A DNA stretch of 64,000 nucleotides from positions 1 through 64,000 of the forward strand of contig JAGRKV010000020.1 of assembly GCA_020442165.1 (NCBI GenBank). The letters are read 5' to 3'. Source of the DNA: Hyphomicrobiaceae bacterium (GTDB taxonomy: Bacteria > Pseudomonadota > Alphaproteobacteria > Rhizobiales > Hyphomicrobiaceae). Below the pieces are notes generated by a model, which was not told the DNA's origin, did not search any database, and was given only the letters and a program-made list of their open reading frames with translations. Numbering within the stretch: position 1 is the stretch's first letter; each line of letters opens with the position of its first letter. The translations under genes and the position numbers were made by a program. This document shows positions 1-64,000 of the stretch, piece after piece.

Positions 1-111
1 AACACCTGGCTCCGCCAGTACAATCACGTCCGCCCGCATCACGCACTCGGCATGCGCCCGCCGGTCCCCGAAACGATATTAGAGAAGCCCCAAATCAGTG
101 GCCTAGACTGA
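1..111 (+). CDS. C-terminal fragment of IS3-type transposase (integrase core, OrfB-like)
   Basis: Reading frame 1 is open from the window edge and ends with TGA at 109-111, giving 36 residues that contain WLRQYNHVRPHHAL followed by GMRPPVPET. The phrase YN-x-x-RPHxAL is the usual end of the DDE integrase core (rve) in IS3-family transposases, just after the catalytic Glu region. The upstream part lies outside the window, so completeness cannot be judged. Bases 112-253 after the stop show no gene and probably hold the insertion-sequence end, but no partner inverted repeat can be checked here. It marks the left part of the window as mobile-element territory. Confidence 0.85.
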   Translation, partial: NTWLRQYNHVRPHHALGMRPPVPETILEKPQISGLD

Positions 112-253
112 GGGGGCTGGACAAGGGATCTGGGGCGGGAGATTTAGGTACCAGAACCCTTGAACCGGCCATACTCTTGGGCGCTCGATTTGCTCCAAAC
201 CATTCTCAGAAAACCGACAGCATCAACTGTCGTCGGTCTTCATATTGAACCTA

Positions 254-526
254 TCAATAGTTAGATGCAATGTAACCGAGGAGAAAAAACGCGGCGTTGG
301 TTGCGATGCCCCACCAGATTCCACGGCGTCCTTCAACGGCGAGCAACTTTTCCATGTGCTCCTTGAGCTCAACAATATCTGCTTGGGTAACCTCACCGCT
401 CTCAAGCACAGAGTCGGCAAATGACGAAGGCGGCATGCCTTTGGCGACAAGCCGGTCATCAATCGCCCGGCGCATCGCCAGAAAGGCTTCCGTCGAGTTT
501 TGTTGATCGGATTTCATGCTCATCAT
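254..526 (-). CDS. Small protein with C-terminal membrane anchor
   Basis: This 90-residue product is not one I recognise. The N-terminal two thirds is charged and helical-looking (STEAFLAMRRAIDDRLVAKG, then VTQADIVELKEHMEKLL). The last about 20 residues, WWGIATNAAFFLLGYIASNY, form one membrane segment, so it is probably tail-anchored with the charged part in the cytoplasm. The start is placed at 526 because AGGAGA at 531-536 precedes a doublet ATG-ATG; an upstream in-frame ATG at 583 lacks such a site. It lies 34 nt downstream of the trypsin-like protease gene on the same strand, so the two are probably one transcript. A role as membrane partner or substrate of the protease is inference only. 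Confidence 0.65.
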   Translation of the reverse strand: MMSMKSDQQNSTEAFLAMRRAIDDRLVAKGMPPSSFADSVLESGEVTQADIVELKEHMEKLLAVEGRRGIWWGIATNAAFFLLGYIASNY

Positions 527-560
527 CGGATCTCCTGATTTACGAGTTGATAGCGTCAAA

Positions 561-1538
561 TCACCGTGTGCGCAGAGGTTCAAAAGTTGACATCAGACGC
601 GCCAGAAAAGACTTACGCGGCGCCTCTGTCTTCGCGGCCGGTGATTCCGCGATAGCTTCGCGTATCGATTGAATCGAAACGCCTTCGTTAACGCCCGCCA
701 CGGTTTTATCCACGGTCACACCGTCGTGGAGAGTGGCCGCCCCGGCTCGATGTATTCCCACAAGTTGAAGGTGCTCATTGAGAACCGCGCCACCCGAAGA
801 TCCGGGAGCTGTCGGGCACTTGTAACGAAGGAAGGTCGGAAACGTGGTGCCGCTACGAACAGCGCTACCGTGGAAGTGATTGTCTTCAATCGTTGCGCTA
901 GCCGGACCGCCGAATGGATGCGAAAGCAGAAAGGACCGCTGGCGGCGACGCCCGCCGCCAGAATCATTGGGCACAAATTCTTCGGGATCATCGTGTGCAA
1001 TGGGCAGTGCGGGGATCTCGAAATGGCGAGGTATATAGATCGGCGGAGGGATCAGACGCAGCACACACACATCGAGGACATCAACCGGCGACGCCCAAAT
1101 GACCTCGCAAGCGCAGGATTGACGGGGGTAGCGCTCGTCGAAGCTCACTCGAATCAGTTCCGCACGCTTCGACAAGCGCGAACCACGCGACTTCTTCGGA
1201 TCAAAAAGAACATGGCACGCGGTCAGAACAACATCTTCGTCAAGACGACTGAAACCCAGATCAGCGGCGCGCACGGCGCAACCAGACCCGATGTGACTGC
1301 CTCCCTTCGTAATGCGGGCGATACCTGCAAACGATCCATGTAGGACCGCGAAAAACTCAGCAGATCGCGCTCGGTGATTGCTACCGTGTGATGCCTCCAA
1401 GGGGGAGCTTTCCACCGCATCTTGCTGAGATGGGGATGCCGCGAGCATCGCGTTGATCCAATCGATACGGGTTGGAAATTCTCCATCCGGTCCTGTCCAG
1501 ACCGGAATGGGCTCGTGAATGAATGCGGACCGATCCAT
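561..1538 (-). CDS. Trypsin-like serine protease (S1-type fold)
   Basis: The 325-residue product carries a recognisable chymotrypsin-fold triad. His109 lies in LTACHVLF, Asp156 in VDVLDVCVLRL (Asp153 is an alternative) and Ser248 in TAPGSSGGAVLN, the classic GxSGG loop. There is no signal peptide or membrane segment, so it is probably cytoplasmic, unlike DegP proteases, and there is no PDZ domain. About 55 residues precede the protease domain and resemble nothing I know. The start at 1538 is set by GGAGGT at 1547-1552; an upstream ATG at 1589 has no comparable site. Cytoplasmic trypsin-like domains in bacteria often act as effectors of conflict systems (established for several families). Assigning that role here is inference from the island context and the adjacent membrane protein. 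Confidence 0.85.
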   Translation of the reverse strand: MDRSAFIHEPIPVWTGPDGEFPTRIDWINAMLAASPSQQDAVESSPLEASHGSNHRARSAEFFAVLHGSFAGIARITKGGSHIGSGCAVRAADLGFSRLDEDVVLTACHVLFDPKKSRGSRLSKRAELIRVSFDERYPRQSCACEVIWASPVDVLDVCVLRLIPPPIYIPRHFEIPALPIAHDDPEEFVPNDSGGGRRRQRSFLLSHPFGGPASATIEDNHFHGSAVRSGTTFPTFLRYKCPTAPGSSGGAVLNEHLQLVGIHRAGAATLHDGVTVDKTVAGVNEGVSIQSIREAIAESPAAKTEAPRKSFLARLMSTFEPLRTR

Positions 1539-1754
1539 CGCCAAACACCTCCAACTGAAGATGCGTAGAGATAGCATGTTTTCACTCACAATGTGAGTAA
1601 AAAATGCACCATCGCTTTTCTGTCGTGTTTGCAGGGTGTTAGGAGTCTAAATCACAGCAGGGCGCTCGCTTGCGCGTCGAATTCGACGTCCGACACCGAG
1701 CCGCGAAATCGATCTGGGACTTGGAGGTGGTCCAAGAACACGGGCCCGGCAGGG

Positions 1755-2429
1755 TTAGGGATGAGACATGCCTTTGCCGCTTCGGCAGTCGTAGAACGAG
1801 CGTGGCCTTGCAATCCGAGGACGTCGCTCGGAATCGGTTTCGCTCGATATCTCGGCCAATGCCGCATCAGCTTTGCCAGCAGCCTGAGCAACGAGAAATG
1901 TACCGGGTGGCAGTTGTAGCCAGTGTGTAAGCAGGTGATCCACTCGCGCGCTAAACGGGCGCTTCCCACCCAACAACGTCCCAAAGTTTTGGAGAGAGAG
2001 TCCAATTGCTCTCGCCGCTGATGTCCCTGTGAGACCGCGCTTCTGCAAGTGCATGCGGAGGAGTTCTCCGGCCGACATATCGTTTGCCGGGTTCACTTTC
2101 ACTGCATCAGAGAGCGGTTCGGGCAGATCGCGCGGCTCATTTTCGATATCCGCCACGAAAGCATCGTATCGTGCCTTGGCCAAGGCGAAATGACGATGAT
2201 TGTAGCCGAGCGCGAGACTGATGCGCACCGAACAGGCAACGCTTAACGGAGAACGGTTCGCAAGGATCGCAAACAAGAACGACCCATCGATACCAGCCGC
2301 CCTGCTTAATTCGATTGTAGATATTCCGCCCCTCACGAGATGAGCCCGTATCAAATCGGACGGAGCCGGCGTTGGCGCACAATCGGAGAGAGGCAACTCC
2401 ATCTGGTCAATTGAAAACTGCGAAAGCAT
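1755..2429 (-). CDS. Tandem HigA-like helix-turn-helix DNA-binding protein
   Basis: The 224-residue protein contains two copies of an XRE/HigA-like unit. The first (about 24-95) contains DLIRAHLVRGGISTIELSRA and LANRSPLSVACSVRIS; the second (about 118-190) contains ELLRMHLQKRGLTGTSAARA and LLGGKRPFSARVDHLL. The layout 'leu-leu-arg ... gly-lys-arg-pro-phe/leu-ser' matches HigA/VapI antitoxins, which normally carry one such domain in about 100 residues. The C-terminal 35 residues are polar and Arg/Ser-rich. No HigB-like toxin is adjacent. The ATG has no ribosome binding site; instead a -10 box ends 7 nt upstream and a 9-bp palindrome overlaps the start, pointing to a leaderless, self-regulated gene. 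Function is probably transcriptional repression; antitoxin activity is unproven. Confidence 0.75.
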   Translation of the reverse strand: MLSQFSIDQMELPLSDCAPTPAPSDLIRAHLVRGGISTIELSRAAGIDGSFLFAILANRSPLSVACSVRISLALGYNHRHFALAKARYDAFVADIENEPRDLPEPLSDAVKVNPANDMSAGELLRMHLQKRGLTGTSAARAIGLSLQNFGTLLGGKRPFSARVDHLLTHWLQLPPGTFLVAQAAGKADAALAEISSETDSERRPRIARPRSFYDCRSGKGMSHP

Positions 2430-2455
2430 TTAGTCTGTATAATGATTAAATGCTT
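2424..2455. promoter_or_regulatory. Perfect 9-bp inverted repeat, candidate autoregulatory operator
   Basis: AAGCATTTA at 2424-2432 and TAAATGCTT at 2447-2455 are exact reverse complements separated by 14 bp, giving a 23-bp centre-to-centre distance (about two helical turns). The left arm contains the start codon of the tandem-HTH gene (2427-2429) and the spacer contains its -10 box, so a protein bound here would block transcription. The two HTH units of the adjacent protein make it the obvious candidate binder, which is inference. Confidence 0.6.
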
Positions 2456-2464
2456 AATAAGCAA
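2436..2464 (-). promoter_or_regulatory. Sigma-70-like promoter of the tandem-HTH gene
   Basis: On the minus strand TTGCTT (2464-2459) is followed after exactly 17 nt by TATACA (2441-2436). The A of the start codon is at 2429, 6 nt beyond the -10 box, so transcription would begin on or next to the ATG and the mRNA would be leaderless. The -35 box overlaps the hairpin that ends the upstream gene. Confidence 0.5.
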
Positions 2465-2485
2465 GCCGGTCGGTCCGGCTTGCTT
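2459..2485 (-). terminator. Hairpin downstream of the RHH gene
   Basis: AAGCAAGCCGG (2459-2469) and CCGGCTTGCTT (2475-2485) form a perfect 11-bp stem with a 5-nt loop. It sits 26 nt after the stop of the RHH gene. On the minus strand the tail is TTATTAAG, a weak T tract; on the plus strand it is TTG after the stem. It is probably an intrinsic terminator for the minus-strand transcript. Confidence 0.55.
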
Positions 2486-2510
2486 TTGAAGATGACTGTT
2501 ACGCAAAAAT

Positions 2511-2873
2511 TCAGTCTTTGGGGTCGTGCAACGGCGGAGCCCCCGCAAGCCGGCGCTGCTCGGACCGTTTGGCTTCTTCCTCGATGACGTAATCTTCGTA
2601 ATGATTCAGCGCCTCGCGCAGTAAATCCACTTTGGTAGGTATGCGCCGAACCTTCATCAACCACTCAAGGCGCGGGATGGCATCCCGAGGCACCAAGAAC
2701 GAGATGCGCAAAATCTTGCTGTTGGCGTCCGTCCCTTTGGATTTGGTCGTACGTCCGGCTGCCCTGCTACCAGCATCCGGCGGGCGTTTCTTAACTTGCT
2801 TGCTGCGACGCTTCTCGCGCGTGTCATCCGTGCCGGGCTTGATTGCGGCAGCGCTGTGCTTAGAGTTCAACAT
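2511..2873 (-). CDS. Ribbon-helix-helix-like DNA-binding protein with basic tail
   Basis: Of 120 residues, the first 50 are very basic and Lys/Arg/Ser-rich (EKRRSKQVKKRPP). The segment from about 52 to 100 contains KILRISFLVPRD as a short beta strand, then IPRLEWLMKVRRIPTKVDLLREALNHYED, which reads as two helices with a turn. That strand-helix-helix order matches MetJ/Arc-type RHH repressors. The Asp/Glu-rich C-terminus is short. Such proteins often serve as antitoxins or plasmid/island regulators, but no toxin gene is visible nearby. The start uses GGA about 6 nt before the ATG. The gene is followed by a hairpin terminator and is probably monocistronic. Confidence 0.6.
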   Translation of the reverse strand: MLNSKHSAAAIKPGTDDTREKRRSKQVKKRPPDAGSRAAGRTTKSKGTDANSKILRISFLVPRDAIPRLEWLMKVRRIPTKVDLLREALNHYEDYVIEEEAKRSEQRRLAGAPPLHDPKD

Positions 2874-3037
2874 GAGGATTCCATCGGATTAAGGGATGCG
2901 CGCACATCGGAACGGCGACCGCATCCGCGCTATAACCTGCGGCAACGTGCGCAACCAACACCGAAGGAGGCGGTCGGGCCGCTTCGAGCGAAGCGTCTGA
3001 AACCCGTCCTGCAACTTCGCGGGCGCAAGTGCCACTA

Positions 3038-3292
3038 CTAGTTCACTATATCAATGGCGACCTTTGTGACAACGGTACAGCCGCTATCGTCGAGCGTGGT
3101 TATCTCAACTTTCTCGTGCAACTGCGTGCCCGTGCGACTGAATTCCATCTCCTCGGCAACAAAGGCGATGTCGTGGAGGGGCGTATCGCCTTGCTCCACC
3201 ACCTCAACCTTTTCGAGGATTAGAAGGTCTCCAAGTCCCGGCAGCTCACGCTGTGGCGCACGACCAGCCGGTTTCCGACGTTGCGTCCCCAT
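3038..3292 (-). CDS. Unknown small protein translationally coupled to the secreted mini-protein
   Basis: I do not recognise this 85-residue product. Residues 1-17 are basic and Pro-rich; the rest alternates as short beta strands (LLILEKVEVVE, then KVEITTLDD and TVVTKVAIDIVN). The start at 3292 is preceded by GAGGAGGAGA (3297-3306 on the minus strand), one of the strongest ribosome sites in the window. That site lies inside the coding sequence of the 61-residue upstream gene, where it encodes Glu-Glu-Glu. The two genes overlap by 47 nt in different frames, so coupled translation is likely. Alternatively a single frameshift would join the signal peptide of the upstream frame to this domain, making one secreted protein. 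Confidence 0.45.
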   Translation of the reverse strand: MGTQRRKPAGRAPQRELPGLGDLLILEKVEVVEQGDTPLHDIAFVAEEMEFSRTGTQLHEKVEITTLDDSGCTVVTKVAIDIVN

Positions 3293-3431
3293 GCATCTCC
3301 TCCTCACTTCTAGCGCCCTCCCAGACCTCGGCCGGCACAACATCCGTGACGTCGCCGGTCCAGGCTGCGGCCGGAGGCATGGTTGCCAGAAGGACTACCG
3401 CTAGAAGAACAAAGAGGATCGAAGTCAGCAT
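3246..3431 (-). CDS. Secreted mini-protein with signal peptide
   Basis: The 61-residue product begins with a convincing Sec signal peptide: MLTSILFVLLAVVLLATM followed by PPAAA-W, with cleavage probable after the Ala run near residue 23. The mature part is about 38 residues, acidic, with one Cys near the end. The start is supported by AGGAG at 3439-3443, 7 nt upstream. The final 47 nt overlap the next gene in another frame. The family is unknown. A frameshifted remnant of a longer exported protein is the main alternative. Confidence 0.5.
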   Translation of the reverse strand: MLTSILFVLLAVVLLATMPPAAAWTGDVTDVVPAEVWEGARSEEEMHGDATSETGWSCATA

Positions 3432-3561
3432 GGTGGATCTCCTAAAACCTCGAAATAGGGTCTATGACACCCAATACGTACTACTTTTCACGCCGGAATC
3501 CAACAAGTCTACTCAAAAATGTGAACATGTTGCGTATTGGCGACGATAGCCGGCGGGTGTC

Positions 3562-4275
3562 CTAGCGTCCGGCAAATCGCGTGCTGCGAACATCAGCGCG
3601 TCGGTAGCTCCGTGACCTTCCTGCAGTAAAATAGAGCGCTCTTCGTGCGGCCGATTCAGTCGCCAGCCGCGCTGCGACCTCCAATCGAACGCTTTTGACA
3701 TCGTCTCCGCTCTCATCCCGCCTGACGTCCCAGAGCGCCGGCTTCTCAATCAGCTCGCAAGCCATTGCCGCCAGATCCTTCAGGGCATGCCCGTCTCGCA
3801 CGCTTCTAAGTAACGGCCGATGAAGCCTTGGAAGGTGCGGATCTGAAAGATCAAGCTTAGCGAGCGCCTGAAACTCAGGGGGCGGCATCTGACCATTATC
3901 GGATGAGACTTCCGCAAACATTCCTTCGAAATAGTCGTCATGATAAGTGAGCGCATCAAGCCCGGCGACTCTATAGATCGCGCTCCATGGCACATCTTCG
4001 ATCAATGCAGCGGACAGCGCAGCAATGGCCGTTAGTCCTCGGCAAACGCATACGGCTTCGCTGAAAAAGCGCTCGTTGATGTCCAGCGGAGGTTCAATCA
4101 GCACGCTGCCATCTGTGGCATGAACTGTGGTCGCGTAAGCGACGACTTCACTGCGATCGGAGTAGTTTGCAAAGAGGAGCGTAAGTCTAGTCACGCTGTT
4201 CGCGCGGCGCAGTACCGGCACAGCCGATTCGGGCAAACGCATTCGATCGAGCAAAAATCCTTGAGGATGAAGCAT
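3562..4275 (-). CDS. Orphan 237-residue protein, function unknown
   Basis: The start is supported by GGAGGA a few bases before the ATG. The product has no signal peptide or clear membrane segment. It begins with a beta-rich part (VTRLTLLFANY, VVAYATTVHATDGSVLIEPP), continues with an amphipathic helical stretch (VCRGLTAIAALSAALIEDVP) and a mixed middle, and ends with an Arg-rich helical tail (VRLEVAARLATESAARRAL). The last 25 residues are very basic. I cannot place it in a family. Its nearest neighbours are the 301-residue HTH-like protein upstream on the same strand (224 nt gap) and the secreted mini-protein, all within the accessory block, so a role tied to that block is plausible but undefined. 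Confidence 0.55.
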   Translation of the reverse strand: MLHPQGFLLDRMRLPESAVPVLRRANSVTRLTLLFANYSDRSEVVAYATTVHATDGSVLIEPPLDINERFFSEAVCVCRGLTAIAALSAALIEDVPWSAIYRVAGLDALTYHDDYFEGMFAEVSSDNGQMPPPEFQALAKLDLSDPHLPRLHRPLLRSVRDGHALKDLAAMACELIEKPALWDVRRDESGDDVKSVRLEVAARLATESAARRALYFTAGRSRSYRRADVRSTRFAGR

Positions 4276-4499
4276 CAGCGTTCCTCCACGTGCGCTTGCG
4301 TAAGCGCCTTCCTCCTTCCCACCCCCTAACTTCGTATGCCCCTCGACAGCGCAAACACCTTCGGTACGCTTATAAGATTGTCATACAATGACTGCTCCCG
4401 CGCAATCCGATATAACTTGGTTCTTACGCTAAAAATTGGGAATGTTATCTCGACGGAATCGTACTTTTCCGACTACCGTGAGGATCACTGTGCTGTGCG

Positions 4500-5405
4500 T
4501 CAACTGCATAGGACGCCGAACTCGTTCTCAATATCTGTTGCGCTCTGCGCGATCAAAGTCTCGCGCTTGTCCCCCAGCAACTTCTTCTGTCGCGCCTTTA
4601 AATCGCTGGCGATAAAGTTATGACTTGCGATCAACGCCTCAAGGTGCGAGTTCCAGAACTCCGGAAATTCTAAGTCGATCCCATTCGAATTTGTGCGGCA
4701 AACCACGATAGGAGTCGCCATGGGGGTGCCTTGTGACGTGGTAAGGCCGGTCAGAATGCCACCCATTGTAGTGGTACTCATCGACTGTGTGCGACGCAGC
4801 AACACCGAGCCAAGGTCGAAGCGCCGGGTCTCGTCGCAGCAACCTACAAACGCGCTGATGGTTGTGTTGTTGATGTAGCTGTACCCGCGATAGACTCGAA
4901 CATTATCGCTGTTGGGTGCTTGACCATCGGGAACGTGTGAAACCAGAGTGACCGGGAACTGGTTACGGAACAGCTTGTGCAAGATCAGCTTGTCCCGAAC
5001 GTATGCGGTCGGACCGGACTCACGTCGATAGAGATCGTAAGTTCCAACGACCGTGTCGTTAATGCGCTCGCGCTGCTTTGTGTCGATGACTTGCTCGTCA
5101 AGCGAAAGTGGCTTCTTCACAACAAGTAGCGGCGTCTGCGAATTGTAGATTTTGAAGGTTGTTAGAGGCGCATCTGCCGGCAAGAGTTTTTGAATGATAA
5201 GTTGTTCCCGCAGAGCACCGATCGCTCGTTCAAGCTTTCCGATTGTGCGCTGTTGCGGTTTGCGAGTTGCGTTAATGAGGTCCCTTAGGGCGTCGCGCGA
5301 TACCTCATCTTGCAAAGCATCGTGTAATTGCTTGCCCGTCATACCGAGCTGCTTGGCAACAATATAGAACCAGTTCGAAGCACGAACCGCTGCGGGTTTA
5401 GACAC
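4500..5405 (-). CDS. HTH-like protein with possible C-terminal sensor domain
   Basis: The 301-residue protein starts with GTG after a purine-rich GGGGGGAAGG run. Residues about 8-68 are helical with the pattern VAKQLGMTGKQLHDALQDEV then LINATRKPQQRTIGKLERAI, compatible with an XRE-type HTH. The region about 115-245 contains GTYDLYRRES, RVYRGYSYINN and MGGILTGLTTSQGTPMATP. This pattern ('gly-thr-tyr ... tyr-arg-gly ... gly-ile-leu-x-gly ... pro-x-ala') resembles, from memory, a small beta sensor domain fused to bacterial HTH proteins; that match is unverified. The C-terminal 60 residues are helical. A pair of direct repeats just upstream looks like its operator. It may sense a ligand and control the block. 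Confidence 0.55.
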   Translation of the reverse strand: MSKPAAVRASNWFYIVAKQLGMTGKQLHDALQDEVSRDALRDLINATRKPQQRTIGKLERAIGALREQLIIQKLLPADAPLTTFKIYNSQTPLLVVKKPLSLDEQVIDTKQRERINDTVVGTYDLYRRESGPTAYVRDKLILHKLFRNQFPVTLVSHVPDGQAPNSDNVRVYRGYSYINNTTISAFVGCCDETRRFDLGSVLLRRTQSMSTTTMGGILTGLTTSQGTPMATPIVVCRTNSNGIDLEFPEFWNSHLEALIASHNFIASDLKARQKKLLGDKRETLIAQSATDIENEFGVLCS

Positions 5406-5422
5406 CCCTTCCCCCCAAAATG

Positions 5423-5453
5423 TACGAATTCCTGCTCATGAATATACGAATTC
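5423..5453. promoter_or_regulatory. Direct repeat TACGAATTC x2, 22-bp period, candidate operator
   Basis: TACGAATTC occurs at 5423-5431 and again at 5445-5453, exactly 22 bp apart. Extending left, the copies read TGTACGAATTC and TATACGAATTC (10 of 11 identical). The repeats lie 18-48 bp upstream of the GTG of the 301-residue HTH-like gene, where an operator would be expected, and the two-turn spacing would put both copies on the same DNA face. No clear -35/-10 pair could be fixed here. Confidence 0.5.
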
Positions 5454-6190
5454 AGACATCAGCAAAAGTAGGCTTTGGCATCTGGCGTCACGCCAAATGA
5501 CCGACTTGCGACCGGCCAAAACAGTCCGCAATGGCTAGCGCCCACGTCGGGTTTCCCGGCAATGGCGGATTGTTCGCCAATGCTGCGCTTCTGTGCTAGT
5601 GGCTACGGGCGCATCAAGGTCAAGCGGTACGACGACGCCCGATCCGACAATTCGCCGATTTCAGTCATACGGACCTTCAGCGTGTGGGTCGCATCCGAGC
5701 GGCGGCTCGCAGCGCATGCTTGCTCCAATTCACCGCCCGATCGCTATCCTTCAGATAGGCGGGTACGTGCTACATCCAATGACCAACCGAGCACCATTCA
5801 GCGTGCAACTGCCAATGGCAAAGCTCATGAGCGAGGACATAAAGGTATTCCCGCGTCGATGTCGGCCATTGTGCTTCTCACGCCGACGCAATGGTAGCGA
5901 CATCGGATCGACAAGGTGGCCATCAAGCCTCAACTCGAAATGCAATGCAGGCACCACAATGCTACAAGCGGCCGACAATCATGACATCGATCCGTTGTTG
6001 GCCTTCGCCAGGTCATGACGTTGTACCGATAACGCGACGTTTGGCATTGCCGGCGCGCGTCCGGATAACCATCAGCATGACGACTCAACGTGCAGCATGG
6101 CACCACATCATGCCACCGTATCGGTGTGTGCCCGGTGTGTGCCCAGCAAAAAGCCGGCTGAGTGCCGGCTGCGTAATGTCTTGATTTTAT
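5454..6190. other. Gene-poor stretch between the accessory genes and tRNA-Ala
   Basis: No open frame here has both a ribosome site and protein-like composition; the frames that are open are Arg/Ser/Pro-rich and low in hydrophobic periodicity. Apart from the M23 peptidase relic at about 5870-6090, I see nothing interpretable. The stretch is where an island integrase would be expected if the block had entered at tRNA-Ala, and none is present. It is probably decayed island DNA. Confidence 0.5.
5870..6090 (-). pseudogene. Degenerate M23 (LytM/lysostaphin-like) metallopeptidase relic
   Basis: On the minus strand one frame reads ALHFELRLDGHLVDPMSL, which fits the end of M23 peptidases (PHLHFExRxNGxxVDPxxYL, where HxH ligates zinc). 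In a second frame further upstream lies AGNAKRRVIGTT, which fits the preceding 'VKxGQVIGxVG' strand. The two pieces are in different frames, separated by stop codons, and the first zinc His of HLH is replaced by Ala. No ORF longer than 75 residues spans it. I read this as a decayed gene fragment; a chance resemblance cannot be excluded because only about 30 residues match. Confidence 0.35.
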
Positions 6191-6266
6191 TGGTGGAGCC
6201 GAGGGGAATCGAACCCCTGACCTCTGCAGTGCGATTGCAGCGCTCTCCCATCTGAGCTACGGCCCC
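6191..6266 (-). tRNA. tRNA-Ala (anticodon CGC)
   Basis: The minus strand reads as a full cloverleaf. The acceptor arm GGGGCCG pairs with CGGCTCC (one G-T pair), followed by the D arm GCTC...GAGC, the anticodon arm CTGCA-ATCGCAC-TGCAG with anticodon CGC reading GCG, and the T arm AGGGG-TTCGATT-CCCCT. The discriminator is A, and CCA is encoded at 6193-6191. The 3' end points toward lower coordinates, that is, toward the accessory block, as expected if an island used the tRNA 3' end as attachment site. Confidence 0.95.
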
Positions 6267-6636
6267 TGGCGGTGGCGGGCATTTAGGAGGCGGCCCTTCG
6301 TGTTGTCAAGAACGCCAACCAGGGGTCTGGTGCGGCGCGGTGGGGTGGGCAGAACCGCGCCGATCGCAACGGCCGCACCGGGTTGGGTTCGTTCCGGGCT
6401 GGCGCCGCAATCTGCAGCAGAAGGCTCCACGAATGCCACCAGAGGCGCTGCGCCGGCGGGACGCTAAGCCCGCCCAGCCGCTTCAGGCCGGCGGCGCGGT
6501 GCGCCGGAACACCCCCGGACAAGACCTAAGATCAGAAAAATTCGGCCGCCAAACATCGGCGCGACGCCCAGGCGCTTGCCGCACGAAGCCCCAGACGGTA
6601 CACGTCTGACACCTTGCGCTCGAGACCGGAATCCTC
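6267..6636. other. Intergenic stretch between tRNA-Ala and yggT
   Basis: The 370 bases contain no convincing gene; open frames here are Pro/Arg-rich shadows. The stretch must hold the minus-strand tRNA promoter and the plus-strand yggT promoter, but no -35/-10 pair was clear enough to name. Confidence 0.5.
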
Positions 6637-6927
6637 ATGAGAGAACTAATACTATTCATCAGCCAGCTCCTCAGCATGTACCAGTTCCTGGTGATCGCGA
6701 GCGTGATCATGAGTTGGCTGATGGGCTTCGGCATCGTCAATCCCTATAACCAGATCGCACGCTCGATCTGGAGTTTCCTGCAGGCGATCACTGAGCCCGC
6801 GCTGGCGCCAATCCGCCGGATGCTGCCGGACTTCGGCGGCATCGACATTTCACCGATCGTTCTGCTGCTCGGAATCGAGGCGGTGCAGCAGGTGATCCTG
6901 CCCAACCTCATGAAGGCAACCATGTGA
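6637..6927 (+). CDS. yggT: YggT-family membrane protein
   Basis: The 96-residue protein has two membrane segments, about 5-32 (LILFISQLLSMYQFLVIAS) and 66-88 (ISPIVLLLGIEAVQQVILP), with the family hallmark N-P-x-N/Y-Q at NPYNQ and the loop ITEPALAPIRRMLP between them. Most YggT proteins carry two such repeats in about 180 residues; alphaproteobacterial ones are often the single-repeat form, as here. The function of YggT is poorly known; roles in membrane assembly and osmotic tolerance have been proposed. Its stop overlaps the DUF167 start (TGATG), so the two are one operon, an arrangement that is common in proteobacteria. Confidence 0.9.
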   Translation: MRELILFISQLLSMYQFLVIASVIMSWLMGFGIVNPYNQIARSIWSFLQAITEPALAPIRRMLPDFGGIDISPIVLLLGIEAVQQVILPNLMKATM

Positions 6928-7247
6928 TGGAGCGTCCGGAACTGCCCTGGATGGCGACCGGCGACGGTCTCGTGTTGCGCATTCGGCTGACGCCGAAATC
7001 TTCGCGCGACGCCGTGGAGGGCATCGAGGATACGGCCGAAGGCGCCGCCATCAGGGCGCGCGTCCGCGCCGTGCCATCCGACGGTGAAGCGAACGCTGCC
7101 CTGACCAAGCTGATAGCGTCTTGGCTCGGCGTGCCAAAAAGCAGCATTTCGCTTGTCTCTGGAGGGAAATCACGCATCAAGTCGGTTGCGGTGCGCGGCC
7201 AGACATTGGCACTCATGCGCGACGTTGCGGCCAGGCTGGGACACTGA
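6927..7247 (+). CDS. yggU: DUF167 (YggU) family protein
   Basis: The 106-residue protein has the DUF167 signature: LRIRLTPKSSRDAVEGIED near the N-terminus, then IRARVRAVPSDGEANAALTKLIASWLGVP, then SISLVSGGKSRIKSV. The 'PxDGxAN' loop and 'GxxSRxK' motif are the conserved features. Function is unknown; structures show a small alpha/beta fold. The ATG at 6927 overlaps the yggT stop, and a GTG three bases earlier is an alternative. folD follows 169 nt downstream on the same strand, and yggT-yggU-folD is a common alphaproteobacterial order. Confidence 0.9.
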   Translation: MERPELPWMATGDGLVLRIRLTPKSSRDAVEGIEDTAEGAAIRARVRAVPSDGEANAALTKLIASWLGVPKSSISLVSGGKSRIKSVAVRGQTLALMRDVAARLGH

Positions 7248-7416
7248 ATGGAGCTCGCCTTCCAGGAGCGGTGACCTCCCGAAAGGTGAAAAATAAATGA
7301 AGTCGGGGCTGGGCGGCAGGAACGGTACCGGCAGCACGGTCCGGTTGGAAAAGAGTCCCTTCGGGGCAACTGACACGGCAATCGAAACAAGAAACGAAAA
7401 CAGGAGAAAACACACG

Positions 7417-8301
7417 ATGTCGGACGCCAAGATCATCGACGGCAAGGCCATTGCTGCTGACGTGCGAGCGGGAGTTGCAAAGGATGTCGCGCGCCTCAAA
7501 GCCGAGCACGGTTTTGTGCCGGGGCTGGCCGTCGTCCTCGTCGGCGAGGACCCAGCATCCAAGGTCTACGTGAAGAACAAGGCGGCGCAGACCGTCGAAA
7601 CCGGCATGCTGTCCTTTGAGCACAAGCTGCCGGCTGAGACGGCCGAGGCCGATCTGCTGGCACTTGTCGACAAGCTCAACAAGGATCCGGCGGTGAACGG
7701 TATCCTGGTACAGCTACCGCTGCCCAAGCACATCAATTCCGAAAAAGTGCTGAATGCGATCGATCCCGACAAGGACGTCGACGGCTTCCATCCGGTGAAC
7801 GTCGGCCGCCTGTGGATCGGCGCTCGCTCGCTGGTCCCCTGCACGCCGACCGGTTCGTTGATCCTGGCCAAGACCGTGCAGGAAAACCTCTCGGGCCTCG
7901 ATGCCGTCGTGGTTGGCCGCTCCAACATCGTCGGCAAGCCGATGGCCTCGCTGCTGCTGGCACAGAGCTGCACGGTAACGGTCTGCCACTCGCGCACGAA
8001 GGACCTGCCGGGCGTCGTCAGGCGGGCTGACTTGGTGGTCGCCGCCGTTGGTATCCCCGAGTTCGTTAAGGGCGATTGGATCAAGCCCGGTGCCATCGTC
8101 ATCGACGTCGGTATCAACCGCGTGCCAAAGGGAGACGGCAAGACCAAGCTCGTCGGTGACTGTGATTATGAAAGCTGCGCCAAGGTGGCAGGAGCCATCA
8201 CGCCGGTGCCCGGCGGCGTCGGCCCGATGACCATCGCATGCCTGTTGAAGAACACAGTCGAAGCCGCGCTCATCCAGAAGGGTCTGCCCGCTCTGAGCTG
8301 A
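7417..8301 (+). CDS. folD: Bifunctional methylenetetrahydrofolate dehydrogenase / cyclohydrolase FolD
   Basis: The 294-residue protein interconverts 5,10-methylene-THF and 10-formyl-THF with NADP, feeding purine and formyl-Met synthesis. Visible motifs are [16 protein letters not shown] (with the catalytic Lys of YVxxK), [12 protein letters not shown], the [15 protein letters not shown] loop, the nucleotide-binding [17 protein letters not shown] and the C-terminal [15 protein letters not shown]. The length is normal for the family. The start at 7417 is chosen because AGGAG at 7402-7406 precedes it; a longer in-frame extension from 7297 is Gly/Arg-rich and unlike FolD. A terminator follows immediately. 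Confidence 0.97.
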
Positions 8302-8319
8302 GCGATGTAAAACGGATTG

Positions 8320-8360
8320 GCCGGTCGTCGCGCATCAGGCGATGGCCGGCTTATTCTTTC
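8320..8360 (+). terminator. Intrinsic terminator of folD
   Basis: GCCGGTCGTCGC (8320-8331) pairs with GCGATGGCCGGC (8339-8350) as a 12-bp stem with two G-U pairs and a 7-nt loop, followed by TTATTCTTTC. It begins 18 nt after the folD stop codon. Confidence 0.6.
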
Positions 8361-8417
8361 CGCGCATTCACAACGGCGGCGATCGCAAAGCCTGCACGTT
8401 GCTGGCCCTTCCAGCCG

Positions 8418-9947
8418 TCACGCCGCCTGCCGCTGGCGCAGCGTCTCGCCGCGATAGCTCAACGCCTCTGCGACATGGATACGCCCGACACCGTCGGCGC
8501 CATCAAGGTCAGCAAGGGTGCGCGCAACCTTCAGCGTGCGATGGAAACCGCGCGCGGAAAGACCCAGCGTCTCGGCTGCTTGACGCAACAAGGCGGTTCC
8601 ATCAGCATCAGGCATTGCCGTTTCCTCCAGCAATCGGCCCGAACAATCCGCATTTGTGCGCACACCCTTGACACCAAGCTGCGTGAACCGTTCCTGCTGG
8701 CGCAGCCTGGCACCGGCAACGCGCGCTCGCACTTCTGCACTGCCCTCGCGAGGCGGAGGCAGAACGAGATCAGCGGCGGAAACCGCTGGCACCTCGATCT
8801 GCAGATCTATACGGTCGAGCAGAGGACCGGAGATGCGCGCCTGATACTCCTCGGCGCATCGCGGCCCCCGTTTGCACGCCTGACCGGGCGAACCACCGCC
8901 GCAACGGCACGGGTTCATGGCGGCGACAAGCTGAATGCGCGAGGGATAGGTGATGCGGTGATTGGCACGCGCGATGACGGTCTCGCCGGTTTCAAGCGGC
9001 TGACGCAACCCATCGAGCACCTGTGGTGTGAATTCCGGCAGTTCGTCGAGAAACAACACGCCCAGATGCGCAAGGCTGACCTCGCCGGGGCGCGGGCGCG
9101 TGCCGCCGCCAACGAGCGCCGCCATGCTCGCTGAATGATGCGGGCTCCGGAATGGCCGTTCGGTCGCGAGTTTGCCGCCCGACAATTCACCCGCCAGCGA
9201 ATGCACCATGGAGACCTCCAGCATCTCTTCCGGCGACAGCGGCGGCAGGATGGACGGCAGGCGCGCTGCAAGCATCGATTTGCCCGAGCCGGGCGGACCG
9301 ATCATCAGCAGGTTGTGGCCGCCGGCAGCCGCGATCTCCAGTGCGCGCTTGGCGCTCTCCTGCCCCTTGATGTCTTTCAGATCGGGCAAAAGCCCCGTCG
9401 GGCGTTCCAGGTTGGGCTTTGGCCGCGACAGCGTCTGCAGCCCCTTGAAGTGATTGACGAGCGAGAGGAGGTGCGGTGCGGCCAGGATGTCGACATCCTC
9501 GCCCGCCCACGCCGCCTCCGAGCCGACGTCCGCCGGACAGATCAAGCCCTTCTTCATGGCATTGGCGCCGATCGCGGCGGGCAGCGCGCCCGGTACGGCG
9601 CGGATTGAACCATCGAGCGCCAGTTCGCCGAGTGCGGCAAATCCGGCAATCGCGTCAGGCGCAATCGCACCCATGGCCGACATCAGCGCCAGCACGATCG
9701 GCAGGTCGAAATGGCTGCCCTCCTTGGGGAGATCCGCCGGCGCGAGGTTGACGGTCAGATGCTTGTAGGGAAGTCCGAGGCCAACCGCGTGCAGCGCGTT
9801 GCGCACCCTCTCGCGGCTCTCCGCCACCGCCTTGTCCGGCAGGCCGACGATGGAAAACGCTGGCGCGCCGGGTGTGATGCGAACCTGCACCTCGACGTGC
9901 CGGGCCTCGATGCCAACGAACGCTAGTGTCGAAATCTGCCCGTACAT
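8418..9947 (-). CDS. comM: YifB/ComM-family AAA+ ATPase (Mg-chelatase-like)
   Basis: The 509-residue protein begins with the ChlI-like domain (VGIEARHVEVQVRI, IVGLPDKAVAESRERVRNAL). The AAA+ core follows with Walker A GPPGSGKSMLAARLP, a FRSPHH motif and Walker B LGVLFLDELPEF. It ends with the C-terminal Mg_chelatase_C region, and a Cys-rich loop (CRCGGG...CKRGPRC) is present as in homologues. In naturally transformable bacteria ComM is a helicase that promotes branch migration during integration of incoming DNA; elsewhere its role is unclear. The start at 9947 follows a GAGGGTGG site; the 18-residue extension upstream is not family-like. The gene faces gshB in the same direction with a 135-nt gap. 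Confidence 0.93.
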   Translation of the reverse strand: MYGQISTLAFVGIEARHVEVQVRITPGAPAFSIVGLPDKAVAESRERVRNALHAVGLGLPYKHLTVNLAPADLPKEGSHFDLPIVLALMSAMGAIAPDAIAGFAALGELALDGSIRAVPGALPAAIGANAMKKGLICPADVGSEAAWAGEDVDILAAPHLLSLVNHFKGLQTLSRPKPNLERPTGLLPDLKDIKGQESAKRALEIAAAGGHNLLMIGPPGSGKSMLAARLPSILPPLSPEEMLEVSMVHSLAGELSGGKLATERPFRSPHHSASMAALVGGGTRPRPGEVSLAHLGVLFLDELPEFTPQVLDGLRQPLETGETVIARANHRITYPSRIQLVAAMNPCRCGGGSPGQACKRGPRCAEEYQARISGPLLDRIDLQIEVPAVSAADLVLPPPREGSAEVRARVAGARLRQQERFTQLGVKGVRTNADCSGRLLEETAMPDADGTALLRQAAETLGLSARGFHRTLKVARTLADLDGADGVGRIHVAEALSYRGETLRQRQAA

Positions 9948-10082
9948 GCACCACCCTCGCAACTCCCGCAGGAGAGCGCCTCGCCCTCCCGAGTTGCCCA
10001 AGCGTAGTCTGAATGCAGATCACGATCAAGAACAAAAACGGAACATGAAGCGCCGGGCCGTGGAGCAGCATCACTCGCGCAA

Positions 10083-11051
10083 TTAGGCGCGCTGGGCCAC
10101 CTTTCCCTCGATCGCGTCCCAGATCATCGCCGCGATGTCGGGACCGCCGTGATCCTTGATGTGGCGGATGCCGGTGGGTGAGGTGACGTTGATCTCGGTG
10201 AGATAGGGTCCGATCACGTCGATGCCGGTGAAGATCAAGCCGCGCCGCTTCAGCTCCGGCCCGAGCCGCGCGCAGATTTCCTTGTCGCGCGCCGTCAGTT
10301 CCACCGCCGCCGCCGTGCCGCCGACGTGCAGGTTGGAGCGCGTCTCGCCTTCTGATGGGATGCGGTTGATGACGCCCGCAAGTTCGCCGTCGACGAGAAT
10401 GATACGCTTGTCGCCCTGGCGCACTTCGGGCCGGTACTCCTGCACCATGAACGGCTCGCGGAAGATCGTCTGGAAGAGCTCCACCAGTGCGCCAAGGTTG
10501 GTATCGCCCGGCTTGATGCGGAACACAGATGCGCCACCGTTGCCGTAGAGCGGCTTGATGATGATATCCTTGTGCTTGTCGCGGAAAGCCTGCACGTCGG
10601 CCAAGGACCGCGTCACCATGGTCGGCGGCATCAGGTCGAGGAAATCGAGCACCCACAGCTTCTCTGGCGCGTTACGCACCTCGCGAGGATCGTTGACCAC
10701 CAGCGTTTGGGGATGAATGCGCTCTAAAAGGTGCGTCGAGGTGATGTAGGCCATGTCGAATGGCGGGTCCTGGCGCAACAGGACGACGTCAAAGGTCGAC
10801 AGGTTCTCGTGCCGGCACGAAAGCAGCTCGAAATGCGCGCCAGTACGATCGACAACTTTGAGGCCGCAACCATTTGCCTTCAACGTCGCGCCGTCCAGCG
10901 TCAGCGCCTGGGGCAGATAATAGAAGAGGTCGTGTCCGCGGGCCTGTGCCTCCAGCAGCAGCGCAAAGGTGGAATCGCCCTTGATGTCGATGCGATCAAT
11001 CGGGTCCATCTGGCAGGCGACGCGCAAGGGACGGCGGATAGGGTTCGGCAT
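10083..11051 (-). CDS. gshB: Glutathione synthetase
   Basis: The 322-residue ATP-grasp enzyme joins gamma-glutamylcysteine and glycine. Characteristic segments are ACQMDPIDRIDIKGDSTFAL at the N-terminus, VVLLRQDPPFDMAYI, LVVNDPREVRNAPEKL, the ATP-binding loop IIKPLYGNGGASVFRI, MVQEYRPEVRQGDKRIILVDG and LIFTGIDVIGPYLTEINVTSPTGI. The length matches the family (about 315). The start at 11051 gives the usual N-terminus and has GGAG about 13 nt upstream; an in-frame ATG at 11090 is possible. It belongs to the conserved rsmI-yraN-gshB neighbourhood but is separated from yraN by a small plus-strand gene. Confidence 0.96.
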   Translation of the reverse strand: MPNPIRRPLRVACQMDPIDRIDIKGDSTFALLLEAQARGHDLFYYLPQALTLDGATLKANGCGLKVVDRTGAHFELLSCRHENLSTFDVVLLRQDPPFDMAYITSTHLLERIHPQTLVVNDPREVRNAPEKLWVLDFLDLMPPTMVTRSLADVQAFRDKHKDIIIKPLYGNGGASVFRIKPGDTNLGALVELFQTIFREPFMVQEYRPEVRQGDKRIILVDGELAGVINRIPSEGETRSNLHVGGTAAAVELTARDKEICARLGPELKRRGLIFTGIDVIGPYLTEINVTSPTGIRHIKDHGGPDIAAMIWDAIEGKVAQRA

Positions 11052-11320
11052 CGGCGGGTTATTCTCCGGATTTTCATCGCCCAAGATCATTGGGCAGCCG
11101 AAGCAAGCCTGAGCGGCCGGCATTGTCAACACGGCCTTGCAGCGGACCCTGCCAGCCGGTGAGCTTTGAAACCTGGTGCGTCATGCGGCAAGGCGACTTG
11201 GCTTCGCACGCCCGCTCGCCAACCCGCCTCATGGGAATTGGCCCCAACAATCAAAATTAACGCTCTGTTAACCGGATCACCGCAGGCTGATTTTGCGGGA
11301 TTACGGGAATGAGAGGGAAA

Positions 11321-11545
11321 ATGGGCATCCAGGATACGGAGCTTGCGTTCACTTTGGCGCGGCTTGAAAGCTCCCTGAATGCGCTGGCCGAATCCCGCAG
11401 CCGGGTAGGCGATGCGCTGCATGAAGCGATCATCGAACTGACACAACAGATCGAGGACTTCGAAAAGGCTACCTCCTCGCCTGCGCGCGTGATGCGCCGG
11501 GAAAGCTACCAGTTGCAGCCCACGGGCCGGCGCACAGCCGCCTGA
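11321..11545 (+). CDS. Small coiled-coil-like hypothetical protein
   Basis: The 74-residue product is highly charged and helical with heptad-like spacing of Leu/Ile (FTLARLESSLNALAESRSRV, then LHEAIIELTQQIEDFEKA), followed by a disordered Arg/Ser/Thr-rich tail. The start is fixed by GAGAGGG at 11311-11317 next to ATG 11321. It lies divergently from gshB and convergently to yraN, alone in its direction. I do not know the family; the clean ribosome site and amphipathic pattern favour a real gene. Confidence 0.6.
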   Translation: MGIQDTELAFTLARLESSLNALAESRSRVGDALHEAIIELTQQIEDFEKATSSPARVMRRESYQLQPTGRRTAA

Positions 11546-11572
11546 TCGAACACCACGTCGCAATTTGGTGCT

Positions 11573-11956
11573 TCAAACCGCATTGATGAGATGCTGGGGC
11601 AGGCGCCAGGGCAGAACCAGCACCAGGTCAAACCCCATTTCGTGGTCGTGATAGTTGGGATGGCGGGCAAGCCATATGTCGGCGGCCCGGTGGATGCGCA
11701 ATCGCTGCTGAGACATCAAGGCTGCATGCGCCGCTTCAAGCGTGGCCCGCTGCTTGACTTCAACGAACGCAAGACGCCCCCGCCGTGCTGCAACGATGTC
11801 GATTTCGCCGGCAACCGTCGTCACGCGCCGTCCGAGGATGCGATAACCCTTGCCTGCAAGCATGAGGATGGCGAGCCATTCGGCACTCTTGCCGCGGCGA
11901 TAACGCCGCCGCCGTTCACGCGAAACCTCGGCCTTGCTGGTGCGAGCATCCTTCAC
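11573..11956 (-). CDS. yraN: YraN / UPF0102 family nuclease-fold protein
   Basis: The 127-residue protein has the restriction-endonuclease-like fold signature of UPF0102. GKSAEWLAILMLAGKGYRIL is followed by the active-site-like residues in GEIDIVAARRGRLAFVEVKQR (E-x-D ... E-x-K). Then come an Arg/His-rich helix RLRIHRAADIWLARHP and FDLVLVLP. The function of the family is not settled; the intact ExK motif suggests DNA binding or cleavage. Its start overlaps the rsmI stop by 4 nt (ATGA), so the two are translationally coupled. The rsmI-yraN pairing is widespread in proteobacteria. Confidence 0.93.
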   Translation of the reverse strand: MKDARTSKAEVSRERRRRYRRGKSAEWLAILMLAGKGYRILGRRVTTVAGEIDIVAARRGRLAFVEVKQRATLEAAHAALMSQQRLRIHRAADIWLARHPNYHDHEMGFDLVLVLPWRLPQHLINAV

Positions 11957-12939
11957 CGCGTGCCATCCTGCTCGCCCTTCAGGCGCAGCCCGATGTCATA
12001 GACGCGCGAGCGCGGAACACCCAATGCATCGGCAACCTTGCGTGCCGCATCCTTGAGGCGCATGTCGATCAATGCTTCGCGCAGGGCCTCTTCGATCGAC
12101 GCATCACTGGTATCGCGCGCCACTGGTGGTGACACAACGACGACAAATTCGCCGCGCGCCTCGCGTTGTGTAAAGGACTGCGCCAGTTCACGCAGCGGGG
12201 CACGCATCATCTCCTCGTGGAGTTTCGTCAACTCGCGTGCAATCGCCGCGTCACGATCTCCAAGGACCTCGGCCAGATCCCGCAGCATTTCCGCGACACG
12301 CGAAGGCGCTTCATAAAAGACGAGTGTCGTGTCGAGGCGCTTGAATTCCTCCAGGCGGGCGCGGCGGGCGGCACTCTTCGCGGGAAGGAACCCGCAGAAC
12401 ATGAATGTGTCCGTCGGCAAGCCGGCGCTGGTGAGCGCCGTCAGCACTGCCGAGGCACCCGGAACGCTGACCACATTGTGACCGGCCGCCACCACGTCGC
12501 GGACCAGCTTGAAGCCCGGATCTGAGATGAGCGGCGTGCCGGCATCGGAGATGAGGGCGACACTTTTTCCCTCTTCCAGCGCCCCCAGAATGAAGGGGCG
12601 CTGCTGGGCCGCATTATGCTCGTGATATTGCCGCAGCGGACGGCGCAGGCCGAAGTGTTGCAACAGCGTGTGCGATCGCCGCGTGTCCTCGCAGTAGATA
12701 ACGTCCGCTCGGGCCAGCACGGTCAGGGCGCGCAGTGTGATGTCACCCAGATTGCCTATCGGCGTGGCGACGAGATAAAGACCGGACGTGAGACGTCCCG
12801 CCAGTTGACGTCCGAATTCAGCCAGGAGAGCGGCATCGGCGCCTGGACGCGGCAGGTCGCCTTCGGCTGCTGATTCGCTCTCGGGCGTCGCCGTCGCCGG
12901 CGGTGCCCCAGCCGAACCAGACTCCTTGTCCACAGGCAT
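11953..12939 (-). CDS. rsmI: 16S rRNA (cytidine1402-2'-O)-methyltransferase RsmI
   Basis: The 328-residue protein has a tetrapyrrole-methylase fold. LTSGLYLVATPIGNLGDITLRAL opens the domain, followed by DVIYCEDTRRSHTLLQHFG, LISDAGTPLISDPGFKLV, VVSVPGASAVLTALTSAGLP and LVFYEAPSRVAEMLRDL. It methylates the 2'-O of C1402 in the ribosomal decoding centre using SAM. About 40 residues of Ala/Pro/Ser-rich sequence precede the domain. The start at 12939 follows GAGGG. A C-terminal helical part (EALREALIDMRLKDAARKVA) is usual in the family. It is cotranscribed with yraN. Confidence 0.96.
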   Translation of the reverse strand: MPVDKESGSAGAPPATATPESESAAEGDLPRPGADAALLAEFGRQLAGRLTSGLYLVATPIGNLGDITLRALTVLARADVIYCEDTRRSHTLLQHFGLRRPLRQYHEHNAAQQRPFILGALEEGKSVALISDAGTPLISDPGFKLVRDVVAAGHNVVSVPGASAVLTALTSAGLPTDTFMFCGFLPAKSAARRARLEEFKRLDTTLVFYEAPSRVAEMLRDLAEVLGDRDAAIARELTKLHEEMMRAPLRELAQSFTQREARGEFVVVVSPPVARDTSDASIEEALREALIDMRLKDAARKVADALGVPRSRVYDIGLRLKGEQDGTR

Positions 12940-13317
12940 CTTCAGCCCTCGTTGCTTCTGCCGTGCCCGGCCGTGCTGCGGCGCCATATCGGGGCATCGG
13001 CGATTGCCGCCCGGTTAGCGCCGCAAGTTACGCCCAATTCGTGCGCCATTTCATTGCATGTGTGCGCTAGAGTGGACGCCCCCGACAAGTGTTTTGCCAG
13101 CCGGAGCCGTAACCTACATCCGTGAATCCGTTCACAGTGTCACGAAAGCACTTCTCCGGCATCGCGTGCTCAGCTAACTGGAGAAGAGTGACGCGCCCGT
13201 CGCGCTGGGAACATCTTGTTCGTGTTTGCTGCTATGTGTCGGAGCCCGGCCAGCGCGACGCGGCCTCGCCCCTTCGCTCCAGGTCGCGAACAAGTCTGTG
13301 CAGGAAACAAATTTGAG
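12940..13317. other. Divergent promoter region between rsmI and the LpoA-like gene
   Basis: The 378 bases separate two divergent genes and carry no convincing ORF. Promoters for both sides must lie here, but I could not fix a -35/-10 pair with confidence. Confidence 0.4.
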
Positions 13318-14652
13318 ATGCTAGACCCACTGCACCGCCTACTGATCCGCAAGATCGAGCGCCGCAGCCTGCTCGCCGGCGCGGCTATCGCATTGGCTGG
13401 CATTGCGGCCGGGTGCAGCGCCAGTGTTGGCAACAATGCCGCGACAAACGCTTCGATCTCGCCGGAACCAACCGCTCAGACTGCTGGAAAGGGCGCATCC
13501 GGACCGGTGAAGGTCGCAATGCTGCTGCCGCTCGCGGGTTTCGGCCAGTCCGCCACTCTTGCCAAGAGCATGAAACAGGCTGGTGAGATGGCGCTATTCG
13601 AACGCGACAATCCCAATGTGCAGTTGCTGGTGAAGGATGATGCAGGCACGCCGGAAGGGGCACGCGCGGCCGCAGATCAGGCGATCCGTGACGGCGCGGA
13701 ACTCATCATCGGGCCGCTTTACGCAAAGTCCGTCTCTGCCATCGCCCAGCAGGCGCGCCAGTCCAACGTCCCCGTTCTCGCGTTTTCGAACGACAGCCGC
13801 GTTGCCGGAAACGGCGTCTATCTCGTCAGCTTCCTGATCCAGCCGGAGGTGGACCGCATCGTTTCGTTCGCCGTATCGAAAGGCAAACAGCGGTTCGCGG
13901 CATTGATACCGGCGGATGCCTATGGCGATACCGTGGAGCCCGTCTTCCGCGCGGCCGTTTCGCGGCATGGCGGCACGCTGGTTCATCTGGAGCGCTACGC
14001 CGTCGGCGCCAATGCCATGCTGGAACCCAGCCGCCGCGTGGCGGAAGCCATTCGCAATGCGCAGGCCTCAGGTGCGCCCGTCGATGCGCTCTTCCTGCCC
14101 GGTGGCCAGGATACCTTGCCGCAGTTGGCGCCGCTTCTCGCCTACCAGGGGATCGAACCGCGGCGCGTGCAGCTCATTGGAACCGGCGCCTGGGATTATC
14201 CCAATGTCGGCCGTGAGCAGATGCTGGCTGGCGGCTGGTATCCGAGCCCCGATCCGCGCGGATGGCAGGATTTCTCGGCACGGTTTTCGCGCACATTTGG
14301 ATCGGCGCCGCCGCGGCTTGCGAGCTTGGCCCATGATGCTGTGAGCATCGCGGTTGCGCTGTCCGCTGGTGCGCCCGGGCAGCGCTATTCGTCTGCCGCG
14401 CTGACGAACACGCAGGGCTTTTCCGGTGTCGATGGCACGCTGGTGCTGGGTGCGGATGGCCACTCGCAGCGCAGGCTGGCCATCCTGGAAATCCAGCAGT
14501 ATGGCAACAATGTCATCGATGAGGCGCCGCAGTTCGCCGTATCGAACAGTGAGCCAGGTGTGCCCTACTCACCCTCGCCCCGCAGCGACATCGTAACCCC
14601 ACCTGTCACTGGCTCGGTCTACGTTCCAGCCCCCGCACCGGCGAGCTATTAG
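13318..14652 (+). CDS. Lipoprotein with periplasmic-binding fold, LpoA-like penicillin-binding protein activator
   Basis: The 444-residue protein begins with an export signal ending in a lipobox (SLLAGAAIALAGIAAGC), with a preceding RR pair, so Cys would be acylated after cleavage. The rest is a type-I periplasmic-binding (Peripla_BP_6) fold: VKVAMLLPLAGFGQSATLAKSM, LLVKDDAGTPEGARAAADQAI, GAELIIGPLYAKSVSAIA and VPVLAFSNDS. The position beside rsmI-yraN matches the rsmI-lpoA-yraN order of gammaproteobacteria, where LpoA activates the penicillin-binding protein PBP1A; the N-terminal TPR part of enterobacterial LpoA is absent. The start at 13318 is chosen for the signal peptide and AGGAAA upstream. 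Its stop TAG is the first three bases of a palindromic repeat. Confidence 0.8.
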   Translation: MLDPLHRLLIRKIERRSLLAGAAIALAGIAAGCSASVGNNAATNASISPEPTAQTAGKGASGPVKVAMLLPLAGFGQSATLAKSMKQAGEMALFERDNPNVQLLVKDDAGTPEGARAAADQAIRDGAELIIGPLYAKSVSAIAQQARQSNVPVLAFSNDSRVAGNGVYLVSFLIQPEVDRIVSFAVSKGKQRFAALIPADAYGDTVEPVFRAAVSRHGGTLVHLERYAVGANAMLEPSRRVAEAIRNAQASGAPVDALFLPGGQDTLPQLAPLLAYQGIEPRRVQLIGTGAWDYPNVGREQMLAGGWYPSPDPRGWQDFSARFSRTFGSAPPRLASLAHDAVSIAVALSAGAPGQRYSSAALTNTQGFSGVDGTLVLGADGHSQRRLAILEIQQYGNNVIDEAPQFAVSNSEPGVPYSPSPRSDIVTPPVTGSVYVPAPAPASY

Positions 14653-14800
14653 AGCGATTCCGACCAAGGCGGAATCGTTAAGGCCGCGACTGCGGCCCGG
14701 CGCTTTGCGCCGCCCCCGCGGAGCAGCCCAAGCGTTAGCGAGGGTTAGCTGCGTGAGCGAAGAAATCTGGATCGTTTCAACGTAAGTCTGAAATGATCTA
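14650..14800. repeat. Mosaic of consecutive palindromes (RIME-like), left part
   Basis: The stretch is a chain of hairpins: GATTCCG-accaagg-CGGAATC at about 14656-14677, GGCCGC-gact-GCGGCC near 14683-14698, GGCGC-ttt-GCGCC near 14699-14712, and GATC-x-TTTCA...TGAAA-x-GATC at 14770-14799. It begins with TAGAGC, whose TAG is the stop of the LpoA-like gene. Such mosaics resemble the intergenic RIME elements described in rhizobia. It has no coding capacity. Positions of the inner arms are approximate to a few bases. Confidence 0.65.
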
Positions 14801-14901
14801 GGGCATGTTTAGCTGAAGTGAGTAGCGGTTCAGCGTGAAAAACATGCCCATACTAAAAGGAAAGAGCGCGTTCCCGATCCCATCGAAAATGAACGAGCTC
14901 T
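14801..14901. repeat. Dispersed two-hairpin repeat, copy A
   Basis: The first hairpin has outer arms GGGCATGTTT and AAACATGCCC and inner arms GCTGAA and TTCAGC around a loop. The second runs from GAGCGCGTTC to GAACGAGCTC. The same 100-bp unit recurs at 28379 and 39232 with a few substitutions. It sits between the end of the LpoA-like gene and the end of livM, that is, between convergent genes. Confidence 0.85.
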
Positions 14902-14982
14902 TGCCTGCCCCACGGCACCGGCCGCGCAATGACCCTGTTTCGAAGATCGTGCGCAATTTGCCCCGCCGCCTGCGCCGTGGCC

Positions 14983-15957
14983 TCAGTGTGATGATCCACT
15001 GCCGGCATGAGGCGCTGTCGATCCGCCGCCAGCACCCCTGGTTTTTAGGCACTCGGCAATCTCGCCGACGACGCCACGGCGGAACACAAGCACGGCGATG
15101 ACGAACACCGCGCCCTGGATGACGAGCACCCACTCGCCAAAGCCTTTGAGGTAGTTCTGCATCGACACGATGATGCCCGCGCCGACGACGGGACCGAGAA
15201 TGGTGCCGAGACCACCCACCAGCGTCATCAGGACGACTTCGCCCGACATGTGCCAGTTGACGTCCGTGAGTGACGCGAGTTGGAACACCAGTGCCTTTGT
15301 CGCCCCGGCAACTCCCGACAGACCGGCGGACAATACGAACGCCAGCAACTTATATTGGTCGGCACGGTAGCCGAGCGAGATCGCGCGCGGTTCGTTCTCT
15401 CGGATTGCTTTCAGCACCTGCCCGAACGGCGAATGCACGACCCGGTGCACCAGGAAGAAGCCAGCAGCGAAGATGGCCAGCACGACATAATAGAAGGTCA
15501 CGTCGTCGGTGATGTCGATCATTCCGAAGATCGGCCTGCGCGGTACGGCCTGAATGCCGTCCTCGCCGCGTGTGAATGGCGCCTGCACGCAAAAGAAGAA
15601 AACCATTTGCGCCAGCGCCAGCGTCACCATCGCGAAGTAGATGCCCTGCCGGCGAATTGCGATGTAGCCAACAATCAAGCCCATCAACGCGGCAACGGCG
15701 GCACCGGCGAGAATGCCGGCTTCTGTCGGCCAGCCCCAGACCTTGATCGAATGTGCGGCCACATAAGCCGCCATGCCGAAGAACATCGCGTGGCCGAACG
15801 AGAGCAGGCCGACGTAACCGAGCAGCAGATTGAAGGCGACCGCGAACAGCGCGAAGCACAAGACCTTCATGAGGAAGATCGGATAGATCAGCGTTGGTGC
15901 CACCAGTAGCAGCCCGAACATGATGGCATAGACAATGCGTTCGTCGATCGCGCGCAT
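14983..15957 (-). CDS. livM: Branched-chain amino acid ABC transporter permease LivM-like
   Basis: The 324-residue inner-membrane protein has about eight to nine hydrophobic segments, including IMFGLLLVAPTLIYPIFLM, ALFAVAFNLLLGYVGLLSFG and GVVGEIAECL near the end. The family loop 'LGYxGLxSFGHAxFFGxGAY' is present as LLGYVGLLSFGHAMFFGMAAY, and the EAA-like 'AIRENEPRAISLGY' motif, which contacts the ATPases, follows at about residue 195. It is the last gene of livGFKHM, 9 nt after livH. Substrate could be leucine-type amino acids, amides or urea; the sequence alone does not decide. Confidence 0.9.
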   Translation of the reverse strand: MRAIDERIVYAIMFGLLLVAPTLIYPIFLMKVLCFALFAVAFNLLLGYVGLLSFGHAMFFGMAAYVAAHSIKVWGWPTEAGILAGAAVAALMGLIVGYIAIRRQGIYFAMVTLALAQMVFFFCVQAPFTRGEDGIQAVPRRPIFGMIDITDDVTFYYVVLAIFAAGFFLVHRVVHSPFGQVLKAIRENEPRAISLGYRADQYKLLAFVLSAGLSGVAGATKALVFQLASLTDVNWHMSGEVVLMTLVGGLGTILGPVVGAGIIVSMQNYLKGFGEWVLVIQGAVFVIAVLVFRRGVVGEIAECLKTRGAGGGSTAPHAGSGSSH

Positions 15958-15966
15958 CGCGTTCCC

Positions 15967-16848
15967 CTACCTGGCAGTGCCAAACAGACCCGCCGGGCGG
16001 ATCATTAAGACGATGGCCATGACGACGAAGATCACGGTGGCCGAGGCTTCCGGATAGAACACCTTGGTCAACCCCTCCACGATCCCCAGGCCGAAGCCGG
16101 TGACGATCGAGCCGAGGATCGATCCCATGCCACCGATGACGACGACAGCGAACACGACGATGATGAGGCTCGACCCCATCACCGGGCTGACCGAATAGAT
16201 CGGCGCGGCAAGTACACCCGCAAGACCCGCAAGCGCAACGCCGCATCCATAGGTCAGCGTAATCATCAGCGGTACGTTGATGCCGAATGCCCGAACAACA
16301 TCGGGGTTTTCTGTGGCGGCGCGGAGGTAGGACCCAAGCTTGGTCTTTTCGATGACGAACCAGGTGCCGAAGCAGACGACAAGGGATACGAGGACGATGA
16401 TGCCACGGAACCACGGAAGGAACATGAAACCGAGGTTGATGCCGCCCGGGATAGGGTTCGCGTAGGGCAGTCCCGAAATGCCGAACCTCTGGCGGAACAG
16501 CCCCTCGATGATGAGCGCCAGCCCGAAGGTGAGCAGCAGTCCATAGATGTGATCGAGATTGGCGATCCGCGACAGCAGCAGCCGCTCAATGACGATGCCC
16601 GTGAGACCCACCAGGATCGGCACCATAAACAATGCACCCCAGAATGGGATGCCGAAGTATTCAAGCAGCATCCATGCCCCGAAGGCACCCATCATGTACT
16701 GCGCGCCGTGGGCGAAGTTGATGACATTGAGCATGCCAAAGATGACGGCAAGGCCGAGGCTCAGCAGCGCATAGAACGCACCATTGATGAGTCCAAGCAG
16801 CAATTGCCCGAATAAGACCTGCGGCGGTACGGCAAGCAGCGTCATCAT
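15967..16848 (-). CDS. livH: Branched-chain amino acid ABC transporter permease LivH-like
   Basis: The 293-residue permease has the LivH pattern: GLINGAFYALLSLGLAVIFGM, LNVINFAHGAQYMMGAFGA, the ATPase-contact loop LRAATENPDVVRAFGINVP and the C-terminal VMAIVLMIRPAGLFG. It forms the heterodimeric channel with LivM in the inner membrane. The start is one of two adjacent ATGs at 16848 and 16845; no strong ribosome site is seen. It lies 66 nt downstream of the binding-protein gene livK. Confidence 0.93.
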   Translation of the reverse strand: MMTLLAVPPQVLFGQLLLGLINGAFYALLSLGLAVIFGMLNVINFAHGAQYMMGAFGAWMLLEYFGIPFWGALFMVPILVGLTGIVIERLLLSRIANLDHIYGLLLTFGLALIIEGLFRQRFGISGLPYANPIPGGINLGFMFLPWFRGIIVLVSLVVCFGTWFVIEKTKLGSYLRAATENPDVVRAFGINVPLMITLTYGCGVALAGLAGVLAAPIYSVSPVMGSSLIIVVFAVVVIGGMGSILGSIVTGFGLGIVEGLTKVFYPEASATVIFVVMAIVLMIRPAGLFGTAR

Positions 16849-16914
16849 GCTTCGGCATCCCCGGCATGGAGGACGGCGGACACGAATTGCCTACTCGTGC
16901 CCGCCATCATCGTC

Positions 16915-18129
16915 TTACTTCTGAACCAGCGGGCAGTCGCTTTCGGCAAGCGGGCGCCAGGCTTCAGCGGCGGGGATCGTCGCGCGGGTCTTGTAGTAGT
17001 CCCACTCGCCTTTGCTCTCCGAAGGCTTCTTGACCTCGAACAGGTACATATCGTGGAGGTGCCGCCCGTCGGCGCGAACCGAACCCTTGCCGAACAGTTT
17101 GTCTTCGGTCGGCATCTCTTTCATTTTGGCGACAAGCGCGGCGCCATCGCCATCGCCTTTCTGGGCCGCGACGGCTTTCAGGTAGTGTATGACCGACGAA
17201 TAGACGCCAGCATGCACCATGGTCGGATGCTTGCCGCCCATGGCAGCCGCGTAATCCTTGGCAAACGCGCGGTTGTTGTCGTTCTGATCCCAGTACCATG
17301 CTTCGGTGAAGATCAGGCCTTGCGCGTTCTTGAGGCCAAGGGCGTGCACGTCGGTCAGGAAAACGAGGAGGCCAGCCAGGTTCTGACCGCCCGCGACGAT
17401 GCCGAACTCAGCTGCCTGCTTGATGGCGTTGGTGGTGTCGGCCCCGGCGTTGGCAAGGCCGATGATCTTTGCGCCTGAAGCCTGCGCCTGCAAAAGGAAC
17501 GAGGAGAAGTCCTGCGCCGGGAAGGGATGGCGAACGGAGCCCAGAACCTTGCCGCCGTTGGCGACGACCACAGCTGAAGTATCCTTCTCCAGCGCATGGC
17601 CGAAGGCGTAGTCGGCGGTGATGAAGAACCACGTATCGCCGCCGGTCTTGACGATGGCCTTGCCCGTGCCGTTGGCAAGTGCCCAGGTGTCGTAGGTCCA
17701 GTGGATCGAGTTGGGCGTGCATGACTTGCCGGTCAGCGCCGAAGACGCCGCGCCCGACACCAGCGCCACCTTGTTCTTCTCCTTGGCGATGTTGACCACC
17801 GCAAGGGCCACCGACGACGTGACGAGGTCGACGATGGCATCAACCTTGTCGACATCGAACCATTGCCGCGCCGTGTTGGCAGCGATGTCAGCCTTGTTCT
17901 GGTGGTCGGCCGAGATCACTTCGACCTTGAGATCGGGGTGATCCTTCTGGAAATCTTCCACCGCCTTCTTGGCGGCAAACACTGATCCCGCACCAGACAG
18001 GTCCGAATAGGTTCCCGACATGTCGCTCAAGACACCAATCTTGACGACGTCGTCGCTGCCATCAGCTTGTGCGGGTCCGGCCAGCAGCATTATGCCGGCG
18101 ATGCCGAGTGCCAGTTTGGTCAGTTTCAT
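16915..18129 (-). CDS. livK: ABC transporter substrate-binding protein LivK-like
   Basis: The 404-residue periplasmic protein starts with a signal peptide (LALGIAGIMLLAGPAQA-D, cleavage about residue 22). The Peripla_BP_6 fold then begins at VVKIGVLSDMSGTYSDLSG, with DHQNKADIAANTARQWFDVD and ALVSGAASSALTG. The motif KAGEWDYYK-like near the C-terminus (SKGEWDYYKTRATIPAAEA) is typical of a subgroup found in Hyphomicrobiales whose substrate is often unknown. It lies between livF and livH in one operon. Specificity is unassigned. Confidence 0.92.
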   Translation of the reverse strand: MKLTKLALGIAGIMLLAGPAQADGSDDVVKIGVLSDMSGTYSDLSGAGSVFAAKKAVEDFQKDHPDLKVEVISADHQNKADIAANTARQWFDVDKVDAIVDLVTSSVALAVVNIAKEKNKVALVSGAASSALTGKSCTPNSIHWTYDTWALANGTGKAIVKTGGDTWFFITADYAFGHALEKDTSAVVVANGGKVLGSVRHPFPAQDFSSFLLQAQASGAKIIGLANAGADTTNAIKQAAEFGIVAGGQNLAGLLVFLTDVHALGLKNAQGLIFTEAWYWDQNDNNRAFAKDYAAAMGGKHPTMVHAGVYSSVIHYLKAVAAQKGDGDGAALVAKMKEMPTEDKLFGKGSVRADGRHLHDMYLFEVKKPSESKGEWDYYKTRATIPAAEAWRPLAESDCPLVQK

Positions 18130-18156
18130 GCGTTCCTCCAGGTCGAATAATTGGAC

Positions 18157-18870
18157 TTAGACGCCGAGGTATTCCTCGATTTTGGATTTCTTGGCCGCGA
18201 CCTCGTCGCGCGCGATCATGTCGATCACCTGCCCGTGCTCGACGATGTAGTGGCGATCCGCAACGGTCGCTGCGAAATGAAAGTTCTGCTCCACCAGCAG
18301 CACCGTGTAGCCCTTGGCTTTGAGCGTTCTGACGATTTCGCCGATCTGGTGGACGATGACCGGGGCAAGACCCTCGGTCGGCTCGTCGAGAAGAAAGAGC
18401 TGCGCGCCGGTTCTCAGGATTCGCGCGATCGCCAGCATCTGCTGCTCGCCGCCGGACAGCTTGGTGCCCTGGCTATTGCCGCGCTCTTTGAGGCGCGGGA
18501 AGAGTTCGTAGACTTCTTCCAGTGTCATTCCACCCGGCCGTACCACCGGGGGAAGAAGCAGGTTTTCGGTCACATTGAGGCTGGAGAATATCGCCCGCTC
18601 CTCCGGGCAGTAGGCGACACCGAGGCGCGCAATCTGGTTGGCGGCGAGCGCGATCGTCTCCGTCCCGTCATAAACGATCGAGCCGCGCCGTTGCCGTACC
18701 ACGCCCATGATGGATCGCATCGTCGTCGTCTTGCCGACGCCGTTGCGGCCGAGCAGCGTCACCACCTCGCCGCGTGGAACGTCGAATGTCATGCCGTGGA
18801 GGATGTGGCTTTCGCCGTAATGGGAATGGAGATCCTTGACGGAGAGTATCGTCTGCGAGGCATCAGGCAT
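18157..18870 (-). CDS. livF: ABC transporter ATPase LivF-like
   Basis: The 237-residue ATPase has Walker A LLGRNGVGKTTTMRS, the LivF-type Q loop region, signature LSGGEQQMLAIARIL and Walker B LFLLDEPTEGLAPVI, followed by the H loop in TVLLVEQNFHFA. 'EPTEGLAP' is diagnostic of LivF. The start overlaps the livG stop by 8 nt. It powers import with LivG through LivHM. Confidence 0.96.
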   Translation of the reverse strand: MPDASQTILSVKDLHSHYGESHILHGMTFDVPRGEVVTLLGRNGVGKTTTMRSIMGVVRQRRGSIVYDGTETIALAANQIARLGVAYCPEERAIFSSLNVTENLLLPPVVRPGGMTLEEVYELFPRLKERGNSQGTKLSGGEQQMLAIARILRTGAQLFLLDEPTEGLAPVIVHQIGEIVRTLKAKGYTVLLVEQNFHFAATVADRHYIVEHGQVIDMIARDEVAAKKSKIEEYLGV

Positions 18871-19654
18871 GCGTCGCCCTCCCCACAGGATCGGAATCGC
18901 CGCCGGTCCCCATGTAGGCCTCGATCACTTCCGGGTTGCGCGACACCTCTTGATAGGTGCCTTCAGCCAGCATCTCTCCGCGCGCCAGAACCGTGATCCA
19001 GTCGGAAAGATCGGCAACGACGCTGAGGTTGTGCTCGACCATCAGGATCGTCCGGTTCTTGGAGACCTTTTTGATGAGCGCCGCTGTCCGCGCGACATCC
19101 TCCGCGCCCATGCCGGCCATCGGCTCGTCGAGAAGCAGCATTTCCGGATCGAGTGCGAGTGTTGTCGCGATTTCAAGCGCCCGCTTCCGGCCGTAGGATA
19201 GCTCGACCGCGTGTTCTTCGGCGCGGTCGGCGAGGCCAACCTCGTCCAGAAGCGCCATGACCTTATCGTTGAGCACATCCAGCGACTTTTCAGAACGCCA
19301 GAAGTGGAAATGCGTGCCCAGCGGGCGTTGCAGTGCAATGCGAACATTTTCCAGAACGGTCAGGTGCGGAAATGTTGCCGATATCTGGAAACTGCGGACG
19401 AGCCCCTTGCGCGCGATATCGGCAGGCGCTGCCCTCGTGATGTCCTCACCGTTGAACAGGATCTGTCCGGAAGTCGGTTGCAGAAACTTGGTTATGAGGT
19501 TGAAGCAAGTCGTCTTGCCGGCGCCGTTCGGACCGATAAGCGCATGGATGGTGCCGCGGCGGACTTTCAGATCGACGTTGTTGACGGCCTTGAAGCCGCT
19601 GAACTGCTTGGTGAGCGCGCGCGTTTCGATAACGCTCTCGGAGCCGACTGACAT
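18863..19654 (-). CDS. livG: ABC transporter ATPase LivG-like
   Basis: The 263-residue ATPase has Walker A LIGPNGAGKTTCFNLIT, the insertion TSGQILFNGEDITRAAPADIA, signature LSYGRKRALEIATTLA and Walker B LLLDEPMAGMGAEDV, with H loop TILMVEHNLSV. 'EPMAGM' is typical of LivG. The start at 19654 gives the usual N-terminus; about 34 upstream in-frame residues do not resemble the family. It is the first gene of the operon, so the promoter should lie just above 19655. Confidence 0.94.
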   Translation of the reverse strand: MSVGSESVIETRALTKQFSGFKAVNNVDLKVRRGTIHALIGPNGAGKTTCFNLITKFLQPTSGQILFNGEDITRAAPADIARKGLVRSFQISATFPHLTVLENVRIALQRPLGTHFHFWRSEKSLDVLNDKVMALLDEVGLADRAEEHAVELSYGRKRALEIATTLALDPEMLLLDEPMAGMGAEDVARTAALIKKVSKNRTILMVEHNLSVVADLSDWITVLARGEMLAEGTYQEVSRNPEVIEAYMGTGGDSDPVGRATHA

Positions 19655-20899
19655 TATCTGGCGAGCCCTTTGGCGCGATATGAAGCTGATGACCACATCG
19701 CGGGTCTGCATCGACGGCGGAAAAGAAATGCACGTTCCCGTTGCTGTCCGGCACATCGCGGGACGACTGCTGGAGGCCGCATGTGGGGCGGCATGCTACG
19801 GCCTCGAAGAATGAGCGGGCCCGTCCAGGCCGTGACGACGCTCTGGAGCTGCCCGCCTGCGCGACTGCACGCGACTGCGTGTTCGTCCTGCATGGACCAC
19901 GCTTCCTTCCCTGGAACCACTGGGCGACGTTCGTCGTTCTCGTTTCGTGAAACTCAATTCACGAAAACATTGCCCGATTTTTTGTCCGTTGTAACCAGGA
20001 GACGCGCGTGGCGAGTGCCGGTGCTCATTGGACGTTAGGCCGAAGACGGCACGCCCAAACCGAATGTGGCAGCCATTTTACCGAGATGCCGGCTACTGCC
20101 GCGCCTGCCCGGCGGCAGCAAAAAAATGGGACCGGACGCCGGGAGGAGGCATCCGGTCCCAGGATCTGAGCATGGGGAAGTGCAAGCTCAGAAGCAAATT
20201 ACGGTGTCAGAGATGCTGGTCCGGCGGCGATGGGCGTCGCGGCACAGGCGTGTATCGGAGGGCTTGATGAGCGCACGATCAAAACTCCCGCCTGCTGCGG
20301 GAACGGCGTGGCCGGACATGGCGGGCGGTATCGCACGTACGGCCCGCCAGCAGCGCGGGCAACGTCGATCTGGTGGTCGCAGGACCGCAGATAAAGTGGT
20401 TCAGCACGTTCTTTCCTTCCGATAGCTCTTGGTTCAAGGCCATGAGTTCGGTTTTTGCAGTGCGGCAACGTCGTAGCATGCCAGGCACGCGATCTATTCT
20501 TGTCATTGCTTACAAAATGAGTCAACAATAGGCCCCGTCTCGCTTCGCAATGCTGGCGATTGCAGTGACAGTGCATCGCGCCGACCCGCCGAACCAGCAT
20601 TGCCAGGAGCAGGCTGCCCGCGCGCCCGCACCATCTCTGGCCTTGGCGCACGCTGGCCTCGATACTGATAAGAACAGCAGCGCTATGGAGGGAATGCCGG
20701 TGTCACATTTGACGCGACAGCTTGTAGTGTCTCTTGCGCTTGGTCTTGGACGCAAGACGGACGCGCGCACTGCCTGCTCATCCGAAGAAGTCACAAATAC
20801 CGGACGGAATGGAGAGACTGCCAGTATGCCGAGGTTGACCGGCGAGCAAAATTCACTGAAAAGCCGGATCGGACGCACTGAAGCTGGACGCTAGAACTG
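19655..20899. other. Long gene-poor region upstream of livG
   Basis: Over 1.2 kb there is no ORF with convincing ribosome site and composition; the open frames are Arg/Cys/His-rich shadows. One weak candidate is a 75-residue minus-strand frame at 20279-20506 (start MTRIDRVPGMLRRC) lacking a ribosome site. The region should hold the livG promoter on the left and the Rrf2 gene promoter on the right. Its only clear structure is the minus-strand intrinsic terminator at 20119-20160. Confidence 0.5.
20119..20160 (-). terminator. Strong intrinsic terminator with no visible gene in front
   Basis: On the minus strand GGGACCGGATGCC (20160-20148) pairs with GGCGTCCGGTCCC (20140-20128) as a 13-bp stem with one G-U or mismatch, a 7-nt loop and the tail ATTTTTTTG (20127-20119). 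It is a textbook Rho-independent terminator. No protein gene lies upstream on that strand before the Rrf2 gene (which is plus strand), so it may end a small RNA transcribed from somewhere in 20161-20600. Confidence 0.75.
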
Positions 20900-21385
20900 A
20901 TGAAATTGAACAAGGCCACATCTCATGCCCTGCGCGTGCTCGTAGCCTGCGCGCGTGCGGGCAACGGCCTGACAAAGGTCGCCGAGCTTGCTGGCGAATT
21001 GGAGCTGACCCAGCAGAACGCCTTCAAGATCGTACACCTGCTGTCCCGCGCCGGGTTTCTTGAGAGCGAGCGTGGCAGGTACGGTGGCGTCCGGCTGAAG
21101 GCATCGGCCGACGCCATCAAGGTCGGCGAGGTTGTCAAGGCGATGGAGCTGCTGTCCGAGCAACGCGAACCCGGCGCGGATGGCGAGCAGCACGCACAGC
21201 TGTTCGATGCGGCCTTCGAGGCATTCGTCTCCGTGCTCAATCAGACCTCGATTGCCGACATGGCGCGTGTACGCCAGCCTTCGGAACATTCAGGCGCGCT
21301 GGCCAAGCCGAAAAGAGGCAAGAGCGGACCGAAAGTTGCTCGTGCCGCCAAGCCGCGCGGCACCACGAGAACGCACTCGACTTGA
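20900..21385 (+). CDS. Rrf2-family transcriptional regulator lacking Fe-S cysteines
   Basis: The 161-residue protein has the Rrf2 winged helix: ATSHALRVLVACARAGNG, then the HTH KVAELAGELELTQQNAFKIV and the wing GRYGGVRLKA. The family's three conserved cysteines that bind a cluster in NsrR, IscR and RirA are absent; the only Cys is at 17, in the first helix. It therefore probably does not sense through an Fe-S cluster, or has lost sensing. The C-terminal 40 residues are basic and Lys/Arg/Ala-rich. It precedes an iron-storage cluster on the same strand, with a 247-nt gap that holds palindromes, so regulation of that cluster is a reasonable guess. Confidence 0.85.
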   Translation: MKLNKATSHALRVLVACARAGNGLTKVAELAGELELTQQNAFKIVHLLSRAGFLESERGRYGGVRLKASADAIKVGEVVKAMELLSEQREPGADGEQHAQLFDAAFEAFVSVLNQTSIADMARVRQPSEHSGALAKPKRGKSGPKVARAAKPRGTTRTHST

Positions 21386-21466
21386 TCCCGCCGGGGCGGC
21401 AGCGGAGTTGTCGCTGCGTTGCCAGTGTCCAGCAGAATAGCTGGCTCAAGCCCGGGATTTGCCGCC

Positions 21467-21489
21467 TAGATTTGAACCGTTCAAAACTA
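21467..21489. promoter_or_regulatory. 23-bp near-palindrome with GAA-N3-TTC core, candidate iron-response operator
   Basis: TAGATTTGAAC (21467-21477) and GTTCAAAACTA (21479-21489) are reverse complements with one mismatch around a single central C. The core TTTGAA-N3-TTCAAA is perfect. It resembles the Irr-binding ICE box of alphaproteobacteria (TTTAGAA-N3-TTCTAAA) in its GAA-N3-TTC centre and T/A flanks, but is not identical. It lies 144 bp upstream of the six-cysteine protein, bfd and bfr, after the Rrf2 gene. Either an Irr-type regulator or the adjacent Rrf2 protein could bind it. Confidence 0.5.
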
Positions 21490-21535
21490 GCGCCGAATTT
21501 GCTGCGTCAAGACGTTGCGAGGCCGACCTTTATGA

Positions 21536-21568
21536 TTGACAACCGTTGTTGCTGACGATTTCTATATC
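21536..21568 (+). promoter_or_regulatory. Candidate promoter of the bfd-bfr cluster
   Basis: TTGACA at 21536-21541 is a perfect -35 box. The best -10 candidates, TTCTAT at 21560-21565 (18-nt spacing) or TATATC at 21563-21568 (21 nt), are poor in sequence or spacing. A small palindrome ACAAC-c-GTTGT (21539-21549) overlaps the -35 box, so repressor binding here is possible. Confidence 0.4.
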
Positions 21569-21632
21569 GCCACAGTAATGAATTGCACTTGTCCGATGTC
21601 GGGGCCTTGAACCCCTTCGATTGGAGATGATG

Positions 21633-22229
21633 ATGAAGAAGACCAAGCGTGCTGGCCTGACCGCCAGTCGTAGCCTGACACCACATTCAGTCCCCCCAGA
21701 TTCGGGCACCCAAGCGAAGAGCCAGCTGCAGCGCTCCAGCTGCCTTCTGCAGCCCCGCTCCGTTTCAGCGGATCGCTATCCAACTGAAGCCATTGTCGGG
21801 TTGGGCTTTCGCGGCTGGATCGCCGGTTATCAGTCCGGTGAGATCGGCTGCTGGCAGGAAGTCTGGAAGCTTTATTCGAATCTGCTCGGCACCAAGCATG
21901 CGGAGGCCGCCGTTGGCTCCCTGTCCGAATGGGCAAAGGCCGTCGCCGTCGCATCCCACCACCAGATTTCGGTCCGTCCGCTCAGCGCCTGCGGATTTTG
22001 TCGTGATGAGTGCCTGGCCATCTCCATGATCGCCGCCTGTCAGCACAACACCTGCCCGGCCATGCGCGCTTGCGCCTTTGCATTGATCGAGAATTCGATG
22101 GTGGACGAGGTCCTGCATCACGCGGGCACCTACGCACTGACGCTGCGCAGCGTCGAGCATGTGATCTCTCCCAGCTGGATCATCAACGCGAATGCGTTTG
22201 TCGTTCCCGTTGCGTCACGGCCGATGTGA
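21633..22229 (+). CDS. Six-cysteine protein of an iron-storage cluster, function unknown
   Basis: The product is 198 residues from the ATG at 21633, the third of three adjacent ATGs and the one with proper spacing from GGAG at 21623-21626. The first 45 residues look disordered. The rest contains YPTEAIVGLGFRGWIAGYQS and EVWKLYSNLLG, then a cysteine cluster with the spacing CX2CX3CX8CX4CX5C (Cys120 to Cys147), and an alpha/beta end. Such spacing suggests a metal or Fe-S site; this is inference. It lies 12 nt before bfd and is surely cotranscribed with bfd and bfr, so a role in iron storage, release or sensing is likely. I recognise no named family. Confidence 0.75.
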   Translation: MKKTKRAGLTASRSLTPHSVPPDSGTQAKSQLQRSSCLLQPRSVSADRYPTEAIVGLGFRGWIAGYQSGEIGCWQEVWKLYSNLLGTKHAEAAVGSLSEWAKAVAVASHHQISVRPLSACGFCRDECLAISMIAACQHNTCPAMRACAFALIENSMVDEVLHHAGTYALTLRSVEHVISPSWIINANAFVVPVASRPM

Positions 22230-22241
22230 GGGGGAACGGGG

Positions 22242-22547
22242 ATGTTGATCTGCTCGTGCGCCGTGATCTCCGACCATGACATCGAGTTGGCACTGCTCGA
22301 TATCATGACGCAGACCGATCCGCCTCTGCCGACGCCGGGCGTGGTCTGGCGGCACTTGGGCAAGCGGATGAACTGTTGTGGATGCGCCCCCCTTGCCGTC
22401 GACACGATTTATGCAAAACTCGACGATCTGGAGCGGCGCCGGCTTGTCTGCCCCAATGCCTGCTCGACCATCAAGCGGCGATTGCGGCGCGCGACGGAAA
22501 AGGTCGCGGTAGTGGCAGGTGGCGAAATCCTGGCTCTGGCGGACTAG
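22242..22547 (+). CDS. bfd: Bacterioferritin-associated ferredoxin Bfd-like
   Basis: The 101-residue protein has the BFD-type [2Fe-2S] layout, Cys4-x-Cys6 ([11 protein letters not shown]) and Cys45-x2-Cys48 (MNCCGCAPL), with an extra Cys46 and further Cys at about 70 and 74. Enterobacterial Bfd is 64 residues; here a 30-residue Arg-rich extension ([14 protein letters not shown]) follows. Bfd binds bacterioferritin and delivers electrons that reduce stored Fe(III) for release. The neighbouring bfr 40 nt downstream fits exactly. Confidence 0.88.
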
Positions 22548-22587
22548 CGGCAACCACGACGACGAGATCTTAAAAAGGAAAAGAACT

Positions 22588-23079
22588 GTGAAGGGCGATA
22601 AAGACGTCATTGGCATGTTGAACGAAGCGCTGAAGCTCGAGCTCGGCGCGGTCAACCAATACTGGCTTCACTACCGTCTGCTCGACGACTGGGGCTATGG
22701 CAAGCTCGCCAAGAAGGAGCGTGCCGAGTCGATCGAGGAGATGCAGCACGCAGACAAGATCATCGCGCGCATCATTTTCCTCGAAGGGCATCCCAACCTT
22801 CAGACCGTAGCGCCGCTGATGATCGGCCAGAACGTCAAGGAAGTGCTCGAATGCGACCTCAAGGGTGAGTACATCGCCAAGGAGCATTACATGAAAGGTC
22901 GCGAGCTCTGCCGCAAGAAGGACGATTACATCTCCATGCAGCTCTTCGAGGAGCTGCTGAACGACGAAGAAGGCCATATTGATTTCCTGGAGACGCAGCT
23001 CGATCTCTTGAACAAGATTGGCGCTGAGAACTACGGAATGCTCAACGCGCAGTCGGCCGACGACGTCGAAGGTCACTGA
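22588..23079 (+). CDS. bfr: Bacterioferritin
   Basis: The 163-residue four-helix protein has the ferroxidase ligands in [39 protein letters not shown] and [21 protein letters not shown], and the haem-ligand Met in the EEMQHADK helix (Met52 equivalent). It stores iron as a 24-mer shell in the cytoplasm. The start is GTG at 22588, preceded by AAGGAAA; this gives the standard family N-terminus ([15 protein letters not shown]). An in-frame upstream extension into bfd is not family-like. Confidence 0.97.
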
Positions 23080-23376
23080 GGCACGTCGGGACAGGCAGCC
23101 TCGCGCGTCACCGTTTCAGGCGCTCTGACAATCGCCAGAGGCAGGCCGAGCGACTTTGCTCAAATACTATCGCGCCGAGGCGCCCGATGAGGGCCCTCGG
23201 CGAATTCGTTTGCGCTTGAACCTGGTCCAACAAGGCAGAGTTCCGGTCGCCACCCCCGGGGGCATTGAACGGCCAGCTCGCGTAGAAAGCGCGCATCTGC
23301 GGTTGCAAGCCAGCTGGGAAACCGGCAAGAGGGCAACTCCAGCGGCAAATATGACGGGAGGCGTAATAGAACCAGC

Positions 23377-23883
23377 ATGGCGAAGAAGGCGAAAGCAGCT
23401 CCAGTCACCGCCGCTTCTCCCGCACCCCGCCGCGAGAACAAAATCGCACATTGGCTCTTCAAGTCGGAACCCGATGCGTTCTCCTGGGATCAGCTGAAGG
23501 CCAAGGGAAAGGGCGGCGAGGAGTGGAGTGGTGTGCGCAATTATCTTGCGCGAAACAACATGCGGGAGATGCAACTCGGCGACTTGGGATTTTTCTATCA
23601 CTCCAATATCGGTTTGGAGATTGTCGGCATCTGCGAAGTGAGCGCGCTGTCACACCCCGATTCCACGACCGATGATCCGCGCTGGGACTGCGTCGACGTG
23701 CGCGCGGTTTGCGATATGCCAAGCCCTGTTAGCTTGAAGTCTGTCAAAGCCAATCCAAAACTGGCAAAAATGAGCCTCGTCACCTCGATGCGACTGTCAG
23801 TGCAGCCGGTCACGGCAGCAGAATGGGCCGAGGTCTGCCGCATGGGCGGGCTCGATCCCAAGAGCTTGAGCTCCAGCAGGTAG
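23377..23883 (+). CDS. EVE domain protein (thymocyte nuclear protein 1 family)
   Basis: The 168-residue protein has the EVE signature: HWLFKSEPDAFSWDQLKAKG, WSGVRNYLARNNMREMQLGDL, then FFYHSN and GICEVSA. EVE domains belong to the PUA/ASCH-like fold and bind modified bases in DNA or RNA; in bacteria they occur fused to or near restriction systems but also as free housekeeping copies such as this one. The N-terminal 20 residues are Lys/Ala/Pro-rich. The methyltransferase gene follows at 85 nt. Confidence 0.92.
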   Translation: MAKKAKAAPVTAASPAPRRENKIAHWLFKSEPDAFSWDQLKAKGKGGEEWSGVRNYLARNNMREMQLGDLGFFYHSNIGLEIVGICEVSALSHPDSTTDDPRWDCVDVRAVCDMPSPVSLKSVKANPKLAKMSLVTSMRLSVQPVTAAEWAEVCRMGGLDPKSLSSSR

Positions 23884-23968
23884 CATCCCTGCAGTCGCTT
23901 CACTGGCGGGACGCGGCGGCGCGGAGTATGTCGTTTCTGCCATTTTCAGAATGCGAAGGAGCGGGTTG

Positions 23969-24643
23969 GTGAAGGATGATCGCGCGCGCCAGGAGTTTGT
24001 CCGCGCCAACACAAAGCTCTTGAGCCCGCAGCTGGTGCCTGAAATTCGTTTGCATCTTGCCGAGGAGAGCCTGCCGATTTGGCAGAAGACCGAGGAGGAG
24101 CTGGGCGAGATCAATGTGCCGCCACCATATTGGGCGTTCGCTTGGGCGGGAGGGCAGGCGCTGGCCCGCTACATCCTGGACAACCCGGATATCGCGGCTG
24201 GTTGCAGTGTGCTCGATTTGGGCGCCGGCTCCGGCCTGCAAGCCATTTCGGCGGCCATGGCTGGTGCGCGCGATATATTGGCGGCCGATATAGATCGGCT
24301 CGCGCTTGCAGCCTGCACTATGAATGCGGACGCGAATAACGTGGCGTTCGCGACAACCGCCAACGATCTTCTGGCCGGCCCACTGCCGCATCGCTTCGAC
24401 GTGATACTGGTCGGTGACCTTTTCTATGAGCGCCAGTTGGCAGCGCAGGTCATGGCATTGATCGAAGCGGCGGTGGCTGGCGGCAGCCTTGTGCTCATTG
24501 GCGATCCTCAGCGCAACTATTTTCCCAAGGGCCGCTTTGAGGCCATCGCGCGCTATGAGGTCCCCGTAACACGCGAACTGGAGGATGCCGAGATAAAGCG
24601 CACGGCGGTATGGCAGGCAGGAGTCCGCCGCACTGCAGCGTGA
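23969..24643 (+). CDS. Class I SAM methyltransferase, ETFB-lysine/PrmA-like
   Basis: The 224-residue protein has the SAM motif VLDLGAGSGLQAISAAMAGA (motif I), DILAADIDRLAL (acidic end of motif II) and FDVILVGDLFYERQLA. The D-L-F-Y-E motif is typical of the METTL20/ETFB-lysine and nicotinamide-methyltransferase-like group, alongside PPPYWAFAWAGGQALARY in the N-terminus. The likely substrate is a lysine in the electron-transfer flavoprotein beta subunit, as in alphaproteobacterial homologues. Start choice: AAGGAG at 23956-23961 precedes GTG 23969 with good spacing; ATG 23951 would overlap the site. Confidence 0.85.
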   Translation: MKDDRARQEFVRANTKLLSPQLVPEIRLHLAEESLPIWQKTEEELGEINVPPPYWAFAWAGGQALARYILDNPDIAAGCSVLDLGAGSGLQAISAAMAGARDILAADIDRLALAACTMNADANNVAFATTANDLLAGPLPHRFDVILVGDLFYERQLAAQVMALIEAAVAGGSLVLIGDPQRNYFPKGRFEAIARYEVPVTRELEDAEIKRTAVWQAGVRRTAA

Positions 24644-24864
24644 AGTCACCGGCGCGCCTGTGCTAGGGTAGCTCAGGAAAAATTTCGCCGGTTCGAACAT
24701 GGCGGGGCGCGCACATCGCGTGCCCTGCCATACGGGCGCACTCAGATGCGGCAGTGGGTTGAAGTCGGGTCATCCGTTTTCCTCTCCGGACGGCGGCATG
24801 TATCCCGGATGTGGCGGAAGCGCCCGGCCTGCCATGCGCGGCGAATGGCGAGGAGGTCACGTCA

Positions 24865-25287
24865 ATGGATTTCTCGGGCGTCCACTATGTCGCCGTCATG
24901 CTTGCGGCTGCGGCAAGCTTCATTTTCGGTGGTATCTGGTATGGCATCTTTTCCAAGCAATGGATGGCTGCCGCGGGCATGACAATGGCGGACCTCAAGC
25001 CGAAGGACGGGCCGGTCCTTGCCCCCTACATCAGCGCCTTCTTTGCCGAACTCATCATGGCGTTTGCGCTGGCCGCACTGATTGTCAATCTCGTTCCGGG
25101 CATGGCCTCGCTGAGTAGCGGCCTGATCGTTGCGGTCCTGGTGTGGGCGGGGTTCGTCGCCAGCTCGCTCGTCGTTAACCATGCCTTCCAGGGTGCCAAT
25201 CGCATGCTGACCCTGATAGACGGCGGGCACTGGCTCGGCGTTCTGCTGATTCAGGGCGCAGTCCTCGGCTGGATGGGGGCGGCCTGA
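24865..25287 (+). CDS. DUF1761 membrane protein
   Basis: The 140-residue protein begins with the family signature, [29 protein letters not shown], in the first membrane segment. Three more hydrophobic segments follow ([39 protein letters not shown] and [14 protein letters not shown]). The N-(Q/H)-x-F near NHAFQG is also typical. Function is unknown. The start at 24865 has GAGGAGG at 24850-24856; the upstream extension lacks a site. It stands alone between the methyltransferase and acs. Confidence 0.88.
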
Positions 25288-25453
25288 TAGTGTCGACTTG
25301 ATCCCAAACCCATCGCATGCCGGAAATCGTGCTCGACATTCGGGCAAAACACCTGATCGGCATAAATTTCATTCGACGAAGGGGAGGGTTGTGAGGCTAC
25401 GCCCGCCCCATATAATGCCGCCAAATTCAAAGCCAATCTTGGGAGGAAATATC

Positions 25454-27397
<1,944 letters not shown>

Positions 27398-27433
27398 TTC
27401 CTACCGGCGCTATCCACGCAAACGCTACATCAG

Positions 27434-27466
27434 GAGAGCAGGGCGATTGCCCTGCTCTCTTTTTTC
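27434..27466 (+). terminator. Intrinsic terminator of acs
   Basis: GAGAGCAGGG (27434-27443) and CCCTGCTCTC (27450-27459) form a perfect 10-bp stem with loop CGATTG, followed by TTTTTTC. It lies 36 nt after the acs stop. Confidence 0.9.
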
Positions 27467-27567
27467 GTCCGTCTTGAAGCCAACCGCATGCACACGCATT
27501 CGCGCGGATGCCATGGCATGTCAAAGCGCTGTTGGGTTGGTTGGGCCGCACCAGTCCCGCAGGTCGT

Positions 27568-28293
27568 TCACTTGCAGCGTACGAACGGCCCACGGTCGAG
27601 ATGAAAATGATCGTGATGGGCTTTGTTGTAGTTGGGGCCGAGCGCAACGCGGAAATAATGACAGGCAGCACCATGCGCGGCCTTCAGAAAGCGGCCTTCA
27701 GCAGTCGAGTCGCCCCAGTTGCTGGCGAGCTTGACACTGCGCCCATCGGCAAGCCTGAAGCCGGAAATGTCGATTGCATTTGCCGTGGCGTGCTGGCTGC
27801 GGAATGCCATCAGCGCCTTTGAACCGATGATGTTCCGGCAGGCGTAGCCGCCCATGTGCTCTATGCGGGTGACGGGCGATCCCAGCATCTCCCGCGCCAG
27901 CCGCTGCACGTCATGCTCGATCCACAATGCGAGGGCGGCAGCCACCTCGCATGTGATCGTGCCGACGGGAAGTGTAGCGCCGCCAGCCTTGGACATGCGA
28001 ACCGCCGTGCGCCAGCCGCACCCGTTGCTGAATGGCTTGTCGCCCACCGGCTCAGCGGTGATATGCGGGGAGTTAAGCGTCGCGACACAAAGTGAAGCAT
28101 CCCGGCGCAGGGCCGCTAAACGGAAATCCACGAACCAGGGGTTAGCCTGATCCAGAGACAATGGTGCGAGCGGCGACAGGCGTTGTGGCACAAGACCGAA
28201 CCAGAACAGTGTCAGCGCGCTGCCCGAGATCAGGATAGCAAGCAATGTCTTTGCAAAGATGCGCCGTCTGGGCGGGCGCTGAGCGGATGGCAT
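27568..28293 (-). CDS. Extensin-like C-terminal domain protein, membrane anchored
   Basis: The 241-residue protein has one N-terminal membrane segment (FAKTLLAILISGSALTLFWFG, about 12-34) after a basic start, so the domain is periplasmic. The extensin-like C-terminal domain shows VATLNSPHITAEPVGDKPFSNGCGW (Cys near the start), TITCEVAAALALWIEHDVQ, HMGGYACRNIIGS and the conserved ATANAIDISGFRLADG...HGAACHYFRVALGPNYNKAHHDHFHLD. The H-x-D-H-F-H end resembles the metal site of VanY/LAS peptidases, so a cell-wall hydrolase activity is plausible. The start at 28293 follows GGGGGAGA. The gene faces acs convergently. Confidence 0.88.
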   Translation of the reverse strand: MPSAQRPPRRRIFAKTLLAILISGSALTLFWFGLVPQRLSPLAPLSLDQANPWFVDFRLAALRRDASLCVATLNSPHITAEPVGDKPFSNGCGWRTAVRMSKAGGATLPVGTITCEVAAALALWIEHDVQRLAREMLGSPVTRIEHMGGYACRNIIGSKALMAFRSQHATANAIDISGFRLADGRSVKLASNWGDSTAEGRFLKAAHGAACHYFRVALGPNYNKAHHDHFHLDRGPFVRCK

Positions 28294-28691
28294 ATCGTGT
28301 CTGCATCTCCCCCGAGGCGCCAGATTCGGACGTGGTGCGTCTTGACGCACATGCCGCACCGGTCGCTGGTCCAAGGATAGAGCATGTTTAGCTGAAGTGT
28401 GTAGCGGTTCAGCGTGAAAAACATGCCCAGGACAGAAGACAGAGCATGTTCCCGAGGCTATCGAAAGTGAACCCGCTCTAAATCGGTGGTAGTCGAGATC
28501 AAGAGATCGTGGCCATTGCACGGCAGGCCGCCAGCATCGCCTGAGGAAAGACGGCACGTTCGCAGCCTGCTTCATCATCATGCCACTACAAACGGAAACC
28601 TCCCCTCCGCGGGCCGGACAGCGGCCTAAGCGCAACAAGGGCGGCGCCGAAGCCCGCCCTAGTCGAATGCGATGATGAGTTCGTGCGGCGG
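28294..28691. other. Intergenic region between extensin-like and TadG-like genes
   Basis: The 398 bases contain repeat copy B (28379-28481) and, at 28639-28660, a GC-rich hairpin (GGGCGG...CCGCCC on the minus strand followed by TTGTTG) that could end the TadG-like transcript. No gene is visible; a reading frame continuing the extensin-like ORF upstream is not protein-like. Confidence 0.5.
28379..28481. repeat. Dispersed two-hairpin repeat, copy B
   Basis: Same unit as 14801-14901: AGAGCATGTTT, GCTGAA, a loop, TTCAGC, then AAAACATGCCC, and a second hairpin from AGAGCATGTTC to GAACCCGCTCT. It differs from copy A at scattered positions (for example GTGTGT for GTGAGT). It lies upstream of the extensin-like gene, between two same-strand genes. 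Confidence 0.85.
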
Positions 28692-29969
28692 TCAGTTCGT
28701 CAGCCGCAGGTTGTTGATCTGTTCGGCGATCGCCGCGAAGGCATCGCGCAACTCATTGGCATTGTCGGCATCGAAATAGTTCCTGGCCGAACCGGCGCAG
28801 TCCTGAAGTGTCTGGGCTGCCTTGCTGCGCAGCGTCGCGGATGAGATCTCGCTGAGCTTGAAACCGACGGTGTAGACCGTCACGCCCTTGTCGCGCATGG
28901 CCGTGCACATGTCGACGGCAAGCTTTTGCGAACGAGCAGCTGAGGGTGAGTTGTCGCCATCGTTCCGGCCGGCAATGGTGTTGAAGAGGCCGTCGGTCAT
29001 GAGGATCATGACCTTGTTGGTCTTGCGGTCGTCGTAGCGTGTTGGCGCGTTCGGACCAGTGAAGATGCCGCCCCATGCCGGGGAGAGCATGTTCCAGGCC
29101 CATTGTACGCCGAGATGACCGGCCGTGCTTCCCGATGCCGTGTATGCCTGCACCTGCGAACGCAACCGGCTCTTGTCCTCGGTGAGCGGGACGATCATGG
29201 ATGTGGGAGGGCAGCCAGCCGAAGCGGCAATACCCGACATCCCAATGGCCTTGAAATACGATCCGTTGGCCGGAGCGTCATCGCTGATCGTGTTCATATT
29301 CTCACGCTCGAACAAGCAGCCACGGGTGGCCGTAGCACCGGCGGCAAGCGCGGCATAGACCCCGCCATTGACACCGGAAGAGTAGGGCGCCAGCGCGATC
29401 CGGACCTTGTTGCTTGTTCCGCCGTCCGGCAGAAGGATATCGAAGAGGTCGTTGCTGGCCGCCTTCAGCGCATCGAGCTTGCCAGTGCCACCCATCGAGC
29501 CGGTGACGTCGAGCGCCATCGACAGTTCGATGTCGTTCTGTTCGAACGAAGTCTGAGCGACAACAGGGAATGTGAACTTGTCGAATCCGCCGATCCGCGC
29601 CAGCGTCATCGGAACCTCGACGGTGGCCGTGATCTTGACGCCATTGCTTGCCCGGTCGACGGCCACGTCGATATTGATGATGGTGCCGAACCGCTCGGCG
29701 ACCTTCATGTTCTGGTTGAAGAAGCTACGCGCGATCTGCTGGATATCCGAGTCTGACGAGTTGCCGTTGAGAAGGGCCTTGCCCGCCGCCAGGGCCGCCG
29801 CGTCAAGCGCGTTCGAAACCCGGGACCGCTCGTGATTGACACGGCTGAGATCGATGGCAAGCGCCGCGAACATCGCGATCATCACCGCAATCAGACCGAA
29901 CATGACGACAACCGTGCCGCGTTCGTCGTTGTGGAACTTGTGGGCCATCGAATTCTGCACGAAGAGCAT
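28692..29969 (-). CDS. tadG: TadG-like pilus-assembly protein with vWA domain
   Basis: The 425-residue protein starts with the TadE/TadG-type membrane anchor (ERGTVVVMFGLIAVMIAMFAALAIDLSR, about 17-43), after which it is periplasmic. A von Willebrand A domain follows at about 140-420, with MIDAS-like DVTGSMGG (D-x-T/S-x-S), the conserved Thr region and VMILMTDGLFNT, ending in DAFAAIAEQINNLRLT. Such proteins accompany Flp/Tad pilus secretion, but no tad genes are in this window, so it is an orphan copy. The start at 29969 follows GGAGACTC. Two Cys pairs in the vWA part may form disulfides. Confidence 0.87.
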   Translation of the reverse strand: MLFVQNSMAHKFHNDERGTVVVMFGLIAVMIAMFAALAIDLSRVNHERSRVSNALDAAALAAGKALLNGNSSDSDIQQIARSFFNQNMKVAERFGTIINIDVAVDRASNGVKITATVEVPMTLARIGGFDKFTFPVVAQTSFEQNDIELSMALDVTGSMGGTGKLDALKAASNDLFDILLPDGGTSNKVRIALAPYSSGVNGGVYAALAAGATATRGCLFERENMNTISDDAPANGSYFKAIGMSGIAASAGCPPTSMIVPLTEDKSRLRSQVQAYTASGSTAGHLGVQWAWNMLSPAWGGIFTGPNAPTRYDDRKTNKVMILMTDGLFNTIAGRNDGDNSPSAARSQKLAVDMCTAMRDKGVTVYTVGFKLSEISSATLRSKAAQTLQDCAGSARNYFDADNANELRDAFAAIAEQINNLRLTN

Positions 29970-30217
29970 TTTGAGTCTCCAGATGCACCGAAAGGTGTTG
30001 GTGGCCTGGAGAAGCAAATCGGGTGCCTGCATCCTATGGTTGGCGGCTTGCCCGAACCCGTTTGGTTGCTATTTCGCTAATGCCTGATCTGAATTCGGAT
30101 GAATACCGCCCGGGAATCTCAGGACGAAATCTTTAAAAATAAATATAAATCAACGACTTATACTGCGCCCATCGTGGCGGCGGGGGTTGCTGCTTCGCAG
30201 CCGCCTTGGCGGTCCAT

Positions 30218-30499
30218 TCAGAAGTCTGACGCGATGCCGCCCTTTTCCCAATCGCCGTATCGTACCGGATCGGGACCGTCGCGCCCCCCGATTTCGGAGG
30301 CCTTCACTGTCTCGTTTTGAAGCGCGAGCCGGCGCCTTTGTTCAGCTTCAGCAAGGGCGCGCTGCGCCGCCGGCGGAATTTCAGCATTCTGGTCCGTGCC
30401 GCCATCAGCCCCATCATTACTCTGGGTGCCCTCGGTCCGGTGATCGGTGGCGGCGCCGGCCGGTGAGACCGGGCTCTTCTCGGCTTCATCGCCCGTCAT
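30218..30499 (-). CDS. DUF1674 / SdhAF4-like succinate dehydrogenase assembly factor
   Basis: The 93-residue protein ends with the DUF1674 signature EIGGRDGPDPVRYGDWEKGG followed by IASDF. In mitochondria the homologue (SDHAF4) binds flavinylated SdhA and helps complex II assembly; the bacterial role is presumed similar. The N-terminal 45 residues are acidic, low complexity and probably disordered. The start at 30499 has a purine-rich GGGAAGAA. It lies divergently from htpX with a 254-nt gap. sdh genes are not in the window. Confidence 0.85.
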   Translation of the reverse strand: MTGDEAEKSPVSPAGAATDHRTEGTQSNDGADGGTDQNAEIPPAAQRALAEAEQRRRLALQNETVKASEIGGRDGPDPVRYGDWEKGGIASDF

Positions 30500-30753
30500 A
30501 TCGTTCTTCCCACCCTGGTTGTGTGCAGCGCAGATGCGGGCACCCGGCCACAGGCATCTGGTCCGCGCTACATAGTACAGATAATGTCCTAAGGGCCAGA
30601 CTAGGCGCCGCGCGGCACCGGAATTGGCCGGGTCTTCCCTCTGGTTGCAGTCCGGCGAACCACCCATATACCTACCGCGGGCGAGGGCCTGTCGTGCCCC
30701 GTGCCGCCAGCAAGCGCCCGATCCGACGGCCCCGGTTGAACGGAGTGACAGAC

Positions 30754-31734
30754 ATGCCGATGAATTTTGCCAAGACCGCCATGCTGCTGGTTGTCCTGAC
30801 CGGCATCTTCGTGGCCATGGGGGCTGTCATCGGTGGCAAGACCGGCATGATTATCGCTTTTGTCGTCGCCCTGGCGACGAACCTGTTCAGTCTGTGGAAG
30901 TCGGACAAGATGGTCCTGCGCATGTTCGGTGCCCACGAAGTGGACCAAACGAGCGCCCCTCAGCTGGTTGAAATGGTGCATGAACTGGCCCGCCGTGCCG
31001 AGCTGCCGCCGCCACGGGTATACGTCATGCAAAATCCCCAGCCCAACGCTTTCGCCACTGGCCGCAATCCGGAAAATTCCGCTGTTGCCGTCTCGACGGG
31101 GCTGCTGGACGTCCTGGACGAGAATGAATTGGCCGGCGTCGTCGCGCATGAGCTGGCGCACATCAAGAACCGCGACACGCTGACCATGATGGTCGCTGCA
31201 ACGATCGGCGGCGCCATTTCAATGATGGCGCAGTACCTCCAGTTCGGCATGCTGTTTGGCGGTAATCGCGAAGATCGTGGCGGTGTGGGTTTCGTTGGCG
31301 CGCTTGTGGCGATGATTGCTGCGCCCTTTGCTGCAATGATGGTTCAAACGGCGATTTCCCGCTCGCGCGAATATCAGGCGGACCGCATGGGCGGGATGAT
31401 TGTTGGCAATCCAGTGTGGCTGGCGTCCGCCTTGCGGAAGATCGAAGCGCGCGCCAGGGGCATCGTCAACGAAGAGGCCGAAGCCATACCGGCCGCAGCG
31501 CATCTGTTCATTGTCAACCCGCTGACCGGCCGGGGCATCGACAATATGTTCTCCACCCACCCCAACACAGAAAATCGCATTGCCGAATTGATGAAGTTGG
31601 CGCAGGAGATGGGGATCGCGGCCAATCAGACTTCGCCGCGTGGCCTGCCACACCAGACGGAGGGTGAGGTGGGGCCATGGGGCAGTGGCGGTAATCAAAG
31701 CCGCGGTACGTCCAATCGTGGACCTTGGGGATAA
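30754..31734 (+). CDS. htpX: Membrane zinc metalloprotease HtpX
   Basis: The 326-residue protein has two N-terminal membrane segments (TAMLLVVLTGIFVAMGAVIG, GMIIAFVVALATNLFSLW), the zinc motif HELAH in GVVAHELAHIKNRD, another pair of membrane segments (TLTMMVAATIGGAISMMA, VGALVAMIAAPFAAMMV) and the third ligand Glu in SREYQADRMGG. It degrades misfolded membrane proteins. The start is the ATG at 30754 after GGAG at 30742; an in-frame ATG two codons later is possible. rsmB starts 6 nt after its stop, so htpX-rsmB form one operon. Confidence 0.97.
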   Translation: MPMNFAKTAMLLVVLTGIFVAMGAVIGGKTGMIIAFVVALATNLFSLWKSDKMVLRMFGAHEVDQTSAPQLVEMVHELARRAELPPPRVYVMQNPQPNAFATGRNPENSAVAVSTGLLDVLDENELAGVVAHELAHIKNRDTLTMMVAATIGGAISMMAQYLQFGMLFGGNREDRGGVGFVGALVAMIAAPFAAMMVQTAISRSREYQADRMGGMIVGNPVWLASALRKIEARARGIVNEEAEAIPAAAHLFIVNPLTGRGIDNMFSTHPNTENRIAELMKLAQEMGIAANQTSPRGLPHQTEGEVGPWGSGGNQSRGTSNRGPWG

Positions 31735-31740
31735 TCTCGC

Positions 31741-33183
31741 ATGTCGGAGCAGGGCCGGTCGGGCGCGGCCGGAAATGGTGGCGGCGCCCCTAAAAAGGCT
31801 GGCAGATCTGGCACGCGCTTGACACTGACGCGAAGAAGCTCCGGCCCTGCGACGCAGGAAACATCCGGAGTGGGCGCGCGTGATCTGGCGCTGACAATGT
31901 TGTCGGATGTGCTCGATCGCGGGCGCACCTTGGACGATGCAGTGGCATCGGCCCTCGCCAGCAGCAAGGGCCTGACGCTCGATACGCGCGATCGTGGCTT
32001 GGCGCGCCTCATTGCGACGACGGTGTTGCGCCGCAAGTCCGCCATCGAAGCGATTTTCCAGATCTTCATGGAAAAGCCGCTGCCGCCACGATTGGAGGAC
32101 GCGCGGCGGATCATGCTCGTCGCCGCTGCGCAAATCCTCTATCTGGAAACGCCCGCGCACGCCGCAGTGTCGATCGCGGTGGCGCAGACCCGCAGCCATC
32201 ATGCGATCCAGCATCTGTCGAAACTCGTCAACGCCGTGCTCCGGCGCGTGTCGCTGGAGGGCCGGGCATTGCTGCCGGACGTTGGTGATCCTATTACCGC
32301 ATTTCCCGCATGGCTGCGTGAGGGGCTGGAGCAGACCTACGGTACCGGCAAGGCACGCGATATCGCGGAAGCATCGCTCACCGAAGCGCCACTCGATCTC
32401 ACTATCAAGAATGCTGGTGAGTTAGCCCAATGGGCGGACCGCCTGGGCGGCATCGTTCTCTCGACCGGCTCGGTGCGGCTGGCCTCGGGCGGGCGCATCG
32501 AGGATCGCAAGGGCTATGCCGATGGCGCCTGGTGGGTGCAGGATGCCGCCGCCGCGCTGCCGGCACGCTTGCTGGGCGATGATCTGACCGGCCAGGCAAT
32601 CGTCGACCTCTGTGCAGCGCCCGGCGGCAAGACGGCGCAACTCGCCGCCCGAGGTGCCGACGTGACGGCGGTCGACATCTCGGGCCACCGCTTGAAGCGG
32701 GTCGCGGAAAATCTGGGTCGCCTCGGCTTGACGGCAAACCTCGTCGAGGCGGACGCGGCGAGCTGGCAGCCCGGTCGCATCTTCGATGCCGTTCTGCTCG
32801 ATGCGCCATGCTCGGCAAGCGGCACTATTCGCCGTCACCCGGACATCCTGCACCTCAAGCGCGACAAGGATGTCGCTGAACTGGTCCGCCTCCAGACCAA
32901 GCTGTTGAGCCATGCAGCGGACCTCGTGCGCCCTGGCGGCACGCTGATCTATTGCACCTGCTCGATGCTGCGGGCGGAAGGCGAAAGCCGCATTCAGGGC
33001 TTTCTCGATCGCCACCCTGGTTTCGCGCGCGCTCCGATCTCGCCCGGCGAGACGGGTACGAGCCCTGCTTGGCTCACGCCGGAAGGTGCGCTGCGCACGC
33101 TGCCCACCGATACGCCCGATGGCGATCCGGAAAAACGCGGCATGGACGGCTTTTACATCGCGCGGCTCGTGCGCCGCCAGTAG
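31741..33183 (+). CDS. rsmB: 16S rRNA (cytosine-C5) methyltransferase, RsmB-like
   Basis: The 480-residue protein has an N-terminal NusB-like helical domain (LDDAVASALASSKGLTLDTR...ALARLIATTVLRRKSAIEAIF) and the C-terminal Fmu methyltransferase. The latter has VVDLCAAPGGKTAQLAARGADVTA (motif I), FDAVLLDAPCSASGTIRRHPDI with the catalytic Cys and LIYCTCSMLRAEGESRI with the second catalytic Cys. It methylates C967 of 16S rRNA or an equivalent site. The first about 55 residues are Gly/Arg/Ser-rich. It starts 6 nt after htpX and precedes the heparinase gene by 176 nt. Confidence 0.93.
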   Translation: MSEQGRSGAAGNGGGAPKKAGRSGTRLTLTRRSSGPATQETSGVGARDLALTMLSDVLDRGRTLDDAVASALASSKGLTLDTRDRGLARLIATTVLRRKSAIEAIFQIFMEKPLPPRLEDARRIMLVAAAQILYLETPAHAAVSIAVAQTRSHHAIQHLSKLVNAVLRRVSLEGRALLPDVGDPITAFPAWLREGLEQTYGTGKARDIAEASLTEAPLDLTIKNAGELAQWADRLGGIVLSTGSVRLASGGRIEDRKGYADGAWWVQDAAAALPARLLGDDLTGQAIVDLCAAPGGKTAQLAARGADVTAVDISGHRLKRVAENLGRLGLTANLVEADAASWQPGRIFDAVLLDAPCSASGTIRRHPDILHLKRDKDVAELVRLQTKLLSHAADLVRPGGTLIYCTCSMLRAEGESRIQGFLDRHPGFARAPISPGETGTSPAWLTPEGALRTLPTDTPDGDPEKRGMDGFYIARLVRRQ

Positions 33184-33359
33184 CCCGACAAGACGCCACG
33201 ATGCCGCGCGGATTGTCTGCGCGCTTCCCACAAATTCGCCGCATCCACGCCTTGCGTCCGGCCACTGGGGCAGCTAACCCAGCAGGGACGGGTGGCAGCG
33301 CCGCATGCCGCCAATGCAGAAAGCACAACGCCACAGGCGCGAGTGCCACCGATCGGGGC

Positions 33360-35066
33360 ATGCAGATGGCGCGTTTGACAATGCAGGAGCGGTTGCAGAT
33401 CACCGCTATCAGCGCGGAGCGCAAACGCCGCGGGTTCTTGGCGCGCGCTTTGAGTTCGCGCACATTGCGCTGGCGCTATGGCGGCGCCCGCGTCGACCAG
33501 CTTTTGATCGTCCCGCAGGACTTGCGGCTGGCGGATCCGAGCTTCTGGCTGGAGATCCAGCATGGACAGTTCGGTCTTGCGGGTTCCATCGCCCGGCTTG
33601 ACGGCCAGTCACCGTTTGCAATCGTGCCGCCGGGGCGCAACTGGGTGCGGGCGCTCAATGGTTTTGGCTGGCTGCGCCATCTCGCGGCCACTGAAATCGA
33701 TGATGCGCGCATGGCCGCGCGCCAGCTGGCGATGGAATGGGTGATCCGTGAAGCCAAGGGGGCTGGCGAGTCCTGGCGGCCGGACGTTCTGGCCCGCCGC
33801 GTCATCTCATGGCTGTCGCATGCCAGTCTGCTGCTGGAGGGTGCGGACGAGCGTACCTATGACGCCATCGCGACGAGTCTGGGCACGCAACTGTTGCGCC
33901 TGTCATCCGCGTGGCGCGAGGCGCCTGCGGGCCAGCCGCGCATGCTGGCGTTGACGGCACTGGTGCTTGCCGATCTTTGCGTGGCCGGGCGGGACCGCCG
34001 GTTGCGTAGTGATCTGCCCTTGTTCCTGGAGGAGTTGAAGCGGCAGATCCTGCCCGATGGCGGTCATGTGAGCCGCAACCCGGCATTGCTGGTCGAGTTA
34101 CTGCTCGATCTCCTGCCGCTCCGCCAGTGCTTCCGAGCGCGTGGCCGCCAGCAGCCAGTGGAACTCGACGAAGCGATCTCCTCGATGCTTGCGATGCTGC
34201 GATTCCTGCGCATGGGGGATGGTCTGCTTGGGCGCTTCAACGGTGTATCCGTCGGCATCCCTGCAAGACTCGCAACGGTTCTGGCCTATGCCGATGTCAA
34301 CGAACCGCCACTCGCGCGCGCGCCGGCATCCGGCTATCAGCGCATTGCCTTGGGAGATACCATTCTCCTCGCTGATTGTGGCGGCGCGCCGCCAGCGGTC
34401 CTGTCCAGCCTGTCACATGCCGGTTGCCTGTCATTCGAGCTGAGTTGTGGCACTGAGGTCATCTTGTCGAACTCTGGCGCGCCAGGCTCGGCACATACTG
34501 ACTGGACCGCCACGGCCCGCGCGACGGCAAGCCACAACACCCTGGTTTTGGGCGAGACGTCTTCGGCCAAGCTCGTCGGCAATCGCCGCACTGAGGACGT
34601 GCTGGGAGGGTTGCCGATCCGCGGTCCCAACGTCACCCGGCTGGATGTTATCGGCATGGACGATCAGGTCATCGGTTTCGAGGCCACCCACGATGGCTAC
34701 CTGGAGCGCTACGGCATCGTTCACGAGCGCCGCGTCGTGATGGAAAATGATGGCCGTAGGCTGGTTGGTATCGATCATCTCAAGCCGCCCCGCGGCATCC
34801 TGAGGCTGAAACAGGATGTGCCCTTTTCCATCCATTTCCATCTGCATCCCGGCGTCATGTGCGAGCTGGGCGATCGTGTCGGTACGGCCTTCGTGACGGT
34901 TGCCGGTCAGCGCTGGAAGCTGGCCATCGAGGGGGCCCGCCTCGGCATTGAGGAAAGCATCTATTTCGCTGATAGCGCCGGACCCACACGCCGCCTTCAG
35001 GTTGTCGCGCGCGGTGTCACGTTTGGCGAAACCGAAGTGCGCTGGGCAATGACGCGCTTGGCCTGA
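33360..35066 (+). CDS. Heparinase II/III-family protein
   Basis: The 568-residue protein has an alpha-toroid N-terminal half (ALNGFGWLRHLAATEIDDAR, SWRPDVLARRVISWLSHASLLLEGADERTYDAI, QILPDGGHVSRNPALLVELLLDLL) and a beta-sheet C-terminal half from about 300 (ILLADCGGAPP, FELSCGTEVILSNSGAPG, TASHNTLVLGETSSAKL, YGIVHERRVVMENDGRRLVGIDHL). The PDGGHVSRNP and HNTLV motifs are typical of the alphaproteobacterial group. No signal peptide is seen, so its substrate and location are unclear; a polysaccharide lyase role is inferred from the family. Gene order rsmB - heparinase - purH is common in Hyphomicrobiales. The start could also be the ATGs at 33366 or 33381. Confidence 0.86.
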   Translation: MQMARLTMQERLQITAISAERKRRGFLARALSSRTLRWRYGGARVDQLLIVPQDLRLADPSFWLEIQHGQFGLAGSIARLDGQSPFAIVPPGRNWVRALNGFGWLRHLAATEIDDARMAARQLAMEWVIREAKGAGESWRPDVLARRVISWLSHASLLLEGADERTYDAIATSLGTQLLRLSSAWREAPAGQPRMLALTALVLADLCVAGRDRRLRSDLPLFLEELKRQILPDGGHVSRNPALLVELLLDLLPLRQCFRARGRQQPVELDEAISSMLAMLRFLRMGDGLLGRFNGVSVGIPARLATVLAYADVNEPPLARAPASGYQRIALGDTILLADCGGAPPAVLSSLSHAGCLSFELSCGTEVILSNSGAPGSAHTDWTATARATASHNTLVLGETSSAKLVGNRRTEDVLGGLPIRGPNVTRLDVIGMDDQVIGFEATHDGYLERYGIVHERRVVMENDGRRLVGIDHLKPPRGILRLKQDVPFSIHFHLHPGVMCELGDRVGTAFVTVAGQRWKLAIEGARLGIEESIYFADSAGPTRRLQVVARGVTFGETEVRWAMTRLA

Positions 35067-35189
35067 GTTTCGCTGGTACGCCAGGAATTCCGGCCAATCT
35101 GGCGTGGATTGGGCTCATCGACGCATTCCGGCAGCCGGTCTTGTGTGCTAACCGCCCCGCAGAGCCATGATCTCCGGGGAGAAAGCCAC

Positions 35190-36776
35190 ATGACGTCCCA
35201 ATCGCCCAAGATCCGCCGCGCCCTCATCTCGGTGTCCGACAAACAGGGTCTTGTCGAACTGGGCAAGGCGCTTTCCGCAGCAGGCGTCGAACTCCTCTCG
35301 ACCGGCGGCACGGCGAGCGCGCTGAAGGCGGCTGGTCTGCCGGTCAAGGACGTCGCCGAGCATACGGGTTTCCCCGAGATGATGGATGGGCGGCTGAAGA
35401 CGCTGCACCCGAAGGTGCATGGCGGATTGTTGGCGATCCGTGGCAATCCCGAACACGACAAGGCGGCGCAAGAGCATGGCATCGGCCCCATCGACCTGTT
35501 GATCGTCAACCTCTATCCCTTCGAAGCAACCGTGGCCAAGGGCGCGGCCCACGACGAGTGCGTCGAGAACATCGACATCGGCGGTCCCGCCATGATCCGC
35601 GCCGCCGCCAAGAACCACGCCAGTGTCACCGTCATTGTCGATTCCGCCGACTACGAGACGCTGCTCGGCGACATGGCCCAGCACGGCGGCGCAACCTGCC
35701 CCAAGTTCCGTCGCAAGATGGCGCAGAAGGCCTACGCGCGCACGGCCGCCTACGATGCGGCGATTTCCAATTGGCTGGGCGCCGTGATCGACAATCCGGA
35801 CAGCAAGGCGGAAGGCTTCCCGCGCACCTTCACCGTGCAGTTCACCAAGGCGCAGGGCATGCGCTACGGCGAGAACCCGCACCAGCAGGCGGCGTTCTAT
35901 GTTGCCAGCGGCCCAGGCATCGACGCCTCCGTCTCGACGGCCAAGCAGCTGCAAGGCAAGGAGCTGTCCTACAACAACATCGCAGATACGGATGCCGCAC
36001 TGGAGTGCGTCAAGGCATTCGCGGAGAAGCCCACCTGCGTCATCGTCAAGCACGCTAACCCCTGCGGCGTGGCAGAAGCTGACTCTCTCCTCGCCGCTTA
36101 TGAGCGCGCCTTCGTGACCGATCCGGAATCGGCATTTGGCGGCATCATCGCCTTCAACCGCGAACTCGATGCCAAGACCGCGAATGTCATCCTGGAAAAG
36201 CAATTCGTCGAGGTCATCATCGCGCCGTCCGTTGCCGCAGGCGTTTCCGAGGCCGTAGCGGCGAAGAAGAATGTGCGCTTGCTCGTTTGCGGTACATGGC
36301 CGGCCGAGGCAACGCCGCGTCTTGACTATAAGCGCGTGACGGGCGGCCTGCTGGTGCAGGATGCCGACCTTGCGCTCTTCGACACGCTTCAGGTCGTGAC
36401 CAAGCGCCAGCCGACGGACAAGGAAATGGCGGACATGATGTTCGCCTGGAAGGTCTCAAAGTTCGTCAAGTCGAACGCCATTGTCTACGCCAAGGATCTG
36501 GCAACCATCGGTGTCGGCGCCGGTCAAATGAGCCGTGTGAATTCCTCGCGCATCGCCGTCATCAAGGCCGGCATGGCAGGCCTCGACGTGAAGGGCTCCG
36601 CCGTCGCTTCCGATGCCTTCTTCCCGTTTGCCGATGGCCTGCTCGCGGCTGCGGAAGCCGGTGCGACCGCCGTCATCCAGCCGGGCGGTTCGATGCGTGA
36701 TGACGAGGTCATCAAGGCGGCTGACGAGAAGAACCTGGCGATGGTCTTCACCGGCATGCGCCACTTCCGGCATTGA
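35190..36776 (+). CDS. purH: Bifunctional AICAR transformylase / IMP cyclohydrolase
   Basis: The 528-residue enzyme carries out the last two steps of IMP synthesis. The N-terminal MGS-like cyclohydrolase domain shows [20 protein letters not shown] and [21 protein letters not shown]...[17 protein letters not shown]. The transformylase part contains [27 protein letters not shown] (Lys-His catalytic pair), [26 protein letters not shown] and the C-terminal [18 protein letters not shown] with [18 protein letters not shown] precedes ATG 35190. The length is normal. Confidence 0.98.
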
Positions 36777-36831
36777 CGCACCAATGATCGTCGCTTGATT
36801 TTCGTGCCGCCATCGACAAGCTCGTGGTTGC

Positions 36832-37356
36832 ATGACGAAAGCTGCCATCACGCCGCCTGCCAAAGTCGCCCTCCGCCCGGTCCAAACGGCTGACTGGCCG
36901 CAGATCCGTGCTTGGATCGCGCGACCGGACATCCAGCGCTGGTGGGGCAACGCGACGGCTGCCGAGGCCGAGATGCGTTTGGTGGCTGAAACCGGCCCGG
37001 CGCTCGCGCGGTTGGTCCTCCTTGACGGCCAGCCGGTCGGCTACGTCCATGCCATCGACGCTGCCCATTGGGGGAGCGATCTGCCCGAGGGCATGCCAGC
37101 GGGAACTTGGGATGTCGACAGCTTCATAGCCGAGCCATCGGCACGAGGCCGCGGCGTTGGTGAGGCCGCGCTGGAACTGTTGGCGGACGAGGTTTTCACG
37201 ACGACGCTGGCCGTTGCCCTGTCGGTGTTCGTGCCGGTAGCCGACGAACCGGCGATCCGCGCCTACGAGCGTGCCGGCTTCCAATGGGCCCGCGTCTGGG
37301 AGGATCCGATTTCCGGCCCCTCGTGGATGATGCTGCGGCATCGACCCGCCATGTGA
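36832..37356 (+). CDS. GNAT acetyltransferase, AAC(6')-like
   Basis: The 174-residue protein has a GNAT fold with [26 protein letters not shown], matching the 'W...V..WW' start of AAC(6')-Ib-type and related acetyltransferases. It continues with [18 protein letters not shown], the acetyl-CoA loop [20 protein letters not shown] (RGxGxG/A) and [16 protein letters not shown]. Chromosomal members acetylate diverse amines; aminoglycoside resistance is not implied. It lies 55 nt after purH, same strand. Confidence 0.82.
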
Positions 37357-37469
37357 CCGCAGGACGTGTACTCAAGCCCGTGAGGGAAAACAGCAACGGC
37401 GGCCCGCATGGGGCCGCCGTCGGATGTCCGGGGTGTCGGGAGGAGACACCGGAAGAAACTATTGCCGGA

Positions 37470-37559
37470 TCAGATGATGTCGATCTCGGCCGGCAGGTAG
37501 CTGGTGACTTCGAGGCCGACTTCCTGCTCGGTGACCTGCGGCTTTGTCCAGACCTTCAT
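37470..37559 (-). CDS. pqqA: PqqA, precursor peptide of pyrroloquinoline quinone (orphan copy)
   Basis: A 29-residue ORF on the minus strand reads MKVWTKPQVTEQEVGL then EVTSYLPAEIDII. It matches PqqA almost residue for residue, including Glu17 and Tyr21 in E-V-T-S-Y, the pair that the radical SAM enzyme PqqE crosslinks to form PQQ. GAGGAGA at 37566-37572 precedes the ATG at 37559 with 6-nt spacing. An in-frame ATG two codons earlier (37565) abuts the site. No pqqB, C, D or E is in the window. Below the gene (37395-37420) is a GC-rich hairpin that may end the transcript. PQQ is the cofactor of methanol and glucose dehydrogenases, so the organism is likely to own such enzymes. Confidence 0.93.
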   Translation of the reverse strand: MKVWTKPQVTEQEVGLEVTSYLPAEIDII

Positions 37560-37714
37560 GGGCATTCTCCTCATTGGTTATGCGTTCAGTTTCGGTCTCA
37601 TGTCCCGATTGGCTGCCCGCACAACGCCGCTGACAGCTTGGATCGTTAGGCAAACCTATCGAGAGAAATCGATCAGGTACAATCGATATATTTTGCACAA
37701 TTGATTAGATTTTC

Positions 37715-39124
37715 TTATTGCGTTCCCGGGCCGGTTCTCGCGCGCTCACGCACCATGAACATCAGCGCCATGCCGACCAGCAGGAAGGCGGTGATCGCGG
37801 ACATTCCAATCCGCTCCGAGCCGGTAGCGGCAGTCAGCGCTGCAATTGAGAACGGCGCGAAGAATGCCGTCACCTTGCCGGAGAAGGCAAAGAGCCCGAA
37901 GAATTGCGTGATCTTGTCGGGAGGCGCAAGCCGCGCCATCAGCGATCGGCTTGCAGCCTGCACCGGCGCCGCGACGATGCCGATCACCATCGCGAAGGCA
38001 AGGAAGACCTTCTCGCCAATCGAGGAGAAGGGCGATGAACCCGCAGCCTTCGGCGCCACCTCCATCGTGTAGAGCACATGGCTCTTGTCGATCGAGAGGA
38101 TGCCGAATGTGCCGGCAATCAGGATCAACAGGGCGACCATGATGACCCGGCGCGCACCGATCCGGTCGTCCAGCACGCCGCCGATCACTGCGCCGATAAG
38201 TCCGGTTAGCGTCAGCACGATGCCGAAGATGCCGAGTTCCAGCGCCTGCCAGCCGAACACCGCAGCGCCGTAGATGCCACCGAATGCGAAAATGGCGGTA
38301 AGGCCATCGATATAGAGCATGCGGGCAATGAGAAAGAACAGCATGTCGGGATGCTGTGGCAGGCCCTTGAGCGTATCCCAAAGTTCAGCCAGCGCGGTTC
38401 GGTGCGGGGCATCCGGTGGCGGCGGCTTGTGGGTGTCCGGAACGAACAGGAAAAACGGGATCATGAAGATCAAATACCAGGCGGCTGCAAACGGCCCGAC
38501 CAGCCGGTCGCCTTCGCGCACGGCGGTATCGAGTTTCAACAGCGGCTCAAGACCCAGAATCGTCTTGCCCGTTGCCGGGTTGGCGATAATGAGACCCGCC
38601 ATCAATGCCAGACTGATGAGGCCACCCGCATAGCCGACGGCCCAGCCTGTGCCCGATAGCCGCCCCAGCTGATGGGCGGGAACCAGCGTTGGCATGATGG
38701 CATTGGTGAAGACCTGGGTGAACTCTGCCGCGATCGTCGCCGCGATGAAGCCTGCGAGTATCAGGTAGATGGTCGCGGTGTCGGCGGCCGGCTTGCCCAG
38801 CCACAACACGGCAAGCCCCGCCATGAAGAGCAAAGAGAACAGCGCAATCCATGGCTTGCGCCGCCCGCGGCCATCGGCGAACGCGCCGAGCAATGGACTG
38901 CCGACTGCGATTATGACACCGGCAGCCGCCGCGGCAAATCCCCAGAGCTGCTGACCCCGCGCTGCATCTCCAACGACGACGGTCGCAAAGTAGGGAGCAA
39001 ACAGGAATGTCAGGACCAGCGTGTAGTAGGGCTGCGCTGCCCAGTCGAACATCACCCACGACACAAGCGCACGCATCGGCGCCCGGCCGGCGGTCCCGGC
39101 CTGCGCAACATTCGGTGAATGCAT
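37715..39124 (-). CDS. MFS transporter, UMF1/Atg22-like
   Basis: The 469-residue protein has about twelve hydrophobic segments. The opening LVSWVMFDWAAQPYYTLVLTFLFAPYF, with the motif FDWAxQPYxT, is diagnostic of the UMF1 family (related to yeast Atg22). The MFS loop between TM2 and TM3 appears as GAFADGRGRRKPW, and later LDDRIGARR is the second-half equivalent. Substrate unknown; fungal Atg22 exports amino acids from vacuoles. The gene lies 155 nt from pqqA and points the same way. Confidence 0.92.
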   Translation of the reverse strand: MHSPNVAQAGTAGRAPMRALVSWVMFDWAAQPYYTLVLTFLFAPYFATVVVGDAARGQQLWGFAAAAAGVIIAVGSPLLGAFADGRGRRKPWIALFSLLFMAGLAVLWLGKPAADTATIYLILAGFIAATIAAEFTQVFTNAIMPTLVPAHQLGRLSGTGWAVGYAGGLISLALMAGLIIANPATGKTILGLEPLLKLDTAVREGDRLVGPFAAAWYLIFMIPFFLFVPDTHKPPPPDAPHRTALAELWDTLKGLPQHPDMLFFLIARMLYIDGLTAIFAFGGIYGAAVFGWQALELGIFGIVLTLTGLIGAVIGGVLDDRIGARRVIMVALLILIAGTFGILSIDKSHVLYTMEVAPKAAGSSPFSSIGEKVFLAFAMVIGIVAAPVQAASRSLMARLAPPDKITQFFGLFAFSGKVTAFFAPFSIAALTAATGSERIGMSAITAFLLVGMALMFMVRERARTGPGTQ

Positions 39125-39231
39125 GGCAATCTCCCCTCGCCCCAGTTGTTACGGAAACTGTATAGGGAGCCTGTGGCCGAATGAAGTAGGCAGGGTCCTG
39201 CGTCCCCAGCCAGTCCGGCAGTGTGGGGACT

Positions 39232-39334
39232 AGCGCATGTTTAGCTGAAGTGAGTATCGGTTCAGCGTGAAAAGCATGCCCACTGCAAAAGGATGGAGCG
39301 CGTTCCCGATTCCATCGAAAACGAACGTATTCTA
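39232..39334. repeat. Dispersed two-hairpin repeat, copy C
   Basis: Same unit as at 14801 and 28379: GCATGTTT, GCTGAA, loop, TTCAGC, AAAGCATGC, then a second hairpin from GAGCGCGTTC to GAACGTATTC. Its last bases TCTAG contain the stop codon (minus strand TAG at 39334-39332) of the TPR-like gene. The first hairpin arm carries one change (AAAGCATGC). Confidence 0.85.
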
Positions 39335-41467
39335 GCGCAATGCGCGTCCAAGGTCGGATAAATCGTCAGGCCCGGCGAAACCCCTTGACGTGAGGTCGAC
39401 CGGCGCGTTGGGCATCTCCACCGCGGGTGTTCCCGCCTCTTCAGGCCCTTCAACGCCAAGATTTTTGACCGCCTGCATCGCGGCGATCTGCTCGTCCAGC
39501 GCATCAGCCTCGATTGCGTTGTCGAGGTGCTCGTAAAGATCGCGCGAACGCAATTTTGCATTGATTGATCGCTCCAGAGCGTCACTGTCACCAGTTCTGT
39601 TGTGAAGCAGCCAATAGGCAGAGCCGAGGGCGTTCTCCGCGCGGGCAAGTTCGAGAGCCGTCATCTTGTGGTCGGCACGATCGATCGCCTTGGAGATAAG
39701 ATCGATTGCGTCGTTGAGAACACTTTCGCATTCGGTATCGCCGCAGCCCTCGTCAGACTCGACAAGGAACAGCATGGTGCGCCCCAAAGCGATTTCGCCA
39801 ATCGATTGCGCGTAGGCGGAGATGAGACCGGGCTTGCTTTCAGAAAGTGTCATCACCACTTCGCTGGCCTGCTGCAGTGCATCGACGTCGCCGGTCTCTT
39901 CGGCAATCCGCACGAGCACATCTCCAAGGCAAGACCGCACGGTGTACCAGGTTTCGGGCGAGCCATCTTCCGTGAGGATGCCCAGAGAAGCGCGATAGGC
40001 AAACGCGGCATCGCGCAAGACAATGACATCGCCTTGGAACGAGGCTTGTCCACGCAACGCATGCGCCAGTCCGACTTGCGAACGCGCCCAGCCATCCATG
40101 TCACGCTCGCGCGTGAAGACATCGAGCGCCGGCTTGAAGTGCAGCGCCGCTGCGAGGTAGCGCTCCGGTCGGCATTCGCGGTCGCCAATCTCCTGCAGCA
40201 GAGTGCCAAGCTCCAGATTGGCTTCCGCCCAGGCTCGCGGGCAGTCGCCTTCCGAAACAAGCCCGCCCGCGCTCGCGTAAATTTGGGCAGCCTCGCACAG
40301 CACGGCGAGCCGGCTGTCGGGGAGGTGCCCGATCGCCGCAATCTCGCGGGCCTGCTGCAGCTTGTTCTGCCAGCGCCTGATGCGATCGTTGCGCGGCCAG
40401 AACAGTGTTGCGCGCTCATAGAGCCGGGCCGCTTCGCGCGGGTCGCCATCTAGATGCGCCGTTCGCGCCCGTGCGGCCAGCAGACGCGGGAAGAATGCGG
40501 TGCCGACCAGATCCGGCATCATACGCTGCGGAAATTCGCTGCTTGATTCCATGTTGCGCGAAAGCACGGCCAATTCACAGCCCGCCCGCGCCAGCGCGCC
40601 CTGCCGCACAAGCTTGGCGATGTGCTCCATGGTTGCTTCGAGCCGGTCGTTGTTGCCAGCGCGATCCGCGAGATGGTGAAGCTCACCGAGCAGTTCGAGT
40701 GCGGTTCCCGTCCTGTCGATGAGGGCTGCAGGAATGCGGTCGTGGGGAAGGCCCATCCGCGATGCGCCATCGGCAATGGCCTCTATCAGTGACATGGATA
40801 TGCCGACATCGCGCGAGATCTGCTCGCAGCAGGCGGTTATCGCGGAATTCTGCTCCGTCGCGACAGCCACTTCGCTTTCTTTGAACCGTTTGTCGAGCAG
40901 CGTTGCGATTGCGGTGAGGCAGCCGTCGAGTTGCGGTCCTGCATCCAGGATCGAATCGAACAAGGTGGCAAGCGTCTGTTGATTCTGCACAGCGCAAAGC
41001 CGCTGGTGATCGCCATTGCTGCCGGCAGCATTGCTCCAGCAGATCTGCTGCGCGATACGCTCGCCAGCAGTCGAGGCGCAGCAGGAATCGCTTTCACTGG
41101 GGCTGTCGGCCACCGTGCCGCCGGCTGCCTTGATGAGGCCCGCAAGACGCTTGATATGGTCTTGAAGCTGCGCCCGCGAAACCTCGCCCGTGTTGATTTT
41201 GGGCCAGAATGCCGACAACGTATTTGCAACCACCGCTCTGGTGCCGGTTGCTCCGGCCTTCAAGCAGCCGGCAATGATCTCGTTTCCATCAAGGGGAAGC
41301 CCCGGCACCCTGCGCTCATGCGCGGTCAGGGCAAGATGTGCCATGGCAACGCCGAGGAGATTGAGCAGGGAGGTTTCCATAGTCCGATCCGCTACCGCGA
41401 CCGATTCATTCCAGGGAAGAGTGGTGCCGGCCACGCCATGACAGACGAAGCGCGCACCAAATCCCAT
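39332..41467 (-). CDS. Large TPR-like helical protein, function unknown
   Basis: The 711-residue product has no signal peptide or clear membrane segment. From about residue 330 it consists of repeated helical pairs with a 45-55 residue period: 'A..W..AN.ELGTLLQEIGDRE', 'A..QVGLAHALRGQASFQGD', 'W.TVRSCLGDVLVRIAEETGD', 'LARAENALGSAYWLLHNRTGD', each followed by a helix with AL or A--Y. This is the arrangement of TPR-type repeats. The N-terminal half contains a helical part with several Cys (SCCAS, ITACCEQ). The start at 41467 is uncertain, ATG 41380 being an alternative; neither has a strong ribosome site. The C-terminus is ended by repeat C, so it may be truncated. Confidence 0.6.
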   Translation of the reverse strand: MGFGARFVCHGVAGTTLPWNESVAVADRTMETSLLNLLGVAMAHLALTAHERRVPGLPLDGNEIIAGCLKAGATGTRAVVANTLSAFWPKINTGEVSRAQLQDHIKRLAGLIKAAGGTVADSPSESDSCCASTAGERIAQQICWSNAAGSNGDHQRLCAVQNQQTLATLFDSILDAGPQLDGCLTAIATLLDKRFKESEVAVATEQNSAITACCEQISRDVGISMSLIEAIADGASRMGLPHDRIPAALIDRTGTALELLGELHHLADRAGNNDRLEATMEHIAKLVRQGALARAGCELAVLSRNMESSSEFPQRMMPDLVGTAFFPRLLAARARTAHLDGDPREAARLYERATLFWPRNDRIRRWQNKLQQAREIAAIGHLPDSRLAVLCEAAQIYASAGGLVSEGDCPRAWAEANLELGTLLQEIGDRECRPERYLAAALHFKPALDVFTRERDMDGWARSQVGLAHALRGQASFQGDVIVLRDAAFAYRASLGILTEDGSPETWYTVRSCLGDVLVRIAEETGDVDALQQASEVVMTLSESKPGLISAYAQSIGEIALGRTMLFLVESDEGCGDTECESVLNDAIDLISKAIDRADHKMTALELARAENALGSAYWLLHNRTGDSDALERSINAKLRSRDLYEHLDNAIEADALDEQIAAMQAVKNLGVEGPEEAGTPAVEMPNAPVDLTSRGFAGPDDLSDLGRALR

Positions 41468-41653
41468 CCTTGGTAATTCATAGGGTGTTCAAAATTGGTT
41501 AGCGCGCGTGTCGAACTGCGACGCAACATAACTTTGGTGTGTTGTTCGACGATTGGGGTACGGCACGACGTTAGGGATTTGCTAACCTTTGCACCTATGC
41601 AACCCGGCCGCGGCAGCCCGCAGAGCCGCTAAAATTACGGAGGCCACACTCCG

Positions 41654-44600
41654 ATGCCCAAGCACGAGCATCACTCGCAAGAACTCTCGCCGGATCTGGT
41701 TCGTGCTCTCGAAAGCTATGAAAAAGGTATGCCGCCTCATACTCGGCGGCTGTTCATGGCCTTCTCGCCCCTCCTTTTTGCCCGCCTTGGAGCCGTCCGC
41801 GGCGAAGCCTTGCCCAACGAAGTGCACGCTGCAATTGCCGCTGGCACGTTCACACGGTTGGCCGGGTGGCAGCGGGGCACAGCACACGTCGGCGTGTTGC
41901 CGCTGTCAGGAGATGCGGCAGCTGATGGCAGGGCTGCGAGCGCCGCCACGGGGCCTGTGCTGACGGCGCTGGTGGTCATCAATGACGACAAGCCGTTCCT
42001 GGTGTCATCCGTAATGGGCGAGATCCAGGCGCGCGGCTTGAAGACGCGCCTTGTGCTGCACCCGGTATTTGCGGCCCAACGCACGGCGGAAACGGGATTG
42101 GCGGACATCGGGGCCCTGCGTCAGATAAGTGATGCCGAAACGGCGCAGGGCTGGGGTGCTGAAAGCGTCATCATCATCGTCGTCGAAGCCATGGACAGCG
42201 ATGCGCAGCGCGAGACCGTCGCCGCGCTCGCTGACGTGTTGGACGAAGTGGGCGTTGTCGTACGTGACTGGCCGCAGATGCTGTTGCGTCTCGATGCCGA
42301 AATCGTCGCCCTGGAAGAGCGCGCACATTCAGGCAGCGCCAGCCTCGTCGGGGAGACGATCTCGTTCTGCCGCTGGATGCGCGCGGGGCAGTTCGTATTC
42401 CTCGGCATGCGCGAGTACCGGCTCGATGGCGATCCTGAAACAGGATCGCTGCGCGTCGTCGAGGGTTCCGGCAAGGGCCTCCTGGCAAACCCGAATGTGC
42501 ATGTGCTGCGGCGTGGCCGCGAACTCGTATCGCTGACGGACGAAATTCGCCGCTTTTATCTCAAGCCGTCGCCCATCATCATAACAAAATCGAATGTGAC
42601 GAGCCGGGTGCATCGTCGTGCACACATGGACTATATCGGCCTGAAGACCTATACGCCCGAAGGCCGGCTGGCAGGCGAATTGCGGATCGTCGGCCTGTTC
42701 ACCGCCGCGGCCTACACCGAGCCCACGAGTGAGATCCCATTCCTGCGCCTGAAGGTGGATCGCGTTTTCAAGGCAGCCAAGATCGAGCACGCGAGTCACG
42801 AGGGCCGCATGCTCCAGAACACCCTCGACACGTTTCCGCGCGATGAGCTTTTCCAGATCGGTATCGAGCAGTTGGCAAGTTGGGTGCCGACCTTGCTCCA
42901 GCTTGAGTTTGATCCCCGCGTGCGCGCCTTCGCGCGCCGTGACCGTTTCGACCGGTTCGTGTCGATCCTCGTCTTCGCGCCGCGCGACCGTTTTTCTTCG
43001 ACGGTGCGTGAAGCGATAGGCGAGATGCTGGCGAATGCCTATCAGGGCCGCGTCGTGGTGCAGCAGCCATTCTTTACGGCAGGCCCCCTGGTGCGCGTGC
43101 ATTACATCATCGGCCGCTACGAGGGTGCGACGCCTGACGTCGAGGAGGAAGAACTTGAGCGGCGCATTGGCGAGATCGTCGAGACCTGGGAGGACCGACT
43201 GCACGACCGGCTCGCAGGCACGCCGGATGCAGCCGCACAATTCGCCGGAGCTTTCTCGGCCGCATACGCTGAAACCTTCCCGCCTGAACGCGCGCTGGAA
43301 GACATCGAGCGAATAGAGCGCCTGGGTCGCGACGGCGCCGTTGCAATCGATTTCTATCAGTCGGCGCAGTCGCATTCGCGTGAGGTCCGGGCCGCGATCT
43401 ACCGGTTTGACGATCCAATTCCCCTGAGCGATCGCGTGCCGATTCTGGAAAACCTGGGTTTCTCCGTCATTGACGAACGCACGTACCGGATAGCCCCGCG
43501 TTGGAATGGTGAACGGCGCAGCGTCTGCTTGCACGACATGGTGCTTTCAGCGCGCGGCGAGCGGGAATTTGACCTGTCTGGCGATGGCGTCACCCTGGAG
43601 CAGGCATTCGTCGCCACCTTCACGGACCAGGCCGATAACGACCAGTTCAATGAGCTGGTCATGGTGGCCGATGCGGATTGGCGCGAGGCAGCCATGCTGC
43701 GCGCCTATGCCGGATATATGCGTCAGATCGGACTTCCCTACGGCCGCACGGTAGTCGCCGGGACGCTGATCCGCTATCGCGAGCGTGCCAGGGATTTGAT
43801 CTCGCTTTTCAGGTCGCGCCTTGATCCAGCCTTTAAAGGCGGCTTCGAAGAACGCGACCGCAGGGAAACGGAGTTGAAGGCGGCATTCGAGGCGCACCTC
43901 GCCGAAGTGCCATCGCTGGAGGACGACCGGATATTGCGCGTCATGTTGGGTCTCATAAGCGCCACCCAACGCACGAACTTCTTCGTAGGTGGCGAAGATG
44001 GAGCGCACCCGGCTGTTCTTGCATTCAAGATCGCGAGCCGCGAAGTAGCCGATGCTCCTGAGCCAAAGCCGTTTCGAGAAATCTGGGTCAGTGGTCCACA
44101 GGTCGATGGCGTACATCTGCGCTTCGCGCCAATCGCGCGCGGCGGCCTCAGATGGTCGGACCGGCCGCAAGATTTCCGCACCGAGGTTCTGGGTCTCGCC
44201 AAGGCGCAGCAGGTCAAGAACACCGTCATCGTTCCGCAGGGCGCCAAGGGCGGCTTCGTGCCCAAGCTGTTGCCCGTAGGCGGCACCCGGGAAGCTGTGA
44301 TGGAGGCTGGCATTGCCGCCTACCGCACATTCATTTCCTCGCTCCTCGATCTCACCGACAACATTGTCGATGGCAAGATTGTGCCCCCAGCCGGCATTGT
44401 TCGCCGCGATGGCGATGACCCCTATCTGGTCGTCGCAGCCGACAAGGGCACGGCAACCTTCTCGGATTTTGCCAACCAGCTGTCGAAATCGCGCAACTAC
44501 TGGCTAGGAGACGCCTTCGCCTCGGGCGGATCGGCTGGCTATGACCACAAGAAGATGGGGATCACCGCGCGCGGTGCATGGGAGGGCGTCAAGCGCCACT

Positions 44601-46561
44601 TCCGCGAGATGGATCACGACATCCAGTCCGAGCCTTTCACCGTTGCCGGTGTCGGCGATATGTCTGGAGACGTCTTTGGCAACGGCATGCTGCTGTCACG
44701 CCATATTTGCCTTGTTGCCGCATTCGACCACCGCGATATCTTCATCGATCCCGACCCCGATATGGAAAAATCCTATGCGGAACGCGAACGCATCTTCTCC
44801 CTTCCACGCTCCAGTTGGCAGGACTACGACCGCGCGCTGATCTCTGAAGGCGGCGGTGTCTTTTCCCGCAGCGCCAAATCGATTGCTCTGACACCGCAGA
44901 TCAAGGCGCTCCTGCTCATCGGCAAGGATCATGCGACGCCTGCCGAGGTCATGCGCGCAATACTCGAAGCCAAGGTCGATCTGTTCTGGTTCGGCGGCAT
45001 CGGCACCTATGTGCGCGGAGATTCGGAGACCGATGCCGATATCGGCGACCGTGCAAACGATCCGATTCGCGTGCCCACGCGGCTGTTCGGCGCCAGGGTG
45101 GTCGGTGAAGGTGCCAATCTGGGCATGTCGCAGCGCGCCCGCATTGATTTCTCCCTGCGCGGTGGCCGCATCAACACCGACTTCATCGACAATTCGGCAG
45201 GCGTCAATTCCTCCGACCAGGAGGTCAACATCAAGATCGCGCTGGCGCCTGCGCTGGCATCCGGTCGATTGGACGAGGATGCACGCAATGCGCTGCTGAC
45301 GCGCATGACCGACGATGTTGCCCACGCATGCCTCGCCAACAATTATGCCCAGACGCTCGCCATCAGCATCGCAGAGCGGCGTGGCGCCGCTGGTATGTCA
45401 GACGCGGTTCATCTGATCCAGCAGCTCGAACGTCGCGGCCTGTTGGATCGCGCACTGGAGTCGCTGGCCGATGATGTCGCGCTGGAGGAACGGCGGAAGG
45501 GCGGTGCAGGTTTGACACGGCCTGAGCTGGCAATACTCATGAGCCACGCCAAGATTGCGCTTTCCTACGATTTGATCGCTTCGCATGTTCCCGACGACGC
45601 TGCCGTCGCCGGCGAGCTGCCAGCCTATTTCCCGCACGAGCTGCGAGAGACTCATGGCGATGACATCGCCGCTCATCCGCTGAAGCGCGAAATCATCACG
45701 ACAGCGCTCACAAACGCCATCGTCAACATCGCGGGAATGGATCTGCCCGCCCGCCTCGCAGACGATTGGGATCTGGGACCGGCGGAAGTGAGCGATGCCA
45801 TCATCACTGCACTGGAAGTACTCGATGCCCGCCGTCAATTCGCGGCAATCGGCGCTGAGGACAATCGCATCCCAGGCGCACTGCAATTGTCCCTTTATGC
45901 CAAGATGCAGCAGCTGGTCCGCAATCGTGCCGCTTGGCAGGCCGCCGAAATGCGTAGCATGCCTGCGTTGACGGATGCCATTCGCCGCCAGCAGCGCGCC
46001 TATGCGACACTCGCTGCAACGGCAGCCCAGTGGTCCACCGAGCAACGGCAGGCGGCGCGTTCCGCCGAGGAGGCGAGGTGGCGTGAGGCAGGAGTGCCGC
46101 AAACCATCGCCGAAGCGTTGGCAACTGCGCAGTTCCTGTCTGAGTCAGGCGACATATGCCTTGTTGCGGAGGGGCGCACGGGCGCTGCTGCGTCGTCCAA
46201 TGAAAGTGCTCTCATCGATGCAGCGGCAAGCTATGTTGCCATCGGAGATGCCTTGAGGCTGACGGCGCTCAAGCAGCAGGGCCGCGATATCGTCGCCACC
46301 GACCGCTTCGATCGCCTGGCGATCAATAGCGCGATTACGAGTCTTGCCGGCAGTCACCGTGCGATGACGCTGCGGCTGTTGAACACCAGCCCCTCCGGTG
46401 TCCGGGGCGCGGAGGCGATGGCAGCATGGCGCCGTTCGATTGAAGGTCCATTCGGCCGGGCCGAACGGCGGCTGGCCGAGATGATGGACAGTGGACCATT
46501 ATCGGTGGCGCGGCTGACAGTTGCGGCCGCGATCGTCCGCGAATTGACGGACACGGCGTGA
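41654..46561 (+). CDS. gdhB: NAD-specific glutamate dehydrogenase, large (GDH-180) type
   Basis: At 1,635 residues this is the usual size of the 180-kDa class. It deaminates glutamate to 2-oxoglutarate with NAD. The N-terminal ~700 residues are regulatory (ACT-like folds, such as LMVADADWREAAMLRAYAGYMRQIGL at the boundary). The catalytic part starts with IARGGLRWSDRPQDFRTEVLGLAKAQQVKNTVIVPQGAKGGFV (Gly/Lys substrate site), then AGVGDMSGDVFGNGMLLS in the NAD domain, DPDPDMEKSYAERERIF and FDSL-like VGEGANLGMSQRARID. GGAGG lies 10 nt before the ATG at 41654. It is the longest gene of the window and probably monocistronic. Confidence 0.97.
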   Translation: MPKHEHHSQELSPDLVRALESYEKGMPPHTRRLFMAFSPLLFARLGAVRGEALPNEVHAAIAAGTFTRLAGWQRGTAHVGVLPLSGDAAADGRAASAATGPVLTALVVINDDKPFLVSSVMGEIQARGLKTRLVLHPVFAAQRTAETGLADIGALRQISDAETAQGWGAESVIIIVVEAMDSDAQRETVAALADVLDEVGVVVRDWPQMLLRLDAEIVALEERAHSGSASLVGETISFCRWMRAGQFVFLGMREYRLDGDPETGSLRVVEGSGKGLLANPNVHVLRRGRELVSLTDEIRRFYLKPSPIIITKSNVTSRVHRRAHMDYIGLKTYTPEGRLAGELRIVGLFTAAAYTEPTSEIPFLRLKVDRVFKAAKIEHASHEGRMLQNTLDTFPRDELFQIGIEQLASWVPTLLQLEFDPRVRAFARRDRFDRFVSILVFAPRDRFSSTVREAIGEMLANAYQGRVVVQQPFFTAGPLVRVHYIIGRYEGATPDVEEEELERRIGEIVETWEDRLHDRLAGTPDAAAQFAGAFSAAYAETFPPERALEDIERIERLGRDGAVAIDFYQSAQSHSREVRAAIYRFDDPIPLSDRVPILENLGFSVIDERTYRIAPRWNGERRSVCLHDMVLSARGEREFDLSGDGVTLEQAFVATFTDQADNDQFNELVMVADADWREAAMLRAYAGYMRQIGLPYGRTVVAGTLIRYRERARDLISLFRSRLDPAFKGGFEERDRRETELKAAFEAHLAEVPSLEDDRILRVMLGLISATQRTNFFVGGEDGAHPAVLAFKIASREVADAPEPKPFREIWVSGPQVDGVHLRFAPIARGGLRWSDRPQDFRTEVLGLAKAQQVKNTVIVPQGAKGGFVPKLLPVGGTREAVMEAGIAAYRTFISSLLDLTDNIVDGKIVPPAGIVRRDGDDPYLVVAADKGTATFSDFANQLSKSRNYWLGDAFASGGSAGYDHKKMGITARGAWEGVKRHFREMDHDIQSEPFTVAGVGDMSGDVFGNGMLLSRHICLVAAFDHRDIFIDPDPDMEKSYAERERIFSLPRSSWQDYDRALISEGGGVFSRSAKSIALTPQIKALLLIGKDHATPAEVMRAILEAKVDLFWFGGIGTYVRGDSETDADIGDRANDPIRVPTRLFGARVVGEGANLGMSQRARIDFSLRGGRINTDFIDNSAGVNSSDQEVNIKIALAPALASGRLDEDARNALLTRMTDDVAHACLANNYAQTLAISIAERRGAAGMSDAVHLIQQLERRGLLDRALESLADDVALEERRKGGAGLTRPELAILMSHAKIALSYDLIASHVPDDAAVAGELPAYFPHELRETHGDDIAAHPLKREIITTALTNAIVNIAGMDLPARLADDWDLGPAEVSDAIITALEVLDARRQFAAIGAEDNRIPGALQLSLYAKMQQLVRNRAAWQAAEMRSMPALTDAIRRQQRAYATLAATAAQWSTEQRQAARSAEEARWREAGVPQTIAEALATAQFLSESGDICLVAEGRTGAAASSNESALIDAAASYVAIGDALRLTALKQQGRDIVATDRFDRLAINSAITSLAGSHRAMTLRLLNTSPSGVRGAEAMAAWRRSIEGPFGRAERRLAEMMDSGPLSVARLTVAAAIVRELTDTA

Positions 46562-46600
46562 GTGAGACTGTGACACCAACTCTGCGCAGCAGCAGCGGCT

Positions 46601-47257
46601 TCAGTCGAGCACGATGAGATGGTTGGGTAGTTCGTTGGGGTCTTCAAGGCCCGGCGGGAAATGCTGTGCAAGATGCTCACCCGCTGCGGTTATCGCGGCA
46701 ACAAAGCCGTCCGCCGCGCGGCCCGCACCAATTTTGTCCGTCAGATCGTTGACGATCGCCTGCCATGTTCCGGCGGGCACCTTGGCGTCGATGCCGGTGT
46801 CGGCCAGCACCTCGGCATAGTGTTCCGCTACTGAAACAAAGATCAGCACGCCGGTCCGCCCTGAGGTTGTGTGCAGGTTCTGCACCAGGAACTGCTCGAC
46901 CGCACGGCGATGGGCGCGGAGCCGCTGGGCCGACCTCGGAACGAGTTTCATTCGCACCGGCAGGGGCAACAGCACGACCAGCAACGCCAGAAACGTCAAC
47001 AGCTGGATCAGATAGATCCATTGCACCGGCCACCATGTGAAGTAGATCAGCGGCCACGGCACCAGAAGGGCGATCAGGGCCGCCCACAAGAATGGCGCAT
47101 AGAGGTAGCTGTCGCTTTCGTTGGCAATGACGGCCACGATCTCGCCTGAGGTGGCTTTCTCGGCGCGGACAATGGCGTCCGAGATCCGGCTCTCTTCTTC
47201 CTGTGTGAAGAGCGCAGTGCCGTGCCGCTCGAAGTAGGTCCGCCGTGCCTCGCCCAT
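46601..47257 (-). CDS. TPM-domain membrane protein (DUF477-like)
   Basis: The 218-residue protein contains an N-terminal TPM-domain half (EEESRISDAIVRAEKATSGEIVAVIANESDSY), two close membrane segments (about 58-100, LWAALIALLVPWPLIYFTWWPV and IQLLTFLALLVVLLPLPV), and a C-terminal TPM half (TTSGRTGVLIFVSVAEHYAEVLADTGIDAKV). It is the second small TPM protein of the trio TPM-TPM-LemA in the same direction, 42 nt after the Gly-rich one, a common order in proteobacteria. Function is not established; TPM proteins have been linked to membrane protein assembly or phosphatase activity. Confidence 0.85.
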   Translation of the reverse strand: MGEARRTYFERHGTALFTQEEESRISDAIVRAEKATSGEIVAVIANESDSYLYAPFLWAALIALLVPWPLIYFTWWPVQWIYLIQLLTFLALLVVLLPLPVRMKLVPRSAQRLRAHRRAVEQFLVQNLHTTSGRTGVLIFVSVAEHYAEVLADTGIDAKVPAGTWQAIVNDLTDKIGAGRAADGFVAAITAAGEHLAQHFPPGLEDPNELPNHLIVLD

Positions 47258-47299
47258 GTCCTGGTCCTCGTTTGCATGCCCACGGACATGCCATCTGTT

Positions 47300-48184
47300 C
47301 TACCAGCCGCCCGACGCGCCGCCGCCGCCGAAGCTTCCACCACCGCCACCGAAGCCGCCGCCACCGCCGCTGGACCAGCCGCCGCCTCCCGACCAGTCGC
47401 TGCTGCCGCCAGGAATGATGATGATGCGATCGTTGAACCTGCTGCGCCGCTTGCCTGGACCTGTCTGCGTCGGCATCGACTTGGCCTGCTGGATCTGCTG
47501 GTAGATGATCCACATGAAGATGCCGAGCCAGATCGCCAGCATGATGTAGCCGGCATAGTCAGGTTCGCCGCCGCGCCGCGCACCCTTGGCGCGGTCCTTG
47601 ACCGCTTCGGCATCGCCCGTGATGACGTCCTTCATGTCACGCACACCAGCAACGATGCCGCCCTGGAAGTCGCCGCGGCGGAAGCGTGGAAGAATGGCGT
47701 TCTCGATAATGAGCTTGCTCATGGCATCGGTGAGATGCGGCTCAAGACCGTATCCAACCTCGATGCGCACTTTGCGTTCTTTGGGAGCGACAATCAGTAG
47801 AGCGCCGTTGTCCTTGCCTTTCTGGCCGATGCCCCAGTGCCGCCCCAGCTGGTATCCGTAGTCCTCGATCGTGTAGCCCTGTAGGCCGGGCAGTGTCACG
47901 ACCACGATCTGGTCCGTCGATTTTTCTTCCAGTGCCGCCAGGTCCGATGTCAGTTGCGCTTGGGTTGCGGCATCGAGAAGTCCGGCATTGTCGACGACAC
48001 GTCCAGTGAGTTTGGGGAACGTCGGCTCCGCCAGAGCCGCCAGCCCCAACATCGCGACCAGCGCCGCCGCCAGGATAACGGCGGCGGCGAGGCTTCGTGA
48101 CGGACGCACCCCGGCATGGCGCGAGGCCGGACCCGCGATGGTCTTCGTCATTCCGCTCATGTCACGCGCGAAAATGAAACGCAT
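47300..48184 (-). CDS. TPM-domain protein with Gly-rich C-terminus (YgcG-like)
   Basis: The 294-residue protein has a signal-type N-terminal segment (LAAAVILAAALVAMLGLAALA, about 33-52). The TPM domain follows (GRVVDNAGLLDAATQAQLTSDLAALEEKSTDQIVVVTLPGLQGYTIEDYGYQLGRHWGIGQKGKDNGALLIVAPKERKVRIEVGYG), in short a secreted TPM fold. A membrane segment (YIMLAIWLGIFMWIIY) leads to a low-complexity Gly/Ser tail of about 45 residues (GGGGWSSGGGGGFGGGGGSF), which is usual in YgcG. Start: the ATG at 48184 is listed, but 48160 and 48151 are equally possible; none has a clear site. It lies 63 nt after lemA. Confidence 0.9.
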   Translation of the reverse strand: MRFIFARDMSGMTKTIAGPASRHAGVRPSRSLAAAVILAAALVAMLGLAALAEPTFPKLTGRVVDNAGLLDAATQAQLTSDLAALEEKSTDQIVVVTLPGLQGYTIEDYGYQLGRHWGIGQKGKDNGALLIVAPKERKVRIEVGYGLEPHLTDAMSKLIIENAILPRFRRGDFQGGIVAGVRDMKDVITGDAEAVKDRAKGARRGGEPDYAGYIMLAIWLGIFMWIIYQQIQQAKSMPTQTGPGKRRSRFNDRIIIIPGGSSDWSGGGGWSSGGGGGFGGGGGSFGGGGASGGW

Positions 48185-48247
48185 CGGCGTCCGTCTCGTC
48201 CCGTTTCGTCAGTTGGGCACCGGCAAGGCGCCGCAGGTGAGCGACGG

Positions 48248-48874
48248 CTAGTTCTTCTTGGTTCCGAAATCGACTTTCGGCGTCTTCACCTCTTCCGCCG
48301 GAATGTCGAACGTCGCCATTTCCTGCGAGCCCGGATACATGAACGCCTTCCACCAGCGTCCGGGAATGGTGTTGAGCTCGGTATTGTAGATCCTGACGGC
48401 GTTGATGTAGTCGCGACGCGAGATCGAAATGCGGTTTTCCGTTCCCTCGATCTGGCTCTGCAGCGCCAGGAAGTTCTGCCCCGACTTGATGTCGGGGTAG
48501 CGTTCCACAACCGCCATCAGCCTCGCCAGCGCACCGCTGAGCTGGTTCTGCGCATTCTGGAAATTCTTCATTGCCTCCGGATTTGTCAGTATGTCGGCTG
48601 GCAATTGCACCTGGGTCGCCTTGGCTCGCGCTTCCACGACGTCGGTGAGCACGGACTTCTCCTGCTCTGCGAAGCCTTTCACGGTCTCGACGAGGTTGGG
48701 GATCAAGTCGGAGCGCCGCTTGTACTCGTTGAGCACCTGCGACCAGGCAGCTTTCGCCGACTGCTCATAGGTCGGGATGTTGTTGATACCGCAGCCTGAT
48801 AGCGAAACGGCCGCGAACAGGACGGCGAGCAACGCGAACGGGCGTGTGAAGGGTTGAGCAAGGGTACGGGCCAT
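48248..48874 (-). CDS. lemA: LemA-family lipoprotein
   Basis: The 208-residue protein begins with a lipoprotein signal ending LAVLFAAVSLSGC (lipobox SGC). The LemA domain follows: EQSAKAAWSQVLNEYKRRSDLIPNLVETVKGFAEQEKSVLTDVVEARAKAT, then SGALARLMAVVERYPDIKSGQNFLALQSQIEGTENRI and SRRDYINAVRIYNTELNTIPG. It is a helical membrane-surface protein of unknown role that accompanies TPM proteins. GGAGG lies about 12 nt before the ATG at 48874. Confidence 0.96.
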   Translation of the reverse strand: MARTLAQPFTRPFALLAVLFAAVSLSGCGINNIPTYEQSAKAAWSQVLNEYKRRSDLIPNLVETVKGFAEQEKSVLTDVVEARAKATQVQLPADILTNPEAMKNFQNAQNQLSGALARLMAVVERYPDIKSGQNFLALQSQIEGTENRISISRRDYINAVRIYNTELNTIPGRWWKAFMYPGSQEMATFDIPAEEVKTPKVDFGTKKN

Positions 48875-49206
48875 GACGCAAGGACCTCCAGGTCAAAAAG
48901 ACATGCCGAGGTCGTAAATGATGGTTGCCCAGGTGCGCAAGCATGTTTCCGGAACGTCTCTTTCCTCAAGCGCCGTCGTCTGGCCCGGCAAGCACCGTAA
49001 CGCGCACGAATTTTCAGCTCCTCCGGTGCATCTGCAAGCATTAAGACCCGCCGCGCGGCATTTACCCATTAACCAGCCCCGCCTTCGTCAATACGCGCCT
49101 CTCCGCTAGCATTCACGGCAGCGGGGGTGCTGCTTTGGCTCCCTTTGAGAATGTCTCGAGCTGCAAGTGTTGGCGCACTGGCAGGATGATTGGGGAGTTT
49201 CAGATC
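48875..49206. other. Divergent region between lemA and the secreted repeat-protein gene
   Basis: The 332 bases carry no convincing gene. They must hold promoters for both sides. The last 20 bases include GGGGAG at 49192-49197, the ribosome site of the next gene. No other structure was noticed. Confidence 0.4.
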
Positions 49207-49959
49207 ATGAAGTTGGATGGGCTGGCCGCTTGCGCTGCCATTTTTATCGGTTGTGGCCTGGCTTCGACCGGCGCCCATGCGTTCGGCCATGGCTGCGGCG
49301 ACCGTGCGGTCGAGTGTTACGAGAAAGTGCGCAGGCCGGATGTCTATGCCACCGTCAAGCGCCGTGTTCTTGTCAGCCCGTCGACGGCCGAGGTGGTGCG
49401 CACGCCCGCCATCTACGGCTCCCGCGCCGAACGGGTCGTGATCGAACCAGGCAGGGTTGAGCGCGTGCGCGAGCCAGCCGTTTATACCACCCGGTTGAAG
49501 CGCGTCATGGTGAGACAGCCGCGTGTGAGTTACGAGCATGTGCCCGCAGTCGTGAAAACCGTGCGCCAGCGTGTCGAAGTGGGTACGAGCGGCTACCGCT
49601 GGGAGCGCCGCCGCGATTTGTTCGGCCGCGAGAGGTTGTGCAAGGTCCAGATTGCGCCGCGTACAAAGATCGTTGAGCGCCGCGTCGTCGTGACACCGGC
49701 GGCCAAGGTCCGGCGTATCACGCCAGCTGTTTACGAGCAGGTGCCAGAGCGCGTTCTCGTGCGCGAGGCACGCACCCGGCGCATTTACTCGCCGGAAGTT
49801 TCGACCATCGTGCATCGCCGCGTGATGCTGACGCCACCGGACGTCCGCGTCGTGCACCATCCCGCGGTTATCGGCACCACCCATGAGCGCGTCCGGGTGC
49901 GTAGCGGTGGCTATGAATGGCGGGCTTCGCATAGCCGGCGAGGCCTTTTCGAACGCTGA
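49207..49959 (+). CDS. Secreted basic repeat protein, function unknown
   Basis: The 250-residue product has a signal peptide (LAACAAIFIGCGLASTGAHA-F, cleavage about residue 25) and two Cys early in the mature part. The rest is an Arg/Val-rich series of imperfect repeats of 20-30 residues built on PA[IV]Y and ERV/KRV motifs: EVVRTPAIYGSRAERVVIEP, EPAVYTTRLKRVMVRQP, VPAVVKTVRQRVEV, ITPAVYEQVPERVLVREA, HPAVIGTTHERVRVRSGGYEW. GGYEW near the C-terminus and SGYRWERRRDLFGR in the middle suggest a two-block duplication. It is strongly basic, so it may bind peptidoglycan or polysaccharide; that is inference. The start at 49207 follows GGGGAG. Confidence 0.7.
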   Translation: MKLDGLAACAAIFIGCGLASTGAHAFGHGCGDRAVECYEKVRRPDVYATVKRRVLVSPSTAEVVRTPAIYGSRAERVVIEPGRVERVREPAVYTTRLKRVMVRQPRVSYEHVPAVVKTVRQRVEVGTSGYRWERRRDLFGRERLCKVQIAPRTKIVERRVVVTPAAKVRRITPAVYEQVPERVLVREARTRRIYSPEVSTIVHRRVMLTPPDVRVVHHPAVIGTTHERVRVRSGGYEWRASHSRRGLFER

Positions 49960-50149
49960 GCCGGCAGGGAGTGTCGCGGTCGCGCTTCACTCACTAGATT
50001 CCCTGCGATAACCGCGAACGCGGCCTGCTCGTCAGGTTTGGCCTCGCTTTGGACGATTTTTTCTGGTTGCCCTCGGCTTCTTAGGGATAAGAAGGGTTGC
50101 GGCTGCGGGAGCTCCCGGGCGCTGATCGCAGGACGAGGGACAGGCCACG

Positions 50150-51025
50150 ATGCGAAAGACCGTGGCGGTAATGAACACGAAGGGGGGCGTCGGCAAATCG
50201 ACGCTGGTGCTCGGCCTGGCCGAAACCCTTTCGGTCTTTCACGCCAAAAACGTGCTGGTCATTGACAGCGACGCGCAAGCATCGGTGTCGAGCATGCTCT
50301 TGTCCGTACAGGCACTGCACAAGCTGCAAACGGAGAGTTCGACCCTTGTCGATTATCTGGTTGCAACCGTTTTGCGCGGCACACCGGTCAACTGGGTCGA
50401 TTATGTGGTGCGCGATGTCTCCGACGTCGATGAAGCAAATAGTGTCTACCTAACCCCAAGTGACATGCAATTGACGCTGTTCGAGCGCGAGGTTTCCAAG
50501 GAGAGCCTGCACGGGCACTTGCGCAAGTCGATCCGAAACTTGCTGTCGGAAGTTCGCGCCGTATTCGATGTGGTGCTGATCGATTGCCCGCCCGGCTTGT
50601 CGGTGCTGACCGAAAGCTGGCTGCGTGAGGCAGACTTTCACTTGTCGCCGACAAAGCCCGATTATGTATCGCTTTGCGGTCTCGAAGTGTTCCGGCGCTT
50701 CAAGGCACTCAATCCCGAAATGGGGTTTGCCGAAAATCTTGGCGTCGTCGTCAACATGAAGGATCCCCATTCCGCGACGGATGCCGACTACGAGATTTGG
50801 CTGAAGCAGCAGCCGGAAAACCACTGCTTTACCGAGGCCCTTCCCTACCTTCGCGTCATGCAGGATGCCGCCCGCTACAAATCGGAGCGGTCGTACATGG
50901 CAAAGTACCCTGGCGAGGCGGGTCGCGCATTGCGCTCGGTGGCCGATGAACTGGTTGAGCGGCTAAGCCAGGGAAATGAGGCTTCAGCAGCGCCCCCAGC
51001 GAGAAAGTCGTCGCTGCCAACTTGA
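50150..51025 (+). CDS. Orphan ParA/Soj-like ATPase
   Basis: The 291-residue protein has the deviant Walker A of ParA/MinD ATPases, MNTKGGVGKSTLVLGLAE, with A' VIDSDAQASVS and Walker B FDVVLIDCPPG. ParA proteins move DNA or protein cargo by ATP-driven binding to nucleoid or cell surfaces. There is no ParB-like gene or parS-like repeat next to it, and chromosomal parAB would be elsewhere, so it is an orphan; its cargo is unknown. It is followed by tRNA-Gly on the opposite strand. Residues 270-291 form a disordered Ala/Ser/Pro tail. Confidence 0.9.
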   Translation: MRKTVAVMNTKGGVGKSTLVLGLAETLSVFHAKNVLVIDSDAQASVSSMLLSVQALHKLQTESSTLVDYLVATVLRGTPVNWVDYVVRDVSDVDEANSVYLTPSDMQLTLFEREVSKESLHGHLRKSIRNLLSEVRAVFDVVLIDCPPGLSVLTESWLREADFHLSPTKPDYVSLCGLEVFRRFKALNPEMGFAENLGVVVNMKDPHSATDADYEIWLKQQPENHCFTEALPYLRVMQDAARYKSERSYMAKYPGEAGRALRSVADELVERLSQGNEASAAPPARKSSLPT

Positions 51026-51143
51026 GTGCGGCAGTGGCGTGGTCGAGCCACCACGCGACCTGCCAATTGAAGCAACGCGCATGCGTATTGGGCCGGGGCA
51101 CAAACCCCGACGCAACGCACGCATCGATCGATTTCAGAAAATT

Positions 51144-51218
51144 TGGAGCGGGCGAAGGGATTCGAACCCTCGACCCCAACCTTGGCAAGGTTGTGCTCTA
51201 CCCCTGAGCTACACCCGC
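51144..51218 (-). tRNA. tRNA-Gly (anticodon GCC)
   Basis: The minus strand reads as a full cloverleaf: acceptor GCGGGTG with CGCCCGC (one G-T), D arm GCTC...GAGC, anticodon arm CAACC-TTGCCAA-GGTTG with anticodon GCC, and T arm GAGGG-TTCGAAT-CCCTT. The discriminator is T and CCA is encoded at 51146-51144. It is convergent with the ParA-like gene. Confidence 0.95.
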
Positions 51219-51571
51219 AATTCCAACAGGGTATGACCGCCAGGCTCGCGCCCGGCGGCCCCGTCTTATGGCGCAACTCGTTCGCGATTGCAAGCGGCAT
51301 TGGACCACTAGCCCGCCGTGCCCGCGCGCCATCTGGTTCGGGCGCGGCGAGGTTCAAAATTCCAGCGGAAATGAGCGGGTTGCGGAGCTCATTGACCTTG
51401 GCTAGACCGTTGGCAGCCGATCGCCAGCCGCGCTTGCCGCAAGCCTGAGGGCAAGTGGCATGGCCGCACACCGATGGAGCCAGCCCGCTGAACACGAAAC
51501 CACCATCCCAGCCGACACAGTCGCTGGCTTCAGCGGTTGCCGGCAGTGCCGATGCAGGCAAGGGACGGCCC
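51219..51571. other. Intergenic region between tRNA-Gly and the ProX-like gene
   Basis: No gene is supported in these 353 bases. The part 51455-51571 is open in frame with the ProX-like gene with a GTG at 51455, so it may encode an N-terminal extension (Ala/Ser/Pro-rich), but the better ribosome site is at 51560-51565. Confidence 0.4.
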
Positions 51572-52069
51572 GTGACGCGAGCCGAACTGTTCGCGCATTT
51601 GGAAGCGATGGGCATTGAGACCCGGACCGTCGACCACCCTCCCGTCTTCACGGTGGCCGAAAGCGAGGCCCTGGAGCGCGCCATCCCTGGCGGCCACACC
51701 AAGAACCTTTTTCTCAAGGACCCCAAGAGTCTTCTGTTCCTCGTCGTGGCCGAAAGCCACACCCGGGTCGATCTCAAGGCGCTTGCCCGGCGGCTTGGTG
51801 CCGGCCGCTTCAGCTTCGGCAAGCCGGAACTCTTGTTGGAGGTCTTGGGCGTCACGCCGGGCTCGGTCACCGCTTTCGCCGTCATCAACGACTGCAAGCA
51901 GCGGGTCCGGGTGGTGGTCGATGACCGGCTGATGCAACATGATACCGTCAACGGCCATCCGCTTGAGAATGCGGCAACGACCAACATTGCGCGCGACGAC
52001 CTTTTCCGGTTCTTATCCGCATCGGGACACGCGCCCCTGGTGCTGCCGTTGGGAAGCGACGATGCTTGA
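51572..52069 (+). CDS. YbaK/ProX-type aminoacyl-tRNA deacylase
   Basis: The 165-residue protein matches the ProX/PrdX (YbaK-domain) editing family: ELFAHLEAMGIETRTVDHPPVFTVAESEAL, IPGGHTKNLFLKDPKSLLFLVVAESHTRVDLKALARRLGAGRFSFG, then VTAFAVINDCKQRVRVVVDDRLM. These trans-editing factors hydrolyse Ala-tRNA(Pro) charged in error. The start is GTG at 51572 with AAGGGA 6 nt upstream, giving the family's usual length; a GTG at 51455 would add 39 disordered residues. The thioredoxin-like gene follows on the same strand at 112 nt. Confidence 0.88.
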   Translation: MTRAELFAHLEAMGIETRTVDHPPVFTVAESEALERAIPGGHTKNLFLKDPKSLLFLVVAESHTRVDLKALARRLGAGRFSFGKPELLLEVLGVTPGSVTAFAVINDCKQRVRVVVDDRLMQHDTVNGHPLENAATTNIARDDLFRFLSASGHAPLVLPLGSDDA

Positions 52070-52181
52070 GGCACCCCACGCCCGGGGCGACGCACGGCCG
52101 CAGGTACTTGCGGCGGGCGTCAGCGGATTGGAACATTTTGCGAGCCACCCCATATGGTCGTGGGGTGAACAGGAGTTTTAG

Positions 52182-53099
52182 ATGGCATTGAGACCTGGTG
52201 GTGTTGCGCAAGGCGCAGGGGCGGGCGGAGACGATCTCGTCAAGGATTCCTCGACTGCGGGCTTCGCGCGTGACGTGATCGAAGCCTCCAAGTCGGCACT
52301 TGTGCTCGTCGATTTCTGGGCGGCCTGGTGCGGACCGTGCCGCACTCTGGGGCCGATCCTTGAGAAGGTCGTGCGCAGCTACGGTGGCAAGGTGCGTCTG
52401 GTCAAGATCGACACCGACGAGCACCAGGCCATTGCCGGTCAGATGCGCATTCAATCGCTACCAACCGTCTATGCCTTCAAGGATGGCAAACCGCTCGATG
52501 GCTTCATGGGCGCTTTGCCGGAAAGCCAGATACGCTCGTTCGTCGACAGGCTGTTGGGCGACGATGCCGGCGACGATCTGTCGGCCGCCATGGAGGCCGC
52601 GCAGCAGGCGCTGGCTGCAGGGGATCTGCAGGGAGCCGCCGAATTGTATGCCGCCGTGCTGCAGGAGGATCAGCTCAACCCTGAGGCCCTGGCCGGTCTG
52701 GCGCAGTGCTACATGAAGAGCGGCGATGCTGATCGCGCCGAGCAGACCATCGCTCTGGTCCCGCCCGACAAGCGGAATATTGCAGCTGTCGAAAGCGTTC
52801 GCGCCGCACTGGAATTGGCAAAGAAGGCAAGCGATGCCGGCGACGCTTCGGAACTAGAAGCAAAAATCGCCGCAAATCCTGCCGATCATCAGGCGCGTTA
52901 CGACCTGGCCATTGCTCTGGCCGCCAAGGGCTTCAAGGCCGAGGCCGTCGATCATCTGGTTGAAATCGTGCGCCGGCAACGGGCATGGAACGAGGAAGCA
53001 GCCCGCAAGCAGCTTGTCCAGTTGTTCGAAGCCTGGGGTCCCAAGGACCCCGCGACGCTCGATGGACGCCGCAAGTTGTCATCCGTCCTGTTTTCGTGA
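52182..53099 (+). CDS. cnoX: CnoX/YbbN-type thioredoxin-TPR protein
   Basis: The 305-residue protein has an N-terminal thioredoxin domain with active site WCGPC (Cys50, Cys53) in VLVDFWAAWCGPCRTLGPIL and the cis-Pro loop SLPTVYAF. TPR-like helices follow (LQGAAELYAAVLQEDQLNPEALAGLAQCYMKSGDADRAEQTI, then the second unit NPADHQARYDLAIALAAKGFKAEAV) and the C-terminal RKLSSVLFS typical of YbbN. E. coli CnoX has SXXC in place of the first Cys and acts as a redox-sensitive chaperone; here CxxC is intact, so it may also be an oxidoreductase. AGGAG sits 7 nt before the ATG. Confidence 0.93.
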   Translation: MALRPGGVAQGAGAGGDDLVKDSSTAGFARDVIEASKSALVLVDFWAAWCGPCRTLGPILEKVVRSYGGKVRLVKIDTDEHQAIAGQMRIQSLPTVYAFKDGKPLDGFMGALPESQIRSFVDRLLGDDAGDDLSAAMEAAQQALAAGDLQGAAELYAAVLQEDQLNPEALAGLAQCYMKSGDADRAEQTIALVPPDKRNIAAVESVRAALELAKKASDAGDASELEAKIAANPADHQARYDLAIALAAKGFKAEAVDHLVEIVRRQRAWNEEAARKQLVQLFEAWGPKDPATLDGRRKLSSVLFS

Positions 53100-53164
53100 A
53101 GCAATAGCACGGCGAAGTCACCGGTCCGCGGCCGCGCGGACTCTCAGCAGCGGAAGGAAGCCCT

Positions 53165-53866
53165 TTGGCGACGACGGATCGATACCACACCCCCGACGAT
53201 CTGCCGCGCGAGTTGCCGCTGTTCCCGCTGCGTGGCGCAATCCTTCTTCCGCGGGCAACGCTGCCGCTCAATGTCTTTGAGCCACGTTACCTGCAGATGG
53301 TTGAGGACGTGATGAGTGGAAAGCGGCTCATCGGCATCATTCAGCCCGATGTGCCGCCCGAAAGCGGTGTCCCCGCGACGATTGAAAGCCCGAAGGGAAA
53401 TGACAGTCCTCTGAAGCGCGTGGGCTGCGCCGGCCGCGTCACCACCTATCAGGAACTCGACGATGGCCGCATACTTGTCACGCTGACTGGCATCGCGCGC
53501 TTCTCGCTCACAACCGAACATGCGACGGGAAATCCTTACCGGACAGCGTCTGTGGCCTGGCATGGTTTCGAAGGCGATTTCAGCTCGGGTCTTGGCGAGG
53601 ACAAGGTCGACCGCGAAGCTCTACTGCGCGTATTGAAGCGATACCTGGAAGCAAACCGGATGCAGGCCGATTGGCCGATCATTCTGAAGTCGTCAACCGA
53701 GTTTCTCGTCAATGCATTGGCTGTGATGAGCCCTTATGGTGCCGAGGAGAAACAGGCTTTACTGGAGGCGCCGGATCTGAAATCGCGCGCTGAGGTCCTG
53801 GTTGCGCTGGCCGAGATGGATATGGCAGCGGGCAATCGCACGCCGGGCGGTGGCATGATCCAGTGA
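53165..53866 (+). CDS. Lon N-terminal (substrate-binding) domain protein
   Basis: The 233-residue protein has the LON_substr_bdg pattern: [44 protein letters not shown] at the start, then [27 protein letters not shown] and a helical second half ([20 protein letters not shown]). Unlike Lon it has no ATPase or protease domain. Such free-standing LonN proteins are common in alphaproteobacteria; function unknown, possibly peptide binding. The start is TTG at 53165 following GGAAGGAAG. It lies between cnoX and the Trm112-like gene, all three on the plus strand and closely spaced, a frequent arrangement. Confidence 0.9.
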
Positions 53867-53924
53867 AGGCGAAGGTGCGCCGGCGCGCACGTTCATTCCA
53901 GAATGGCACGCAGGTAGAACAACG

Positions 53925-54143
53925 ATGACGGACGACGATGCTTCTTCAGAGCGCGTGATCGACAAGCGGTTGCTGTCCCTGCTGGTCTGCCCGGTTACCA
54001 AAAAGCCTTTGCACTACGACCGTGAGCGTCAGGAGCTTGTTTCAAGTGCGGCGCGGCTCGCGTTTCCCATCCGTGACGGCGTGCCTTTGTTGACCCTCGA
54101 CGCCGCACGCCATACCGACGATGAGCCGAAAAAGGGCCGCTAG
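53925..54143 (+). CDS. Trm112-family (UPF0434) small protein
   Basis: The 72-residue protein matches the Trm112/YcaR family: [50 protein letters not shown]. Bacterial members keep only one Cys pair half (CPVTKKPL), so zinc binding is doubtful. In eukaryotes Trm112 activates methyltransferases; in bacteria the role is unknown, and it often lies near kdsB or lpxK. Here it lies 58 nt after the LonN gene and before a hybrid histidine kinase. Confidence 0.92.
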
Positions 54144-54277
54144 TCGTTGCTGGAGTGGCGGAGTGCCTGCGCGCGGCACACGTCTTTACTTCTCATTCAC
54201 CCAGTCGCTTGAGCTTTTGTCAAAAGCCGTGTGGTTCGCTGGCCTGGAATATTCCATTGGGCTTCAGGTGGCCGCGC

Positions 54278-56755
54278 GTGAATTCGCAGAAGCAGTCAGA
54301 GGCGGGATCGGCCCAAAGGCCGCTCCGTCCGTCGGGGCGTTGGCCCTCTCGCAGTTCGCTGTTGCGGCTGTCGACGGCGCTCGACCTTGCTCGTGCTCGC
54401 TCGCGCATCCATGCGCAGCCGCCGCGTTGGCCCTACCTTCTCGCGGCAGCGGCAATTGCCCTGATGCTGGTTGGCTTCGCGGCAATGAGCGAGCCGCTGG
54501 GCATGCCCCATGCTTTCCTGGTCGCCGCCGCCATGCTGCTTGTGATCGCAGCCCATGCAGCACTTTCCGCTGGCGGTGTCGTGCAAGACCATGCAGCCGA
54601 TCATGGCAAGGAACGCTTCAACGATCTTTGTGATATGCTGGAGCATCGTCTGGAACAGCTCCAGGATGTGCATTGGGAAATTTCGGAAACCGACACCCGC
54701 TACCGCGATCTGCTTGACGAGCAGAGCGATGTCATCCTGCGGCGCGATGCCAGCCACCGGCTCACCTACGTCAACTCCGCATTCGTCCGCGTGTTCGGGA
54801 TCGAGGCCGCCGAGGCCATGGGGTCTGAGTTCCGGCCCAACGTGATTGAAATAGCCGCGCTGCCATCCATTGATGTCGGCAACGCCGAGCGTGGCACGCG
54901 GCGGCTCGAGCAGGTTGAGACCGCCGCCGGCCCTCGCTGGTATGTCTGGGACGAGCATGACGTGAGCGCCAGCGATGGCGCCGGAATCGAGGTGCAGGCA
55001 ATCGGTCGCGACGTGACGGCGGACTGCCGCCGCGCCGCCGAATTGGCAGAAGCACGCGATCAGGCTGAAGCCGCAAGCCGCGCCAAGTCGCGTTTCCTCG
55101 CCGCCATGAGCCACGAGATTCGCACGCCCATGAACGGCATCTTGGGGATGGCGTCGCTGCTGCGCGAAACCGCTCCGACCGACGAGCAGAGCACCTATAT
55201 CGAGGCTGTCGATCAGTCCGCGCGCGTGCTGGTGGCATTGATCGATGAGATTCTTGATTTCTCAAAGATCGAAGCCGGCAAGATCGTGTTGGCCGAGGCA
55301 CCGTTCCAGCTCTCGGAGATGGCACAGAGCATTGTCGAGCTTCTTTCGCCGCGCGCCCACGACAAGGGGCTGGAGCTGGCACTGACTGTTGAGGCGGAAG
55401 CCGATCGCGAGCTGACGGGCGACGAGCCTCGCGTGAGGCAGATCATGCTCAACCTGCTCTCCAATGCCATCAAGTTCACGGATCACGGCGGCGTTTCGGT
55501 CAACATTTCGGGCACGGCGCTGGGCGATGGACGCATTGCGATCGAACTCAAGGTGGAAGATAGCGGCATCGGGCTTTCGGCCGCCGATATGCAGCGTCTC
55601 TTCCTGGAGTTTGAACAGGCAGACGCGCCGCAGCGCCGGCACCAGGGTGGCACGGGGTTGGGCCTCGCCATTTCCAAGCGCCTGGCGCGCGCCATGGGTG
55701 GCGACATCCTTGTCTTCTCCACCCCAGGGACGGGCTCCACCTTCATCGCGCGCATCATTCTGGCCGACGCGGCAAGTGGAAAGACGGCACAGCGGGCAAA
55801 CTCCCTCGCACCCGCCCAGATTTTCCATGTGCTGCTTGCCATGGATACGCATATCGAACGGCGTAGCATCTCGCATATCCTGAAATCAGCCGGACAGAAG
55901 GTGATTGAAGCGGACACGAGCGACGCTGCCAGGCATATTGCAATCGCCGCCTCAGCAGGTCACGCGATCGATCGCGTCATTGTCGATGTCGGCTGCGATC
56001 CGGAGCGTGCCGGCGGTATCCTGGCCGCCGCGCGGGCCGCGGCGGGAGAAGCCCGCGTTATCGGTCTCGTCACTGTGAACGTGCTGGCGCGTTCAGGGCT
56101 CGCGAAGTTCCGCAGCCTGGGTTTCGAGCGTTATCTCGTCCGGCCAGTTCGCGTCGGCTCGTTGCTTGAACAGATTGCCTGGCGGGCGCCGGCGGTCTCT
56201 GATGCAAAAGCCAATCCTTTCAAAGCTGCCGATGCCGGACAGGTTGGGATGGCGGGCGCTGTTCCATCATGGCAATGGCACGAGCAGGGAGATGGCAAGG
56301 CTGTATCGCCCAACGTGCTGCTCATCGAAGACAACGCAATCAATGCACTGATGGCGCGCCGCATGCTGGAGAAGTGCGGTTGTACGGTGGAGCATCGCCC
56401 TGATGGAAGCAGCGGCGTTGAGTGCGCTCTTTCGGTACTGCGCCATGAGCGCCCGGCATTCGATCTCATCTTGATGGACATCAACATGCCCGGACTTGAT
56501 GGCATGGCAGCTGCCAAGATGATCCGCAAGGCTTATGCCGCCGATGGCGAATTGGCAGCGCATGAAACCTGTCCGCCAATTGTCTCGCTGACTGCCAACG
56601 CCTTCCCCGAGGATCGCAAACGCTTTCTCTCCGAAGGTCTTGATGATTATCTGGCGAAACCTTTCGACCTTGATGATCTCAAGGCACTGCTCCATGTCTG
56701 GATTCCACGACGCGACGCGGTGTCGGTTGCCATGACTTCATCGGCACGCGGTTGA
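54278..56755 (+). CDS. Hybrid sensor histidine kinase with degenerate receiver plus receiver domain
   Basis: The 825-residue protein from GTG 54278 (AGGTGG 7 nt upstream) has two membrane segments ([18 protein letters not shown] and [17 protein letters not shown], about 47-95), a PAS domain (about 130-235; [32 protein letters not shown]), HisKA with His279 ([13 protein letters not shown]) and HATPase ([13 protein letters not shown] box, EDSGIGLS G1, [10 protein letters not shown]2). A first receiver-like domain (about 520-650) has its Lys replaced by Arg (YLVRPV) and unclear phosphoacceptor surroundings, so it may be degenerate. A C-terminal receiver has Asp734 ([13 protein letters not shown]) and YLAKPFD. 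No cognate response regulator is adjacent. An earlier start at 54155 is possible. Confidence 0.88.
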
Positions 56756-56986
56756 TCGTCTTCCAATCTTGCGAATAACTGCCCAAGAATATTAGCCGTT
56801 TGTGCGTTGGCATTACTCCGCGCGAGGCCCGGTGTCTGCGCGCATGCCGGCGCTGATGCATGCGTCTCAGATCCGTCACGGAACGATGCTAACGATTTTG
56901 TCAGCGAATCGAACGCGCCGGATGCATTAAGGTGCGGCAGGTGCGCTCTTCGACACCAGGGCGAGGCAAGGCGGGGTATTCCGACA

Positions 56987-57967
56987 ATGCTTATTGATCG
57001 TTTCCGCGTGCGCGATGACGAGTTGGGAGCCGTGGGCTACCTCAAGCAGCGCGGAGAGACGCTCAGCCGGCCTTGGCGTGCCGGGCTGGAGCGCACACTG
57101 CGCGCGCGCGGCCTCGCCAGACCGCAAGGCGCCGGCGTTGTCTACGGGCGTCTCGGCAATCTGGAAGTGGGGCTGGCAAGGAGCTTGAAGGATATCCGCC
57201 GCGCGCAGAGGCTACGCTACGATGTCTTCTATGGCGAGATGTCGGCAAAGCCCGGACTGCTCGCTGAAATGCGCCGCCGAGACGAAGACCCCTACGATGC
57301 GATTTGCGATCACCTGTTGGTCGTTGATCGCGGATCAGCTCCAGGCAGCGAACAGGTGGTGCTGATGCAGAAGCCGCGTGTCGTCGGCACCTACAGGCTG
57401 CTGCGGTCCGATGTCGCCCGCAGGCATTTCGGCTTCTACACCCAGGGCGAATACGACATCGCCCCGCTTATCGAACGGCGCGGGCGGCACCAGCGGTTCT
57501 TGGAACTCGGGCGCTCATGTGTGTCGAAGCCTTACCGCAACAAGCGCTCGCTGGAGCTGCTGTGGCACGGCCTGTGGACCTACGTTCGCGAGCACAAGGT
57601 CGACGTCATGATAGGCTGTGCCAGCTTCGAGGGAACCGATCCCGCTGAGCACGCCCTGGCGCTCTCCTTCCTCCACCACTATGCCCGCGCGCCGGAGGAC
57701 TGGCGTTGCCGCGCGCATTCGCATCTTTTTCGTCCGATGGACATGCTGGAGAAGGACGCCATAGACCCCAAGGCGGCGGTGAAGGCACTCCCGCCGCTGA
57801 TAAAGGGATACCTCCGGCTCGGTGCCTTCTTCGGCGACGGCGCGGTGATCGATCGTCAGTTCGGCACCACCGACGTCCTGGTGGTTCTGCCGGTCGAGAA
57901 GATCGATCCGCGCTACTTCGGCCACTTCGGCGCACCCGACGAGGTCAAGAGCCGCGTGGCGGTTTAA
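56987..57967 (+). CDS. olsB: OlsB-like L-ornithine N(alpha)-acyltransferase
   Basis: The 326-residue protein is of the GNAT-related OlsB/hemolysin-like acyltransferase family: LEVGLARSLKDIRRAQRLRYDVFYGEM at the start of the domain, DEDPYDAICDHLLVVD, VVGTYRLLRSDVARRHFGFYTQGEYDI, LELGRSCVSKPYRNKRSLELLWHGLWTYV and MIGCASFEGTDPAEHALALSFLHH. In alphaproteobacteria OlsB transfers a 3-hydroxyacyl chain to ornithine to make lyso-ornithine lipid, usually under phosphate limitation. The partner olsA is not in the window. The start at 56987 is the family-like one; the preceding in-frame ~60 residues are Arg/Cys-rich and not conserved. Confidence 0.82.
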   Translation: MLIDRFRVRDDELGAVGYLKQRGETLSRPWRAGLERTLRARGLARPQGAGVVYGRLGNLEVGLARSLKDIRRAQRLRYDVFYGEMSAKPGLLAEMRRRDEDPYDAICDHLLVVDRGSAPGSEQVVLMQKPRVVGTYRLLRSDVARRHFGFYTQGEYDIAPLIERRGRHQRFLELGRSCVSKPYRNKRSLELLWHGLWTYVREHKVDVMIGCASFEGTDPAEHALALSFLHHYARAPEDWRCRAHSHLFRPMDMLEKDAIDPKAAVKALPPLIKGYLRLGAFFGDGAVIDRQFGTTDVLVVLPVEKIDPRYFGHFGAPDEVKSRVAV

Positions 57968-57979
57968 CGAGCCACAGCC

Positions 57980-60250
57980 CTACTTGTTGACGTCGTAGGC
58001 CGCCAGCGCCGCGACGTTGACAATGTCGGTGTCGCGGGCGCCGAGCGAACAGATCTGGATCGACTTGTCGAGGCCGACGAGTAGCGGTCCGATGATCGTG
58101 GCGCCGCCCAACTCGCGCAGCATCTTGGTCGAGATCGAGGCCGCGTGAAACGCCGGCATGATGAGCACGTTGGCCGTGTCCGACAATCGGCAGAACGGAT
58201 AGAGCTTCATCAAGTTGCGGTTGAGTGCGACGTCTGCTGCCATGTCGCCGTCGTACTCGAAGTCCACGCCTTTCTCGTCGAGAATCGAAATTGCTTCCCG
58301 CACCTCGTCGGAGCGTTCGCCGCGCGGTTGCCCGAACGTGGAATAGGTGAGGAAGGCGACGCGCGGCTCCAGGCCGAAGTTGCGCGCGGCCCGTGCTGCC
58401 TCCTCCGCGATGTAGACGAGCTGCTCGGTGGTTGGGATGTTGTGGATCGAGGTGTCTGCAATCATAACCGCGCGCCCGCGCACAATCGCCAGCGTGACGC
58501 CGATGACGTGACGGCTGGGAGCCGGGTCGATAACTCGCAACACGTCGCGATAGACGCTGGTGAAGTTGCGCGTCACGCCCGACACCATCGAGTCGGCATA
58601 GCCGTGGGCCACCATCAGCGCGCTGTAGATGTTGCGTTCGTTCTTGACGAGCCGCTCACAGTCGCGCCTCAGATACCCGCGCCGCTGAAGCCGCCTGTAG
58701 AGATAGTCGGTAAACTCCTCGTGGTGTTCCGACCGCCGCGTATCATAGAGTTCTATCGCGGGATGCATGGCGATGCCGAGTTCCTTGAAGGAATCGCGCA
58801 CCCGTTGTTCGGAACCCACCAGAAGCGGCTGGCCGAACCCTTGCGTCAGGAAGGCTTGGGCTGCGCGGATCACGGCTGGGTCCTCGCCCTCGGCGAAGAT
58901 AACCCGCTTGGGGTCCGCCTTCACCTCCTCGAAGATTGATTGCAGCCAGCCGACCAGTGGATCGAGCCGGCCCTGCAGCCGTGCCACGTAGGCTTCCATA
59001 TCGATGATCGGCTTGCGGGCGACGCCTGAATCCATGGCCGCCCGCGCCACTGCCGGTGCGATGTGCCAGATGATGCGGGAATCGAACGCAGCCGGAATGA
59101 TATAGTCCCGCCCAAAAGTCGGCCGCAGCCCGTGGAATGCGGATGCGACCTGATCGGAAACCGCAGCTCGTGCGAGTTCCGCCAAAGCACGCGCCGCCGC
59201 CACCTTCATCGCCTCGTTGATGGTCGACGCCTGCACGTCGAGCGCGCCGCGGAAGATGAAGGGGAAGCACAAGACGTTGTTGACCTGGTTGGGATAGTCG
59301 GACCGCCCGGTGGCGATGATGGCGTCGTCGCGAACCGACATCACGTCTTCCGGGGTGATCTCCGGTTCCGGGTTCGCCATGGCGAAAATGAGCGGGCTGG
59401 GCGCCATGCTCTCCACCATTTCGGTGCTGACGATGCCTCCCGCCGACAAGCCGAGAAAGACGTCCGCGTCCTTGATGATCTCAGCCAGCGTCCGCGCTTT
59501 GGTGTCCTGCGCGAAGGGCTCCTTCCACTGGTCCATCAGCTCCGTGCGGCCCTTGTAGACGACACCGGCGATGTCGGAGATGAAGATATTCTCGCGCTTC
59601 ATGCCAAGACTGACGAGCAGGTTGAGGCAGGCGAGAGCCGCAGCACCCGCGCCAGAGCATGCGAGTTTGACGTCCTCGATGTTCTTGCCCGCGACCTCAA
59701 GCCCGTTGAGAATGGCAGCGCCGACCACGATCGCCGTCCCGTGCTGGTCGTCATGGAAGACCGGGATGTCGAGCAGCTCCTTCAGCTGCTTTTCGATGAT
59801 GAAGCAGTCCGGTGCTTTGATGTCTTCCAGGTTGATGCCGCCGAATGACGGTCCGAGATAGCGCACCGCATTGACGAACGCTTCGATGTCCTGCGTGTCG
59901 ACCAGTAGGTCGATGGCGTCGATGTCGGCGAAGCGTTTGAACAGCGCCCCCTTGCCTTCCATGACAGGCTTGGCCGCAAGCGCGCCGAGATTGCCAAGTC
60001 CGAGGATCGCCGTGCCATTGGAGACGACAGCGACGAGATTGCCCTTGTTGGTGTAGTCGTAGGCAGTCGACGGGTCCTCGGCGATCGCCCGCACCGGCAC
60101 GGCCACACCCGGCGAATAGGCAAGTGACAAGTCGCGCTGCGTCGTCAGCGGCTTCGTCGGCGTGATTTCGAGCTTGCCCGGCTTCCCGTGGGCGTGGAAC
60201 TGCAAGGCTTCCTGCTCGGTGAAGCGGGCATCTGCAAACCGTGTGGCCAT
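57980..60250 (-). CDS. maeB: NADP-dependent malic enzyme with phosphotransacetylase-like domain
   Basis: The 756-residue protein is of MaeB type. The N-terminal malic enzyme domain (1-430) contains LSLAYSPGVAVPVRAIAEDPSTAYDYTNKGNLVAVVSNGTAILGLGNLGALAAKPVMEGKGALFKRFADIDAIDLLVDT, HDDQHGTAIVVGAAILNGLEVAGK and the NADP fold LACSGAGAAALACLNLLVSLG. The C-terminal phosphate acetyltransferase-like part (430-756) has VIFAEGEDPAVIRAAQAF and FLTYSTFGQPRGERSDEV, but is thought to be regulatory. It makes pyruvate and NADPH from malate. It overlaps no neighbour; olsB faces it convergently with 12 nt between the stops. The start at 60250 is the family-like one. Confidence 0.97.
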   Translation of the reverse strand: MATRFADARFTEQEALQFHAHGKPGKLEITPTKPLTTQRDLSLAYSPGVAVPVRAIAEDPSTAYDYTNKGNLVAVVSNGTAILGLGNLGALAAKPVMEGKGALFKRFADIDAIDLLVDTQDIEAFVNAVRYLGPSFGGINLEDIKAPDCFIIEKQLKELLDIPVFHDDQHGTAIVVGAAILNGLEVAGKNIEDVKLACSGAGAAALACLNLLVSLGMKRENIFISDIAGVVYKGRTELMDQWKEPFAQDTKARTLAEIIKDADVFLGLSAGGIVSTEMVESMAPSPLIFAMANPEPEITPEDVMSVRDDAIIATGRSDYPNQVNNVLCFPFIFRGALDVQASTINEAMKVAAARALAELARAAVSDQVASAFHGLRPTFGRDYIIPAAFDSRIIWHIAPAVARAAMDSGVARKPIIDMEAYVARLQGRLDPLVGWLQSIFEEVKADPKRVIFAEGEDPAVIRAAQAFLTQGFGQPLLVGSEQRVRDSFKELGIAMHPAIELYDTRRSEHHEEFTDYLYRRLQRRGYLRRDCERLVKNERNIYSALMVAHGYADSMVSGVTRNFTSVYRDVLRVIDPAPSRHVIGVTLAIVRGRAVMIADTSIHNIPTTEQLVYIAEEAARAARNFGLEPRVAFLTYSTFGQPRGERSDEVREAISILDEKGVDFEYDGDMAADVALNRNLMKLYPFCRLSDTANVLIMPAFHAASISTKMLRELGGATIIGPLLVGLDKSIQICSLGARDTDIVNVAALAAYDVNK

Positions 60251-60521
60251 GTGGCGCCGTTTCGCTCTCTGGATGGGACGGGGCACGTCAATTCGGCCGG
60301 TCCAAGTGATGTTTTGGATCAGGGGTTTGCCGCCCCCGTTCGCGCGGCGGGCAAGATAGGTGCTGGCGAGGTGGTATACAACAGCGATCAAGGTCGATGG
60401 TGTGCTGGGGCCGTTACACCGCAAGTTCGGCGTATCGGGCGGTTTCCCGGGGGCTGCCAACACGCTATGGCTGTCGGCATGGCGAGGTTAATGTCCGGGC
60501 GACACCGTGGCAGGGGCAGGG

Positions 60522-63365
60522 ATGAGACGGCAGCGCAAAGAGACGGCGGATGAGGCGACACGATCGGTTCCGGCCACCGACCCGGAGCCGGGCGCCGTTC
60601 CGCAGACCGTGGACGCCGAGACGCTGCGCCAGCGGGCGCTCGCTGAGGCAACACCCTCCATGGCCCAATATCTGGAGATCAAGGCCGCCAATCCCGACAG
60701 CCTCCTCTGGTATCGGATGGGCGATTTCTACGAACTGTTCTTCGAGGATGCCGTCGTTGCTTCGGCCGCGCTCGGAATCGTGCTGACCAAGCGCGGCAAG
60801 CATCTGGGCGAAGACATCCAGATGTGCGGTGTGCCCATCCATCGCGCCGATGAGTATCTGCAACGTCTGATCCGCCACGGCTACCGCGTCGCCGTATGCG
60901 AGCAGCTGGAAGACCCGGCGGAAGCACGAAAGCGCGGCGCGAAGGCTGTGGTCAAGCGCGACGTCGTTCGCCTCGTCACCCCCGGCACGCTGACCGAGGA
61001 AACGCTGCTCGATGACAAGGCGCGCAATTATCTGACCGCAATCTTTCGCGCTCCCGGTGACGCGGAAGGGAAATTGATCGGTTCGTCCGCCATCGTGGCG
61101 GTGGCCTCGCTCGATATTTCAACCGGCGAATGCGAGATTGGCGAAGCAACGGGCGCGGATCTTCCTGGCGAACTGGTGCGATTGTCTCCCAGCGAAGTGA
61201 TTTGCTCAGAGGCATTGCTGGCCGAGCCCGAATTCAGCCAGTGGCTGGAAATCGCCGGGGCAGCGGCCACGCCCATGCCGTCCGCGCATTTCGATAGCAT
61301 GTCGGGTGAGCGCGGCTTGAAGTCGCGGCTCGGTGTCTCGGAGCTGGGCGGCTTTGGCACCTTCAGCCGCGCCGAACTGGCGGCAATCGGCGCACTGCTG
61401 AAATATGTCGACCTCACCCAGATCGGCAAGCAGCCGGTGCTGCGCCCGCCGCGCCGCACGGGCGCTGATGCAGCACTGGTCATCGATGCAGCGAGCCGCG
61501 CTTCTCTGGAATTGGTGCGCTCGTCATCGGGCGAGAAGCGCGGCAGTCTTCTGGCCTCGATTGATCGCACCGTCACCGGCCCGGGCGCCCGTGAGCTATC
61601 CGCTCGCATGAGTGCCCCGCTGCGCGATGCCGCACGTATCCACGCACGTCTCGACGCCGTTGCCTACTTCGTCGAAGCCGATGCGCTACGCGACGATGTG
61701 CGTGCGGCGCTCAAAGGTGCGCCGGATATTGCGCGCGCCGTATCGCGCCTGGCATTCGGTAGAGGCGGCCCGCGTGACATCGGCGCGATCAGGGATGCGC
61801 TGTTGGCGGCGGAACAGGCTGCAACCTTGCTCCTCGCGCGGGCGGGGCCGATGGGGTTGCCCTCTGAACTGAAGCTGGTTGTGGATCGACTGGGCGCGGC
61901 CGCAGGGCCGCTGTCCGCCCGTCTCGCCGCCGCCCTCGTAGATGAGCCGCCACATCTGCGGCGCGATGGCGGCTTCGTGCGTGCCGGTTATTCCAAGGAC
62001 CTCGATGGCGCCATCGAGCTGCGCGACAAGGGCCGACAGGTCATGGCCGCGCTGGAGGCGCGCTATGCCGAGGAAACCGGCGTCAAATCGCTCAAGGTCA
62101 GGCACAACAACATTCTGGGCTTCTTCATCGAGGTGACGCAGCTCAACGCCAAACCGCTGTTGTCGGAGCCGCTGACCGCCACGTTCCGCCACCGCCAGAC
62201 CATGGCAAACGCCGTCCGCTTCACGACAGATGAGTTGATCGAAACGGAGGGCCGCATCGCATCCGCCGCCGAGCGCGCGCTCTCCATCGAGCAGGAAATC
62301 TTTGCCACGTTAAGCGCCGAGATCGCGGCGGCTGAAAAAACGCTGGGCGAAATAGCCGCCGCCCTTGCCGAACTCGACGTCGTTGCCGCCCTCGCAACGA
62401 TCGCGCACGAGGAAAACTACGTTCGCCCCGAGGTGGACGACACTGCCGCCTTCGAAATCCATGGCGGCCGTCATCCGGTCGTCGAACAGTCACTGGCAGC
62501 GGCGCGCGGCGGACCCTTCATCGAGAACGATTGCGTGCTTGGCCGCGCGCCGGCGACAGCGCCCACCGGCTTCGACGAAGGCGAGGCAGCGCGCATTTGG
62601 CTCGTCACCGGTCCCAACATGGCGGGCAAATCGACTTTCCTGCGGCAGAATGCACTGATGGCGGTTCTCGCGCAGATGGGCTCCTTCGTGCCCGCCCGTT
62701 CCGCCCACATCGGCATCGTCGATCGCCTCTTCTCGCGCGTCGGCGCTTCCGACGACATCGCCCGCGGACGCTCCACCTTCATGGTGGAAATGGTGGAAAC
62801 GGCGGGCATCCTCAATCAGGCGACGAACCGTTCTCTGGTCATTCTCGATGAGATCGGCCGCGGCACCGCGACATTCGACGGCTTGTCGATAGCCTGGGCG
62901 ACAGTGGAGTTCCTGCACGAGGTATCAGGTTGCCGCGCCCTGTTTGCCACCCATTACCACGAGATGACGGCGCTGGAAGGCCGCCTGCCCGGGATCGCCA
63001 ACGTCACCGTCGACGTCAAGGAATGGCGCGACGATATTGTCTTCCTGCACAAGGTGAAGCCCGGCGCGGCGGATCGTTCTTATGGCATCCAGGTGGCAAA
63101 GCTCGCTGGTCTGCCGCAACGTGTCGTCGAGCGCGCAGGCGCTGTATTGAAGCAGCTGGAAAAATCTGAGAGCCGTCGCGGCGGTGCGCAAGCGCTCGAC
63201 GAACTGCCGCTGTTTGCCGCGGCGCGGCCCAAGAATCCCTTGGCGGATGCGCGCGAACCGTCTCGCGTTGAACAGGCGCTGGAAAGCCTGAGTGTTGATG
63301 ATCTGACGCCGCGGGCAGCCCTGGAGGAGCTTTACCGGCTGAAAACCATGCTCCGTCAGCCATGA
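60522..63365 (+). CDS. mutS: DNA mismatch repair protein MutS
   Basis: The 947-residue protein has the mismatch-reading motif in domain I (LLWYRMGDFYELFFEDA, F-Y-E), LTKRGKHLGEDIQMCGVPIHRADEYLQRLI, DPAEARKRGAKAVVKRDVVRLVTPGTLTEETLL, and the core and clamp domains. The ABC-type ATPase domain has Walker A VTGPNMAGKSTFLRQNA, signature DIARGRSTFMVEMVET, Walker B VILDEIGRGTATFDG and the His ATHYHEMTAL. The C-terminus lacks a clear beta-clamp or tetramerisation tail beyond the family norm. The start at 60522 follows GGGGCAGGG; GTG 60507 adds five residues. Confidence 0.98.
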   Translation: MRRQRKETADEATRSVPATDPEPGAVPQTVDAETLRQRALAEATPSMAQYLEIKAANPDSLLWYRMGDFYELFFEDAVVASAALGIVLTKRGKHLGEDIQMCGVPIHRADEYLQRLIRHGYRVAVCEQLEDPAEARKRGAKAVVKRDVVRLVTPGTLTEETLLDDKARNYLTAIFRAPGDAEGKLIGSSAIVAVASLDISTGECEIGEATGADLPGELVRLSPSEVICSEALLAEPEFSQWLEIAGAAATPMPSAHFDSMSGERGLKSRLGVSELGGFGTFSRAELAAIGALLKYVDLTQIGKQPVLRPPRRTGADAALVIDAASRASLELVRSSSGEKRGSLLASIDRTVTGPGARELSARMSAPLRDAARIHARLDAVAYFVEADALRDDVRAALKGAPDIARAVSRLAFGRGGPRDIGAIRDALLAAEQAATLLLARAGPMGLPSELKLVVDRLGAAAGPLSARLAAALVDEPPHLRRDGGFVRAGYSKDLDGAIELRDKGRQVMAALEARYAEETGVKSLKVRHNNILGFFIEVTQLNAKPLLSEPLTATFRHRQTMANAVRFTTDELIETEGRIASAAERALSIEQEIFATLSAEIAAAEKTLGEIAAALAELDVVAALATIAHEENYVRPEVDDTAAFEIHGGRHPVVEQSLAAARGGPFIENDCVLGRAPATAPTGFDEGEAARIWLVTGPNMAGKSTFLRQNALMAVLAQMGSFVPARSAHIGIVDRLFSRVGASDDIARGRSTFMVEMVETAGILNQATNRSLVILDEIGRGTATFDGLSIAWATVEFLHEVSGCRALFATHYHEMTALEGRLPGIANVTVDVKEWRDDIVFLHKVKPGAADRSYGIQVAKLAGLPQRVVERAGAVLKQLEKSESRRGGAQALDELPLFAAARPKNPLADAREPSRVEQALESLSVDDLTPRAALEELYRLKTMLRQP

Positions 63366-63516
63366 TCGCCAGGTTCGCGGCCAGTTCGCAGACCGGCCGG
63401 ACTGCACCAATTTCGGGCAATGCCATAATCATTTCGCGAACCGGGCAGTCATGAACTATATGGCTTCGACTGCATCGCGCCTGACGACACGCTGAAGAGA
63501 CGGTAATCTGCCAGAT

Positions 63517-64000
63517 ATGGACAAACTTCTCGAAACCGCCGCGCCTTATTTCGACACCGAGAGTCTGCGCAGTGAACTGACGGCGCTTCATCAGGCAGCC
63601 GCCAACCCCCAGGATGCCCGTCAGGTTATTGTCGACCGTCTGAAGCGGCTCGTGGCCGATGCGCGCACCTCGGCCGAGGCTGGATTGGGGAAGGACGGAA
63701 GCGGTCGCCGCTGCGCCTCCGGGTTGTCGCAGTTCCAGGACGAACTGATCCGGCTGATCTTTGATTATACGGTAGCGCACGTCTACCGGGCAACGAACCC
63801 GTCGGATGCCGAGCGCATGGCCATTGTGGCGACCGGTGGCTACGGACGCGGCCTGCTGGCACCTGGCTCAGATATCGATCTGTTGTTCCTGCTTCCCTAC
63901 AAGCAGACGCCATGGGGCGAAAGCGTTGCGGAGTACATGCTCTATGTCCTCTGGGACCTGGGCTTCAAGGTCGGCCATGCCACCCGCAATGTCGACCAGT
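63517..64000 (+). CDS. glnD: Bifunctional uridylyltransferase/uridylyl-removing enzyme GlnD, 5' part
   Basis: Translation from ATG 63517 stays open to the window end (161 codons). It opens with MDKLLETAAPYFDTESLR and contains the nucleotidyltransferase motif VATGGYGRGLLAPGSDIDLLFLLPY (GGxGR...L.P.SDIDL), followed by YMLYVLWDLGFKVGHATR. GlnD uridylylates PII proteins when nitrogen is scarce and removes UMP when it is plentiful, controlling nitrogen assimilation. Full length would be about 940 residues, so most of the gene lies outside the window. The gene order mutS-glnD is common in Hyphomicrobiales. Confidence 0.95.
   Translation, partial: MDKLLETAAPYFDTESLRSELTALHQAAANPQDARQVIVDRLKRLVADARTSAEAGLGKDGSGRRCASGLSQFQDELIRLIFDYTVAHVYRATNPSDAERMAIVATGGYGRGLLAPGSDIDLLFLLPYKQTPWGESVAEYMLYVLWDLGFKVGHATRNVDQ

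Follow-up and report, generated by a model that had tools for sequence, protein, structure and literature searches.

Orphan pqqA genes have long been counted in methylotrophs, with their detachment and repetition left unexplained. Hyphomicrobium denitrificans FJNU-6 has five pqqA copies, distributed over pqqABCDE, pqqADE and solitary genes, and an unlinked pqqA is among the two highest-expressed copies (PMC9851590). The orphan pqqA genes of M. extorquens respond to the form of neodymium (PMC11317620), and PqqA supply is limiting in Methylovorus according to the work summarized there (cited in PMC11317620). Methylophilaceae carry 3-12 pqqA copies (PMC4109929). Here we describe an orphan pqqA gene in a 64-kb stretch of Hyphomicrobiaceae DNA, hereafter the window, together with the promoter element predicted upstream of it.

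The orphan gene and its promoter element

The gene is a genuine pqqA. The 29-residue product proposed in the first-pass annotation is recognized by the PqqA models of both Pfam (34.2 bits, cut-off 21.1) and NCBIfam (31 bits, cut-off 20), and the Glu-x3-Tyr pair that becomes PQQ is present as E17 and Y21 in EVTSY. The ribosome site that had been called good is indeed there (Table 1), and relatives keep AGGAG or something close to it ahead of their orphan pqqA genes. The claimed isolation from other pqq genes also held, as at 1e-8 the window gave no match to PqqB, PqqC, PqqD or PqqE. The rest of the 120-kb contig showed no match to PqqE or a PqqE-like radical SAM gene. The gene has a strong, G+C-rich terminator hairpin of its own, and hairpins with T-rich tails also lie 3' of the orthologous orphan genes. 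From the PqqA model matches, the lack of PqqBCDE matches in the window and the terminator, we consider the orphan real and most likely monocistronic. A local functional partner was considered and rejected, none of the neighbours (purH, a GNAT gene, an ATG22-type (UMF1-type) MFS gene and NAD-glutamate dehydrogenase) being PQQ-related. An Rfam search of pqqA and oxyR loci returned no known RNA at the loci searched.

Table 1. Features of the orphan pqqA locus (window coordinates)
Feature	Position	Strand	Basis
Orphan pqqA CDS, 29 aa, MKVWTKPQVTEQEVGLEVTSYLPAEIDII	37470..37559	(-)	Pfam PF08042, NCBIfam TIGR02107
RBS GAGGAG	37567..37572	(-)	sequence, 7 nt 5' of pqqA ATG
Intrinsic terminator, 12-pair stem, 10 G-C pairs, T-rich tail	37394..37422	(-)	
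51-bp OxyR-type operator/promoter element (candidate)	37673..37723	(-)	motif model scores
Palindrome ATAAG-AAAAT-CTAAT of the element	37718-37704	(-)	alignment
CGATTGT of the element	37685-37679	(-)	alignment
-35-like hexamer TTGTAC, within the element	37677..37682	(-)	aligned columns 27-32; inferred
-10-like hexamer TAGGTT, weak	37653..37658	(-)	aligned columns 51-56; inferred

Motif discovery was run on the regions upstream of pqqA at 44 orphan and 18 operon loci; the log-likelihood was 411, against about 104 for shuffles (here and below, single-base shuffles). The resulting 51-bp element, with the consensus ATMAG-N5-CTKAT-N18-CGATTKG followed by a TTA-rich end, is mostly found 100-150 bp 5' of orphan pqqA genes. 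Two boxes can be read in the alignment (columns -9 to 30): a clearly palindromic one with T-N11-A and, judged by eye, a second, imperfect one that follows about 22 bp on and overlaps the -35 region. OxyR is a LysR-type thiol sensor whose two binding sites, spaced by about 22 bp, lie just upstream of the -35 region and overlap it. The layout of the element may fit such a LysR-type activator, as far as the alignment goes. A scan for the sigma-70 consensus found no promoter at the window's pqqA. Transcription of this gene is predicted to start near 37646, and the resulting leader, about 87 nt, would exceed that of most relatives. The leading TA of the -10-like hexamer forms the most conserved columns of that region; the weakness of this hexamer in the window counts against the reading that we favour below.

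The element separates orphan from operon copies. When each gene was scored with models that excluded its own genus, the alignment itself having been made with all genera, 34 of the 44 orphans but only 1 of the 18 operon copies reached at least 12 bits (Fisher p 1.6e-7); about a fifth of the orphan genes are without the element. The window gene scored 27.1 bits, a value equalled by 0 of 500 shuffles, as against -18.1 bits for the operon pqqA of the same genome (contig C74). Three genomes of the family that had no part in training gave the element at 8 of 9 orphans and 0 of 3 operons, and neither of two pqqADE clusters, the second from a fourth fresh genome, carried it. Orphan pqqA genes of five other Rhizobiales families (f15, f32, f33, f34 and f41, the last of which we take from its peptide sequence to be Methylobacterium-like) were without it. 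With the full model, the pqqA site was the only match of at least 5 bits in the window, and the matches of at least 12 bits in 831 kb of loci were all pqqA upstream regions, duplicate records or palindromic reverses. Judged by these scores, the element is specific to the orphan pqqA genes of Hyphomicrobiaceae as against their operon copies, and it is apparently an unreported promoter type. Three to four pqqA genes stand in tandem at L063 (4833-5857) and L086 (4823-5573), and every gene of these arrays has an OxyR-type element to itself. The sole operon copy to reach 12 bits is the last of such a tandem in genome G016; the array there directly precedes pqqBCDE, and the operon thereby acquires the element.

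The same element at oxyR and catalase genes

Across 17 genomes, a pattern scan placed its best matches outside orphan pqqA next to a LysR-type gene, in genome after genome, and the reversed pattern gave 2 matches in all. Two further matches (G018 C36 and G033 C7) are katA promoters. The LysR-type neighbour has OxyR as its best PDB match and as its best NCBIfam model, with a score below the cut-off set for enteric OxyR, and it keeps both sensor cysteines (GHCLRDQA-x2-C). In the window's own genome the protein is encoded on contig C29 and has both redox cysteines, GHCLRDQALTYC; for its orthologues, OxyR ranks first in both NCBIfam and PDB. By these sequence criteria, the protein beside the element is OxyR.

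A model built only from the orphan pqqA sites of other genera placed the element divergently to oxyR, with 21-41 bits in 12 of 14 genomes and, in further genomes, with 29.7 bits (G016) and 14.6 bits (G025). The window's own genome scored 22.4 bits. The site was weak or missing in G027 (9.2 bits), in G019 (6.9 bits, where oxyR has an internal stop) and in G013 (none). With the same pqqA-trained model, katA was preceded by the element in 5 genomes (17-36 bits) and cytosolic katG in 3 (10-16 bits). Several katG genes score poorly, among them that of the window's genome (-4.4 bits), yet ATAAG-N5-TTTAT is visible before this gene. Conversely, a model whose training set was restricted to oxyR and katA sites from other genera gave the window pqqA 34.9 bits, first among all orphans and at the top of the window, where the next separate place scored -1.9 bits; a 0.9-bit match is the same site read backwards. 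This reverse test is supportive and not fully independent, since the oxyR and katA sites had been located with the pqqA-derived model. Altogether, as read from these sites, the orphan pqqA shares one putative operator with oxyR and the catalase genes within the clade.

These results bear on the plainest alternative, namely that the orphan merely adds gene dosage from a promoter that is constitutive or set by growth on methanol or lanthanides and not by peroxide. Several pqqA genes are common among heavy PQQ users (PMC4109929, PMC9851590, PMC11317620), and among relatives the number of pqqA copies tends to rise with that of PQQ dehydrogenases, although not uniformly. However, this account leaves aside that the element is orphan-specific, almost absent at operon copies and shared with oxyR and catalase genes, and that the pattern search gave 0 matches at PQQ-dehydrogenase genes. 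We consider it possible, if unlikely.

Another redox regulator could also bind the element. A T-N11-A box suits any LysR-type regulator, and in Agrobacterium tumefaciens LsrB binds the katG/oxyR intergenic region (PMC11975290). However, in Rhizobiales lsrB and trxB belong to one operon (PMC11975290), and 11 of 13 Hyphomicrobiaceae genomes, the window's included, had no LysR gene in the flanks of trxB (about 1.5 kb); the trxB loci are without the element, which instead adjoins oxyR in divergent orientation. LsrB is thus disfavoured by both the flanks and the loci of trxB, and a binder other than OxyR seems to us quite improbable.

Divergent from oxyR, we also observed at L156 and L157, and less clearly at L152 and L168, a stretch of about 130-150 nt that lies between the OxyR-type site and the next gene and ends in a strong hairpin with a T tail (GCGCCTCGGCCGAGCGCCGAAT..GGCCGGGGCGCTCTTT). 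Its placement is like that of E. coli OxyS, and no Rfam match was found for the stretch; it is a candidate for a peroxide-induced small RNA.

Other pqqA copies in the genome and the family

Searching the rest of the genome for pqqBCDE and further pqqA copies, as had been suggested, located a pqqABCDE operon on contig C74 and a pqqADE cluster on contig C76, so that the assembly (4.32 Mb, 89 contigs) holds three pqqA genes in all. The C74 operon is complete, with PqqB, C, D and E all above their NCBIfam cut-offs, and its PqqA is identical to that of the window at 29 of 29 residues, the coding DNA showing synonymous differences only. PQQ alcohol dehydrogenases are encoded in the genome. The third copy belongs to a divergent pqqA-pqqD-pqqE cluster with a divergent PqqA of its own, MKYLEPAVYVPPRSNTWVAPDYNDVRLGFEVTAYVYVR, and adjoins ubiU, ubiV, a UbiD-family gene and an SCP2-domain (UbiT-like) gene; PuuD-like, aminotransferase and PyrD-like genes accompany the cluster (L011, G000 contig C76, 1293-12444). 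The same arrangement in H. denitrificans was described as a possible anaerobic PQQ route (PMC12423496).

This second cluster is what could speak for the suggestion of the first-pass annotation that the orphan peptide may feed another radical SAM enzyme, and for the further reading that the product is then not PQQ. The only other PqqE, that of C76, is however paired with a divergent PqqA of its own, the orphan matches the operon peptide instead, and the window's contig has no PqqE-like gene, which makes the suggestion very improbable. In a comparison of 63 main-type PqqA copies (18 genomes of the family), those of the same genome differ on average at 0.76 of 25 residues, against 3.09 of 25 for copies from different genomes. 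Such near-identity within genomes is expected if all copies serve the same PqqD/PqqE.

The position of the gene is kept within the genus. The UMF1-type MFS gene adjoins the orphan pqqA, upstream, in all three other genomes, and the GNAT/purH side is also kept in one of these three congeners and in G027, a member of another genus and the only case of synteny outside the genus; near the MFS homologues of Hyphomicrobium and other genera, pqqA is absent. Elsewhere, orphan pqqA genes have unrelated neighbours, with recurrent sites that presumably include guaB/rlmE, polA and uup, names that we recognized from sequence. The exception is one locus (L068, G018 C65:60994-63685), where a periplasmic-type katG follows 334 bp downstream of an orphan pqqA and is co-directional with it. 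A chance reading frame was ruled out by the peptide identity, the synteny, the promoter element and the terminator. That the copy is a functionless, decaying relic or an annotation artefact, as its very short length and the multi-contig assembly might suggest, is hardly credible for a gene that keeps its place in four genomes of the genus, differs from the operon copy by synonymous changes only and has a conserved promoter element and terminator.

The operon copies have a conserved sequence of their own. About 40-60 bases before the start of operon pqqA we noted a nearly invariant CCCTCGGCGGGG (L010:7073-7084 for the C74 operon), which is also present upstream of operon pqqA at L042, L044, L046, L049, L053, L061, L077, L094, L095, L102, L186 and L193, with close variants in G020 and G024; orphan copies lack it. 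No Rfam match was found at the three operon loci searched, and we regard it as a candidate for a regulatory element in the pqq operon leader.

Proposed role and comparison with known systems

We propose, with a probability of about 0.72, that the window gene is an OxyR-activated monocistronic pqqA that feeds the ordinary PqqD/PqqE. The orphan would be transcribed from its own promoter as an extra copy, and its peptide would enter the usual PQQ pathway through the PqqD/PqqE, PqqB and PqqC of the C74 operon. Its promoter would be part of the hydrogen-peroxide regulon: oxidized OxyR, bound at two sites about 22 bp apart by the -35 region, would activate transcription, and peroxide would thus lead to more PqqA and in turn to more PQQ, the whole operon not being induced. 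The additional PQQ might replace damaged cofactor or scavenge oxidants. The binding of OxyR, the activation by peroxide, the rise in PQQ and its use or benefit are steps that we infer; the control site shared with oxyR and catalase genes suggests that PQQ supply may be tied to oxidative stress. The earlier idea that an extra pqqA may raise cofactor supply is supported by the identity of the peptide with that of the operon and by the published supply limitation and high orphan expression. The more informative feature is the control element, which the first-pass annotation had missed.

One could imagine a division of labour across Hyphomicrobiaceae, in which operon pqqA covers ordinary needs and the dispersed genes, as members of the OxyR regulon, provide PQQ on demand against oxidative stress; for this broader view we hold the odds to be about even. 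A peroxide-response promoter would give a reason for the detached copies, as a separate input that tunes only the consumed substrate of the pathway. If this is true, the OxyR regulon of this family extends to PQQ precursor supply, an antioxidant function of bacterial PQQ, long suggested, becomes testable, and the promoter may offer a handle for Hyphomicrobium PQQ production strains.

How does this compare with described systems? The window's genome has the same three pqqA classes as H. denitrificans FJNU-6, for which the accessible part of the account mentions neither a shared promoter nor peroxide control (PMC9851590), and its C76 layout agrees with the cluster put forward in H. denitrificans as an anaerobic PQQ route (PMC12423496). 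The pqqA2 and pqqA3 genes of Methylorubrum extorquens AM1 are likewise orphans, with expression unlike that of the operon (PMC11317620); the orphan upstream regions of f41, the presumably Methylobacterium-like family, are without the element. Methylovorus sp. MP688 and Methylophilaceae, which are Betaproteobacteria and are likened to the window's gene by description and not by sequence, have many pqqA genes, usually with a single pqqBCDE set (Ge et al. 2015, cited in PMC11317620; PMC4109929), and these copies respond differently to the environment (PMC11317620; PMC4109929). On the regulatory side, the OxyR regulon of A. tumefaciens likewise has an oxyR-divergent site (oxyR-katG), catalase sites and two sensor cysteines, and pqq genes are unmentioned in that paper (PMC11975290); no OxyR-pqqA link was found in the open-access literature searched. 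Since dispersed extra pqqA genes have already been published for Hyphomicrobium, Methylorubrum and Methylophilaceae, the orphan as such is not new; it is its control that looks like the new part.
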